From Bacteroidaceae bacterium (GTDB lineage Bacteria > Bacteroidota > Bacteroidia > Bacteroidales > Bacteroidaceae): 43,663 nt of DNA. Below the pieces are notes generated by a model. That model was not told the DNA's origin, did no database searches, and saw only the letters and a list, made by a program, of their open reading frames with translations. The stretch lies in NCBI GenBank assembly GCA_017936265.1, contig JAGBFX010000036.1, positions 1 to 43,663 of the forward strand, written 5' to 3'. Both the position numbers and the translations under genes were made by a program. Positions 1 through 43,663 of this stretch are shown here, one piece after another. Positions within the stretch are counted from its first letter, which is position 1. Every line of letters begins with the position of its first letter.

Positions 1-59
1 AACCCCGAGGGGAGTATCAAACGGGCCAGTTCCAACAATATATTTTCGTCTTGCATCAT
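1..59 (-). mobile_element. Partial IS transposase N-region subunit (ISAon1-like), cut by window edge
   Basis: Reading the minus strand from an ATG at 59 gives an open frame to the window edge: MMQDENILLELARLILPSG. From memory this resembles the first residues of the small N-region protein of ISAon1-family transposases in Bacteroidetes, which begin with a short helix followed by an ILP-G motif. Only 19 residues are visible, so the family call rests on resemblance. A promoter-like TTG-N20-TATCTTCG lies just upstream (76-106). A 7-bp inverted repeat (53-59 with 70-76) overlaps the start codon. The rest of the element lies outside the window. Confidence 0.4.
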
Positions 60-75
60 ACTTTTATTTATGATG

Positions 76-106
76 CGAAGATAACATTTTTATATCAGCC
101 CCCCAA
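76..106 (-). promoter_or_regulatory. Bacteroidetes-type promoter of the left-edge IS gene
   Basis: On the minus strand, TTG (106-104), 20 bases, then TATCTTCG (83-76), close to the Bacteroidetes -33/-7 consensus (TTTG, TAnnTTTG). Transcription would start near 70 and run into the ATG at 59. Confidence 0.45.
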
Positions 107-250
107 CTTTTGCAGGTGAGCCATATTACCATAGAAAGCATTCCCTCAACTTTTTACGTTGAGCCCTTATGGCTGTGTCACAAGACTATGTAAATATAGT
201 TCAATAAGGAGCCTTTGTCAAGAGGAAACTGTGGATTTTTTTATTAAAAT
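107..250. other. Intergenic stretch with nested inverted repeats
   Basis: No gene is visible. It contains AGCCATA (119-125) matched by TATGGCT (168-174), enclosing CTCAAC (145-150) matched by GTTGAG (158-163). These nested arms could be the terminal region of the adjacent insertion sequence or a structured terminator. I could not identify a target-site duplication. Confidence 0.3.
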
Positions 251-280
251 AGTGGTTGCGGTCTTTTGACTGCAACCACT
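251..280 (-). terminator. Hairpin terminator after the sigma-factor operon
   Basis: A 13-pair stem with one G-T pair and a four-base loop (251-263 with 268-280) begins 10 bases after the stop codon at 290. On the minus strand it is followed by an AT-rich stretch starting ATTTTAAT. It would end the four-gene minus-strand operon. Confidence 0.7.
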
Positions 281-289
281 CCTGAATAC

Positions 290-1438
290 TTAATAATTTG
301 ATAGTCCTATTATTATACCTGCCGATATTGACTTGAACTCAGGGCCATAGTCCGTGTCCAGTGTATTCGTGGGGGAGTATTTGAAATAGAATTCTATCGG
401 GTTAATGATGAGTCCTGCCTTGAAATCTACTGTCACTGGTTTCTGGTGTATGTTGCTGCTTGTCTCCTTGAATCCCTCTTTCTCCTTGCCGCTGCCGATA
501 GTGTACCTTGTCTTTATCGATGCATGGGTGTTGAAATTGACTATCGGGCCGGCCTCTATTGCAACATGTCTGTTCAGGCCCTGACGGAGCATCAGCTCAA
601 GTGTCATCGAGAATACCTTGACACGTGAAAAATTGATATCTGCGCCGTCAGGGTAGGGGGCAACGGTCAACTTATTCTCTTCCTTCATGAACCTGCGGTC
701 TCCTTTCATGCGGTAGTTGCGCCAGTCGACGCCGAATCCCAAGGATAGGAATGTCCTGTTGAACGGTCTGTACTCCCAATTGAAGATATTGTTCAGGATG
801 AACTCCCATCCGGCATTGCCGAACTCCACATCCATGCCCGGTGCTTGTGAGTGTGCCGAAACGAGTCCCATACCGAACTCAAGGTCACTCAGCAGGTTGA
901 ACGAGAAGCGTGACTGTGGCCTGTATATGCTCCTCTTCTCTTTTCCTGCATTCTTGAAAGGGATATTGAAGTCCCAACTGGAGCTTGTCTGCTGATAACT
1001 CGTACGGTTTTCTTTTGTATCGCTTTTCTGTTCTATTGACAGCTTGTAGCCGTTCTCCCCTTCTTTAAGTACAAGAACGCTGCTCTTCTGCGGGGATTTG
1101 GTCAGTACAATCCTGTCGGCATCCTCAAAGAGAGCACCTTTTTTAATGTCATAACCCACTCTGCCTGTCTGTGTCGTATTGGTCTCTGACGACCCGTTTG
1201 TAAAGTGGGTAATCTTGATGTTGTACACTTGTCCCCCGTGGTTGCCTTTGGCTTCAATTACAAAGCCTTCTCCGCATTCGGTTATCATAACCCACTGTGG
1301 GTCTACAATTTCAAGAGAGGCGTTGTCGTTGTTCTTGACATACTGCTTGGCAAGAGTGTTGATGTCGCTTTTCCCTGTCTGTGCCTGGATGTTAAGTGCT
1401 CCGGCAAGCATCATCATTGTCAATAAAAATTTTTTCAT
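290..1438 (-). CDS. Putative outer-membrane beta-barrel protein
   Basis: 382 residues. The start is placed at ATG 1438, because the protein from there begins MKKFLLTMMMLAGALNIQAQ, a clear signal peptide; the longer reading frame would add 16 polar residues in front. The C-terminal two thirds alternates polar and aromatic residues in short strands separated by Gly/Asn turns (for example FSFNLLSDLEFGMGLVSAHS and FYFKYSPTNTLDTDYG), and the protein ends in strand-like sequence (SISAGIIIGLSNY), as outer-membrane barrels do. An N-terminal soluble part of about 130 residues precedes the barrel-like region. It is the last gene of the ECF sigma operon, 52 bases after the preceding gene. Its function is unknown; being a target or client of the sigma/anti-sigma pair is inference from position. 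Confidence 0.75.
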   Translation of the reverse strand: MKKFLLTMMMLAGALNIQAQTGKSDINTLAKQYVKNNDNASLEIVDPQWVMITECGEGFVIEAKGNHGGQVYNIKITHFTNGSSETNTTQTGRVGYDIKKGALFEDADRIVLTKSPQKSSVLVLKEGENGYKLSIEQKSDTKENRTSYQQTSSSWDFNIPFKNAGKEKRSIYRPQSRFSFNLLSDLEFGMGLVSAHSQAPGMDVEFGNAGWEFILNNIFNWEYRPFNRTFLSLGFGVDWRNYRMKGDRRFMKEENKLTVAPYPDGADINFSRVKVFSMTLELMLRQGLNRHVAIEAGPIVNFNTHASIKTRYTIGSGKEKEGFKETSSNIHQKPVTVDFKAGLIINPIEFYFKYSPTNTLDTDYGPEFKSISAGIIIGLSNY

Positions 1439-1490
1439 GGTATATTCTGTTTTTGTTTGTTTCTGTAGTGTGATATCGCAAATCATCCTT

Positions 1491-1925
1491 TCATTTCTGG
1501 AACATCTTCTTAAGTTCGGTAAGGGTAGGGTATCCTTCCATGTAGACTATGGTAATTTCGCATGGCTCATCTTCGCGCAGTGAGCTGTTGCGGTAGAATA
1601 TGTAGCGATATTTCCCATCCTTGTCCGGTTTGAACTGATAGAATCCGTAGTAGAGCTTTCCGTTAATGTAGCCGCACTCCTTGTCTATGGCTTTATCCTC
1701 GTTGCTCTCGATGACCTCTTCAATATATTTGAAATGTCTGCGGTCGCTTGTCGTAGCCGTGCTGAACAGCGTCAGCTTATATGGCTTCAGACTGTTGCCC
1801 TCGGTGCACGAGGATTCCTGATGTCTCATGCTCTTGCCGTTGAATATGTGCGATGCCTCAACTCTCTGCGCTTGTGCTGCAAATGCGAATATGCATACCA
1901 TTATTGCTGTTATAATCCGTTTCAT
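1491..1925 (-). CDS. Small secreted protein of unknown function
   Basis: 144 residues starting with a signal peptide (MKRIITAIMVCIFAFAAQAQ). The mature part contains a central segment (SDRRHFKYIEEVIESNEDKA) followed by aromatic-rich strands (YINGKLYYGFYQFKPDKDGK, then YRYIFYRNS), suggesting a small beta-rich periplasmic or surface fold. I do not recognise the family. It starts 11 bases after the anti-sigma-like gene and lies 52 bases before the barrel protein gene, so all four genes probably share one transcript. Confidence 0.7.
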   Translation of the reverse strand: MKRIITAIMVCIFAFAAQAQRVEASHIFNGKSMRHQESSCTEGNSLKPYKLTLFSTATTSDRRHFKYIEEVIESNEDKAIDKECGYINGKLYYGFYQFKPDKDGKYRYIFYRNSSLREDEPCEITIVYMEGYPTLTELKKMFQK

Positions 1926-1936
1926 CTCGTTTGCGG

Positions 1937-2404
1937 TTAATTGTTTGCCAAATTGAACATAGCTTCCAGTTGCTCATCAACAGAGTTGCCTCTTGTCGTG
2001 TTTCCTATCATTGCCATTGTCTGTTGCATTTGTGCAAGGACAAACTCCTTGTCGGTGTATATCCTGCCGTTTATGTTTGCTATATACACATCCTTATCGG
2101 TGGGTGCTCCTGCATTGAACATGAAGCCAGTGAATGCGACTATTGCTATGGCGGCAGCTGCTGCCGTCCAGCGTACGGCAAATCTTCTTGAGTCTGATAC
2201 TTCTTTCCTTGCATGCTCCTTCTCGATGGCACGTGCTGTGGCAAGATAGCCCATAACAGCCTTTATCTCATTGAACTCGGGGATGTCGCTCTCCTCGGTG
2301 GCGAGGAATGCTGCGAGGGCTTTCTCCTCTTCGGCTGTGGCTGTGGCGTCGAAGTACTTTTCGGCAATTGTCAGCCATTGTTTTATATCTTTGTTCTTAT
2401 TCAT
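1937..2404 (-). CDS. Single-pass anti-sigma-factor-like protein
   Basis: 155 residues. The N-terminal 75 residues are predicted cytoplasmic and helical (DIKQWLTIAEKYFDATATAE...), followed by one membrane helix at about residues 80-97 (AAAAAIAIVAFTGFMFNAG) and a short periplasmic tail ending in Asn/Gln-rich helices. This layout, and the 8-base overlap with the ECF sigma gene, is the usual arrangement of a Bacteroidetes anti-sigma partner. The periplasmic tail is too short for a typical FecR domain, so it is not a classic SusCD-linked FecR. The partner role is inferred from gene order and topology; no direct sequence family match is claimed. Confidence 0.7.
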   Translation of the reverse strand: MNKNKDIKQWLTIAEKYFDATATAEEEKALAAFLATEESDIPEFNEIKAVMGYLATARAIEKEHARKEVSDSRRFAVRWTAAAAAIAIVAFTGFMFNAGAPTDKDVYIANINGRIYTDKEFVLAQMQQTMAMIGNTTRGNSVDEQLEAMFNLANN

Positions 2405-2894
2405 CCTTTGCCTCCTTTCTGTAACACTCCCTTATCTTTTTTCTTGCTCTTGACAGGTTCATCCTTACTGCGCTCTCTGTCGATGACAGCCGTCCTGCAA
2501 TCTCTTCAACCGTGCATCCCTCAATCTCCTTCAGTTGTATTATCTCTTTCTGTTGTGGTGTAAGTTCCTCGTCTATTATCTTCTTTACTTCGTTGTATCT
2601 CTCCTCGTGTCCGTTGTCTCCGCCCTCTTCGTAACTGTCATGCTCTTCATTTATCGGCACTGTCTCGATCTTCCGCTTGCGTATGTTGTCTATGCATATA
2701 TTACGCAGGGTCGTGGTGGCGAGCGCTTCGGCCTCGGCTTCGCTCTCAATTTTTTCCCGCCTCGGCCATAGCCTGCAGAAGGCATCCTGTAGGGCGTCGG
2801 CAGCGTCATCCTCGCTAGGTAGGATGTGCATGGCCATGCGCAGGAATCTCTTGCGCAGAGCGGTAAATGTCGAAATCAGTACCTTGTCGCTCAT
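2397..2894 (-). CDS. ECF-family RNA polymerase sigma factor
   Basis: 165 residues. Sigma region 2 is visible at about residues 25-55 (PSEDDAADALQDAFCRLWPR), with the conserved acidic/aromatic core of helix 2. Region 4 is at about 110-155 (LTPQQKEIIQLKEIEGCTVE then EEIAGRLSSTESAVRMNLSR), the helix-turn-helix that contacts the -35 element. The length fits ECF sigma factors. It is the first gene of the operon and its stop codon overlaps the start of the anti-sigma-like gene, implying translational coupling. A 14-bp perfect palindrome upstream (2938-2951) may be part of its control region. Confidence 0.92.
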   Translation of the reverse strand: MSDKVLISTFTALRKRFLRMAMHILPSEDDAADALQDAFCRLWPRREKIESEAEAEALATTTLRNICIDNIRKRKIETVPINEEHDSYEEGGDNGHEERYNEVKKIIDEELTPQQKEIIQLKEIEGCTVEEIAGRLSSTESAVRMNLSRARKKIRECYRKEAKDE

Positions 2895-2921
2895 TTTGTG
2901 TCCTGTTCTATTATGTAAACG

Positions 2922-2951
2922 TAAAGATATACAATTTGTAACAGCTGTTAC
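2922..2951 (-). promoter_or_regulatory. Palindrome plus weak promoter in front of the ECF sigma gene
   Basis: GTAACAGCTGTTAC (2938-2951) is a perfect 14-bp palindrome. On the minus strand it is followed by TATCTTTA (2929-2922), one base off the Bacteroidetes -7 element. The palindrome fills most of the space where a -33 element would lie, so it could be an operator or an autoregulated ECF promoter. Confidence 0.45.
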
Positions 2952-3007
2952 TTATTTTTTTTGATGTTTCTTCTTTTTAAAATAGGTATTGACGGGTAAG
3001 TACATAC

Positions 3008-3041
3008 AAAAATAGGCAACCCTGTGGGGTTGCCTATTTTT
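3008..3041 (-). terminator. Strong terminator after the PpiD-like gene
   Basis: A 15-bp stem (3008-3022 with 3027-3041) with a four-base loop, centred on AGGCAACCC/GGGTTGCCT and flanked by A and T runs. On the minus strand it ends with a T run, 22 bases beyond the stop at 3063. Confidence 0.85.
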
Positions 3042-3062
3042 TGTGGTTCTTTTGTGATGTGA

Positions 3063-5276
3063 TTAGAAGTGTACGTACACTCTGTTCTCCATCGGATAAA
3101 TCTTGCCGAGAGCTTTCTCAACAGCTGTAACAATGTAGTTCCTGTTGTAGAGTGACTCAATCTGCTGCTTCTCGGCTGTTGCGTCGAATGTTCCGTTCTT
3201 TGCATCCTTTGATGCAACCTCGATTACATATACGCCGTTAACGCCTTCGAATGGAGCGCTTGTCTCGCCTGCGTTCATCTTTGAAGCGACAGCTGCGATG
3301 GCAACCTCATCCTGCATTGTTGAAGATACGTTTGTAGGCTTCTTGAACTCTACCTTGTCAATGGTGTATGTAGAAATCTTTGAATTGTTCTTCAGGTCGT
3401 TGTAGCTCTTGTCCTTCATCTCTGCCATAGCCTGCTCCTTAGCCTTCTCGCTCTGAGCCATTCTCTTCGCGAAATCGCTTACGGTGCGGCCTGGAGACAA
3501 CTCGCTTGTAAGAGGTTTGTAACCCTTCTCGTTGATGTTTTCAAGTGCTACTGCCATGAATACATCGTCGTTGCCGCACTTCTTGATGCTTGAAATCTGG
3601 CCGGGTTTTGTCTCCTCGTTGAAAATCCAATCGATGAAGTCACCGGTCTTGCTTATGTTGGCAATGATGGCAGAACCTGTTGTCACGCCCTGCTGTGGAA
3701 GTACCCAGTAAGCCTGTGACTCATCGTTTGCAACCTTCTCCTCGAGCTCGGCGAGTGTCTGGCAGCTGCCTACGAACTTGCAGAACTTGTCATACTCCTC
3801 GTTGTATGTCTCGTTGCTGAATACCTTCTCGCGGCGGATTACGAATGTGTTGTATGCATCGACGCTGCCGTTCTTCTCGATAATCTGGAACAGGAGCTTG
3901 CCGTTGAAACCCTGAACGTTGATGTCCGATGTAAGATACTGGCCTACAGGCGCATTGTAGATATCCTTCTGTGTATCGATGTCATCAACAAGACCGAACA
4001 CCTCGTTCGCGTTGTCTGTGTTGATTGTCAAAGAGTCGAACTGTGCTCTGTAGTTGCTTGCAACAGCCTTGAAGTCCGCGCCGTTGTTGAGCAGGTTAAG
4101 GAGACTGTCTGCAGCAACGTTCAGGTCAACAGTTGTACCGTCTGCCGCAACCTCGCTTATTGTGATAGCACGAATCATGAAAGACTCGGGTACTGTAGCT
4201 TTCTCGACGTTCATGTATACATCGTATGTGTTTATGAACTGGTCTCTGCTTACAGCAATTGTCTGATCAACCGGACCGAGAACCTCATTAACCTCAAGTG
4301 TATCGATGGCAGATGCCACTGTCGGGTCAAGGAGTGCCTTTGGCAACAGGAAGTTGTTGTAAGGGACCATGCTGCGTGAGATGCGTGCAAGCTTCTGATA
4401 CTTGTCATAACCGTTCCTGAGTGAATCGGCATACTTTGTCATGTCTGCCTTCAGAGCGGCAAGGTCCTTCTCGCTTGGAACAACCTGCTTTACGATATAC
4501 TTGATGTCACGTGTCTCCACTTCGTTTGACAGATAGGGGTTGTTTGCCTTGTTCTCCTCGTAGCTCTTTGCAATCTCCTCCTCGGTAACCTCGATGTTGT
4601 CAATGTCCATTCTGTTGAATGGGTAGAGGGCAACGTTAAGGGTGTATGTGTTGTCGTTGAGGTCGAAGTTCTTCTGTGCTACTGCGGGGTTGGCGATTGT
4701 TGCCTCTGATGCAAGTGTGTTCACTTTCTTGCGGAGCATCTCAAGAACAACCTCTCTCTCAATGTACTTCCAGCTGTTGTAGAGTGCGTCTACGTTAGAG
4801 TCAATCATGCCGTTGAGCTTCTGCTCCTCATATACCTGGATGAGCTCTGCAAGGAACTGCATGTTGAAGTTACCGCCAGCGCGGAATGCGCTCTGTGGCT
4901 GTACTGATGTCCTTACAAAGTCGCTCTTGCCGTTTGTGAGCACGAGGTTTACCTCCTCGGGAGTGATTGTTATGCCAAGCTCCTTTGCGTAGTTGTTGTA
5001 AAGTGCACTGTTTGACAAAAGGTTCCAAACCATTACCTGACGGCTCTCCTCGGGAATATCATAACCTGAAACCTTGCAGAAACAGTCAAGTTCGTTGTAA
5101 ACCTGCTGATACTCTCTTGCGTCAATCTCGCTGTCGCCGACTGTGCCGACTGATGTGTCGATAGAGTGTGAGTCAAACAGTTTTACGGCATCGCCTGCAA
5201 TGAAAGCAAACAATGCAAGACCCACAAAGATAACCAAGAGCGGGCCCATGTTGCGTAGTTTTTGTAATGTTGCCAT
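3063..5276 (-). CDS. PpiD/SurA-like periplasmic folding factor (peptidylprolyl isomerase family)
   Basis: 737 residues from ATG 5276. The protein starts MATLQKLRNMGPLLVIFVGL, giving a single N-terminal membrane anchor (about residues 9-30) and a large periplasmic part, as in PpiD. A SurA-N-like helical segment covers about residues 40-230 (EIDAREYQQVYNELDCFC, and EEVNLVLTNG with its ITPEE start). A segment around VPESFMIRAITISE...NNGADFKAVASNYR has the outline of a parvulin rotamase domain, where the family normally reads RHILI...G.DF..LA..YS, but the usual histidine is absent. The gene lies behind its own promoter and in front of a strong terminator. Bacteroidales genomes commonly carry this gene beside a GldE/CorC homologue and lptC, as here. 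It probably helps outer-membrane protein folding. Confidence 0.85.
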   Translation of the reverse strand: MATLQKLRNMGPLLVIFVGLALFAFIAGDAVKLFDSHSIDTSVGTVGDSEIDAREYQQVYNELDCFCKVSGYDIPEESRQVMVWNLLSNSALYNNYAKELGITITPEEVNLVLTNGKSDFVRTSVQPQSAFRAGGNFNMQFLAELIQVYEEQKLNGMIDSNVDALYNSWKYIEREVVLEMLRKKVNTLASEATIANPAVAQKNFDLNDNTYTLNVALYPFNRMDIDNIEVTEEEIAKSYEENKANNPYLSNEVETRDIKYIVKQVVPSEKDLAALKADMTKYADSLRNGYDKYQKLARISRSMVPYNNFLLPKALLDPTVASAIDTLEVNEVLGPVDQTIAVSRDQFINTYDVYMNVEKATVPESFMIRAITISEVAADGTTVDLNVAADSLLNLLNNGADFKAVASNYRAQFDSLTINTDNANEVFGLVDDIDTQKDIYNAPVGQYLTSDINVQGFNGKLLFQIIEKNGSVDAYNTFVIRREKVFSNETYNEEYDKFCKFVGSCQTLAELEEKVANDESQAYWVLPQQGVTTGSAIIANISKTGDFIDWIFNEETKPGQISSIKKCGNDDVFMAVALENINEKGYKPLTSELSPGRTVSDFAKRMAQSEKAKEQAMAEMKDKSYNDLKNNSKISTYTIDKVEFKKPTNVSSTMQDEVAIAAVASKMNAGETSAPFEGVNGVYVIEVASKDAKNGTFDATAEKQQIESLYNRNYIVTAVEKALGKIYPMENRVYVHF

Positions 5277-5318
5277 AAATATTATTTTTTTGTTTTGTTT
5301 TTTTTGCATTAAACTTCG

Positions 5319-5326
5319 CAAAGTTA
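5319..5326 (-). promoter_or_regulatory. -7 element of the PpiD-like gene
   Basis: TAACTTTG on the minus strand (5326-5319) fits TAnnTTTG. Transcription would start near 5312, giving a leader of about 36 bases before ATG 5276. No convincing -33 TTTG was seen at the normal distance. Confidence 0.5.
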
Positions 5327-5374
5327 GTAAAATGCTTTGGATTTATTGTAATAAATAATCAAAAAGTTGCAATA

Positions 5375-5422
5375 AATAATGGACAAAAAAGGCAGCGCAA
5401 AGGCCCTTTTTTGTCCATTATT
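5375..5422 (-). terminator. Perfect 18-bp hairpin terminator after the CorC/GldE-like gene
   Basis: Arms 5375-5392 and 5405-5422 are perfectly complementary over 18 bp, with a 12-base loop. The arms hold A6 and T6 runs, so the structure could work in either direction. It lies between the end of the CorC/GldE-like gene (5478) and the PpiD-like promoter, separating the envelope operon from that gene. Confidence 0.8.
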
Positions 5423-5477
5423 GCATTATTTTCACAAATTGTTCTGTTTTTGTCCAGATACAGCTTCCGGCTACAGG

Positions 5478-6749
5478 TTATTTCGGTTCTCCTTTTACCG
5501 AGAGCTTGACCAGTTCAATCTTGGTGTTCCTCAGTTTTGTCGCCTGTATGCTGAATTTACCTATTTTTATCTTCTCGTTCAGCTGCGGGAAACGTTGCAG
5601 GTGTACAAGAATGAAACCGCTGAGTGTCTGGTAGTCATCCGATTCGGGAATCCCAAGATCGTACATCTCGTTAATATGCTCAATCTCAAGCCTTCCTGAT
5701 AACAGATACTCGTTCTCCCCAAGCTCTTTCGCTACCAGGTTCTGATTGTCATGTTCATCCTCAATCTCACCGATAATCTCCTCGAGCAGGTCCTCAAGCG
5801 ATACAATTCCCGATGTGCCTCCGAATTCATCAACGACCACTGCAAGTGACTTTTTCTGCTGCATTAGTCTGCGCATCAGTTTCTCGGCCGAAAGGGTCTC
5901 GGGTACATACGGCATCTTGCATATCCTCTGCTGCCAGTTCTTTCCCAGACGGAACAGCTCCGATGAGTGTATGTAGCCGATGATGTTGTCGATGTTGTCC
6001 TTGAATACCACTACTTTGGAGTGTCCCGATTCGGTAAATATCGATTTCAGTTCCTCGAGTGGCGTGTTTACCTCTACCGCATCAATCTCGGTACGTGGCA
6101 CCAGGCAGTCTCTGACCTTGATGCTCGAGAAATCCAGTGCATTCTGGAAAATCCTCACGTCATTGTCGATATCCTCTTTCTCATCGGCATTGTCAAGCGT
6201 AGACTGTATAAGGTTATTCAGTTCAGTCTTCGTGAATGTGGTGTCGCGGACCTCATCCTTGATTCTGACATTGAAGATGCGCAGTAGAAGACACGAACAG
6301 AATGTCGTGAACTTTGAGAGCGGATAGAGTATGATGTATATGGGATAGATTATGAGGGCAAACCTCTTGAGCGAACTGTTCGGGTCAATCCTGAACAGTG
6401 CTTTCGGTACGAACTCGCCTGTAAAGATTATTACAATAGTGGAAATCACGGTCTCGAGCAACAGCCTTACCGATTCATTGCCTTGAAGCCCTGCCAGAAT
6501 GGTGCTGTTCAGTATCCTTGCCATGAGAATACCATATATGACAAGCACGATATTGTTGCCGACAAGCAGTGTCGAGATGAAGTTGTTGCTGTTCGAGTAG
6601 AACTTGTTTATGGCTGCCGATGTCAGCGAGGGCTCGCTGCGGTCAATGCCGTGAAGGAGCTTGTTCGATGACACGAATGCTATCTCCATGCCCGAAAAGA
6701 GCGCAGAGAAAAGTATTACGATTATGAGCAGTATTATGTTGGTTGTCAT
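5478..6749 (-). CDS. GldE/CorC-like protein (CNNM domain, CBS pair, CorC C-terminal domain)
   Basis: 423 residues. The N-terminal CNNM/DUF21 membrane domain covers about residues 1-190, with helices starting MTTNIILLIIVILFSALFSG and a conserved EFVPKALFR segment. A CBS pair follows (about 200-330), including the LVPRTEIDAV and VVVDEFGGTSGIVSLEDLLE motifs typical of the HlyC/CorC family. The C-terminal CorC/HlyC transporter-associated domain ends the protein. In Bacteroidetes this family includes GldE, linked to gliding/lipoprotein functions, and CorC-type divalent-cation proteins; the sequence alone does not decide between them. It starts 4 bases after the lptC stop, so it is co-transcribed with lptC. 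Confidence 0.88.
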   Translation of the reverse strand: MTTNIILLIIVILFSALFSGMEIAFVSSNKLLHGIDRSEPSLTSAAINKFYSNSNNFISTLLVGNNIVLVIYGILMARILNSTILAGLQGNESVRLLLETVISTIVIIFTGEFVPKALFRIDPNSSLKRFALIIYPIYIILYPLSKFTTFCSCLLLRIFNVRIKDEVRDTTFTKTELNNLIQSTLDNADEKEDIDNDVRIFQNALDFSSIKVRDCLVPRTEIDAVEVNTPLEELKSIFTESGHSKVVVFKDNIDNIIGYIHSSELFRLGKNWQQRICKMPYVPETLSAEKLMRRLMQQKKSLAVVVDEFGGTSGIVSLEDLLEEIIGEIEDEHDNQNLVAKELGENEYLLSGRLEIEHINEMYDLGIPESDDYQTLSGFILVHLQRFPQLNEKIKIGKFSIQATKLRNTKIELVKLSVKGEPK

Positions 6750-6753
6750 CTTG

Positions 6754-7350
6754 TCACTCTTCTTTAATTGTATAAATACCCTTGGTGTTCTTTATTTCCC
6801 ACTGTGTCATGCTCTGGTTCGATGAGAAACCGATACCTTCGGTTGTCTGCTCCTCCTGTTCAATCTTTATGTACGCGTCGGAGTATATCTTCTCTTCCTC
6901 CTGGTTCCAGTACATGAGGTCGGTGTAGAAACGCTCGTTCTTGGGGTTCCTGATATCTACGTTGCCTATGAGTTTCCACAGCTTCTGCTCGCTGTAGTAA
7001 TAGGCTGTGTCGCACTTGATGGTGGCCTCTACGTTCATTCCGTAGTCATACTTCTCAAGGTACACGCCCTTCTCGAAGGCCCAGTAGGGTGGTTGTCTGC
7101 GGTCGAAAATGAGCCACTCCTCGGCATCAATCCTGTAGCTGATGCGACCGGAGTCGCTTATTATGGTGCTTACACCGTATGTGCTCATGACAGCCATGGA
7201 GTCGCGGTTCTCTATTATCACACTCTCCTCCTGTACGCTGTTACATGAGGTCACGAAAATTGGTACAACAACCGCAAGTGCTGCGGCTGTTGTACCAATA
7301 AACCTGATTATCCTATTAACGGATCTTTGTGCTCTCATTAATCCAACCAC
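6754..7350 (-). CDS. lptC: LPS-transport component LptC
   Basis: 198 residues. An N-terminal hydrophobic segment (about 17-35) ends in VTSC, a lipobox-like site, as in many Bacteroidetes LptC proteins. The mature part has the OstA-like beta-jellyroll pattern: SYRIDAEEWLIFD, EATIKCDTAYYYSEQKLWKL, GNVDIRNPKNERFYTDLMYW, KIYSDAYIKIEQ, ending GIGFSSNQSMTQWEIKNTKG, which is the typical LptC/LptA repeat layout. It would pass lipopolysaccharide from the LptBFG transporter across the periplasm. It overlaps the TPR gene by 35 bases, or 23 if the second ATG (7338) is used, which is equally plausible. Its placement between the TPR and GldE-like genes is a conserved Bacteroidales arrangement as I recall it. 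Confidence 0.85.
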   Translation of the reverse strand: MVGLMRAQRSVNRIIRFIGTTAAALAVVVPIFVTSCNSVQEESVIIENRDSMAVMSTYGVSTIISDSGRISYRIDAEEWLIFDRRQPPYWAFEKGVYLEKYDYGMNVEATIKCDTAYYYSEQKLWKLIGNVDIRNPKNERFYTDLMYWNQEEEKIYSDAYIKIEQEEQTTEGIGFSSNQSMTQWEIKNTKGIYTIKEE

Positions 7351-8737
7351 CGATGTTGATGACCTTACCAGCCTCGTAACCTCTCATGAAGAGGTCCTCG
7401 ATTTTGGGTGTGTGCTTGCTGTAGATAGCGAAGAGCTTGTCGGCCTCTCTCTTTACAGAGGGGTCTACAGCCTTTGCGCGGTCAAGACGGTCAAGGCAGA
7501 GGAAGTATGTACAGCCGTTCATGATGTCATCCTCGCTCCACTTGTTCGCAGCACCGTAGCACTGTGCGATGAGGATATGTGGCTGGCCGTACTTGCTGTT
7601 GAAGCTGAGGGCCTTGTTCGCATAAGAACGAGCCTTGGCATAGTTGTTGAGGCTGTACTGAATCAAACCTACCTTGTAGCAGAGCTCGGCCTTTGTGGTG
7701 ATAGATGCCTCAAGTTCGATAGCCTGATCGAAGAACTCGATAGCCTTGTCAATCTCGCCCTTCTTGTAGTAGCGGTAACCGCAACCCATGGCTGCCTTTG
7801 CTGTAGGCTCGATTGCGAGTGCGTACTCGGCTGCAGTGAGGTATGTGTCCTCATTTGTACACTTAAGCATACTCATTACAGAAAGCACTTTGTTCAGGTA
7901 CTCGATATTCTCTTTGTTTGCCTCAAGTGTAGGAGCGTAAATCTTGCTCAGGTCCTCGCATGAAGCAGCACCGCTGTTGATGAAATATGCATCGATGTTG
8001 CTCTTTGAGATACGTGACGCGTCAATCATCTTGCCATATGCGATAGCGTTAAGGCTGTCTCTCGGGTTGCCCTCCTCCTGATACTTCTTCTCGCTGCGCT
8101 CGATATTGTCGTGATACTTGTCAAGAACCTCTACAATGTAGATTGATGCGTTCAGATAGTCATCGATAATCTGCTCGCTGTGGCTCTTGTCCTGCTTGTA
8201 CTTGAGTGCTGAGTACTTCATGAAGCGCTCTGTGACAGCGTACTCTGACATGCCCTTCTCCATCTCTACCGATTTCGCGAGCATGTTGTACATTGTGTCA
8301 ACCGGAGCATCCTTGTAGTACTGCATGTATGCCAAGGCCTTCTTGCCGAGCAACTGGCCGGCAGAGAGCTTTGTCTTTGTGATGGCCTGCAACTTGTCGA
8401 TATACTTTATCTCCTGGTCGTAGATACTGAGAAGTTCCTGGATGTAAGCCTCCTTCTTTGCAGGGTCGCTCTCCTTCTTGATAAGCTCGGTAAGGAGCTT
8501 TACACCATTGGTGTATGTGTCTACACGCGCAACGGGGAACTCGTTGAATATAGTCTTCCAAGACTCATATGCAGTCGCGTAGTCCTTGTTGTTAAGGTTT
8601 ACATTTACAATTGTAATAGTCTCGATACATCTCACGCTGTCCTCACCCTGTCCGAAACGGAATTCGTTGGTGATACCATTCTGTGCGCTTGCACCTGTTG
8701 CTACAAGTACAAGGAGTGCAAAAATCAATTTCTTCAT
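7316..8737 (-). CDS. Periplasmic tetratricopeptide-repeat protein
   Basis: 473 residues with a signal peptide (MKKLIFALLVLVATGASAQN). The body is almost entirely helical. Clear TPR units occur around residues 295-400: YLTAAEYALAIEPTAKAAMG, then YYKKGEIDKAIEFFDQAIEL, then CYKVGLIQYSLNNYAKARSY, then ANKALSFNSKYGQPHILIAQ. The upstream part probably holds divergent repeats. The gene sits between the outer-membrane protein gene (34-base gap) and lptC (overlap), in an operon of envelope functions. A scaffolding role in outer-membrane biogenesis is likely but inferred only from context. Confidence 0.85.
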   Translation of the reverse strand: MKKLIFALLVLVATGASAQNGITNEFRFGQGEDSVRCIETITIVNVNLNNKDYATAYESWKTIFNEFPVARVDTYTNGVKLLTELIKKESDPAKKEAYIQELLSIYDQEIKYIDKLQAITKTKLSAGQLLGKKALAYMQYYKDAPVDTMYNMLAKSVEMEKGMSEYAVTERFMKYSALKYKQDKSHSEQIIDDYLNASIYIVEVLDKYHDNIERSEKKYQEEGNPRDSLNAIAYGKMIDASRISKSNIDAYFINSGAASCEDLSKIYAPTLEANKENIEYLNKVLSVMSMLKCTNEDTYLTAAEYALAIEPTAKAAMGCGYRYYKKGEIDKAIEFFDQAIELEASITTKAELCYKVGLIQYSLNNYAKARSYANKALSFNSKYGQPHILIAQCYGAANKWSEDDIMNGCTYFLCLDRLDRAKAVDPSVKREADKLFAIYSKHTPKIEDLFMRGYEAGKVINIGGWINESTKIR

Positions 8738-8771
8738 TATTATTCTCTTTACTTATATTTTTATTCTGTAT

Positions 8772-10010
8772 TTATCTCACTTTCAGTTTCATGAACCAGC
8801 TCTCGTTGAATGTTATGCCAAGGTTGATTCTGAAATAGTTCTCGGCAATCATACTTGCCGATTTCGGCTCCATGTGTATGAACTGCCCCGAAAGATGCAG
8901 TGTGGCATGGCTGTTCCTGTTGTTGCCGTTGATGAACGGTAGCGATATACCTGCGCTGACACCGTACTCCTCGCACCCTTTTCTTCCCTCTATTTCTGTG
9001 TATGGCTGTGCATAGTAGGCTCCGGCTCTGTAGGTAATCATCTTGAATATGTTGTTCGACAATGTGGCCGGTGCATATTCGGCGCCGATTGATACCTTGC
9101 TCCTGTCAATGCCCTTGTCAATGCCGAAGAACGATGATGTGCTCCACTGCTGCAGGGTGTAGTCGGCTCCTATCTTCAATCTATTGTTGTATGTATATGT
9201 AAAGCCGATACCATATGTATGTGGCAGGCTGAAACCGCCCTTTATTCTCTCAGTGGTGGTAGAATCCGTTGTTATCTCGGTAATTTTGCCTTTGGCGTTC
9301 ATGTCGTGCCCGAGCGAATATGTGGCGCCGATTACAATGTCGTTCTTCTTGCCCAGTTTGGTCGCATACTGCAATCCGAAATCGACCTTGTAGCTTTTCA
9401 TCGTCACGTTGTATGTGCGGGTGCGGTCGGTGCTGTTCGCAAAGTCAATACCTACCTCATGGGTAATGTCACCGTAGACGTACGACCCCATGACACCTAC
9501 TGAAAGGGATTTTATCGGCTGCCAACCGAGACCGATGTATGGCTGGTATATGCCGCCTGTTCCGCTGTATTTGTTCGTACTGGCATGGTTGGTGCCATTG
9601 TTCGATGTGTTGCTGAACGAGTAGCCGACATTAGAGTATGGCAGAAAACCTGCCGACATGCCAAGGTTCTTGCGAATCCTGAACTGTACCGCTACATAAT
9701 CGAAACTGGCATTCTTGGCATTTATCTTCTTGTTCCCCTCCTTGAAATTCACGTTCTGTAACGAGAAGCCAGCCTCAAAAAGCATTGTCAGGGTGTCGGC
9801 CTGTGCAAACGATGCCGGGTTCAGTATATTTATGTATCCGTTGCTGCGGAGTCCGTAGCCCAGACCGCCCATCTGTCTGTTTACGCCCAGGCTCTGGTCC
9901 GACAGCAGTCCGACGCCGTAACGTGAATACGGCGAATTGCTGCCATTGTCCGCATATGAGCATGTTATGGCAAACAGCATTGCAATGAGTGCGAATATCT
10001 TTTTATTCAT
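8772..10010 (-). CDS. Outer-membrane beta-barrel protein (FadL/OmpP1-like outline)
   Basis: 412 residues with a signal peptide (MNKKIFALIAMLFAITCSYA). The start of the mature protein (SPYSRYGVGLLSDQ, then QMGGLGYGLRSNGYINILNP and ASFAQADT) is a hallmark of a conserved Bacteroidetes outer-membrane family distantly like FadL/OmpP1. It is followed by alternating beta strands ending with FNESWFMKLKVR, a barrel-like terminus. It may move hydrophobic molecules or be structural; the substrate is unknown. It overlaps the coaX stop codon by 8 bases, so translation is probably coupled. Confidence 0.8.
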   Translation of the reverse strand: MNKKIFALIAMLFAITCSYADNGSNSPYSRYGVGLLSDQSLGVNRQMGGLGYGLRSNGYINILNPASFAQADTLTMLFEAGFSLQNVNFKEGNKKINAKNASFDYVAVQFRIRKNLGMSAGFLPYSNVGYSFSNTSNNGTNHASTNKYSGTGGIYQPYIGLGWQPIKSLSVGVMGSYVYGDITHEVGIDFANSTDRTRTYNVTMKSYKVDFGLQYATKLGKKNDIVIGATYSLGHDMNAKGKITEITTDSTTTERIKGGFSLPHTYGIGFTYTYNNRLKIGADYTLQQWSTSSFFGIDKGIDRSKVSIGAEYAPATLSNNIFKMITYRAGAYYAQPYTEIEGRKGCEEYGVSAGISLPFINGNNRNSHATLHLSGQFIHMEPKSASMIAENYFRINLGITFNESWFMKLKVR

Positions 10011-10731
10011 TATAGTAGTCCTGTAAAATACAATTCAATCCTTTGGCAACTAAATATTTGTCTGCAAAGATGCTACTTTTTATGCTATTTTTCAAAGATT
10101 TTTCATCTCCGCCCGTTAAAAAAACCAAAACGTCGCCATATTTTTCTCTGTATTCGGTGATGTAACCTTCAATCTCATGGCAAATCCCTCTTATTACTCC
10201 GCTCCGGATAGCCGTTTCGGTGTCATGCCCCATAACCGGTGTCTCGCCCTCCTTCTCTATGAGTGGCAGGCGGCTCGTGTAGTCATGAAGTGCCATCAGA
10301 CGCATCTTTATTCCCGGTGAAATGTTGCCGCCGCGGTAGTGTCCGCGTCTGTCTACAAAATCAATGGTAATGGCGCTCCCGCAGTCAATGACAAGCATGT
10401 CATGTCCCGGAGCCTCGTTCCAGGCACCTGTCGCTGCCGCAAGCCTGTCGCTGCCCAGGGTGTGTGGCGTGCTGTAGTCTATGCTCAGTGGAGTGGGTGT
10501 CTCGCTATTGAACCATAGCACCGGGCATCCAAGTATCCCGAACTCCTTTCTTGCGGCATCATCAAGGTCTATGACCGATGATACTATTATCTTCTCAATC
10601 TCGAATTCCTTGTTCCACTCACTCAGGATTCCGGATGTTCCGTTGTTCCTCCGTGAATGTAGGACAAGCTGTTTTCCATTGAATAGATAGTACTTCGAAC
10701 TGTTGTTTCCTATGTCTACAATAAGGTTCAA
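10003..10731 (-). CDS. coaX: Type III pantothenate kinase CoaX
   Basis: 242 residues, first committed step of coenzyme A synthesis (phosphorylates pantothenate). Family motifs are present in order: D6-I-G-N9 (phosphate loop), G-S-D-R at about 93-96, D-C-G-S-A-I-T-I-D at about 116-124 and G-G-N-I-S-P-G at about 134-140. I start it at a TTG codon (10731), because this gives MNLIVDIGNN, placing the catalytic Asp at residue 6 as in characterised type III enzymes. The longer frame's TTG at 10758 lies inside the promoter -7 element and cannot be in the message. ATT at 10734 is the only close alternative. First gene of the envelope operon. Confidence 0.9.
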   Translation of the reverse strand: MNLIVDIGNNSSKYYLFNGKQLVLHSRRNNGTSGILSEWNKEFEIEKIIVSSVIDLDDAARKEFGILGCPVLWFNSETPTPLSIDYSTPHTLGSDRLAAATGAWNEAPGHDMLVIDCGSAITIDFVDRRGHYRGGNISPGIKMRLMALHDYTSRLPLIEKEGETPVMGHDTETAIRSGVIRGICHEIEGYITEYREKYGDVLVFLTGGDEKSLKNSIKSSIFADKYLVAKGLNCILQDYYNE

Positions 10732-10755
10732 AATCGGGTGCTTGAAATTTTTTTG

Positions 10756-10763
10756 CAAAGATA
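10756..10763 (-). promoter_or_regulatory. -7 element of the coaX operon
   Basis: TATCTTTG on the minus strand (10763-10756), a perfect TAnnTTTG. Transcription would start near 10750, leaving a leader of about 18 bases before the TTG start at 10731. The -33 region is occupied by the palindrome TGAAGTAAACTTCA (10784-10797), a possible operator. Confidence 0.65.
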
Positions 10764-10770
10764 CAGCAAA

Positions 10771-10893
10771 CGAGCGAGAAATATGAAGTTTACTTCATTT
10801 TTTTCAAAGCGAGTGCAGAAAATCTTCGAGGTTTACCTCAAAGACAGTGCCTCCGAGCGAGAAATATGAAGTTTACTTCATTTTTTCGCTTTG
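10771..10893. repeat. Compound repeat: two 33-bp direct repeats and three short palindromes
   Basis: An identical 33-bp sequence occurs at 10771-10803 and 10854-10886. Each copy contains the palindrome TGAAGT-TT-ACTTCA (10784-10797 and 10867-10880). Midway lies a related one, GAGGT-TT-ACCTC (10828-10839), so three palindromes are spaced about 43 and 40 bases apart. An outer inverted repeat CAAAGCGA (10805-10812) with TCGCTTTG (10886-10893) encloses the last two. The element sits between divergent promoters. It could be a repeated operator or a REP/MITE-like sequence. Confidence 0.75.
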
Positions 10894-11003
10894 TGCTAAT
10901 TTCGTTTTGTACCGGGGTGGTGATTGCATGCTTTCCGCATGTCGTGTAGACAATGCAAGTTGAACAGAGTACTCCAATCTTTCCAATGAAACGGCTTCTT
11001 CTT
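10894..11003. other. Rest of the coaX/DUF4105 divergent intergenic region
   Basis: No gene or further promoter is seen. A loose inverted repeat (TTGCAT ... ATGCAA, around 10926-10960) is present. The 308-base space between the coaX frame and the DUF4105 gene is thus regulatory or repetitive rather than coding. Confidence 0.4.
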
Positions 11004-11034
11004 TTTGTTGCTTACGGCGGAAATTGTATCTTTG
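11004..11034 (+). promoter_or_regulatory. Consensus promoter of the DUF4105 gene
   Basis: TTTG (11004-11007), 19 bases, TATCTTTG (11027-11034): an exact Bacteroidetes promoter. Transcription would begin near 11041, about 26 bases before the GTG start. Confidence 0.75.
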
Positions 11035-11066
11035 CATCGCTATAATTATTTCAAATTAATATTTTA

Positions 11067-12248
11067 GTGAAAAGAATATTGTTACTGTTGCTGGCGTGTA
11101 TGCTTGTCGCAGCTCCAATGAGGGCGGATGAGGCACGTTTCAGCCTTATTACATGCTCTCCCGGCGATGAGGCCTATTCCCTTTTCGGACATACGGCATT
11201 GAGGTATGTCGATGAGGAGAGTGGGGTTGACAAGGTCTACAATTACGGCTATTTCAGTTTCGATACTCCCAATTTCGTGTGGCGTTTCATTCTTGGCCAG
11301 ACCGATTATCTTGTGGCTTCGATACCATTTGAATATTTCATTCCCGAGTATGTGGAGCGTGGCTCTATGGTAGTGGAGCAGGTACTCAACCTCACTCCGT
11401 CTCAGGTAAGGAGTCTATACCGTCTTCTCGAAGAGAACTGCCGTCTCCGGAACAGGGTCTACCGCTATAACTATTTCTATGCCAACTGTACCACTAAGGC
11501 CCGTGACAAGTTCCTGGAATCGCTCGGCAACGGGTGCAGTATCGTGTACATGCAGCCCGAGGTTCCTCTGCCCACATTCAGGGAGGCTCTCCGTTCAATG
11601 ACTGCTTCCCATCCATGGTACTCGTTCGGCATAGACCTGCTCATGGGTTCCGACGTTGATGAGCCTGCCACTCCCGAACAGTTGCAGTTCATACCCGCTA
11701 ATCTCATGAAAGACCTCGGAAATGCATGTATTACTGATGCCGATGGCGTTAGCGTGCCCGCTGTCAAGAAAACCAATATCCTTGCCCGGGAGAACAAGCC
11801 TGTTGCCACACGCAATAATCTTACCCCGTTCAATGCTTCGCTGCTGCTGTTGCTGTTCACTTTCATTGTCATGCTGTGCGAGCTTCGCAGTAAAAGGACA
11901 TTCTGGGGCTACGACTTTGTGCTCATGACGGTGCAGGGGCTTGGAGGGTGCCTTTTGCTGTTCATGGCGCTCTGCTCCGAGCATCCGGCTGTCGATGCCA
12001 ATTTCGTGATGCTCCTTGTAAACCCGCTTGCACTTATCCTGATGCCGTTTCTCATATACCGCATAATCAAGCATAAGTCACTTCAGATAGCATGGGTGCA
12101 GGTAGCCTTTGTGCTGCTCTTTTTCCTTTCGGCACTCTTAGGCCTGCAGTGTTATCCCGCACCGCTCTACTTCTGCGCGGCTGCAATACTTTCACGCTCA
12201 TTGTTCCACATATATAAAGAGAGAATATGCGAATTAAATATTGTCTGA
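11067..12248 (+). CDS. DUF4105 (Lnb N-terminal periplasmic domain) membrane protein
   Basis: 393 residues from a GTG start (11067); an in-frame TAG lies immediately upstream, and this start gives a signal peptide (MKRILLLLLACMLVAAPMRA). Residues about 22-240 form the DUF4105 domain: RFSLITCSPGDEAYSLFGHT with H42, YNYGYFSFDTPNFVWRFILG, and YFYANCTTKARD with C141. H42 and C141 fall in motifs resembling the His and Cys of permuted papain/NlpC-P60 hydrolases, so hydrolase activity is possible but inferred. Residues about 255-390 form five membrane helices. The gene overlaps the next by 22 bases, so the two proteins are likely made together. Confidence 0.85.
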   Translation: MKRILLLLLACMLVAAPMRADEARFSLITCSPGDEAYSLFGHTALRYVDEESGVDKVYNYGYFSFDTPNFVWRFILGQTDYLVASIPFEYFIPEYVERGSMVVEQVLNLTPSQVRSLYRLLEENCRLRNRVYRYNYFYANCTTKARDKFLESLGNGCSIVYMQPEVPLPTFREALRSMTASHPWYSFGIDLLMGSDVDEPATPEQLQFIPANLMKDLGNACITDADGVSVPAVKKTNILARENKPVATRNNLTPFNASLLLLLFTFIVMLCELRSKRTFWGYDFVLMTVQGLGGCLLLFMALCSEHPAVDANFVMLLVNPLALILMPFLIYRIIKHKSLQIAWVQVAFVLLFFLSALLGLQCYPAPLYFCAAAILSRSLFHIYKERICELNIV

Positions 12249-13768
12249 CACTTCTTCTGCTGTGCGTGTTCCATGTATCTGCGCAGCAAAAAATGAATAC
12301 TCCGAAACTCTATCTCAACATCACTGTCGACCAGTTGCGCAGTGACTTCCTCTATGAGTTCAGCGAACTCTATTGCGACGGTGGTTTCAAGCGGCTGCTC
12401 TCGGGGGGCAAGGTGTTCCCCAATGCCTATTATCCTTTCGAGAACATCGACCGTGCATCGGCTGCGGCCGCGCTTGCGTCGGGTACGATGCCCTATGTCA
12501 ACGGTATTGTAGGCGAGCGTTGGCTCGACCGTTCATCCCTTCGCATAGTGAATTGTGTCGAGGACCACAAACATCAGGGTGTCTACACCAATTCGCCAAT
12601 GTCTCCCGCGAGGCTCAAGGCCATTACGGTGACCGATGAGATGAAGCGTGCCACGCGCGGCAACTCAATCATATGTTCAATAGCTCCCGACGAGGATGCG
12701 GCGGTGCTGGCAGGCGGGCATGCTGCCGACCATGTGCTATGGAAGAACAACTCCACAGGTTACTGGTGCAGTTCCAGCTACTATGGTCTCTATCCCCAGT
12801 GGGCAGCCGACAAGAACAAGGAGATTCGCGGGCGTTCAAGCAAATGGGTGCCTTTGTTCCCAACCGAACAGTACAATAACTTCGGCGAGGAGGCTCCCGA
12901 TGCATTCTCCTACTCATTCAACGGTCTCAAGGAGATACGCACATACAAGACCACGGCCTGTATCAACGATGAGGTCAACGAGATGGCTAAGGCTTTCCTT
13001 GAGGGGACGCTAGCCGGCAGGGATGATATTGCCGACTGTCTGTCGCTTACATACTATGCCGGTAACTACAACGGCAATTCAATGGAGGAACGCCCCATCG
13101 AAATTCAGGATATGTATGCGCGTCTTGACAGGAACATTGCCGACCTGCTCGATTATGTCGACAAGCTGATAGGGCTCGACAATGTCGTGGTTTCCGTTGC
13201 CTCAACGGGCTATGTGATAGAGAGCAGCGAGGACGGCGCGAAGTACCGTCTCCCCTCGGGCAAGATATATATGGACAGGATAAAAGGTCTGCTTAATGTC
13301 TATCTGACGGCACAATTCGGTAAGGGCGATTTTGTAGAGGGAGTGTATGGCAGTCAGCTATACCTGAACCGCAAAACAATCGAGAACCTGAAATTGGATA
13401 AACTGGATGTCGTTTCGCATACTGTCGAGTTCCTGAAGTCCATCGAGGGCGTTGAAGATGTGTTTACTATTTACCGTCTGGGAGGTATGCTCAGTCCTGA
13501 AATGCAGTATGTTAAGAACGGGTACAACCCTTCAAGTTCGGGCGATGTGTGGCTGCGCCTGATGCCTGGTTGGAAGGTCATTACCGATGTGGCTTCGGAG
13601 TCAAATACCATATTCCGCACGCCTGTAATGTTCCCGATAATAATCTATGGTTGCGGCACACAGCCAAGAGTGATAGATGACATGACTCCGGCAAGCATCC
13701 TTGCTGCCGAAGTGGCACGTATGCTCCACATTCGCCGTCCCAATGACAATAGCCTCAGGGTGTTCTGA
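12227..13768 (+). CDS. PafA-like alkaline-phosphatase-superfamily protein lacking catalytic residues
   Basis: 513 residues with a signal peptide (MRIKYCLTLLLLCVFHVSAQ). The fold signature of the PafA/NPP branch is clear: NITVDQLRSDFLYEF, GGFKRLLSGG, ASGTMPYVNGIVGERW, AGGHAADHVLW, IEIQDMYARLDRNIADLLDY. But the active site is missing: the nucleophile Thr position reads R76, the Lys/Arg pair (K162/R164 in PafA) reads P154/E156, the D-x-x-x-H metal motif reads N280-YNG-N284, the ADHG motif reads ASTGY (325-329), and the late metal His is absent. Only the first metal Asp (D35) remains. Length is normal and the frame intact, so this looks like a maintained pseudoenzyme rather than a decaying gene. 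It is coupled to the DUF4105 gene. Confidence 0.85.
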   Translation: MRIKYCLTLLLLCVFHVSAQQKMNTPKLYLNITVDQLRSDFLYEFSELYCDGGFKRLLSGGKVFPNAYYPFENIDRASAAAALASGTMPYVNGIVGERWLDRSSLRIVNCVEDHKHQGVYTNSPMSPARLKAITVTDEMKRATRGNSIICSIAPDEDAAVLAGGHAADHVLWKNNSTGYWCSSSYYGLYPQWAADKNKEIRGRSSKWVPLFPTEQYNNFGEEAPDAFSYSFNGLKEIRTYKTTACINDEVNEMAKAFLEGTLAGRDDIADCLSLTYYAGNYNGNSMEERPIEIQDMYARLDRNIADLLDYVDKLIGLDNVVVSVASTGYVIESSEDGAKYRLPSGKIYMDRIKGLLNVYLTAQFGKGDFVEGVYGSQLYLNRKTIENLKLDKLDVVSHTVEFLKSIEGVEDVFTIYRLGGMLSPEMQYVKNGYNPSSSGDVWLRLMPGWKVITDVASESNTIFRTPVMFPIIIYGCGTQPRVIDDMTPASILAAEVARMLHIRRPNDNSLRVF

Positions 13769-13781
13769 CGCTTTCACCGGT

Positions 13782-13841
13782 GTCATTATAAAACAATAAA
13801 TCCTTGCGCAGCAGCACAAGGATTTATTGTTTTATAATGAC
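13782..13841. terminator. Bidirectional terminator, perfect 25-bp stem
   Basis: Arms 13782-13806 and 13817-13841 match perfectly over 25 bp with a 10-base loop. The structure lies between the convergent PafA-like gene (ends 13768) and PII-like gene (ends 13852), and would stop transcription from both sides. Confidence 0.85.
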
Positions 13842-13851
13842 CTGTAACAGG

Positions 13852-14145
13852 TTAGTATGATTTCTCGATGCTCCATACAAAGGCTCTGAGTCCGAGTTGG
13901 GGCGAATCCTCATCGAGTGCCTTTATCTCCTTGAGGATGTTGTCTACATGCTTGTCCTCGACAACGGTAATGATTGAACCGCACATAGAGGGCCAGGCGT
14001 GTGTGCCGTAGTGGGGCTCTCCGCTGACGCTACCGCGTCCCTGCATATGGTCGAAGAAAGAGAAACCGCGACAGTTGTTGTGCGTCAGGATGTCAATGAC
14101 AGCCTCCTTATGTGAAATGTCAAAAGTGATGAATACGCTTTTCAT
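13852..14145 (-). CDS. PII-like small regulatory protein
   Basis: 97 residues. It has the beta-alpha-beta-beta-alpha-beta outline of PII-like proteins: MKSVFITFDISHKEAVIDIL (strand and helix), CRGFSFFDHMQGRGS, a loop with GEPHYGTHAWPSMCGS, SIITVVEDKHVDNILKEIKA and LGLRAFVWSIEKSY. The usual PII T-loop is replaced by the Trp/His/Cys-containing GTHAWPSMC segment. It follows the RND pump gene by 54 bases, with a hairpin between. PII-like proteins (for example DUF3240) also sit beside heavy-metal RND pumps in Proteobacteria, so a sensor role for the pump or its substrate is plausible but inferred. No separate promoter is evident. Confidence 0.7.
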   Translation of the reverse strand: MKSVFITFDISHKEAVIDILTHNNCRGFSFFDHMQGRGSVSGEPHYGTHAWPSMCGSIITVVEDKHVDNILKEIKALDEDSPQLGLRAFVWSIEKSY

Positions 14146-14160
14146 ATTTGCTGATTTTGT

Positions 14161-14190
14161 ATTCTCTGCGGGGTACGCCCCGCAGAGAAT
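14161..14190 (-). terminator. Strong hairpin between RND pump gene and PII-like gene
   Basis: Arms 14161-14173 and 14178-14190 pair over 13 bp (GCGGGG core) around a four-base loop. There is no clear T run on the minus strand, so it may be a partial terminator or attenuator that lowers expression of the PII-like gene relative to the pump, or an RNA-stabilising 3' structure. Confidence 0.65.
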
Positions 14191-14199
14191 ATATTGTTA

Positions 14200-17100
14200 T
14201 TACTTATCCTTATGCTTTAGCTGCTCCTCCTGCTTGTGCTCCTTCCAGTATTCGTTGAGCTCGCGCTGTTTCCTTATTCTCCTGCGCTTGTTCTTAACAC
14301 CGTTTGCAGCGAATATACTGTACATAGCTGGCACGTAAATCATGGTCATGATAGTAGATATCGTAAGACCACCGATTACGGCAATACCGAGCGGACGCCA
14401 CATCTCGGCACCTACACCCTGGCTCACGGCCATAGGAATCATACCGAGGATTGTGGTACAGGTTGTCATGAGCACCGGACGCAGACGGCTCTTGGCTGCA
14501 CCCACGCAGGCTGCAATGATACCCAGACCACGTTCACGCAACAGCATGATGTAGTCGATGAGCACGATACCGTTCTTCACGACCATACCGATAAGCATGA
14601 TACCGCCGAGCATTGACATGATGTTCAGGTGAGAACCGGTAATGAAGAGTCCGAGCAATACACCGCTCAATGCAAACACTACCGAGAACATTAGGATGAA
14701 CGGATAGGTCAGTGACTCGAACTGTGATGCCATCACGATGAACACAAGTACAAGGATGATGATGGCAAGCTGTCCAAGGTCGCGGTTCGACTCCTGCTGG
14801 TCCTCATAAGAACCGGCAACCTGAATGGCGATACCTGTGGGAATCTCCATCTGCTCTATGATGCTCTGACCATATGTCACACCGTCACTGAGCGCGGCAC
14901 CTGCAGCCATTACGGCATCAACGGTAACGATACGCTCACGGTCCTTACGCTCGATGGTAGGAGGCATGTCATTCATGACGACCTTACCTACCTCCCTGAG
15001 GCTTATCAGACCATTGCTGCCTATGAGCTTGATGTTCTCTATGTCATTGATGCTCTGACGTGCCTCGGGGTTGTAGCGCACCTTTACGTCATACTCCTCA
15101 CCGTCCTCGCGGTAGTATGTCGCTAGGGCGCCGTTGTAACGGTTGCGGATGTATGTGGCAGCAGTGCTCAGGTTCAGTCCGTGCATAGCCAATTTCTCGC
15201 GGTCGAATTCTACACGGTACTGTGGCTGGTAATCGCTTCGGCTGATGTTAACCTGAGTGATGAGGTCGCTCTTCTTCATCTCATTTGCAAACTCTTTTGC
15301 AAGGCGGTCTGTCTCTTTGAAGTCGTATCCGTAGATTTCGAATGTAGCCATACTCTGACCACCCATGCCTCCGCCCTGTCCGGTAGAGATGTTCGACTTG
15401 GCAATCTCGGGGAACTCCTTCACGTCGGCGCGCATCTGGTCGCAAATCTCATCGATAGACAGTTCACGCTGGTCGGACGGCACGAACGACATGTTGAAGC
15501 TGATGATGTGTGAACCGTTGTCGCTGAGTGAGGCGAAAGTATTGTTCTCATCGGCCTGACCCACAGTGAAGTTACATGCCTTTATGTCTTTACCGTAACG
15601 CTCTCTCCAGATGTTTGTCAGCTTCAGAGCTATATCTCTTGATGTATCGATGCGTGTACCTACAGGCAACTCAATCTTCGCACTTGCGCGGGCGCTGTCA
15701 TTTGCAGGGAAGAACTCGCTCTTGATACCCTTTGCGCAGAGAAGGCTGACTGCGAACAGGCCGAAGCAGCCTGCAAGTACTGTCCATCGGTGGCGTACGG
15801 CCCAGTTGATGATTGCTGCGTAGCCGTTGTCGATAGCATCGAGTACCTTCTGGATAGGCCTGTATATAAGGAGGAAAATCTTGCTCTGCTTCTTCTGCAA
15901 CTTGAGCATCTTGGCACACATCATAGGTGTCAGTGTCAATGAAGCCACAAGAGAGATGAGCATGATGATACACATCATCCATCCGAGCTGTTTGAAGAGC
16001 ACGCCGGCCATACCGGTAACCATTGTCAGCGGGAAGAACACGGCGAACATTGTCAATGTAGATGCCATAACCGATACACCCACCTCATTCGTTCCGTGGA
16101 TAGCGGCGTTTTGCGGGCTTGAACCACGCTCGATGTGTGTTGTCACGTTCTCGAGCACCACGATGGCGTCATCCACAACCGAACCGATAGCGATACTCAA
16201 ACAAGAGAGTGAAATCATGTTGATTGAACCGCCTGTCGCATACAGGTAGATGAATGATGCGATGAGCGAGAACGGAATTGTGATGGCGATGATGATAGTC
16301 GCCCTCCAGCGTCCGAGGAAGATGAACACCACGAGCACCACGAACACAAGCGCGTCCATGATTGTTCCCGAAAGGGTATCAACTGTCTGAAGAATGTTTT
16401 CTGATGTGTCGACGATGATGTCAATCTTTACGTCCGAAGGCAAACGCTTCTGAAGCTCGGGAAGAGCATCGCGTATAGCCTGTGAGATAGCGACGGAGTT
16501 ACCTCCTGACTGCTTCTGTACGATAATCATCGCACCCTGCTGGCCGTCGGTGTATGTCTCCTGTGCGCGCTCCTGCACGTTGTCGTGTATTGTAGCGACA
16601 TCCTTGAGGAACACGTTCACACCGTTGAAGTTGCCCACAACGATGTCATACATCTCTTTGGGGTCGCTGAACTCGCCCTCGACACGCAGTGCGTATGTGT
16701 TGTTACCGATGTCGAATGTACCGCCGGGAATATTGCGGTTCTCGGCGCCGATGGCAGCACTTACCGACTCTACCGGTATGTTGTATGCCTCCATCTTGGC
16801 AGGGTCCATGTAGACGTTGATTTCGCGCTCAGGCGCACCCGATATTGATACTGTTCCCACACCGTCGATACGTGCAAGCGGGTTTACCACGTTGTCGTCA
16901 AGAATCTTGTACAGCGCTGCCTGGCTCTCCTCAGCCTTTACCGAAAGCATCATGATAGGAATCATATCGGTAGAGAACTTGAAGATAATCGGGTTGTTGG
17001 CATCATCGGGCAGAGCCGATGCAACCATGTCGAGCTTGTCGCGTACATCATTCGTGAGGTCATCGATGTCATATCCGAACTCGAACTCGAGTGTGATTAC

Positions 17101-17367
17101 CGATACGTTCTCACGTGAGTTACTTGTAATATGCTTGAGATGCTCAACAGAGTTGAGTGTGTTCTCCAACGGACGCGATACGTTGTTCTCGATATCCTCG
17201 GCACTCGCACCGTTGTAATATGTAAACACCATAATGGTGTTTGTCTCAATGTCCGGCATCAGGTCGATGGGGAGTTTTGAGAATGAAAAGACACCAAAAA
17301 GAGCAATCGCCAAAAAACAGAGCGATGTCATAATCGGTTTCTTTACCGCACTTTCATATATACTCAT
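14200..17367 (-). CDS. RND efflux pump inner-membrane transporter (HAE-1/AcrB type)
   Basis: 1055 residues, the normal length. It starts MSIYESAVKKPIMTSLCFLA, the usual first cytoplasmic segment and membrane helix. Two homologous halves each have a large periplasmic loop and a set of membrane helices. The proton-relay residues are present: D399-D400 in SIAIGSVVDDAIVVLENV and K931 in GMVVKNGIVLIDY, followed by the SRLRPVLMT segment. These are typical of drug/hydrophobic-compound pumps of the HAE-1 family rather than metal pumps. The C-terminal tail is very basic and acidic (KNKRRRIRKQRELNEYWKEH). It is encoded 32 bases after the membrane-fusion gene in the tetR-tolC-mfp-rnd operon. Confidence 0.95.
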   Translation of the reverse strand: MSIYESAVKKPIMTSLCFLAIALFGVFSFSKLPIDLMPDIETNTIMVFTYYNGASAEDIENNVSRPLENTLNSVEHLKHITSNSRENVSVITLEFEFGYDIDDLTNDVRDKLDMVASALPDDANNPIIFKFSTDMIPIMMLSVKAEESQAALYKILDDNVVNPLARIDGVGTVSISGAPEREINVYMDPAKMEAYNIPVESVSAAIGAENRNIPGGTFDIGNNTYALRVEGEFSDPKEMYDIVVGNFNGVNVFLKDVATIHDNVQERAQETYTDGQQGAMIIVQKQSGGNSVAISQAIRDALPELQKRLPSDVKIDIIVDTSENILQTVDTLSGTIMDALVFVVLVVFIFLGRWRATIIIAITIPFSLIASFIYLYATGGSINMISLSCLSIAIGSVVDDAIVVLENVTTHIERGSSPQNAAIHGTNEVGVSVMASTLTMFAVFFPLTMVTGMAGVLFKQLGWMMCIIMLISLVASLTLTPMMCAKMLKLQKKQSKIFLLIYRPIQKVLDAIDNGYAAIINWAVRHRWTVLAGCFGLFAVSLLCAKGIKSEFFPANDSARASAKIELPVGTRIDTSRDIALKLTNIWRERYGKDIKACNFTVGQADENNTFASLSDNGSHIISFNMSFVPSDQRELSIDEICDQMRADVKEFPEIAKSNISTGQGGGMGGQSMATFEIYGYDFKETDRLAKEFANEMKKSDLITQVNISRSDYQPQYRVEFDREKLAMHGLNLSTAATYIRNRYNGALATYYREDGEEYDVKVRYNPEARQSINDIENIKLIGSNGLISLREVGKVVMNDMPPTIERKDRERIVTVDAVMAAGAALSDGVTYGQSIIEQMEIPTGIAIQVAGSYEDQQESNRDLGQLAIIILVLVFIVMASQFESLTYPFILMFSVVFALSGVLLGLFITGSHLNIMSMLGGIMLIGMVVKNGIVLIDYIMLLRERGLGIIAACVGAAKSRLRPVLMTTCTTILGMIPMAVSQGVGAEMWRPLGIAVIGGLTISTIMTMIYVPAMYSIFAANGVKNKRRRIRKQRELNEYWKEHKQEEQLKHKDK

Positions 17368-17399
17368 ATCACTAAATTTTTCTGTTGTTATTCAATGAA

Positions 17400-18428
17400 T
17401 TATTCAATAACCTCTACCTCGGCACCATCGGAAAGGTAGGTCTGGCCTGCGATAACCACCTGACTGCCGTTCTCGACGCCCGAGATGAGCTCGTAACGGT
17501 CGCCGAGACGCTGTCCCAACTCTACCTTGTTGTTCTTAACCTTGCCGTTCTCATATGTGTACACATAGTAGTCTCCGCTGCCGGCCTGCTTGATTACGGC
17601 CACGTCGGGCACTACGACACGGCTCTTTGTACCGAAGTTGATTGTCGCTCTGCCGTACATGCCCGGGCGCACGCTTGCATCCTTGTTGTCGAGTTTTATT
17701 TCAACGGGGAATGTGTGTGTAGCAGCGTTGATTGTGGGGTATACAATGCTTACCTTGCCGTTGAACTCCTTGTCGCCGTATGCTTCGAAGTTGAGCTTTA
17801 CGTCAAGGTTCTTGTTTGTGACAGCATAGAGTGATTCGCTTACGTTGACCTTCATCTTCACCGGTGAAATCTGCTCAACGACAAGGATCGGCTGACCGCC
17901 GTACATGTCGCCGTTGTCATAGTTACGCTTTGTGATGACACCGTCAATAGGGCTTACGAGAACAGTGTTCTCAAGACGGTTTGCAAGGCTCTTTCTGTTT
18001 ACCTCGAGTTGTGTCTTGGCATTGTCATACTCGGCCTTTGATGCGCCGCCTACCTTGTACAGCTCCTCAACGCGCTTGAAGTCGATAGTCTGGTTCTCTA
18101 CCTGAAGTTTCAACTGGTCGAGGCTGCTTGCATCAAGGTTGACCAGCTGCTGTCCTTTCTTTACGTAGTCGCCCACCTCAACGAGAATCTTCTCGATGCG
18201 GAGCGGTGAGTTTGGAATGATGTTGTTCTTCACTTCAGCCTCAACTGTAGTGGTGTATACCTCGCTCTGCATAACCTCCTCGGCTTTTACGGTAGCAATC
18301 TTTACCTTTGGCTTTGCCTGTTCTACGGCACTTGCCTGCTGAGCACCTTCTTTCTCTGTCTCTGAGCTGCCGCATGAACTCAAGAGAGCCACAGCGAGCA
18401 TTGCGATGAATGTCAGATTCTTTTTCAT
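17400..18428 (-). CDS. RND efflux membrane-fusion (periplasmic adaptor) lipoprotein
   Basis: 342 residues. The N terminus MKKNLTFIAMLAVALLSSCGSS is a lipoprotein signal with acylated Cys at residue 19. Typical adaptor domains follow: a lipoyl half-domain (EKILVEVGDYVKKGQQLVNL), a short alpha hairpin (DQLKLQVENQTIDFKRVEEL...LANRLENTV), the second lipoyl half (VLVSPIDGVITKRNYDNGDM), a beta-barrel domain (VKMKVNVSESLYAVTNKNLD...PVEIKLDN...VRPGMYGRATI) and a membrane-proximal domain ending VIAGQTYLSDGAEVEVIE. It joins the RND pump to the TolC-like channel. Gaps of 15 and 32 bases to its neighbours indicate one operon. Confidence 0.93.
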   Translation of the reverse strand: MKKNLTFIAMLAVALLSSCGSSETEKEGAQQASAVEQAKPKVKIATVKAEEVMQSEVYTTTVEAEVKNNIIPNSPLRIEKILVEVGDYVKKGQQLVNLDASSLDQLKLQVENQTIDFKRVEELYKVGGASKAEYDNAKTQLEVNRKSLANRLENTVLVSPIDGVITKRNYDNGDMYGGQPILVVEQISPVKMKVNVSESLYAVTNKNLDVKLNFEAYGDKEFNGKVSIVYPTINAATHTFPVEIKLDNKDASVRPGMYGRATINFGTKSRVVVPDVAVIKQAGSGDYYVYTYENGKVKNNKVELGQRLGDRYELISGVENGSQVVIAGQTYLSDGAEVEVIE

Positions 18429-18443
18429 AGATATATTTTGTTT

Positions 18444-19763
18444 TTATTCTTTACCCAATACTTTGTTTAACTCTGATTTAGCTACAAGGTAGTCATAGAT
18501 TGTGTTGTTGTATGAGAGCTTTACGTTGGTGAGTGACACCTGCGAATTTGTAAGCTCAAGGATTGTTCCGCGGCCCACGTCGTAACGCTTCTGGCTGATT
18601 TCGAGCCCCTTCTGTGCAAGTTCCACAGCATTCTTGTTGCTCTGGAGCTGCTCGGCGCTCTTTGTCATGTTGTCTATGTAGCTCTGTGCCTGCATGCCAA
18701 GCATGCGCTCAGTGTTTATTCTTGTCTCGGCAAGCTGGTACTGCTGTATCTTGTTGCTCTTCAGCTGAGTCTGGTTGCTTGCCTTGAAGATTGGAATATT
18801 CAGCGAGAGCGTCAATGATGAGGCGTTGCTCCAGTTGAACTTGTTTATCTCCCAGTTGGTGTTCGACATTGACTGGTACTGGTAGCTGCCCACAAGTGAA
18901 AGAGTTGGAAGGTATGACGTCTTCATGAGCTTGCGCTGTCTGCCCAGTAGCTCACCCTGCATGTCAATCTGACGGAGTGAAGAGTTGTTGCTCAGGTCAA
19001 TTTCGTTGTTTGCAGCCATTGTCATTTCGGCCTCGTGGTTCTTGAGGTTGTCATCAATGACAAGGTCTATGTCGGCTGTTATTCCCATGAGTACCTTCAA
19101 CTGCAGCTTGGCAATCTCCACTGCGTTCTTGCCGCTTACGACCGATGGCCATGCGCTGTTCTTCTGTACCTCGGCGCTGATTTTGTCATATTCGCTCACT
19201 CTTCCCTGCTCATACATTGCATTCACAATGTTGAAGTTTGTCTCGGCGAGCTTGTAGTTCTCGTTCAGCACGTTGTATGAGTCCTGTGCAAGCATCAGCT
19301 GGTAGTATGCCTTTGTCACCTGGTTCACAAGGTCAATTTTGGAACCGCGGCTTTTCTCCACTGCAAGCTGCAGGTCGCTCTTGGTAAGGCTCATTGTCTG
19401 GTATACAGCGGGAGCATAGAGTGGCAATGATACCTGGAGCGCTCCGTTCCATGTGTTAGAGTCATCCATACCCATCTTGAAGCTACCCATGCTGGTCTTG
19501 ATTTCCGCAACCTTGATGTTGTAGGTCACGCTTCCGGTCAGCGATACTGTAGGGAGCAGGTTCTGCCATGCCTCAGTCTTGGATACCTCTTTCAATTCAA
19601 TCTCTTTCTCTGCAACCTTCATCGTCGGGTTCTCGCTTAGTGCAAGTTCAATTGCCTTGTCGAGAGTGAGGTGCATTGTTGGTGCGGCCTCCTGAGCGTT
19701 TGCCGTAAAGGCAAACAGTGTCAGCAGCGCCATCACTGTTCTTAATCTCATTTTCAGGTTCAT
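18444..19763 (-). CDS. TolC-like outer-membrane efflux channel
   Basis: 439 residues with a signal peptide (MNLKMRLRTVMALLTLFAFT, cleaved near NAQ; MRLRTVMALL could also be the start). Two repeats of the outer-membrane efflux family are visible: LDKAIELALSENPTMKVAEK at the beginning, and the second half with NAVELAQKGLEISQKRYDVG followed by LELTNSQVSLTNVKLSYNNT near the end. Long coiled helices and short strands fit the channel-tunnel fold. It is encoded 12 bases after tetR and 15 before the adaptor gene and would be the outer-membrane exit of the pump. Confidence 0.92.
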   Translation of the reverse strand: MNLKMRLRTVMALLTLFAFTANAQEAAPTMHLTLDKAIELALSENPTMKVAEKEIELKEVSKTEAWQNLLPTVSLTGSVTYNIKVAEIKTSMGSFKMGMDDSNTWNGALQVSLPLYAPAVYQTMSLTKSDLQLAVEKSRGSKIDLVNQVTKAYYQLMLAQDSYNVLNENYKLAETNFNIVNAMYEQGRVSEYDKISAEVQKNSAWPSVVSGKNAVEIAKLQLKVLMGITADIDLVIDDNLKNHEAEMTMAANNEIDLSNNSSLRQIDMQGELLGRQRKLMKTSYLPTLSLVGSYQYQSMSNTNWEINKFNWSNASSLTLSLNIPIFKASNQTQLKSNKIQQYQLAETRINTERMLGMQAQSYIDNMTKSAEQLQSNKNAVELAQKGLEISQKRYDVGRGTILELTNSQVSLTNVKLSYNNTIYDYLVAKSELNKVLGKE

Positions 19764-19775
19764 AATAGATGTTTA

Positions 19776-20435
19776 TTATTTTGTTATCTCGTTCTTGTTA
19801 AGGTACTCTTCAATAATCTCCTGTCCTTTGATGGTCGATATCCCACGCAGGTAGAAAAGGATGAGTGTACGTCCCAATTCATCGGGTGTATATCGGCTCA
19901 GCTCGTTCTTCTCGTCCTTCATGTTGGCCGTGAATATTGTCTGCAGGTCGCGACGCAGGATGAAAAGAAGGATTTCAAAGTTCGCATCTTCGCGGAACAG
20001 TCCTTGTGTACGTCCCACTTCCATCCAGGCTATGAACTTCTGGTCGTTCTTGTGGTCCTTTTCATTATGCATCTTCAGTATGTCGGGGTAACGTTCAAGG
20101 TCCTTGAAGAATCTTATATTCATATTCTTGAGGCCTTGGAAATAGAGGGAGTATAGTCCAAGAATTATGTCAAGCACATGTTTCGCCCCACGAATCTTTA
20201 TCTTTGCCTTGTCCCTCGTCCGCCTGTTATGCAGCTTGAGGGTCTCGAGCAACAACTGTTCTTTATCGGCGAAGAGTTCGTAGATAGTGCGTTTGGAGAT
20301 AGATAGTGCTTGTGCGATGTCATCCATTTTCACATCCTTGATTCCTCTTTCAGCAAACATCTCCAATGCCTTCTCGACAATAATTCTGTAGACCTCTTCT
20401 TTAGTATGTTCTTCTTTGGTTTTAGTGTGTTCCAT
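19776..20435 (-). CDS. TetR-family transcriptional regulator of the efflux operon
   Basis: 219 residues from ATG 20435. The DNA-binding part is classic TetR_N: YRIIVEKALEMFAERGIKDV, then MDDIAQALSISKRTIYELFA and DKEQLLLETL. The ligand domain (about 75-219) is helical and ends GISTIKGQEIIEEYLNKNEI. The start is set by the promoter: TTTG-N19-TATCTTTG ends only 8 bases before this ATG, so the longer frame (ATG 20468) would begin upstream of the transcription start. It heads the tolC-mfp-rnd operon and probably represses it in response to a pump substrate; autoregulation is likely because it is the first gene. Confidence 0.93.
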   Translation of the reverse strand: MEHTKTKEEHTKEEVYRIIVEKALEMFAERGIKDVKMDDIAQALSISKRTIYELFADKEQLLLETLKLHNRRTRDKAKIKIRGAKHVLDIILGLYSLYFQGLKNMNIRFFKDLERYPDILKMHNEKDHKNDQKFIAWMEVGRTQGLFREDANFEILLFILRRDLQTIFTANMKDEKNELSRYTPDELGRTLILFYLRGISTIKGQEIIEEYLNKNEITK

Positions 20436-20443
20436 ATCGGTTG

Positions 20444-20474
20444 CAAAGATACTGCGAAAACTTTTCACGGCAAA
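20444..20474 (-). promoter_or_regulatory. Consensus promoter of the tetR-efflux operon
   Basis: Minus strand: TTTG (20474-20471), 19 bases, TATCTTTG (20451-20444). The ATG follows at 20435, so the transcript would have a leader of zero to a few bases. Confidence 0.75.
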
Positions 20475-20616
20475 AAAGTTTTTATGATATATTGCGGAAA
20501 AATTTCAATATTAATTTTTTTTAGTGTTTGTAAATAAAACAGAACCGCGATTATGGAAAAATGTGTCTCAAAAATAAAATTTCACTGTTATGGATTCCTT
20601 GGCATTGCTGCAAAAG

Positions 20617-20648
20617 AAGCAGCGATGCACGTCAGTACATCGCTGCTT
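20617..20648 (-). terminator. Terminator after the secA operon
   Basis: Arms AAGCAGCGATG (20617-20627) and its complement (20638-20648) form an 11-bp stem with a 10-base loop. On the minus strand it is followed by CTTTTGC, and lies 17 bases past the stop at 20665. Confidence 0.75.
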
Positions 20649-20664
20649 TCTGTCAAGAAAAGTG

Positions 20665-21099
20665 TCACTCTTCGAGCAGTTTCTTAAGGAACTCGTTCAT
20701 CTCTTCATCGAAACCTTCGAGAAGTCCTTCGCTGAGGATGAGCGTGTCATCATCCACAATCAGCAGGTCTACGATATCCTCCCCTTCATCATCGGCAAGT
20801 ACAAAGGAGTATGGCTTCACGATGTTCAGGCTATCGAACTTGCCGTTCTCCTGCATCCTGCCCAGCAGGGTACGCAGCTCTTTCTCGAATATTTCCTCAT
20901 CATGTACTCCCTCCCACTCTATAATATGTACGCGCGCAAGGGTGTTGTCATCATCATCGTTGATGATCAGCTCGCCGTTTTCGCCGTTCACATGCATGTG
21001 GAAGTCCGTTACTCTTGTCTCCTCTGCAGTGACAAAATTCATGGTCATCTTCCCGATGGTCTCCTGTAGTCTGCTCTGTGTTTCTCTGCTAAGTGACAT
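20665..21099 (-). CDS. Acidic cytoplasmic protein of unknown function, linked to secA
   Basis: 144 residues, strongly acidic, no signal peptide or membrane segment. Helix at the start (SRETQSRLQETIGKMTM), then strands with runs of acidic residues (ELIINDDDDNTLARVHIIEW, LADDEGEDIVDLLIVDDDTL) and a helical acidic end (GLLEGFDEEMNEFLKKLLEE). The alternating strand/helix order is reminiscent of the YbjN/T3SS-chaperone-like fold, but I cannot assign a family. It is encoded 33 bases after secA on the same strand and before a terminator, so it is likely co-transcribed. A chaperone-like or export-related role is inference from position and acidity only. Confidence 0.75.
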   Translation of the reverse strand: MSLSRETQSRLQETIGKMTMNFVTAEETRVTDFHMHVNGENGELIINDDDDNTLARVHIIEWEGVHDEEIFEKELRTLLGRMQENGKFDSLNIVKPYSFVLADDEGEDIVDLLIVDDDTLILSEGLLEGFDEEMNEFLKKLLEE

Positions 21100-21132
21100 A
21101 TCGCTTATGTTTTATTGTTGCTTAAACTGCTT

Positions 21133-24100
21133 TTAGATGTTCTTGCCGCAGCAGTTCTTGAACTTCTTGCCGCTGCCGCAAGGACATGGGTCGTTGCGAC
21201 CTACTGTCTTGGCCGCGCGTATCGGCTCGCGCTTTGCGTTCTCGCGTGTGTCCTGGCGTGCAGCAGCCTGCTGATGCGGGTCGTTCAGGTCGACCTTTGT
21301 CTCGTTGTACTGCTGCTTTGGCCTGTTGGCACCCTGCTCGGGTGCAACCGAGACATTAGCCGGCTGCTGCTCCTGTACATCAAGCTGGCAGCGTGTCAGT
21401 ATCATCACGCTCTGGTCGTTGATTTTGCCTATCATCTTGTCGAACAGTGTAACCGACTCTAGTTTGAAGATGAGCAGCGGGTCTTTCTGTTCGTAGCTTG
21501 CATTCTGTACCGAGTGCTTCAGCTCATCGAGGTCGCGCAAGTTCTCCTTCCATGCGTTGTCTATGGTGTGGAGCAGTATGGCCTTCTCGAAACACTTGAT
21601 TATTTCCTTGCCCTTGGACTCATATGCGAGCTTCACATTTACAGGAATATTGTATTTGTGGCGGCCGTCGCTTATGGGTACATACACGCTCTTGTCGTGT
21701 GTCTCGGGGCGGGTAGTGTAGAGGTACTCGAAGAACGGCAATGCCTGTGCTGCCATGCGTTCGGTGCGCTGCTTGAAGTTCGCCATTACAGCCTCGAAGC
21801 ATACCTCGGCCTTCTCCTCGTTGTACTTCTTGTTGAACTCCTGCTCGCTCAGCGGCATCTCGGTAGCCATCAGACGGAGCATCTCCATCTTGGCATCCTC
21901 GTAGAGGAAATTCTCCACGATGTTGTAGCAACGGTCCCAGATTGTGTTTACAATGTCCATGCCTATGCGCTCTCCCATGAGTGCGTGGCGACGCTTGGTG
22001 TATACCACGGTACGCTGCTTGTTCATCACATCATCATACTCAAGCAGGCGCTTACGGATACCGAAGTTGTTCTCCTCGACCTTCTTCTGGGCACGCTCGA
22101 TTGATTTTGATATCATCGAGTGCTCAATCATGTCACCCTCCTTGAATCCCAGACGGTCAAGCGTCTTCGCAATGCGGTCAGAACCGAAGAGGCGCATGAG
22201 GTTGTCCTCGAGCGACACGAAGAATACCGATGAACCCGGGTCGCCCTGACGGCCGGCACGTCCGCGCAACTGGCGGTCGACGCGGCGCGATTCGTGGCGC
22301 TCGGTACCGATGATGGCAAGACCGCCCGCATCGCGTACCTCCTTGCTCAGCTTGATGTCGGTACCACGACCCGCCATATTGGTGGCAATGGTAACGGTGC
22401 CCGAGAGACCCGCCTTGGCAACGATGTCCGCCTCCTTCTGGTGGAGCTTGGCATTGAGCACGTTGTGCGGTATCTTGCGTATGGTAAGCAAACGGCTGAG
22501 GAGCTCTGAAATCTCGACAGATGTCGTACCTACGAGCACGGGGCGTCCCTCCTTGACAAGCTTGTCAATCTCTTCAATGACGGCATTGTACTTCTCGCGC
22601 TTTGTCCTGTAGATGCGGTCGTTCATGTCGATGCGCGCAATCGGGCGGTTTGTCGGAATGACAACCACATCGAGTTTGTATATATCCCAAAACTCTCCTG
22701 CCTCTGTCTCGGCAGTACCGGTCATGCCGGCAAGCTTGTGGTACATACGGAAATAGTTCTGCAACGTGATGGTTGCGAATGTCTGCGAAGCTGCCTCTAC
22801 CTTCACACGCTCTTTGGCCTCGATGGCCTGATGCAAACCGTCCGAGTAACGGCGGCCCTCCATGATACGGCCTGTCTGCTCATCCACAATCTTTACCTGT
22901 CCGTCCTCTGTAACGACATACTCTACGTCGCGGTCGAACATGGTATATGCCTTGAGCAACTGGTTTATGGTGTGTACACGCTCCGACTTGATGGCATAGT
23001 CGGTAAGCATCTGCTCTTTCTTTTCGTTCTTCTCCTCGGGAGTGAGTGTGGTATCGCTCTCGAGCTCCGACATCTGTGTGGCGATGTCGGGGAGCACGAA
23101 GAAGTTGGGGTCTGAAGTGTTGCCCGATATCAGCTCGATACCCTTGTCTGTGAGGTCTACGCTGTTCATCTTCTCCTCGATGACAAAGTAGAGCGGCTCA
23201 ATGGCCTCGGGCATGCGGCGGTTGTTCTGCTCTATGTAGTACTCCTCGGTCTTGAGCATGCCCATCTTCACGCCCTGCTCGCTAAGCAGTTTGATGAGCG
23301 GCTTGTTCTTGGGCAATGCCTTGTGGCTGCGGAAAAGTGCTAAGTAGCCCTCGGCAACCTCATCCTTGTTGTCTGAATAAATCTTTGTACGTGCCTCGGC
23401 AAGCAACTGTGTAGCCAGTCTTTTCTGTGCCTCGACAAGACGTTCCACCAGCGGACGGTACTCCTCGAACATCTGGTCCTCGTTGCGTGGAACAGGGCCT
23501 GAGATGATGAGCGGTGTACGTGCATCGTCAATGAGCACCGAGTCGACCTCATCGACAATGGCGTAGTTATGCTGACGCTGTACCATGTCGCTTGGCTGTA
23601 CGGCCATATTGTCACGCAGGTAGTCGAAGCCGAACTCGTTGTTGGTACCGAATGTGATGTCGGCAAGGTATGCACGGCGACGTGCATCCGAGTTGGGCTG
23701 ATGCTTGTCGATGCAGTCCACGCTGAGTCCATGGAACATGTAGAGCGGTCCCATCCACTCCGAGTCACGCTTTGCAAGGTAGTCATTCACGGTTACCACG
23801 TGTACACCGTTTCCGGTAAGTGCATTAAGGAACACAGGCAGGGTCGCAACGAGTGTCTTACCTTCACCTGTCGCCATCTCGGCAATCTTGCCCTTATGGA
23901 GTACTGTACCGCCGAACAGCTGTACATCGTAGTGAATCATGTTCCATACGGTGTCGTTACCGCCGGCCTGCCAATGGTTGCGGTATATAGCCTTGTCGCC
24001 GTCGATGCTTACAAAGTCGAACTTTGCAGCCAGTTCGCGGTCAAAGTCATTGGCCGTGACAATGACGGTCTCGTTCTCGGTAAAGCGGCGTGCACTGTCC

Positions 24101-24444
24101 TTCACGATTGCAAAAGCCTCGGGCAAAGCCTCGTCAAGTGCCTTGTCGAGCACCTCGAGCACCTCCTTCTCCAGCTTGTCAATCTGGTTGAAGATCGATT
24201 CTCTCTTCTCAAGTTCCGTATCCTCGATTTTTGCCTTTAGTTCAGCTATTCTTGCACGCAGTTCAGTAGCGCTGCCTTGAATCTTCTCCTTGAGCGCTGC
24301 CGATGCGGCACGCAACTCATCGTTGCTAAGTTCCGAGATTCGGGGGTACACAGCCTTTACCTTGTTTACCCAAGGCTGAATCTCGCGCATGTCTCGGCTT
24401 GCCTTGTTGCCGAAAAGTTTGCTTATAAATTCGTTAAAACCCAT
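21133..24444 (-). CDS. secA: Protein translocase ATPase SecA
   Basis: 1103 residues from ATG 24444 ([20 protein letters not shown]). An upstream in-frame ATG at 24480 falls within the promoter region and is not used. Walker A is GEGKT (193-197), the Walker B/DEVD region reads [20 protein letters not shown], and the second ATPase half has [15 protein letters not shown] and [20 protein letters not shown]. The preprotein cross-linking and scaffold domains lie between and after. The C terminus ends in the zinc motif [14 protein letters not shown], the SecB/ribosome contact tail. SecA drives secretory proteins through SecYEG. Bacteroidetes SecA proteins are long (about 1100 residues), so the length is normal. 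Confidence 0.98.
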
Positions 24445-24477
24445 ATATAGTAATTCTTTTATTTTCGCATTGAAATG

Positions 24478-24485
24478 CAAAGTTA
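24478..24485 (-). promoter_or_regulatory. -7 element of secA
   Basis: TAACTTTG on the minus strand (24485-24478). Transcription would start near 24470, about 26 bases before ATG 24444. No clear -33 TTTG at 19-20 bases upstream. Confidence 0.5.
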
Positions 24486-24562
24486 GTGATAAAATACTGA
24501 AATCCTTATATAAAAAAGGGAAAAACTCCCCTTTTATTGAAGTAAATTACAAAAACAGTGCC

Positions 24563-24589
24563 AAAAAAACAATACTGCCATTATGGCAG
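24563..24589 (-). terminator. Terminator after the small barrel-protein gene
   Basis: CTGCCA (24575-24580) and TGGCAG (24584-24589) form a 6-bp stem with a three-base loop. On the minus strand it is followed by TATTG and a run of seven T. It lies 115 bases past the stop at 24705. Confidence 0.65.
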
Positions 24590-24704
24590 AGGCTATAAAA
24601 CTGAAAGGTAAAAGGTGAAAACTGCGGGTAAGAGCCAAACTTGTTTGAGCTCTTGCAACGAGAGAATGAAAAATCAATAAAGTTGAATGGGTGGAAACTT
24701 GCTT

Positions 24705-25283
24705 TTACCATACATAACCGATACGGATGCTGAAGCTCAGGGCTATGTTGTCGTTTCTGCAGCCGAGCCACTTCCATAGCTGGAACCCGTGGTGGTAGCC
24801 TGTCTCGGCGGGTGTGCCGAAAGCATATCCACCGCCTATCCATGCGTCGGCTATGAAACGCCCTATGCAGTACTGGTAGCCGAATGTCCCAAGCAGCGCT
24901 CCCATCTGTGCCAACGTGCGTTCTCCGCTGGCTGAATGGGTATAACGGTAATGCGAATATATTGCTTCGGGGCGCAGGTAGAAACCTGTCAGCGGCTTCT
25001 CGGGACTGTAGCCGTTGATGAAGAACTTGTGTCCGTAACGTATGGTAAAGCCTGACGGGTCATTATGGTATTTGTCATATCCTGCACCAATTACGCTACC
25101 GCACAATTCGCCGCTTTGCCTTATTGTCGGGAATGCCCGTTCAAATGATATCTTGGTGCTTCCGCTTGCCCATGACAGGAATGTCAGTTTCAGTGCGTTC
25201 TTATATGGCTGCTCCGCCTCTGCATTGTCTGGAAATGATATCAGTATGGCAAATATGGCGATAGTGGAAAATAGTTTTCTCAT
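24705..25283 (-). CDS. Putative outer-membrane protein, small beta-barrel
   Basis: 192 residues with a signal peptide (MRKLFSTIAIFAILISFPDN, cleavage near AEAEQ). The mature protein consists of about eight amphipathic strands with aromatic residues: KLTFLSWASGSTKISFERAF, GSVIGAGYDK, FTIRYGHKFFI, GFYLRPEAIYSHYRY, GALLGTFGYQYCIGRFIADA, WIGGGYAFG, IALSFSIRIGYVW, ending in an aromatic. The pattern resembles DUF3575-type small barrels, without a firm assignment. It appears to be transcribed alone, divergent from the GH110 gene, with a weak promoter-like TATCTTCA near 25311-25318 on the minus strand. Confidence 0.7.
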   Translation of the reverse strand: MRKLFSTIAIFAILISFPDNAEAEQPYKNALKLTFLSWASGSTKISFERAFPTIRQSGELCGSVIGAGYDKYHNDPSGFTIRYGHKFFINGYSPEKPLTGFYLRPEAIYSHYRYTHSASGERTLAQMGALLGTFGYQYCIGRFIADAWIGGGYAFGTPAETGYHHGFQLWKWLGCRNDNIALSFSIRIGYVW

Positions 25284-25340
25284 GCGTATTAAGGATGTTT
25301 TTCATAGAAATCGTGAAGATAGCAATAAATGCTTGATACC

Positions 25341-25371
25341 TTTGTGGAATACTTAATTTTTTTTATCTTCG
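25341..25371 (+). promoter_or_regulatory. Promoter of the GH110 gene
   Basis: TTTG (25341-25344), 19 bases, TATCTTCG (25364-25371). Transcription would start near 25377, about 12 bases before ATG 25389. Confidence 0.7.
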
Positions 25372-25388
25372 CAAAAAATAATTATCCG

Positions 25389-27227
25389 ATGAAAAGAATA
25401 TCCTGTTGTCTTGGCACATTGTTGCTGCTCATTATTGTATCGTGCGGTCCAAATGAAAAAGTTTATTATGCAAGTGACTTCGGCATAGTGCCCGGGACGG
25501 GCGAGGACATGACTGCCAAGGTGGCTGCTGCCATTGAGACTATCAAGGCCGAGTGCAACGGCGAACCGGCCGTGCTGCTCTTCGAGGGTGGTGAGTACGA
25601 TTTCTACCCCGACAGTGCCAATGTGCGCGAGTATTATGTCAGTAATCACGACCAGGACAACCCCAAGAAGGTGGCAATTGTTCTCGAGGGGATGAAGAAC
25701 TTCACTCTCAAGGGGCGTGACAGAGGAATGGATGCACTCCGTGCCGATTTCATGATGAACGGTCGCATGCTTCCCATTGCCATGGTCGATTGCGAGAACT
25801 GTACGCTCGACTTTATTGGCATTGATACGCGCTCGCCGCAGATTACTCAGGTAGAGGTGCTTGAGAACGATACCGAGAACGGTTATATAACATACCGCAT
25901 CGCTCCTTATGCGAATTACAGGATTGATGACGGCAATCTGGTTACATATGGCAGCAACTGGGAGCTGACTCCGCAGGCAGGTATTGCCTTTGACGGCAAG
26001 ACAAGGCATCTTGTCTATTGCACAAGCGACATTTGGGTGGGTGTAAGAGGCGTTGAGGAGATTGAGCCACGTGTTATCCGCGCTCCATGGCGTGATGCCC
26101 GTCTTGTGCCTGGTACGGTAGTAGCAATGCGCTCCTATGCGCGCCCCACACCGGGAATCTTCGTGTCGGGCTGCAAGGATATCTCAATAAAAAGTACCTC
26201 TGTGTATTATGCCGAGGGTATGGGCCTTCTTGCTCAGGTTACCGAGAATATCACACTTGAACGCTTCATAGTCGGCAGACGCAGCAATGTACGCTATTTT
26301 TCCACGCAGGCCGATGCTACGCACTTCTCGGGCTGCAAGGGAAAGATTGTTTCGACAGGCGGTATCTACGAGGGCATGATGGATGATGCCATCAATGTGC
26401 ATGGAACATATCTGCGCGTTACCGAAAGGTTGGATGACCATACTCTGGTGGGCCGTTACATGCATGGTCAGGCCTATGGATTCTATTGGGGCGGTGCGGG
26501 CGACAGTGTGCAGTTCGTGCGTTCCGATGTAATGGAGATTACCGAGGGTAACCGCATTGTGGAAATTGCTCCCTATGACAAGGAGCAGCTTGCCGGTTGC
26601 AAGGAGTTCAGGATAAAGTTCGAGAAAGTTTTGCCTGCCGACATAGCCGACGGTAAATATGGCATCGAGAATCTCGAGTGGACTCCCGAGGTGGTGTTCA
26701 GCGACAATGTCATCCGTAACAACCGTGCGCGCGGTACGCTGTTCAGCACTCCCAAGAGCACGTTGGTCGAGCGAAACTTCTTTGACCATACGTCCGGAAC
26801 GGCAATCCTGCTCTGCGGCGATTGCAACGGCTGGTTCGAGACGGGTGCCTGCCGCGATGTGGTGATACGTGACAACCGCTTTGTGAATTCACTCACAAAC
26901 ATGTTCCAGTTTACAAACGCCATAATATCAATATACCCCGAGATACCCGACCTTGCAGGTCAGCAGAAATATTTCCATGGCGGCAATGGCAAAGGGGTTG
27001 TCATTGAGAACAATACATTCGAGACCTTTGATGCGCCCATTGTATATGCAAAGTCGCTTGACGGTCTTGTGTTCAAGGGGAACAGAATCGTTCAGAATAA
27101 CGATTACGAGCCGTTCCATTGGAACAAGCACCGCTTCCTTTTTGAGCGTGTAAGGAATGCCGTAATCGAGAACAATGAGTTTGACGGTGGCTTCGACCCC
27201 GAGAAGGATGTCAAATACAATGATTGA
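25389..27227 (+). CDS. GH110 alpha-1,3-galactosidase lipoprotein
   Basis: 612 residues from ATG 25389, chosen because it gives a lipoprotein signal (MKRISCCLGTLLLLIIVSCG, Cys 19) and because the promoter ends only 18 bases upstream. The sequence matches my memory of Bacteroides alpha-1,3-galactosidases (GlaA/GlaB, family GH110): YDFYPDSANVREYYVSNHDQ, HYAEGMGLLAQ-type segment (here VYYAEGMGLLAQVTENITLE), TQADATHFSGCKGKIVS, GMMDDAINVHGTYLRV and SGTAILLCGDCNGWFETGAC. The fold is a right-handed parallel beta-helix. It removes terminal alpha-1,3-linked galactose, for example from blood-group B or linear alpha-Gal structures; subfamily A versus B is not decided here. It is the first gene of an operon with the pseudouridine synthase. 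Confidence 0.9.
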   Translation: MKRISCCLGTLLLLIIVSCGPNEKVYYASDFGIVPGTGEDMTAKVAAAIETIKAECNGEPAVLLFEGGEYDFYPDSANVREYYVSNHDQDNPKKVAIVLEGMKNFTLKGRDRGMDALRADFMMNGRMLPIAMVDCENCTLDFIGIDTRSPQITQVEVLENDTENGYITYRIAPYANYRIDDGNLVTYGSNWELTPQAGIAFDGKTRHLVYCTSDIWVGVRGVEEIEPRVIRAPWRDARLVPGTVVAMRSYARPTPGIFVSGCKDISIKSTSVYYAEGMGLLAQVTENITLERFIVGRRSNVRYFSTQADATHFSGCKGKIVSTGGIYEGMMDDAINVHGTYLRVTERLDDHTLVGRYMHGQAYGFYWGGAGDSVQFVRSDVMEITEGNRIVEIAPYDKEQLAGCKEFRIKFEKVLPADIADGKYGIENLEWTPEVVFSDNVIRNNRARGTLFSTPKSTLVERNFFDHTSGTAILLCGDCNGWFETGACRDVVIRDNRFVNSLTNMFQFTNAIISIYPEIPDLAGQQKYFHGGNGKGVVIENNTFETFDAPIVYAKSLDGLVFKGNRIVQNNDYEPFHWNKHRFLFERVRNAVIENNEFDGGFDPEKDVKYND

Positions 27228-28861
27228 TGCAGTTGTTGCACAGATTCCATTGTGATATCTCGGGTATTGAGCCTCCTGAAAGGTTCAACAATCCGTTTTA
27301 CTATTCGCCTCATCGGTTGTGCGTTGTCGCTGCCGATGAGGTGCGTGCCTTTCTGCTCAGTGATGAGGCTGTCGCAGCCGATGCCGTCAAGGGCAAGATG
27401 ATGGGGGTACTTGTGGTACGTGATTCAGCGGGCGAACTCGGATACCTTGCGGCTTTCTCGGGGCTGCTTGCAGGATGCAACAGGGTAGACGGGTTTGTGC
27501 CGCCTGTTTTTGATTTCCTTTCTCCCACAGGCTATTTCAAAATGGAAGAGCAGGAGATATCGGCTATAAATACAAGAATCAACGATATAAAGGAGAGCGA
27601 AGCCTACCGCAATGCCCTTCTTGAGGTGGAGCAAATAAAGGAGAGTGCTGCTGTGGCTCTTGATGCTCTTTCCGCCGAATATGCGGCAAACAAGGAACAG
27701 AGGCGCGAAAGACGTGCCGTCGGCGGGCTGACAGCCGAGGTGGAACATGCTATGACAAGGCAGAGCCAGTTCGAGAAGGCCGAGCTGAAGCGTCGCCGCA
27801 AGGCGTGGAACTCAACGATTGCCGAGAAAGAGGCTCTTCTGGCTGTCTATGATGAGGATATATCTTCGCTTGCCGATGAACGCAAGCGCCGTTCTTTTGC
27901 TTTGCAACGCTGGCTGTTCAAGCAGTTCAAAGTGCTGAATGCCCGTGGTGAAGAACGCTGCCTATTGGATATTTTTACAGAAAAGACAGGCTGTATGCCT
28001 CCCGCCGGGGCTGGGGAGTGTGCTGCTCCCAAATTGTTGCAATATGCCTTTTCAAATAGCCTTGAGCCGCTATGCATGGCCGAGTTCTGGCTAGGTGACT
28101 CTCCTGCAGGCGAGGTGCGTCGCGACGGTTGTTTCTATGGCTCGTGCAAGAGCAAGTGTGAACCCATATTGTCTCATATGCTCCAGGGCCTTGATGTTGA
28201 AGAGAATGCCCTTGAGAAGGGCGAGGATATAACTTCGTTGGAAGTGCTGTTCGAGGATAATGCGCTTATTGCTGTCAATAAGCCCTCGGGTGTGCTCTCA
28301 GTACCGGGTATTGTCGGCGGAACATCGGTACAGCAGTGGCTGCGCGATGCCAGGCACTGCAATGACATATATGTGGTACACCGTCTGGATATGGCAACGT
28401 CGGGGGTGCTTGTGGCTGCAAAATCAATGGAAATTTACAAGGAAATGCAACGTCTGTTCGCCTCGCGCGAGATGCGCAAGGAGTATATTGCTCTGCTTGA
28501 CGGCATTCCTTCCAAAGGCGAGGGCGTCATTGAACTTCCTCTGTCGCCCGATTATGAGAACCGTCCGCGTCAGAAGGTCGACAAGGTTGCGGGCAAGGAT
28601 GCTGTTACCCGCTACAGAGTGCTCCGAACGGTAGAACAAGGTGGCGGGGAGTGTGCATTGGTGCTCTTTGAACCACTTACCGGCCGCACCCACCAACTGC
28701 GTGTGCATGCAGCTCACAAGTGCGGGCTCGACACTCCGATTATCGGCGATGCTCTCTATAGCAAAGTGGCAGATAGGCTTATGCTGCATGCCGCTTCGTT
28801 GGAGTTCATCCATCCTCTCAGTGGCGAAAAAGTCAAGATTACGGCAGGTGTGCCGTTCTGA
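27227..28861 (+). CDS. Long RluA-family pseudouridine synthase
   Basis: 544 residues from ATG 27227; this ATG overlaps the GH110 stop as TGATG, giving translational coupling. A TTG one codon upstream is possible but less likely. The C-terminal half is RluA-type: LEVLFEDNALIAVNKPSGVL, HRLDMATSG with catalytic Asp 388, ASREMRKEYIALLDG, and LTGRTHQLRVHAAHK. The N-terminal half is an extension with a long coiled coil (about 105-215) and a Cys-containing segment (GECAAPKLLQYAFSN, PLCMAEFW, GSCKSKCEPILSHML). This extension is known in a subset of RluA-like enzymes in Bacteroidetes and some gamma-proteobacteria. It modifies uridine in rRNA or tRNA; the target is unknown. Operon pairing with a glycosidase is unusual. 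Confidence 0.9.
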   Translation: MQLLHRFHCDISGIEPPERFNNPFYYSPHRLCVVAADEVRAFLLSDEAVAADAVKGKMMGVLVVRDSAGELGYLAAFSGLLAGCNRVDGFVPPVFDFLSPTGYFKMEEQEISAINTRINDIKESEAYRNALLEVEQIKESAAVALDALSAEYAANKEQRRERRAVGGLTAEVEHAMTRQSQFEKAELKRRRKAWNSTIAEKEALLAVYDEDISSLADERKRRSFALQRWLFKQFKVLNARGEERCLLDIFTEKTGCMPPAGAGECAAPKLLQYAFSNSLEPLCMAEFWLGDSPAGEVRRDGCFYGSCKSKCEPILSHMLQGLDVEENALEKGEDITSLEVLFEDNALIAVNKPSGVLSVPGIVGGTSVQQWLRDARHCNDIYVVHRLDMATSGVLVAAKSMEIYKEMQRLFASREMRKEYIALLDGIPSKGEGVIELPLSPDYENRPRQKVDKVAGKDAVTRYRVLRTVEQGGGECALVLFEPLTGRTHQLRVHAAHKCGLDTPIIGDALYSKVADRLMLHAASLEFIHPLSGEKVKITAGVPF

Positions 28862-28984
28862 TGTAAAAGTTTTTTCAAAAGGGTTACCGATTTTCGGTGT
28901 AATATGGTTGCAGGCAGGTTCCCGGCAATCGGTATCTTTCAAACAAGACTTATTGAACGCTTTTCCGAAATGCTTCCTGCTATA

Positions 28985-29016
28985 TTTGAAAGTCCGGTTA
29001 ATATTATATATATTTG
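28985..29016 (+). promoter_or_regulatory. Promoter of the sialidase gene
   Basis: TTTG (28985-28988), 20 bases, TATATTTG (29009-29016). Transcription would start near 29022, about 40 bases before ATG 29063. Upstream lies a small hairpin ACCGA-TTT-TCGGT (28886-28898) without a T run; nothing else is seen in the 200-base gap. Confidence 0.7.
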
Positions 29017-29062
29017 CATTATTATATAGTGCGCGTAATATTTATTAACTAACTATAAATCT

Positions 29063-32000
29063 ATGCAACTCAAATCATTACTCCTTTCTGCATTGTCGGC
29101 CATGCTCATCAGCATGGGCGTAAATGCCCAGAGCGACTACTATGTAGTCCACGGCTCGAACGAGAATGTGACCCATGCTACACACTATCCCATTGCGGTA
29201 GGTGTCGTGGGAACACACAGTCAGCAGCAGCTGGTAAACAACATAGCTTCGGCGCCGCGTTGTGCAGCCTATTTCGACAAGACAGCCAATGTCTTCGAGG
29301 TAATGCGTGGCGAGACAGTTACTCCGCTCATCACAATCAACGGCAGCTGGATGCACGGATATGTCTTCGTTGACTGGGACAACAGCAAGCAGTTCGAGGT
29401 AAACCTGCAGGGAGACGGCCCTTACACCAAAGGCGAGGGCAACGAGCTCATGTGCTGGTCGCTCTATGGCAAGAATACCAACGGCGATACAGGCTGGAAC
29501 AGTGCCGGCATATACCAGGCAAGCGGCGATGTGCTTGCTCCGGGCTCTTTCAATGTGCCAACAGATGTTGAGGATGGCGCAGTGTTCCGTATGCGTTATG
29601 CTGTGCAGTGGAACAGCATTGACCCTACAGGTTCATACGCCAACTTCATAAGTGACGGTGCGTCTATTATAGATGTAATGCTAAAGGTGAGCGGCGAGGC
29701 TGATGATGTTGAGGTAAGCTATCCTATCGATGAGTATACCGAGCCACGCGTGGGTACAACTCCCGATGAGGCTGCATGGAATGCCATAGCCGATGGTCTT
29801 AACGCTACATGGGCTTCACGCGATGTTCATTATAAACTGCATGAGGTACCTGAGGTGGCGCAGAAGAATTCTGCCGAGATTCATGCATGGAAGGGCGAGC
29901 GTGCCAATATCCAAGCTGTTCTCTACAGCAAGAGCGACCAGGGTATGTTGAAGGTGCGCATGACCGAGTGGCAGAAGGCCGGTGCTGCAACAGGTATCAA
30001 CGGCGGCGATGCACGCTTCGTGAACTATGTAATCACTGATGATTATGTGGCTTGCGGCAACCACCCGATGACACTGCCGCAGTGGCTTGTTGCCGATGTA
30101 ATTGACCAGGACAAGCCTCATGCAGTTCCTGCAATGGAGACACGCCCTGTATGGTGTACAATAGAGGTTCCGCGCAACATCGAGGCTGGCGAGTATACAA
30201 CAGCTCTTGAGGTGGTTAACGAGAATGATGAGGTAGTGAAGAGCCTTGCTCTCACAATCAATGTCAACAGCCACTCTCTGCCTACGGTAGCAGAACAGAA
30301 ATTCCACCTCGACTTCTGGCAGCAGCCTTATGCCATAAGCCGCTACTATCAGGTTGAGCGTTGGAGCAACGAACATCTTGAGGCTTTACGCCCCTATCTT
30401 GCTGCTCTTGGCCGTGCCGGTCAGCGCAGTGTTACAGCAATCCTTTTCTACGAGCCATGGGGTGAACAGACACACGACCTATTCGACCCGATGGTGCAGA
30501 CTACAAAGAAAACAGACGGTAGTTGGGCATATGATTATACTGTCTTTGATAAATATGTTGAACTCTGCGCCGAGTATGGCATCGACAAGCAAATAAACTG
30601 CTTCAGTATGGTGCCTTGGGATATGAGCTTCCGCTACTACGATGAGGCTACAAGCAGTTACAAGAGCATAAATACAACAACGGGTACATCGCAGTATCGT
30701 GAACTATGGACGAGTTTCCTCACAGCATTCAAGGCTCACTTGCAGGAGAAGGGCTGGTTTGAGAAGACTAACATCGCAATGGACGAGCGTGCCGAGAGCG
30801 ATTTGAACAACGCATATGCTATTGCCAATGGCCTTGGCTTTAACTGCGCCCTTGCCGGTAACTATCACAGCTCGCTCTGCGGCACATACCGCGACCTCTG
30901 CGCACAGCTTGGCCAGGAGCATCTGTTTACTGCCGAGCAGCTTGCAAGCCGCAAGGCAAAGGGCTGGATTACAACCTTCTATACAAGCTGCGCAAACAGC
31001 GAGCCCAACATCTACAGCAACTCTTATCCCGCAGAGGCTGCTTATCTGCCAATCTATGCAGCGCAGATGAACCTCGATGGTTACCTGCACTGGGCATGGT
31101 GTAACTGGGATGAGCATCCGCTCACTGACAGCCGTTTCCGCAAGTTCGGTTCAGGCGATACATACTGCTACTATCCTGGCAACCGTTCAAGCGTGCGTTT
31201 CGAGCGCCTTATCGAAGGTATCCATCAGTATGAGAAAATACAGATTCTGCGCGAGGAGTATGCAAATGACAGTGAGAAACTTGCGACACTCAATGCTCTT
31301 CTTGGTCGCTTCTCTGGCCAGATTGGCGGCGAGGAGTGTGCTGCCATTGTAAATGACCTTGAGGATTTCCTCAACGGCAAGGAGGTCGAGGTGCCTGTGG
31401 CTAAGGATGTGACTACAGGTTATTATCACTTGGTAAGCAAGGCTACTGCCCGCACCGAGCACCTGTACAACAATGCTTTTCACAACGGTAACAGCCTTAA
31501 GTTTACTCTCCAATCAAGTAACATGGTGAATACCAACAATGGTATCTGGCACATTGAGGTAAAGGATAACAACAAACTCGGCATCGTCAACGGCGACGGT
31601 AACCCCGTTGTAGCCGGCGCAAGTTATGGCGGTTCTGTTGTGGGAACTTACAATGAACTTACAGTGGGCTCTACAAAGGATGTAGGCGAGTATCGCTACT
31701 ACTATTTTACCGAGGCGCTTAACTGCACCAACGGAGGAGCAAATTTCAAGGTGGGCGGTGTTGACTTCCTTACAACCTGGACTACCGGTGGCGCCGGTGC
31801 CGATGATAACCTGTGGCGCTTTGAGCCTGTCGACATGGACGGCATGAGCGTGTATGATGTTGTTATCGAGGATAATGCCAATGTATATGTTACATACAAC
31901 ACAACAGGCGAGAAGGCATTCAACGGCGGTTTCTTCATCACGCCAAATACAATAACAGGCGAAAACCTCTCTGTTGCTATGCTTGGCAATACGCTCGAGG

Positions 32001-34054
32001 GTGCTGATGTAACCATGGATGGACAGACAATCAAGGTTACAAATATAAAGGCGGCAAAGATACCTGAGAAGCAGGACCTTTACAATACAAGTAAGGGCGA
32101 CGGTGTTGTTCCTCCTTACCGCATTCCTGGCATAACAACCGCAAGCAACGGCCGTCTGATAACAGCTGCCGCACGTCTTGTGTGCGGTACAGACCCGGGT
32201 TATGGTCAGGTGGACATCGTTTGCCGTACAAGTGATGACCATGGCGAGACATGGAGCGACATGATTGATGTTGCGGTCGGTACAGGCAAGACATCGGCTA
32301 CAGAAAATTACTTTGATACTGCATTCGGCGATCCTGCAATCGTTGCCGACCGCACAAGTAATGAGGTTCTTATCATTGCAGTTGCCGGCTGTACAGTTTA
32401 TGGCAACGGTAACACAACACGTCAGAACCCAAATCTCATTGCCACAATCCACAGCAAGGATAACGGCGAGACATGGGAGGCTCCGGTAAATGTTACCGAG
32501 CAGGTGTACAGTCTCTTCGACGCGGGCAACCCCATTCAGGCTGCTTTTGTGGGTGGCGGTAAAATATTCCAGAGCCGCATAGTAAAGAAGGACAAGTATT
32601 ATCGTTTGTATGCGGCTATGTGTGCACGCCCTAACGGAAACCGTGTAATCTATTCCGATGACTTCGGCCGCACATGGCAGGCACTCGGCGGTGCATCGGC
32701 TCTCCCCGCTTCCGGTGGCGATGAGCCCAAGTGCGAGGAGATGCCCGACGGTCGAGTGATACTCTCGAGCCGTGTGGGCGGTGGCCGTATCTATAACATA
32801 TACACCTATAGCAACACAATGACAGGCGAGGGTAGCTGGAGCAATTCGGTCAAGAGCACCTTTGCCGGTTCAGGTCTCACTCCAGGCGGTAACTCCACAA
32901 ATGGCGAAATCCTTGTTGTTCCCGTACAGCGTAACAGCGACAAGAAGGAGATGTACCTCGCTTTGCAGTCACTGCCTACAGGTAGCGGCCGTACAAACGT
33001 AGGTATCTTCTACAAGGAGCTGACCGACCTCAGTGACCTTAACACCGTTGCCAACTTCGCAACAGACTGGAACGGATTCTATCAGGTGAGCAATACCGCT
33101 TCGGCATACAGCTCTATGGACTTGCAGGCCGATGACAGAATAGGTTTCATCTACGAAGAGACACTGACAGGCTTCGGCAAGCGCAATAACCCAGTATCAA
33201 CCAGCTTCCCCACAGGTGCCGGCCAGCACAACTTCGACGGCTTCGACAACCTCTATGTCGCATATGACCTTGAGTATATCACAGGTGGTGCATACAGCGT
33301 GAAGCGTGACGTGAACCGCGGTACTTTCGTCAAGGAGTATTTCAAGGCTCTTGTTGCCGATACCGAAATCGAAAATGCAGATCTCGATGCTGCTATCGAG
33401 GCTCTTGGCGAGAATCCCACGACATCCGAAATAGATGCCATCTATGCACTGTTTGTTCCTGCCGACAAATGGGACGGCAAGGTACTTACATTTACCAACG
33501 TTCAGCAGAACGGTACAGAGTATGTTCTTTATGTCGATGATAGCAATGTGCTCAGCATTGCTACAGAATCGGCCGATGCAGTAGGCGAGGCTGCCCAGTT
33601 CAATTGCAAGAAGGAGGCAAGCGGCAAGTACAGTTTTTTTAATGAGAAGGCACAGCTATACATGATATGGCGTGCCGGTGGCAATTATGGCTACAACAAC
33701 AATGCTGGAACACTCGATACATACAACGCAACATACTGCGACTGGAGCATCAATCCCGGCAGCAATGTCCAGGATACATATTATCTTGTCAGCAAACGCA
33801 GTAACGGTACGACAGACGGTGCTATCATCCTTATGGCTGCCGGTACATTCGACGCTTGGGGCAACAGCGAGGGTTATAGCGGTAATTACAGCAACCTCTT
33901 TCGCATTGATGTTATTGACGGCGAGACAGGCCTTGACGAGATAACAGATAACAGATTACAGAGTACAGGTGTTTATGATCTGCAAGGCCGCAAGGTAGAT
34001 ACCCCAACCAAAGGTATATACATTATCAACGGCCAGAAGTTTTTAGTAAAATAG
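29063..34054 (+). CDS. Secreted GH123-like / GH33 sialidase fusion enzyme
   Basis: 1663 residues. Signal peptide MQLKSLLLSALSAMLISMGV (cleavage near NAQ). About 40-215 is a beta-sandwich resembling GEVED-type domains. About 240-780 is a GH123-like (DUF4091) hexosaminidase region with an M573-D574-E575-R576 motif matching the Asp-Glu catalytic pair of GH123 and a YLHWAWCNWDEHPLTDSRF segment. About 790-1000 is a beta-trefoil/ricin-like binding region. From about 1010 is a GH33 sialidase: Y1019-R-I-P motif, three Asp boxes (SDDHGETW 1057, SKDNGETW 1131, SDDFGRTW 1198), an acidic EPKCEEMPDGRV region and a late IGFIYEE. A further binding-like domain follows. The C terminus (GVYDLQGRKVDTPTKGIYII) is a surface-sorting tail common in Prevotella. 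It would remove sialic acid and possibly GalNAc from host glycans. Confidence 0.88.
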   Translation: MQLKSLLLSALSAMLISMGVNAQSDYYVVHGSNENVTHATHYPIAVGVVGTHSQQQLVNNIASAPRCAAYFDKTANVFEVMRGETVTPLITINGSWMHGYVFVDWDNSKQFEVNLQGDGPYTKGEGNELMCWSLYGKNTNGDTGWNSAGIYQASGDVLAPGSFNVPTDVEDGAVFRMRYAVQWNSIDPTGSYANFISDGASIIDVMLKVSGEADDVEVSYPIDEYTEPRVGTTPDEAAWNAIADGLNATWASRDVHYKLHEVPEVAQKNSAEIHAWKGERANIQAVLYSKSDQGMLKVRMTEWQKAGAATGINGGDARFVNYVITDDYVACGNHPMTLPQWLVADVIDQDKPHAVPAMETRPVWCTIEVPRNIEAGEYTTALEVVNENDEVVKSLALTINVNSHSLPTVAEQKFHLDFWQQPYAISRYYQVERWSNEHLEALRPYLAALGRAGQRSVTAILFYEPWGEQTHDLFDPMVQTTKKTDGSWAYDYTVFDKYVELCAEYGIDKQINCFSMVPWDMSFRYYDEATSSYKSINTTTGTSQYRELWTSFLTAFKAHLQEKGWFEKTNIAMDERAESDLNNAYAIANGLGFNCALAGNYHSSLCGTYRDLCAQLGQEHLFTAEQLASRKAKGWITTFYTSCANSEPNIYSNSYPAEAAYLPIYAAQMNLDGYLHWAWCNWDEHPLTDSRFRKFGSGDTYCYYPGNRSSVRFERLIEGIHQYEKIQILREEYANDSEKLATLNALLGRFSGQIGGEECAAIVNDLEDFLNGKEVEVPVAKDVTTGYYHLVSKATARTEHLYNNAFHNGNSLKFTLQSSNMVNTNNGIWHIEVKDNNKLGIVNGDGNPVVAGASYGGSVVGTYNELTVGSTKDVGEYRYYYFTEALNCTNGGANFKVGGVDFLTTWTTGGAGADDNLWRFEPVDMDGMSVYDVVIEDNANVYVTYNTTGEKAFNGGFFITPNTITGENLSVAMLGNTLEGADVTMDGQTIKVTNIKAAKIPEKQDLYNTSKGDGVVPPYRIPGITTASNGRLITAAARLVCGTDPGYGQVDIVCRTSDDHGETWSDMIDVAVGTGKTSATENYFDTAFGDPAIVADRTSNEVLIIAVAGCTVYGNGNTTRQNPNLIATIHSKDNGETWEAPVNVTEQVYSLFDAGNPIQAAFVGGGKIFQSRIVKKDKYYRLYAAMCARPNGNRVIYSDDFGRTWQALGGASALPASGGDEPKCEEMPDGRVILSSRVGGGRIYNIYTYSNTMTGEGSWSNSVKSTFAGSGLTPGGNSTNGEILVVPVQRNSDKKEMYLALQSLPTGSGRTNVGIFYKELTDLSDLNTVANFATDWNGFYQVSNTASAYSSMDLQADDRIGFIYEETLTGFGKRNNPVSTSFPTGAGQHNFDGFDNLYVAYDLEYITGGAYSVKRDVNRGTFVKEYFKALVADTEIENADLDAAIEALGENPTTSEIDAIYALFVPADKWDGKVLTFTNVQQNGTEYVLYVDDSNVLSIATESADAVGEAAQFNCKKEASGKYSFFNEKAQLYMIWRAGGNYGYNNNAGTLDTYNATYCDWSINPGSNVQDTYYLVSKRSNGTTDGAIILMAAGTFDAWGNSEGYSGNYSNLFRIDVIDGETGLDEITDNRLQSTGVYDLQGRKVDTPTKGIYIINGQKFLVK

Positions 34055-34081
34055 GTCGTTATCAAAGCAAGAAAACGACCT
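34053..34081 (+). terminator. Short hairpin at the sialidase stop codon
   Basis: AGGTCGTT (34053-34060) with AACGACCT (34074-34081), 8 bp, 13-base loop, overlapping the stop codon. No T run; it may slow polymerase or protect the 3' end ahead of the stronger hairpin downstream. Confidence 0.4.
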
Positions 34082-34164
34082 TAATGCCGATATATTGATA
34101 ATCCTGAAAAGGGTATATATATCCAAAAATATCAAAAGGTCTTGATAAGATAATACCCATACTT

Positions 34165-34199
34165 AAAAAACGCCAACTTCATGTAAGTAGGCGTTTTTT
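34165..34199. terminator. Bidirectional terminator between sialidase and thiamine operon
   Basis: AAAAAACGCC (34165-34174) with GGCGTTTTTT (34190-34199), plus inner ACTT/AAGT pairs. A and T runs on both sides suit termination of the convergent sialidase (ends 34054) and thiamine pyrophosphokinase (ends 34221) genes. Confidence 0.88.
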
Positions 34200-34220
34200 A
34201 TTTGCTTTTTGTAATAATGT

Positions 34221-34847
34221 TTAAAAATTGACAAACAGCAGGTACTCTCCTTCTGCGTATATGGTGAACTGCTCGCCGGTACATTCGTTGAGTGTGCCTT
34301 GCCACCAGTTGTTGAAGTCATAGATGGGGTAGAGCAGGCCTTCGGCACTCAGGTTCTTTGCTGTGATGGCAAAGATTGATACCTGCTGTCCTTTGCGGCA
34401 TTTGAGCGTGGTATCGCCGTTGCAGGGGATGAATACTCCATGGTCGGTAAAGGAGCGCACCTGCGCTCCGGCACGGGCGTACTCTATGAGAAGGCTTATG
34501 TTGCCTATGGTGTGGTCCTCGCGGCGGCCTGTAGCGCCTACGATGGCTATGTGGCGCATACCTTTGCCGAGCAGGAAGTTCACTGCTTTTGTCTGGTCGT
34601 TGGTCTCCTGTTCTGCCACAATGTGCAGACGCGCCGCGTATTTGGTGCGGTTGTATGCGCTTATCGAGTCGCCGTCGCCGACAATGGCATCGGGTACATG
34701 GCCTGTGGCTATGTAGCGGTCGGCGGCACCGTCGCAGCATACAACATATGGCGCGTTGTGGAGCACCTGTAAGGCTTGCTCCGACGTGGGGTAGTCGCCT
34801 CCGGCAACAACCACTGCTTCAAAAGGATATTCCATGTTATTGCTCAT
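34221..34847 (-). CDS. thiN: Thiamine pyrophosphokinase
   Basis: 208 residues. It converts thiamine and ATP to thiamine diphosphate. Family motifs: VVCCDGAADRYI, PDAIVGDGDSIS, EQETNDQTKAVNFLL (metal/substrate-binding Asp and the NDQTKA motif) and GATGRREDHTIGN. The C-terminal part is the thiamine-binding beta-sandwich (QQVSIFAITAKNLSAEGLLY...NNWWQGTLNECTG). The length is normal. The start overlaps the transporter gene by 11 bases; the second ATG (34835, MEYPFEAVVV) would give a one-base gap and is an equal alternative. It is the last gene of the TPP-riboswitch operon and traps imported thiamine as its diphosphate. Confidence 0.92.
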   Translation of the reverse strand: MSNNMEYPFEAVVVAGGDYPTSEQALQVLHNAPYVVCCDGAADRYIATGHVPDAIVGDGDSISAYNRTKYAARLHIVAEQETNDQTKAVNFLLGKGMRHIAIVGATGRREDHTIGNISLLIEYARAGAQVRSFTDHGVFIPCNGDTTLKCRKGQQVSIFAITAKNLSAEGLLYPIYDFNNWWQGTLNECTGEQFTIYAEGEYLLFVNF

Positions 34848-35415
34848 TGTGCATCATCTTTTTCCATTTGTAGTAGCCAAAGATAGATATTATGGCGTAA
34901 ACGGCATAGAGTGCAGCGGTAAAATATAACTCTTTGTACACGTAGAGTGCGCTGCTGGCTACATCGACGATGCACCACACCCACCACTGCTCGATGTACT
35001 TGCGTGCGAGCATCCACATTCCTACAATGCTCAGCGCGGTGGTGAACGAGTCGGCCCAAGGTACGGTGCTGTCGGTGTAGTTTATCAGCAGCCATGCTAT
35101 GAACAGTTGGGTCGCGATATATACAACGGCTATCTTTGCCCAGCAGTTCACTGGCATATGGCTGATGGGAAGTTCACGTTCTGTGTCTTCTCTCTTTCCC
35201 AAGAGTGTGAAGCCTGTCTTCCACACGAACCAGCCGTAAAGCGCTATGACAAGATAGTAGATGTTTATTCCGAAGTCGGCATATAGCCCTGCCTGGTAAT
35301 ACACGAATATATATATCGCGGGCATTATTATGCCGGTTATCCACAGATATATGCTTGCGCGATATTCCAGCCACAGGTATATTATGCCGATAATTACTCC
35401 CAAAATTTCAAGCAT
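34837..35415 (-). CDS. pnuT: PnuC-family transporter, likely thiamine transporter PnuT
   Basis: 192 residues with seven predicted membrane helices, beginning MLEILGVIIGIIYLWLEYRA and ending with a basic tail (YYKWKKMMHNEQ). PnuC-family signatures are NIYYLVIALYGWFVWK and the late QWWVWCIVDVASSALYVYKE. PnuC transporters normally carry nicotinamide riboside; the thiamine-specific PnuT subgroup is recognised by its operon. Here it lies between a TonB receptor and thiamine pyrophosphokinase, under a TPP riboswitch, so thiamine is the likely substrate. Substrate is an inference from context, the family from sequence. Confidence 0.88.
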   Translation of the reverse strand: MLEILGVIIGIIYLWLEYRASIYLWITGIIMPAIYIFVYYQAGLYADFGINIYYLVIALYGWFVWKTGFTLLGKREDTERELPISHMPVNCWAKIAVVYIATQLFIAWLLINYTDSTVPWADSFTTALSIVGMWMLARKYIEQWWVWCIVDVASSALYVYKELYFTAALYAVYAIISIFGYYKWKKMMHNEQ

Positions 35416-35426
35416 AAGGTTTTTGT

Positions 35427-35489
35427 TTTAAAGGGTTCTAAGGGCTCTAAGGGCACTAAAGGCTCTAAGGGCAAAAAGGGCACTAAGGG
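35427..35489. repeat. Seven 9-bp tandem repeats (plus-strand unit about CTCTAAGGG)
   Basis: Units at 35427, 35436, 35445, 35454, 35463, 35472 and 35481: TTTAAAGGG, TTCTAAGGG, CTCTAAGGG, CACTAAAGG, CTCTAAGGG, CAAAAAGGG, CACTAAGGG. The array fills the gap between the TonB-receptor stop (35495) and the pnuT start (35415). On the mRNA the unit is CCCUUAGAG-like. The number of units could change by strand slippage. Confidence 0.85.
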
Positions 35490-35494
35490 GGCCG

Positions 35495-37726
35495 TTATAA
35501 TTCAATGCTCACGTGTCCCAAGACGTTTATCCCTGCCTGGGCTGCGTATCCTGCGTAGTTGTAACGCTGACGGTTACCGTTGCCGTCGGTATAGTAGCCG
35601 CTGCCGGCATAGCCGTTGCTCTCATACTCTTCATCGAATATGTTGTATACGGTTGCGCCGACGGTTATGTTCTTGATACCTTTGAGTCTGAACGTGTATG
35701 CCAGACGCAGGTTGCTCACGAAATATGCATCGAGGCGGTGCTCCTCCTGGTCGCAGTTGCTCATGTACTGCTTGCCGACGTACTGCGACTGCAACGACGC
35801 CTCAAGCCCGCGCCATCTGTAGGCGAATGTGTTGTTTACAATGACTTCGGGCGAGAAGGAGAGGCGTGTTTCGCCATGGTTGATTTCCCAGCGCTCGTAT
35901 GTGTCATCATCGTAGAGTACCTCGGTAAACTCCTTTATGCGGTTGCGGCTGAAGGTGGCGTTGGCATCCCAACGGAATCCGCAGGGCAGTGTTATGCCGG
36001 CCATCAGCTCTATTCCTGCGCGGTAGCTGTCGGGGATGTTGGTTGCAAGGGGTTCGCCAATCTCGTTTAGCTCTCCTGTGAGTACAAGCTGGTCCTTGTA
36101 GTCCATATAATACAAGTTAGCGCCGGCCTTGAAAAGGCGGTTGCCGAAAGTATATCCCAGCTCATAGTCTATAAGGCGCTCTGCCGTGGGGTGCTCATGA
36201 ATCTTGCCGTCGGTGTAGTTGTTGCGTGTGGGTTCCTTATGAGCCATGCTCACCGACGCGAACAGACGGTTGCTCCTGTCTATCTGCCACGAGAGGCCTG
36301 CCTTGGGGTTGAAGAAATCGAACCTCTCATCAATGGCAAGGCTCTGCAGTGCTCCTGTGGCGTCGTTCCACTTGTCGTTGCAGCCGTCAATCTTGTACCC
36401 TATGTGGCGGTACTGCATGTCGGCATAGATGTTTACCCCTTTTGCCAGGCGGTAGTCGGCCTTCAGATAGATGTTCGCGTCGTTCTTGGCGCCGTTGTTG
36501 CGGTAGTATTCGTGGTTCGGGGCAAGCTCGCCAATGTAGTTCTTAACCCATAGTACATGCCCGAAGTGTCTGCCGAAATAGCGGTTGCCACCACCGCCTA
36601 TAGAGGCGCTCAGGCGCTCGTTCCTGTAGTTGAACGAGAATACGGCACCGCCGAAATGGTTGTCCATGGCTTTCTTGCGTACAAGGTCGCTGCGCTTTGT
36701 CTCGTTACCGTCGATAGTGAATGGCTGTAGTGCATACTCAATGAGCTTGCGGTCGCTCTTGTACTCTTGATAGTAACCGTCACCCTTCGTGTAGTGCAGG
36801 CCGATGTTCATCTTCCAGCGGTTGCTGAACTCATGGTCCACAAGCAGCTGCAGGTTGTGCTGTGCGTAGTTGTCGGTCTGCTCATCATAATAGTGTGCTT
36901 TGCCGTCGGCATCGGTATACATGTATCCGCAGCTGTTGTAGCGTCGGCCGTACTGCTGCATCTCCTCCTTGCTCGCGTAGTTCCATGCGTGGTATGTCTC
37001 CTCTTCTCCGGCAAAGGCGATAAGCCTCACTGTGGTGCGGTTGCCGTAGTATGCTCCTTGAAGATAGTATGAGCGGAGGTCGGTGCTTGCGCGGTCGATA
37101 TATCCGTCACTGCCTATATCCGACAGTCTGAGGTCAAGAGCCCAATGCCCGTCAATGATTCCCGTTCCGGCGCGCAGCGTCTCCTTGTGCGTGCCGAACG
37201 AACCGAACGAGCCGCTGAAGCCCGCATAAGGCTGTGTGTTGAACTCGCTCGTGAGCATGTTGATGCTTGCACCGAATGCTCCCGCACCGTTGGTGGATGT
37301 TCCCACACCGCGCTGAATCTGTATGTCCTTCACTGATGATGCAAGGTCGGGGATGTTGACCCAGAATACCGTGTGGCTCTCGGCGTCGTTTACAGGGATG
37401 CCGTTGGCTGTGACGTTGATTCTGCTGCCGTCGGTACCGCGTATGCGCAGGCTTGTATAGCCGATGCCCGCACCCGCGTCGCTTGTCGCGACGGCGCTGG
37501 GAGTCATTGTCACAAGGTAAGGGAAGTCAACACCTGTGTTCTGTCTCCTGATTTCCTCTCTGCCGATGTTCGTGTAGGCCACGGGGGTGGTCTCTGTCGC
37601 ACGTATCGACATTATCTCCACTTCCTGCAATGCTGTGTGCAGGCTGTCACTCACTGCCTCCTGTGCGTTGAGCAAGGAGGGAAGGGCTGCCGCAACGAGG
37701 CAGCCGAGCAATGTTCTTTTCTTCAT
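35495..37726 (-). CDS. TonB-dependent outer-membrane receptor, probably for thiamine
   Basis: 743 residues from ATG 37726 (MKKRTLLGCLVAAALPSLLN, signal peptide, cleavage near AQ); an ATG five codons upstream is possible. The plug domain spans about 45-165, with YTSLRIRGTDGSRINVTANG, IPVNDAESHTVFWVNIPD and IQIQRGVGTSTNGAGAFGAS. The rest is a 22-strand barrel ending in ...AQAGINVLGHVSIEL. It lacks an N-terminal carboxypeptidase-like domain, so it is not a SusC-type protein. The gene directly follows a TPP riboswitch and precedes pnuT and thiN, an arrangement known in Bacteroides as the OMthi-PnuT-kinase thiamine-salvage operon. It would import thiamine across the outer membrane using TonB energy. 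Confidence 0.9.
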   Translation of the reverse strand: MKKRTLLGCLVAAALPSLLNAQEAVSDSLHTALQEVEIMSIRATETTPVAYTNIGREEIRRQNTGVDFPYLVTMTPSAVATSDAGAGIGYTSLRIRGTDGSRINVTANGIPVNDAESHTVFWVNIPDLASSVKDIQIQRGVGTSTNGAGAFGASINMLTSEFNTQPYAGFSGSFGSFGTHKETLRAGTGIIDGHWALDLRLSDIGSDGYIDRASTDLRSYYLQGAYYGNRTTVRLIAFAGEEETYHAWNYASKEEMQQYGRRYNSCGYMYTDADGKAHYYDEQTDNYAQHNLQLLVDHEFSNRWKMNIGLHYTKGDGYYQEYKSDRKLIEYALQPFTIDGNETKRSDLVRKKAMDNHFGGAVFSFNYRNERLSASIGGGGNRYFGRHFGHVLWVKNYIGELAPNHEYYRNNGAKNDANIYLKADYRLAKGVNIYADMQYRHIGYKIDGCNDKWNDATGALQSLAIDERFDFFNPKAGLSWQIDRSNRLFASVSMAHKEPTRNNYTDGKIHEHPTAERLIDYELGYTFGNRLFKAGANLYYMDYKDQLVLTGELNEIGEPLATNIPDSYRAGIELMAGITLPCGFRWDANATFSRNRIKEFTEVLYDDDTYERWEINHGETRLSFSPEVIVNNTFAYRWRGLEASLQSQYVGKQYMSNCDQEEHRLDAYFVSNLRLAYTFRLKGIKNITVGATVYNIFDEEYESNGYAGSGYYTDGNGNRQRYNYAGYAAQAGINVLGHVSIEL

Positions 37727-37745
37727 TGCAATTCCAATCATTTGT

Positions 37746-37842
37746 GGAGCCGGGGGGTAAAAAAGAAATCCTCCATGCTCCGTCGTTAAACAGAAAATGG
37801 GGATTTTCCTGTACGCTTATACTATTGGAATGTGATATAAGC
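37746..37842 (-). promoter_or_regulatory. Riboswitch expression platform: two hairpins
   Basis: After the aptamer, the minus-strand leader can form GCTTATA/TATAAGC (37842-37836 with 37821-37815), whose first arm overlaps the 3' end of the aptamer, and GGAGC/GCTCC (37781-37777 with 37750-37746). The second encloses a purine-rich GGAGGA, 40 or so bases from the start codons, and a T6 run. The alternative pairing with the aptamer end suggests ligand-dependent control, but the mechanism (termination or start-site masking) is not decided. Confidence 0.45.
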
Positions 37843-37966
37843 TATTCCCTACGCCAGCATTACCTGGATCAGGTTTATGGGTATGATCTCAGCCTCTGTC
37901 CTGCGGTGTCGCCACGGAATGATGAAACATCCGTACGCTCCTCCTGACAAGTTTAGGCACCCCGTT
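37843..37966 (-). ncRNA. TPP riboswitch (THI element)
   Basis: On the minus strand the conserved THI segments occur in order: GGGGTGCC (37963-37956), CTGAGA (37892-37887), ATACCC, then ACCTGATCCAGGTAAT, GCTGGCGTAGGGAAT ending at 37844. These are the pyrimidine- and pyrophosphate-binding cores of the thiamine-diphosphate aptamer. It lies 120 bases upstream of the TonB receptor and should reduce expression of the receptor, transporter and kinase when thiamine diphosphate is plentiful. Confidence 0.96.
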
Positions 37967-37980
37967 GTTGAAATCTGGTG

Positions 37981-38011
37981 CGAAGGTAGTGCAAACTATT
38001 TTTTCTCGCAA
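37981..38011 (-). promoter_or_regulatory. Promoter of the thiamine operon
   Basis: Minus strand: TTG (38011-38009), 20 bases, TACCTTCG (37988-37981). Transcription would begin near 37975, just ahead of the riboswitch. Confidence 0.55.
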
Positions 38012-38050
38012 GAAAAGAGGCGGTTTTTTGAAGAGAGTGTGGTCCGAGGG

Positions 38051-39349
38051 TTATTCAGGGAAATGGCTCAGCGGTATGTCGAACACGCTCTTGTCCTCGC
38101 ATTTGCCTTCGTTGATGTACTGCCACAACTCGCCCTCCTTGCCTATCATGTGCGCGTCAGATGTCATCTGCATGGTGTGTCCGTTGTCGCCGTATGTGTC
38201 AAGTTCATCAAGTATTGTAATGAGTCTGCACTTGGCGAACTGCTCGTGGAAATAGAATACATCATCGGTGTAGTCATCCTCGTATATTATACCCTTGTGG
38301 CACATCTCATCGATGCAGCCTACCGTAATGTGTGCAGGCAGGTTGTACTTGTCGTTCATTACATTGATGAGGTCCTGCTGGGTAAACCGCCCGAAAATCC
38401 TGAACAGCTTGTTGGCATGTGCCATCATGAGCACCGTAATGAACTTGCGGTAGTTGTGGCTCACTCTCTTGAACTTGTTCTCCATGTCAATCCTCTTGCC
38501 CTCCTGCAACAGATAGTTCCAGCGTGAACCGGCAAGGCATATTGTCCATGAGAGATTTATCCATATGAGGAACAGCAGTACGCTGGCAAGGCCTCCGTAA
38601 ACGTTCTGCAGGTTGGTAAAGGTCTCAAGGACCATGAGCCCGAAATATAGCACCAGGCTCAGAACAAAGCCGCATGCGCCGGCAGAGATTGCAGCGTATT
38701 TGACTTCAACCTTAGTGCCGGGGATGAACTTGTATGCCAGAAACAGTGCAAAGACAATGGTCGCTATGGTAATGAGCAGGGCATTGGCGGCCTTGAGTAT
38801 ACCGTCGCCGAAATATGACGAGACACTGAGTCCGACCACAAGCATGACAATGAGCAACACAGGCAACATCAGGATGAAAACGAACACCTTAAGCTGCTGC
38901 TTCAGGCTGTGTGCCTTGAGGTTCCATAGTGAGTTGAACGAGGAGTCGATGGTCTGGAATATCGAGAATACAGAGTATAACAGCACCGAGAGGCTGACGG
39001 CTGCTCCCAACCAGTGGCTGGTGTTGGTGTTGCTCAGATAGCTGTCGGTAAACGACAGTAGTCCGCTTGAGATTGCACTGTTGCTTATGAAGAACTCCTG
39101 AACCTGTTGTTTGAACATTTCGCCATAGCCCATCTTGTTTGCCACGGCTACCATGAGCGCCATGACCGGTACCGCAGCGAACAGCGTGTGATATGTCAGC
39201 GCAGCAGCGGCCTGTTTCAGCCGGTAGAGGCTCGAGTACATCTTTATGAACGACCACAGAATGAGGTTGTTGCCGATTTCCCTGTCATCGCTCAGGATGT
39301 TGAACATTCTTATAATCTTGTTCGCACGTTCAAGGATACGTTTCTTCAT
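38051..39349 (-). CDS. YihY/BrkB-family membrane protein (UPF0761)
   Basis: 432 residues from ATG 39349 (MKKRILERANKIIRMFNILS). The membrane domain covers about 35-290, with the family hallmark KQAAAALTYHTLFAAVPVMA, a FDSSFNSLWNLKAHSLKQ-like segment (IDSSFNSLWNLKAHSLKQQL) and VYGGLASVLLFLIWINLSWT near the end of the core. About 295-432 is a soluble C-terminal extension with a winged-helix-like part (FTQQDLINVMNDKYNLPAHI, VGCIDEMCHKG). The family was once called ribonuclease BN, which is now known to be wrong; the function is unclear and transport or envelope roles have been suggested. It follows the beta-galactosidase gene on the same strand, but a large palindrome lies between and no own promoter is obvious. 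Confidence 0.88.
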   Translation of the reverse strand: MKKRILERANKIIRMFNILSDDREIGNNLILWSFIKMYSSLYRLKQAAAALTYHTLFAAVPVMALMVAVANKMGYGEMFKQQVQEFFISNSAISSGLLSFTDSYLSNTNTSHWLGAAVSLSVLLYSVFSIFQTIDSSFNSLWNLKAHSLKQQLKVFVFILMLPVLLIVMLVVGLSVSSYFGDGILKAANALLITIATIVFALFLAYKFIPGTKVEVKYAAISAGACGFVLSLVLYFGLMVLETFTNLQNVYGGLASVLLFLIWINLSWTICLAGSRWNYLLQEGKRIDMENKFKRVSHNYRKFITVLMMAHANKLFRIFGRFTQQDLINVMNDKYNLPAHITVGCIDEMCHKGIIYEDDYTDDVFYFHEQFAKCRLITILDELDTYGDNGHTMQMTSDAHMIGKEGELWQYINEGKCEDKSVFDIPLSHFPE

Positions 39350-39369
39350 GGTTCTGCAATGCATTATTT

Positions 39370-39405
39370 AATTAACAGCTGCGTGCATGCACGCAGCTGT
39401 TAATT
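39370..39405. terminator. 36-bp perfect palindrome between beta-galactosidase and YihY genes
   Basis: Every base from 39370 to 39387 pairs with 39388 to 39405, with AATTAACAGCTG outer arms and a GTGCATGCAC centre. In RNA it forms a stem of about 16 bp with a minimal loop, 13 bases after the beta-galactosidase stop (39418). There is no strong T run, so it may end or attenuate transcription into the yihY-like gene. Confidence 0.75.
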
Positions 39406-39417
39406 GATTATGGTGTC

Positions 39418-43461
<4,044 letters not shown>

Positions 43462-43494
43462 TTATGGTTATTTATAAATAAAATCAATTACGTG

Positions 43495-43518
43495 GCGTGC
43501 GCGCATGTATGTACGCAC
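43495..43518. other. 24-bp alternating purine-pyrimidine tract in the beta-galactosidase leader
   Basis: From 43495 to 43518 purines and pyrimidines alternate without a break (GCGTGCGCGC then ATGTATGTACGCAC). This can adopt Z-DNA under supercoiling. On the minus-strand transcript it lies at or just after the predicted start and can fold as GUGCG...CGCAC with 8 pairs and one mismatch, capping the 5' leader. Confidence 0.6.
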
Positions 43519-43525
43519 TATTTTA

Positions 43526-43533
43526 CAAATATA
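43526..43533 (-). promoter_or_regulatory. -7 element of the beta-galactosidase gene
   Basis: TATATTTG on the minus strand (43533-43526) matches TAnnTTTG. Transcription would start near 43519, giving a leader of about 73 bases. No clear -33 TTTG at the expected distance, which may mean activator dependence. The remaining sequence to the window end (43534-43663) shows no gene. Confidence 0.5.
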
Positions 43534-43663
43534 GGAAATATCTCTGGAAAAATATAACGAATGAGGGAAAATAATGATGGCAGCACTGGTGTTCAATGAC
43601 TTATGAGGACTTATATTGAAAGCCTCACCGAAGTAAAAGTGCAAGGAAATGAAAGGTAATGAG

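Follow-up and report, generated by a model that had tools for sequence, protein, structure and literature searches.

Why would a member of the Bacteroidaceae keep a gene for a PafA-like phosphatase that has lost its active site, and keep it overlapping the gene for a membrane protein? Such a pair is found in the window, that is, the whole stretch of DNA that was analysed (43,663 nucleotides), with the following layout:

8772..10010, minus strand: BamG family outer-membrane assembly protein, divergent neighbour (context only; NF053685, 338 bits, cut-off 250)
10003..10758, minus strand: coaX (type III pantothenate kinase), divergent neighbour of lnb (context only; profile matches)
11004..11034, plus strand: Bacteroides-type promoter match, TTTG-N19-TANNTTTG (consensus match only)
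11067..12248, plus strand: ORF A, assigned as an Lnb-family lipoprotein N-acyltransferase by Pfam and NCBIfam profile searches
12227..12248, plus strand: 22-base overlap of ORF A and ORF B (22 bases in 26 and 16 bases in 4 of the 30 genus loci read)
12227..13768, plus strand: ORF B, catalytically dead PafA-like (alkaline phosphatase superfamily) protein with a signal peptide, predicted periplasmic
13271..13318, plus strand: codons of the dead protein's helix 349-364 (MDRIKGLLNVYLTAQF), which has turned from charged, as in active PafA, to apolar and conserved
13852-17367, minus strand: PG0541-family P-II-like protein and a 1055-aa RND-type transporter, convergent, 3' of the pair

The original prediction had placed the two genes, overlapping by 22 bases, behind one consensus promoter and had the dead protein co-transcribed with a conserved membrane partner. 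The overlap was confirmed in the window and in its genus, and co-transcription is supported as well. The promoter consensus is matched 3 times in the window, against 0.76 expected, and the predicted match, which ends 32 bases ahead of ORF A, was found again.

The partner had been taken for a possible periplasmic hydrolase. Judging by its Pfam domains and its motifs, the first gene instead encodes an Lnb-family lipoprotein N-acyltransferase whose His/Cys dyad is intact. ORF A consists of a signal sequence, a periplasmic domain of the permuted NlpC/P60-like type, which carries H42 and C141, and a five-helix membrane domain. It matches Lnb_N (E 6.8e-27) and 5TMH_Lnb (E 1.4e-29), both above cut-off, with scores of 94.6 and 103.4 bits against PF13387 and PF25221 (cut-offs 22.2 and 25.2). 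The NCBIfam Lnb equivalog NF051878 was matched at E 7e-109 with 364.3 bits, which lies below its curated cut-off of 550 bits, and ORF A is therefore filed under the Pfam Lnb family and not under the equivalog. At the equivalent gene position, the proteins of B. fragilis (L151, 640 bits) and B. faecis (L181, 685 bits) pass this cut-off, while that of P. distasonis (L169, 379 bits) also falls below it. H42 and C141 are invariant across 22 aligned Lnb proteins, as expected for the permuted NlpC/P60 group. Lnb (DUF4105) was reportedly identified by Armbruster et al. in 2024 as the lipoprotein N-acyltransferase of Bacteroides, the missing enzyme for the third acyl chain. Lnb adds this third chain to lipoproteins, the same reaction as that catalysed by Lnt, the apolipoprotein N-acyltransferase. 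The genome of the window, which is 87% complete, contains one Lnb_N match and no match to Lnt. In PMC12994826, the permuted NlpC/P60 group is described as using a His and a Cys, and DUF4105 within that group is named Lnb; P. gingivalis is described as being without Lnt in PMC13103446.

The claim that the second gene encodes a dead PafA-like protein was borne out. ORF B keeps 1 of the 10 PafA active-site residues (D38); the nucleophile T79, N100, K162, R164 and the metal site are lost, and no intact catalytic residues were found. Its fold places it in the PafA-type alkaline phosphatase superfamily, where its matches include the lipid-handling autotaxin, ENPP6 and ENPP7. Against the PafA model NF042991 (cut-off 650), it scores 276.9 bits, compared with 738.8 for a true PafA of the same family. 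B-like proteins were gathered from 150 relatives (119 matched), from the best 80 named loci of a longer list, a sample biased toward genomes possessing the gene, and from other orders of the class (18 proteins). Two copies of the window (L001 and L002) were left out of the counts, and the loci examined do not extend to nine same-genus genomes with a match, nor to G087, G112, G114, G123 and G137. A homologue was called linked when a same-strand Lnb was located no more than 400 bases upstream of it. The losses are common to the whole set of 153 linked or fused homologues examined, none of which keeps more than three of the ten residues (one in 98, two in 54 and three in 1), with D38 retained in every case. 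Among the unlinked proteins, the full set of ten residues is present in 29 (11 from relatives and 18/18 from other orders), and zero to five are present in the other 27. In an 88-row tree made by a quick method, a single clade of 76 rows (SH-aLRT 100) gathers the dead proteins and separates them from active PafA. The pseudoenzyme family is old and constrained.

The pairing itself is conserved. Lnb was found directly upstream of the dead gene in 151 loci (30 of the genus, window included, 48 of other relatives, 72 of the best-80 named loci and 1 further locus of the order), and the two are fused in one frame in 2 more. ORF B has a match in 38 of the 43 other genomes of the genus, and all 29 of those fetched are Lnb-linked. 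The overlap measures 22 bases in 26/30 genus loci and 16 bases in 4/30 when the window is included (25 and 4 without it), and 17 of the 48 other linked relatives show a 4-base overlap. In the window's family, beside the genus, the dead gene adjoins Lnb or is fused with it in 41/47 sampled genomes; the rest have active PafA only (G065, G086 and G090), no match (G063 and G088) or lie outside the examination (G087). A class survey of 295 genomes, among the matches listed, revealed Lnb and the dead gene to be adjacent in 8 of 10 Bacteroidales genomes with an Lnb match, whereas in other orders adjacency was seen in none of the 26 genomes with both matches listed (one of these has a second, unlisted match).

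Outside the window's genus, the usual Bacteroidales order is Lnb-pseudoPafA-SecA. SecA lies within 1500 bases 3' of the dead gene in 116/121 linked loci (48/48 relatives, 67/72 of the best-80 named loci and 1/1 further locus), and two of the five loci where it was not found are too short to judge. Pfam scans of three of these downstream proteins confirmed them as SecA. In the genus, no SecA was found beside the pair in the 4 judgeable loci (three and the window itself); since the 22- or 16-base overlap is kept there, the pair has outlived its tie to SecA. Six loci carry the dead gene followed by SecA without Lnb upstream, of which at least L179 and L183 are cut short at that place. In a single case, an Lnb-less locus of a Dysgonamonadaceae MAG (L180:3586-6584), LspA lies upstream of the dead gene, with an unannotated ORF of 167 aa between them. 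An arrest-peptide role upstream of SecA was set aside because the conserved C-terminus of the dead protein resembles that of PafA. Relatives of BamG were found in 40 other fetched loci and those of coaX in 34, including B. fragilis L151; their recurrence near the pair hints at a larger envelope locus.

Lnb and the dead protein also occur as one polypeptide, of 924 aa in L076 and 926 aa in L096. In the genus of L076, the in-frame fusion, with no internal stops, was found in 20/21 genomes at 46 to 100% identity, the exception being G437, where the match covers Lnb only; in the genus of L096, it was found in 2/2 genomes, which are identical. The dead domain is also catalytically dead in the five fusion proteins read. 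At the fusion junctions read, the Lnb membrane domain is followed by an extra hydrophobic segment, the retained signal peptide of the dead protein. If five membrane helices lie behind a periplasmic domain in Lnb, this segment would place the dead domain in the periplasm. The predicted structure of the fusion (pLDDT 83, pTM 0.60) has a poorly predicted linker and gives no reliable arrangement or interface of the halves. The natural fusions suggest a physical complex of the dead protein with Lnb.

What the dead fold is kept for can be narrowed from its own residues. That it is a decaying PafA gene has almost no probability. The catalytic residues are lost and the gene has been cleanly lost in two genera, but the frames are full-length and open, the same losses run order-wide, the median dN/dS in the genus is 0.069 (12 pairs with usable dS of 435), lower than the 0.144 of Lnb (9 pairs), and none of the genus loci read showed a decaying copy. 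On the losses common to 153/153 homologues and this dN/dS, decay was rejected; the gene is under purifying selection, and the original prediction of a maintained, secreted pseudoenzyme is supported. The strong constraint and the many invariant residues could also mean that the protein is an enzyme whose new active site lies at another place on the fold, which is very improbable: the positions newly conserved relative to active PafA (L37, Y277, G118, T121, L355, N357, Y359, F402 and W449, with R351) are mostly structural or apolar, and no new polar cluster is evident in the sequence. It had also been proposed that the dead site binds a phosphorylated ligand; binding a phosphorylated or phospholipid ligand without hydrolysis, it might sense or deliver the acyl donor of Lnb or the lysophospholipid product. 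Lnb, as in N-acylation in general, would use a phospholipid donor, and the lipid handlers among the superfamily fold matches fit this reading. However, the metal ligands are gone, and the net charge at the four phosphate-side positions (T79, N100, K162 and R164) passes from +2.00 in 30 active proteins (5tj3 included) to -1.19 in the 153 linked and -1.22 in the 27 unlinked dead proteins. Phosphate binding is unlikely because of this change in charge, and these positions vary within the dead clade, unlike those of a binding site; we regard ligand binding as improbable. In 77/153 linked and 0/27 unlinked dead proteins, position 79 is basic and position 164 acidic, a combination that would suit a salt bridge replacing the metals. 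In helix 349-364, the mean number of charged residues is 4.47 in active and 1.93 in linked dead proteins; after the linked set was thinned to 129 rows, L355 and N357 show no variation and R351 is present in 98%. A new contact surface, facing a partner or the membrane, would most plausibly lie on this helix.

We consider it somewhat probable that the dead protein works in the periplasm in a complex with Lnb, as its adaptor or as a subunit without catalytic function. A competing reading is that the pair is only co-regulated, the dead protein being a general periplasmic envelope factor of the BamG/coaX/Lnb/SecA cluster that acts apart from Lnb, for example on Sec-exported proteins. The position of SecA next to the dead gene, the six loci where SecA follows it without adjacent Lnb, and the recurrence of BamG and coaX nearby are consistent with such a factor, as are 18 genomes of other, deeper Bacteroidales families in which the dead homologue is not beside Lnb (Lnb elsewhere in 12, Lnt without Lnb in 6); there, the dead family predates the Lnb link or has another role. 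Rate covariation also leans toward SecA: the partial correlation of Lnb and the dead protein given SecA is 0.47 (reached in 0/999 permutations), and that of the dead protein and SecA given Lnb is 0.59, so the covariation is not Lnb-specific and is not counted as specific support. The dead protein is not universally required, since in four genomes of two genera in the same family (L212-L215) Lnb is directly followed by SecA and no dead gene was found. Nevertheless, Lnb is the partner in the natural fusions seen, which occur in two lineages, and the window's genus keeps the overlapping pair without SecA; mere co-regulation therefore seems rather unlikely, though it deserves more weight than ligand binding.

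As a subunit or adaptor of Lnb, the dead protein would leave the chemistry to the His/Cys dyad of its partner. The overlapping genes would allow the dead domain to be made in stoichiometric step with Lnb, and it would sit at the inner membrane, on the periplasmic side. There it would most likely either dock or orient the substrate of Lnb, the diacylated apolipoprotein coming from Sec and signal peptidase, or stabilise the active arrangement of Lnb. Docking, to which the gene order (SecA, and LspA once) and the new helix point, is less supported than the general function. More tentatively, and with less than even confidence, the Bacteroidales N-acyltransferase may be a two-component machine, in which an active NlpC/P60-like enzyme works with a dead alkaline-phosphatase-fold domain of an unrelated family. 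This domain would have been recruited from PafA a single time, kept with the enzyme through gene overlap and fused to it on two occasions, and would receive apolipoproteins at the Sec exit.

Both Lnb and PafA are already known; what would be new is a pseudoenzyme partner in lipoprotein maturation. The window's Lnb resembles that of Bacteroides in domain architecture, His/Cys dyad and gene position, but differs in its score (364 bits, against the 550-bit equivalog cut-off). The fold of Lnb is unrelated to that of Lnt. ORF B shares the whole fold, the length and the scaffold motifs of PafA, the phosphate-irrepressible alkaline phosphatase (PDB 5tj3, NF042991), but has lost 9/10 active-site residues and the metal site, has a different gene order and falls in its own clade (76/88 rows). 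As in other pseudoenzyme partners encoded beside an active enzyme, a dead fold under selection is coupled to an enzyme; here, however, the dead member comes from a different fold family than its partner. A literature search revealed no description of a dead PafA family tied to Lnb, nor of a pseudoenzyme partner in lipoprotein maturation, although the original Lnb paper may mention the neighbour; the available parts of the two Lnb accounts (PMC12994826, PMC13103446) do not mention a partner gene. The pairing and fusion of lnb with a well-preserved dead phosphatase suggest a helper in cell envelope building that has so far gone unrecognised. If the dead partner is indeed dedicated to Lnb, half of the system may be overlooked by work on purified Lnb alone, by inhibitors and by structures. 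In gut Bacteroidales, the alkaline-phosphatase annotation of proteins encoded next to lnb is probably wrong, nearly all catalytic residues being gone in those examined. Finally, the conserved lnb-pseudoPafA-secA order, with BamG nearby, also connects export, lipoprotein finishing and outer-membrane assembly in a way that can be tested.

Several further observations concern the surroundings of these genes. Relatives of the P-II-like gene were found in 13/29 and of the RND gene in 16/29 same-genus loci. The deeper dead or half-dead homologues, with 0 to 5 of the 10 residues, are those of L081-L089, L091-L094, L098, L100, L103, L110 and L111, with neighbours such as M14 peptidases and subtilases, and some of them may still have an altered activity. 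In L094, Lnt precedes the dead gene, a small ORF separating the two; Lnb is found elsewhere in the same genome, and we take this linkage as a hint only. In another single case, in a Candidatus Azobacteroides MAG (L114:2873-6557), a sulfatase-family protein of 696 aa (Pfam Sulfatase) is encoded 5' of the dead gene.
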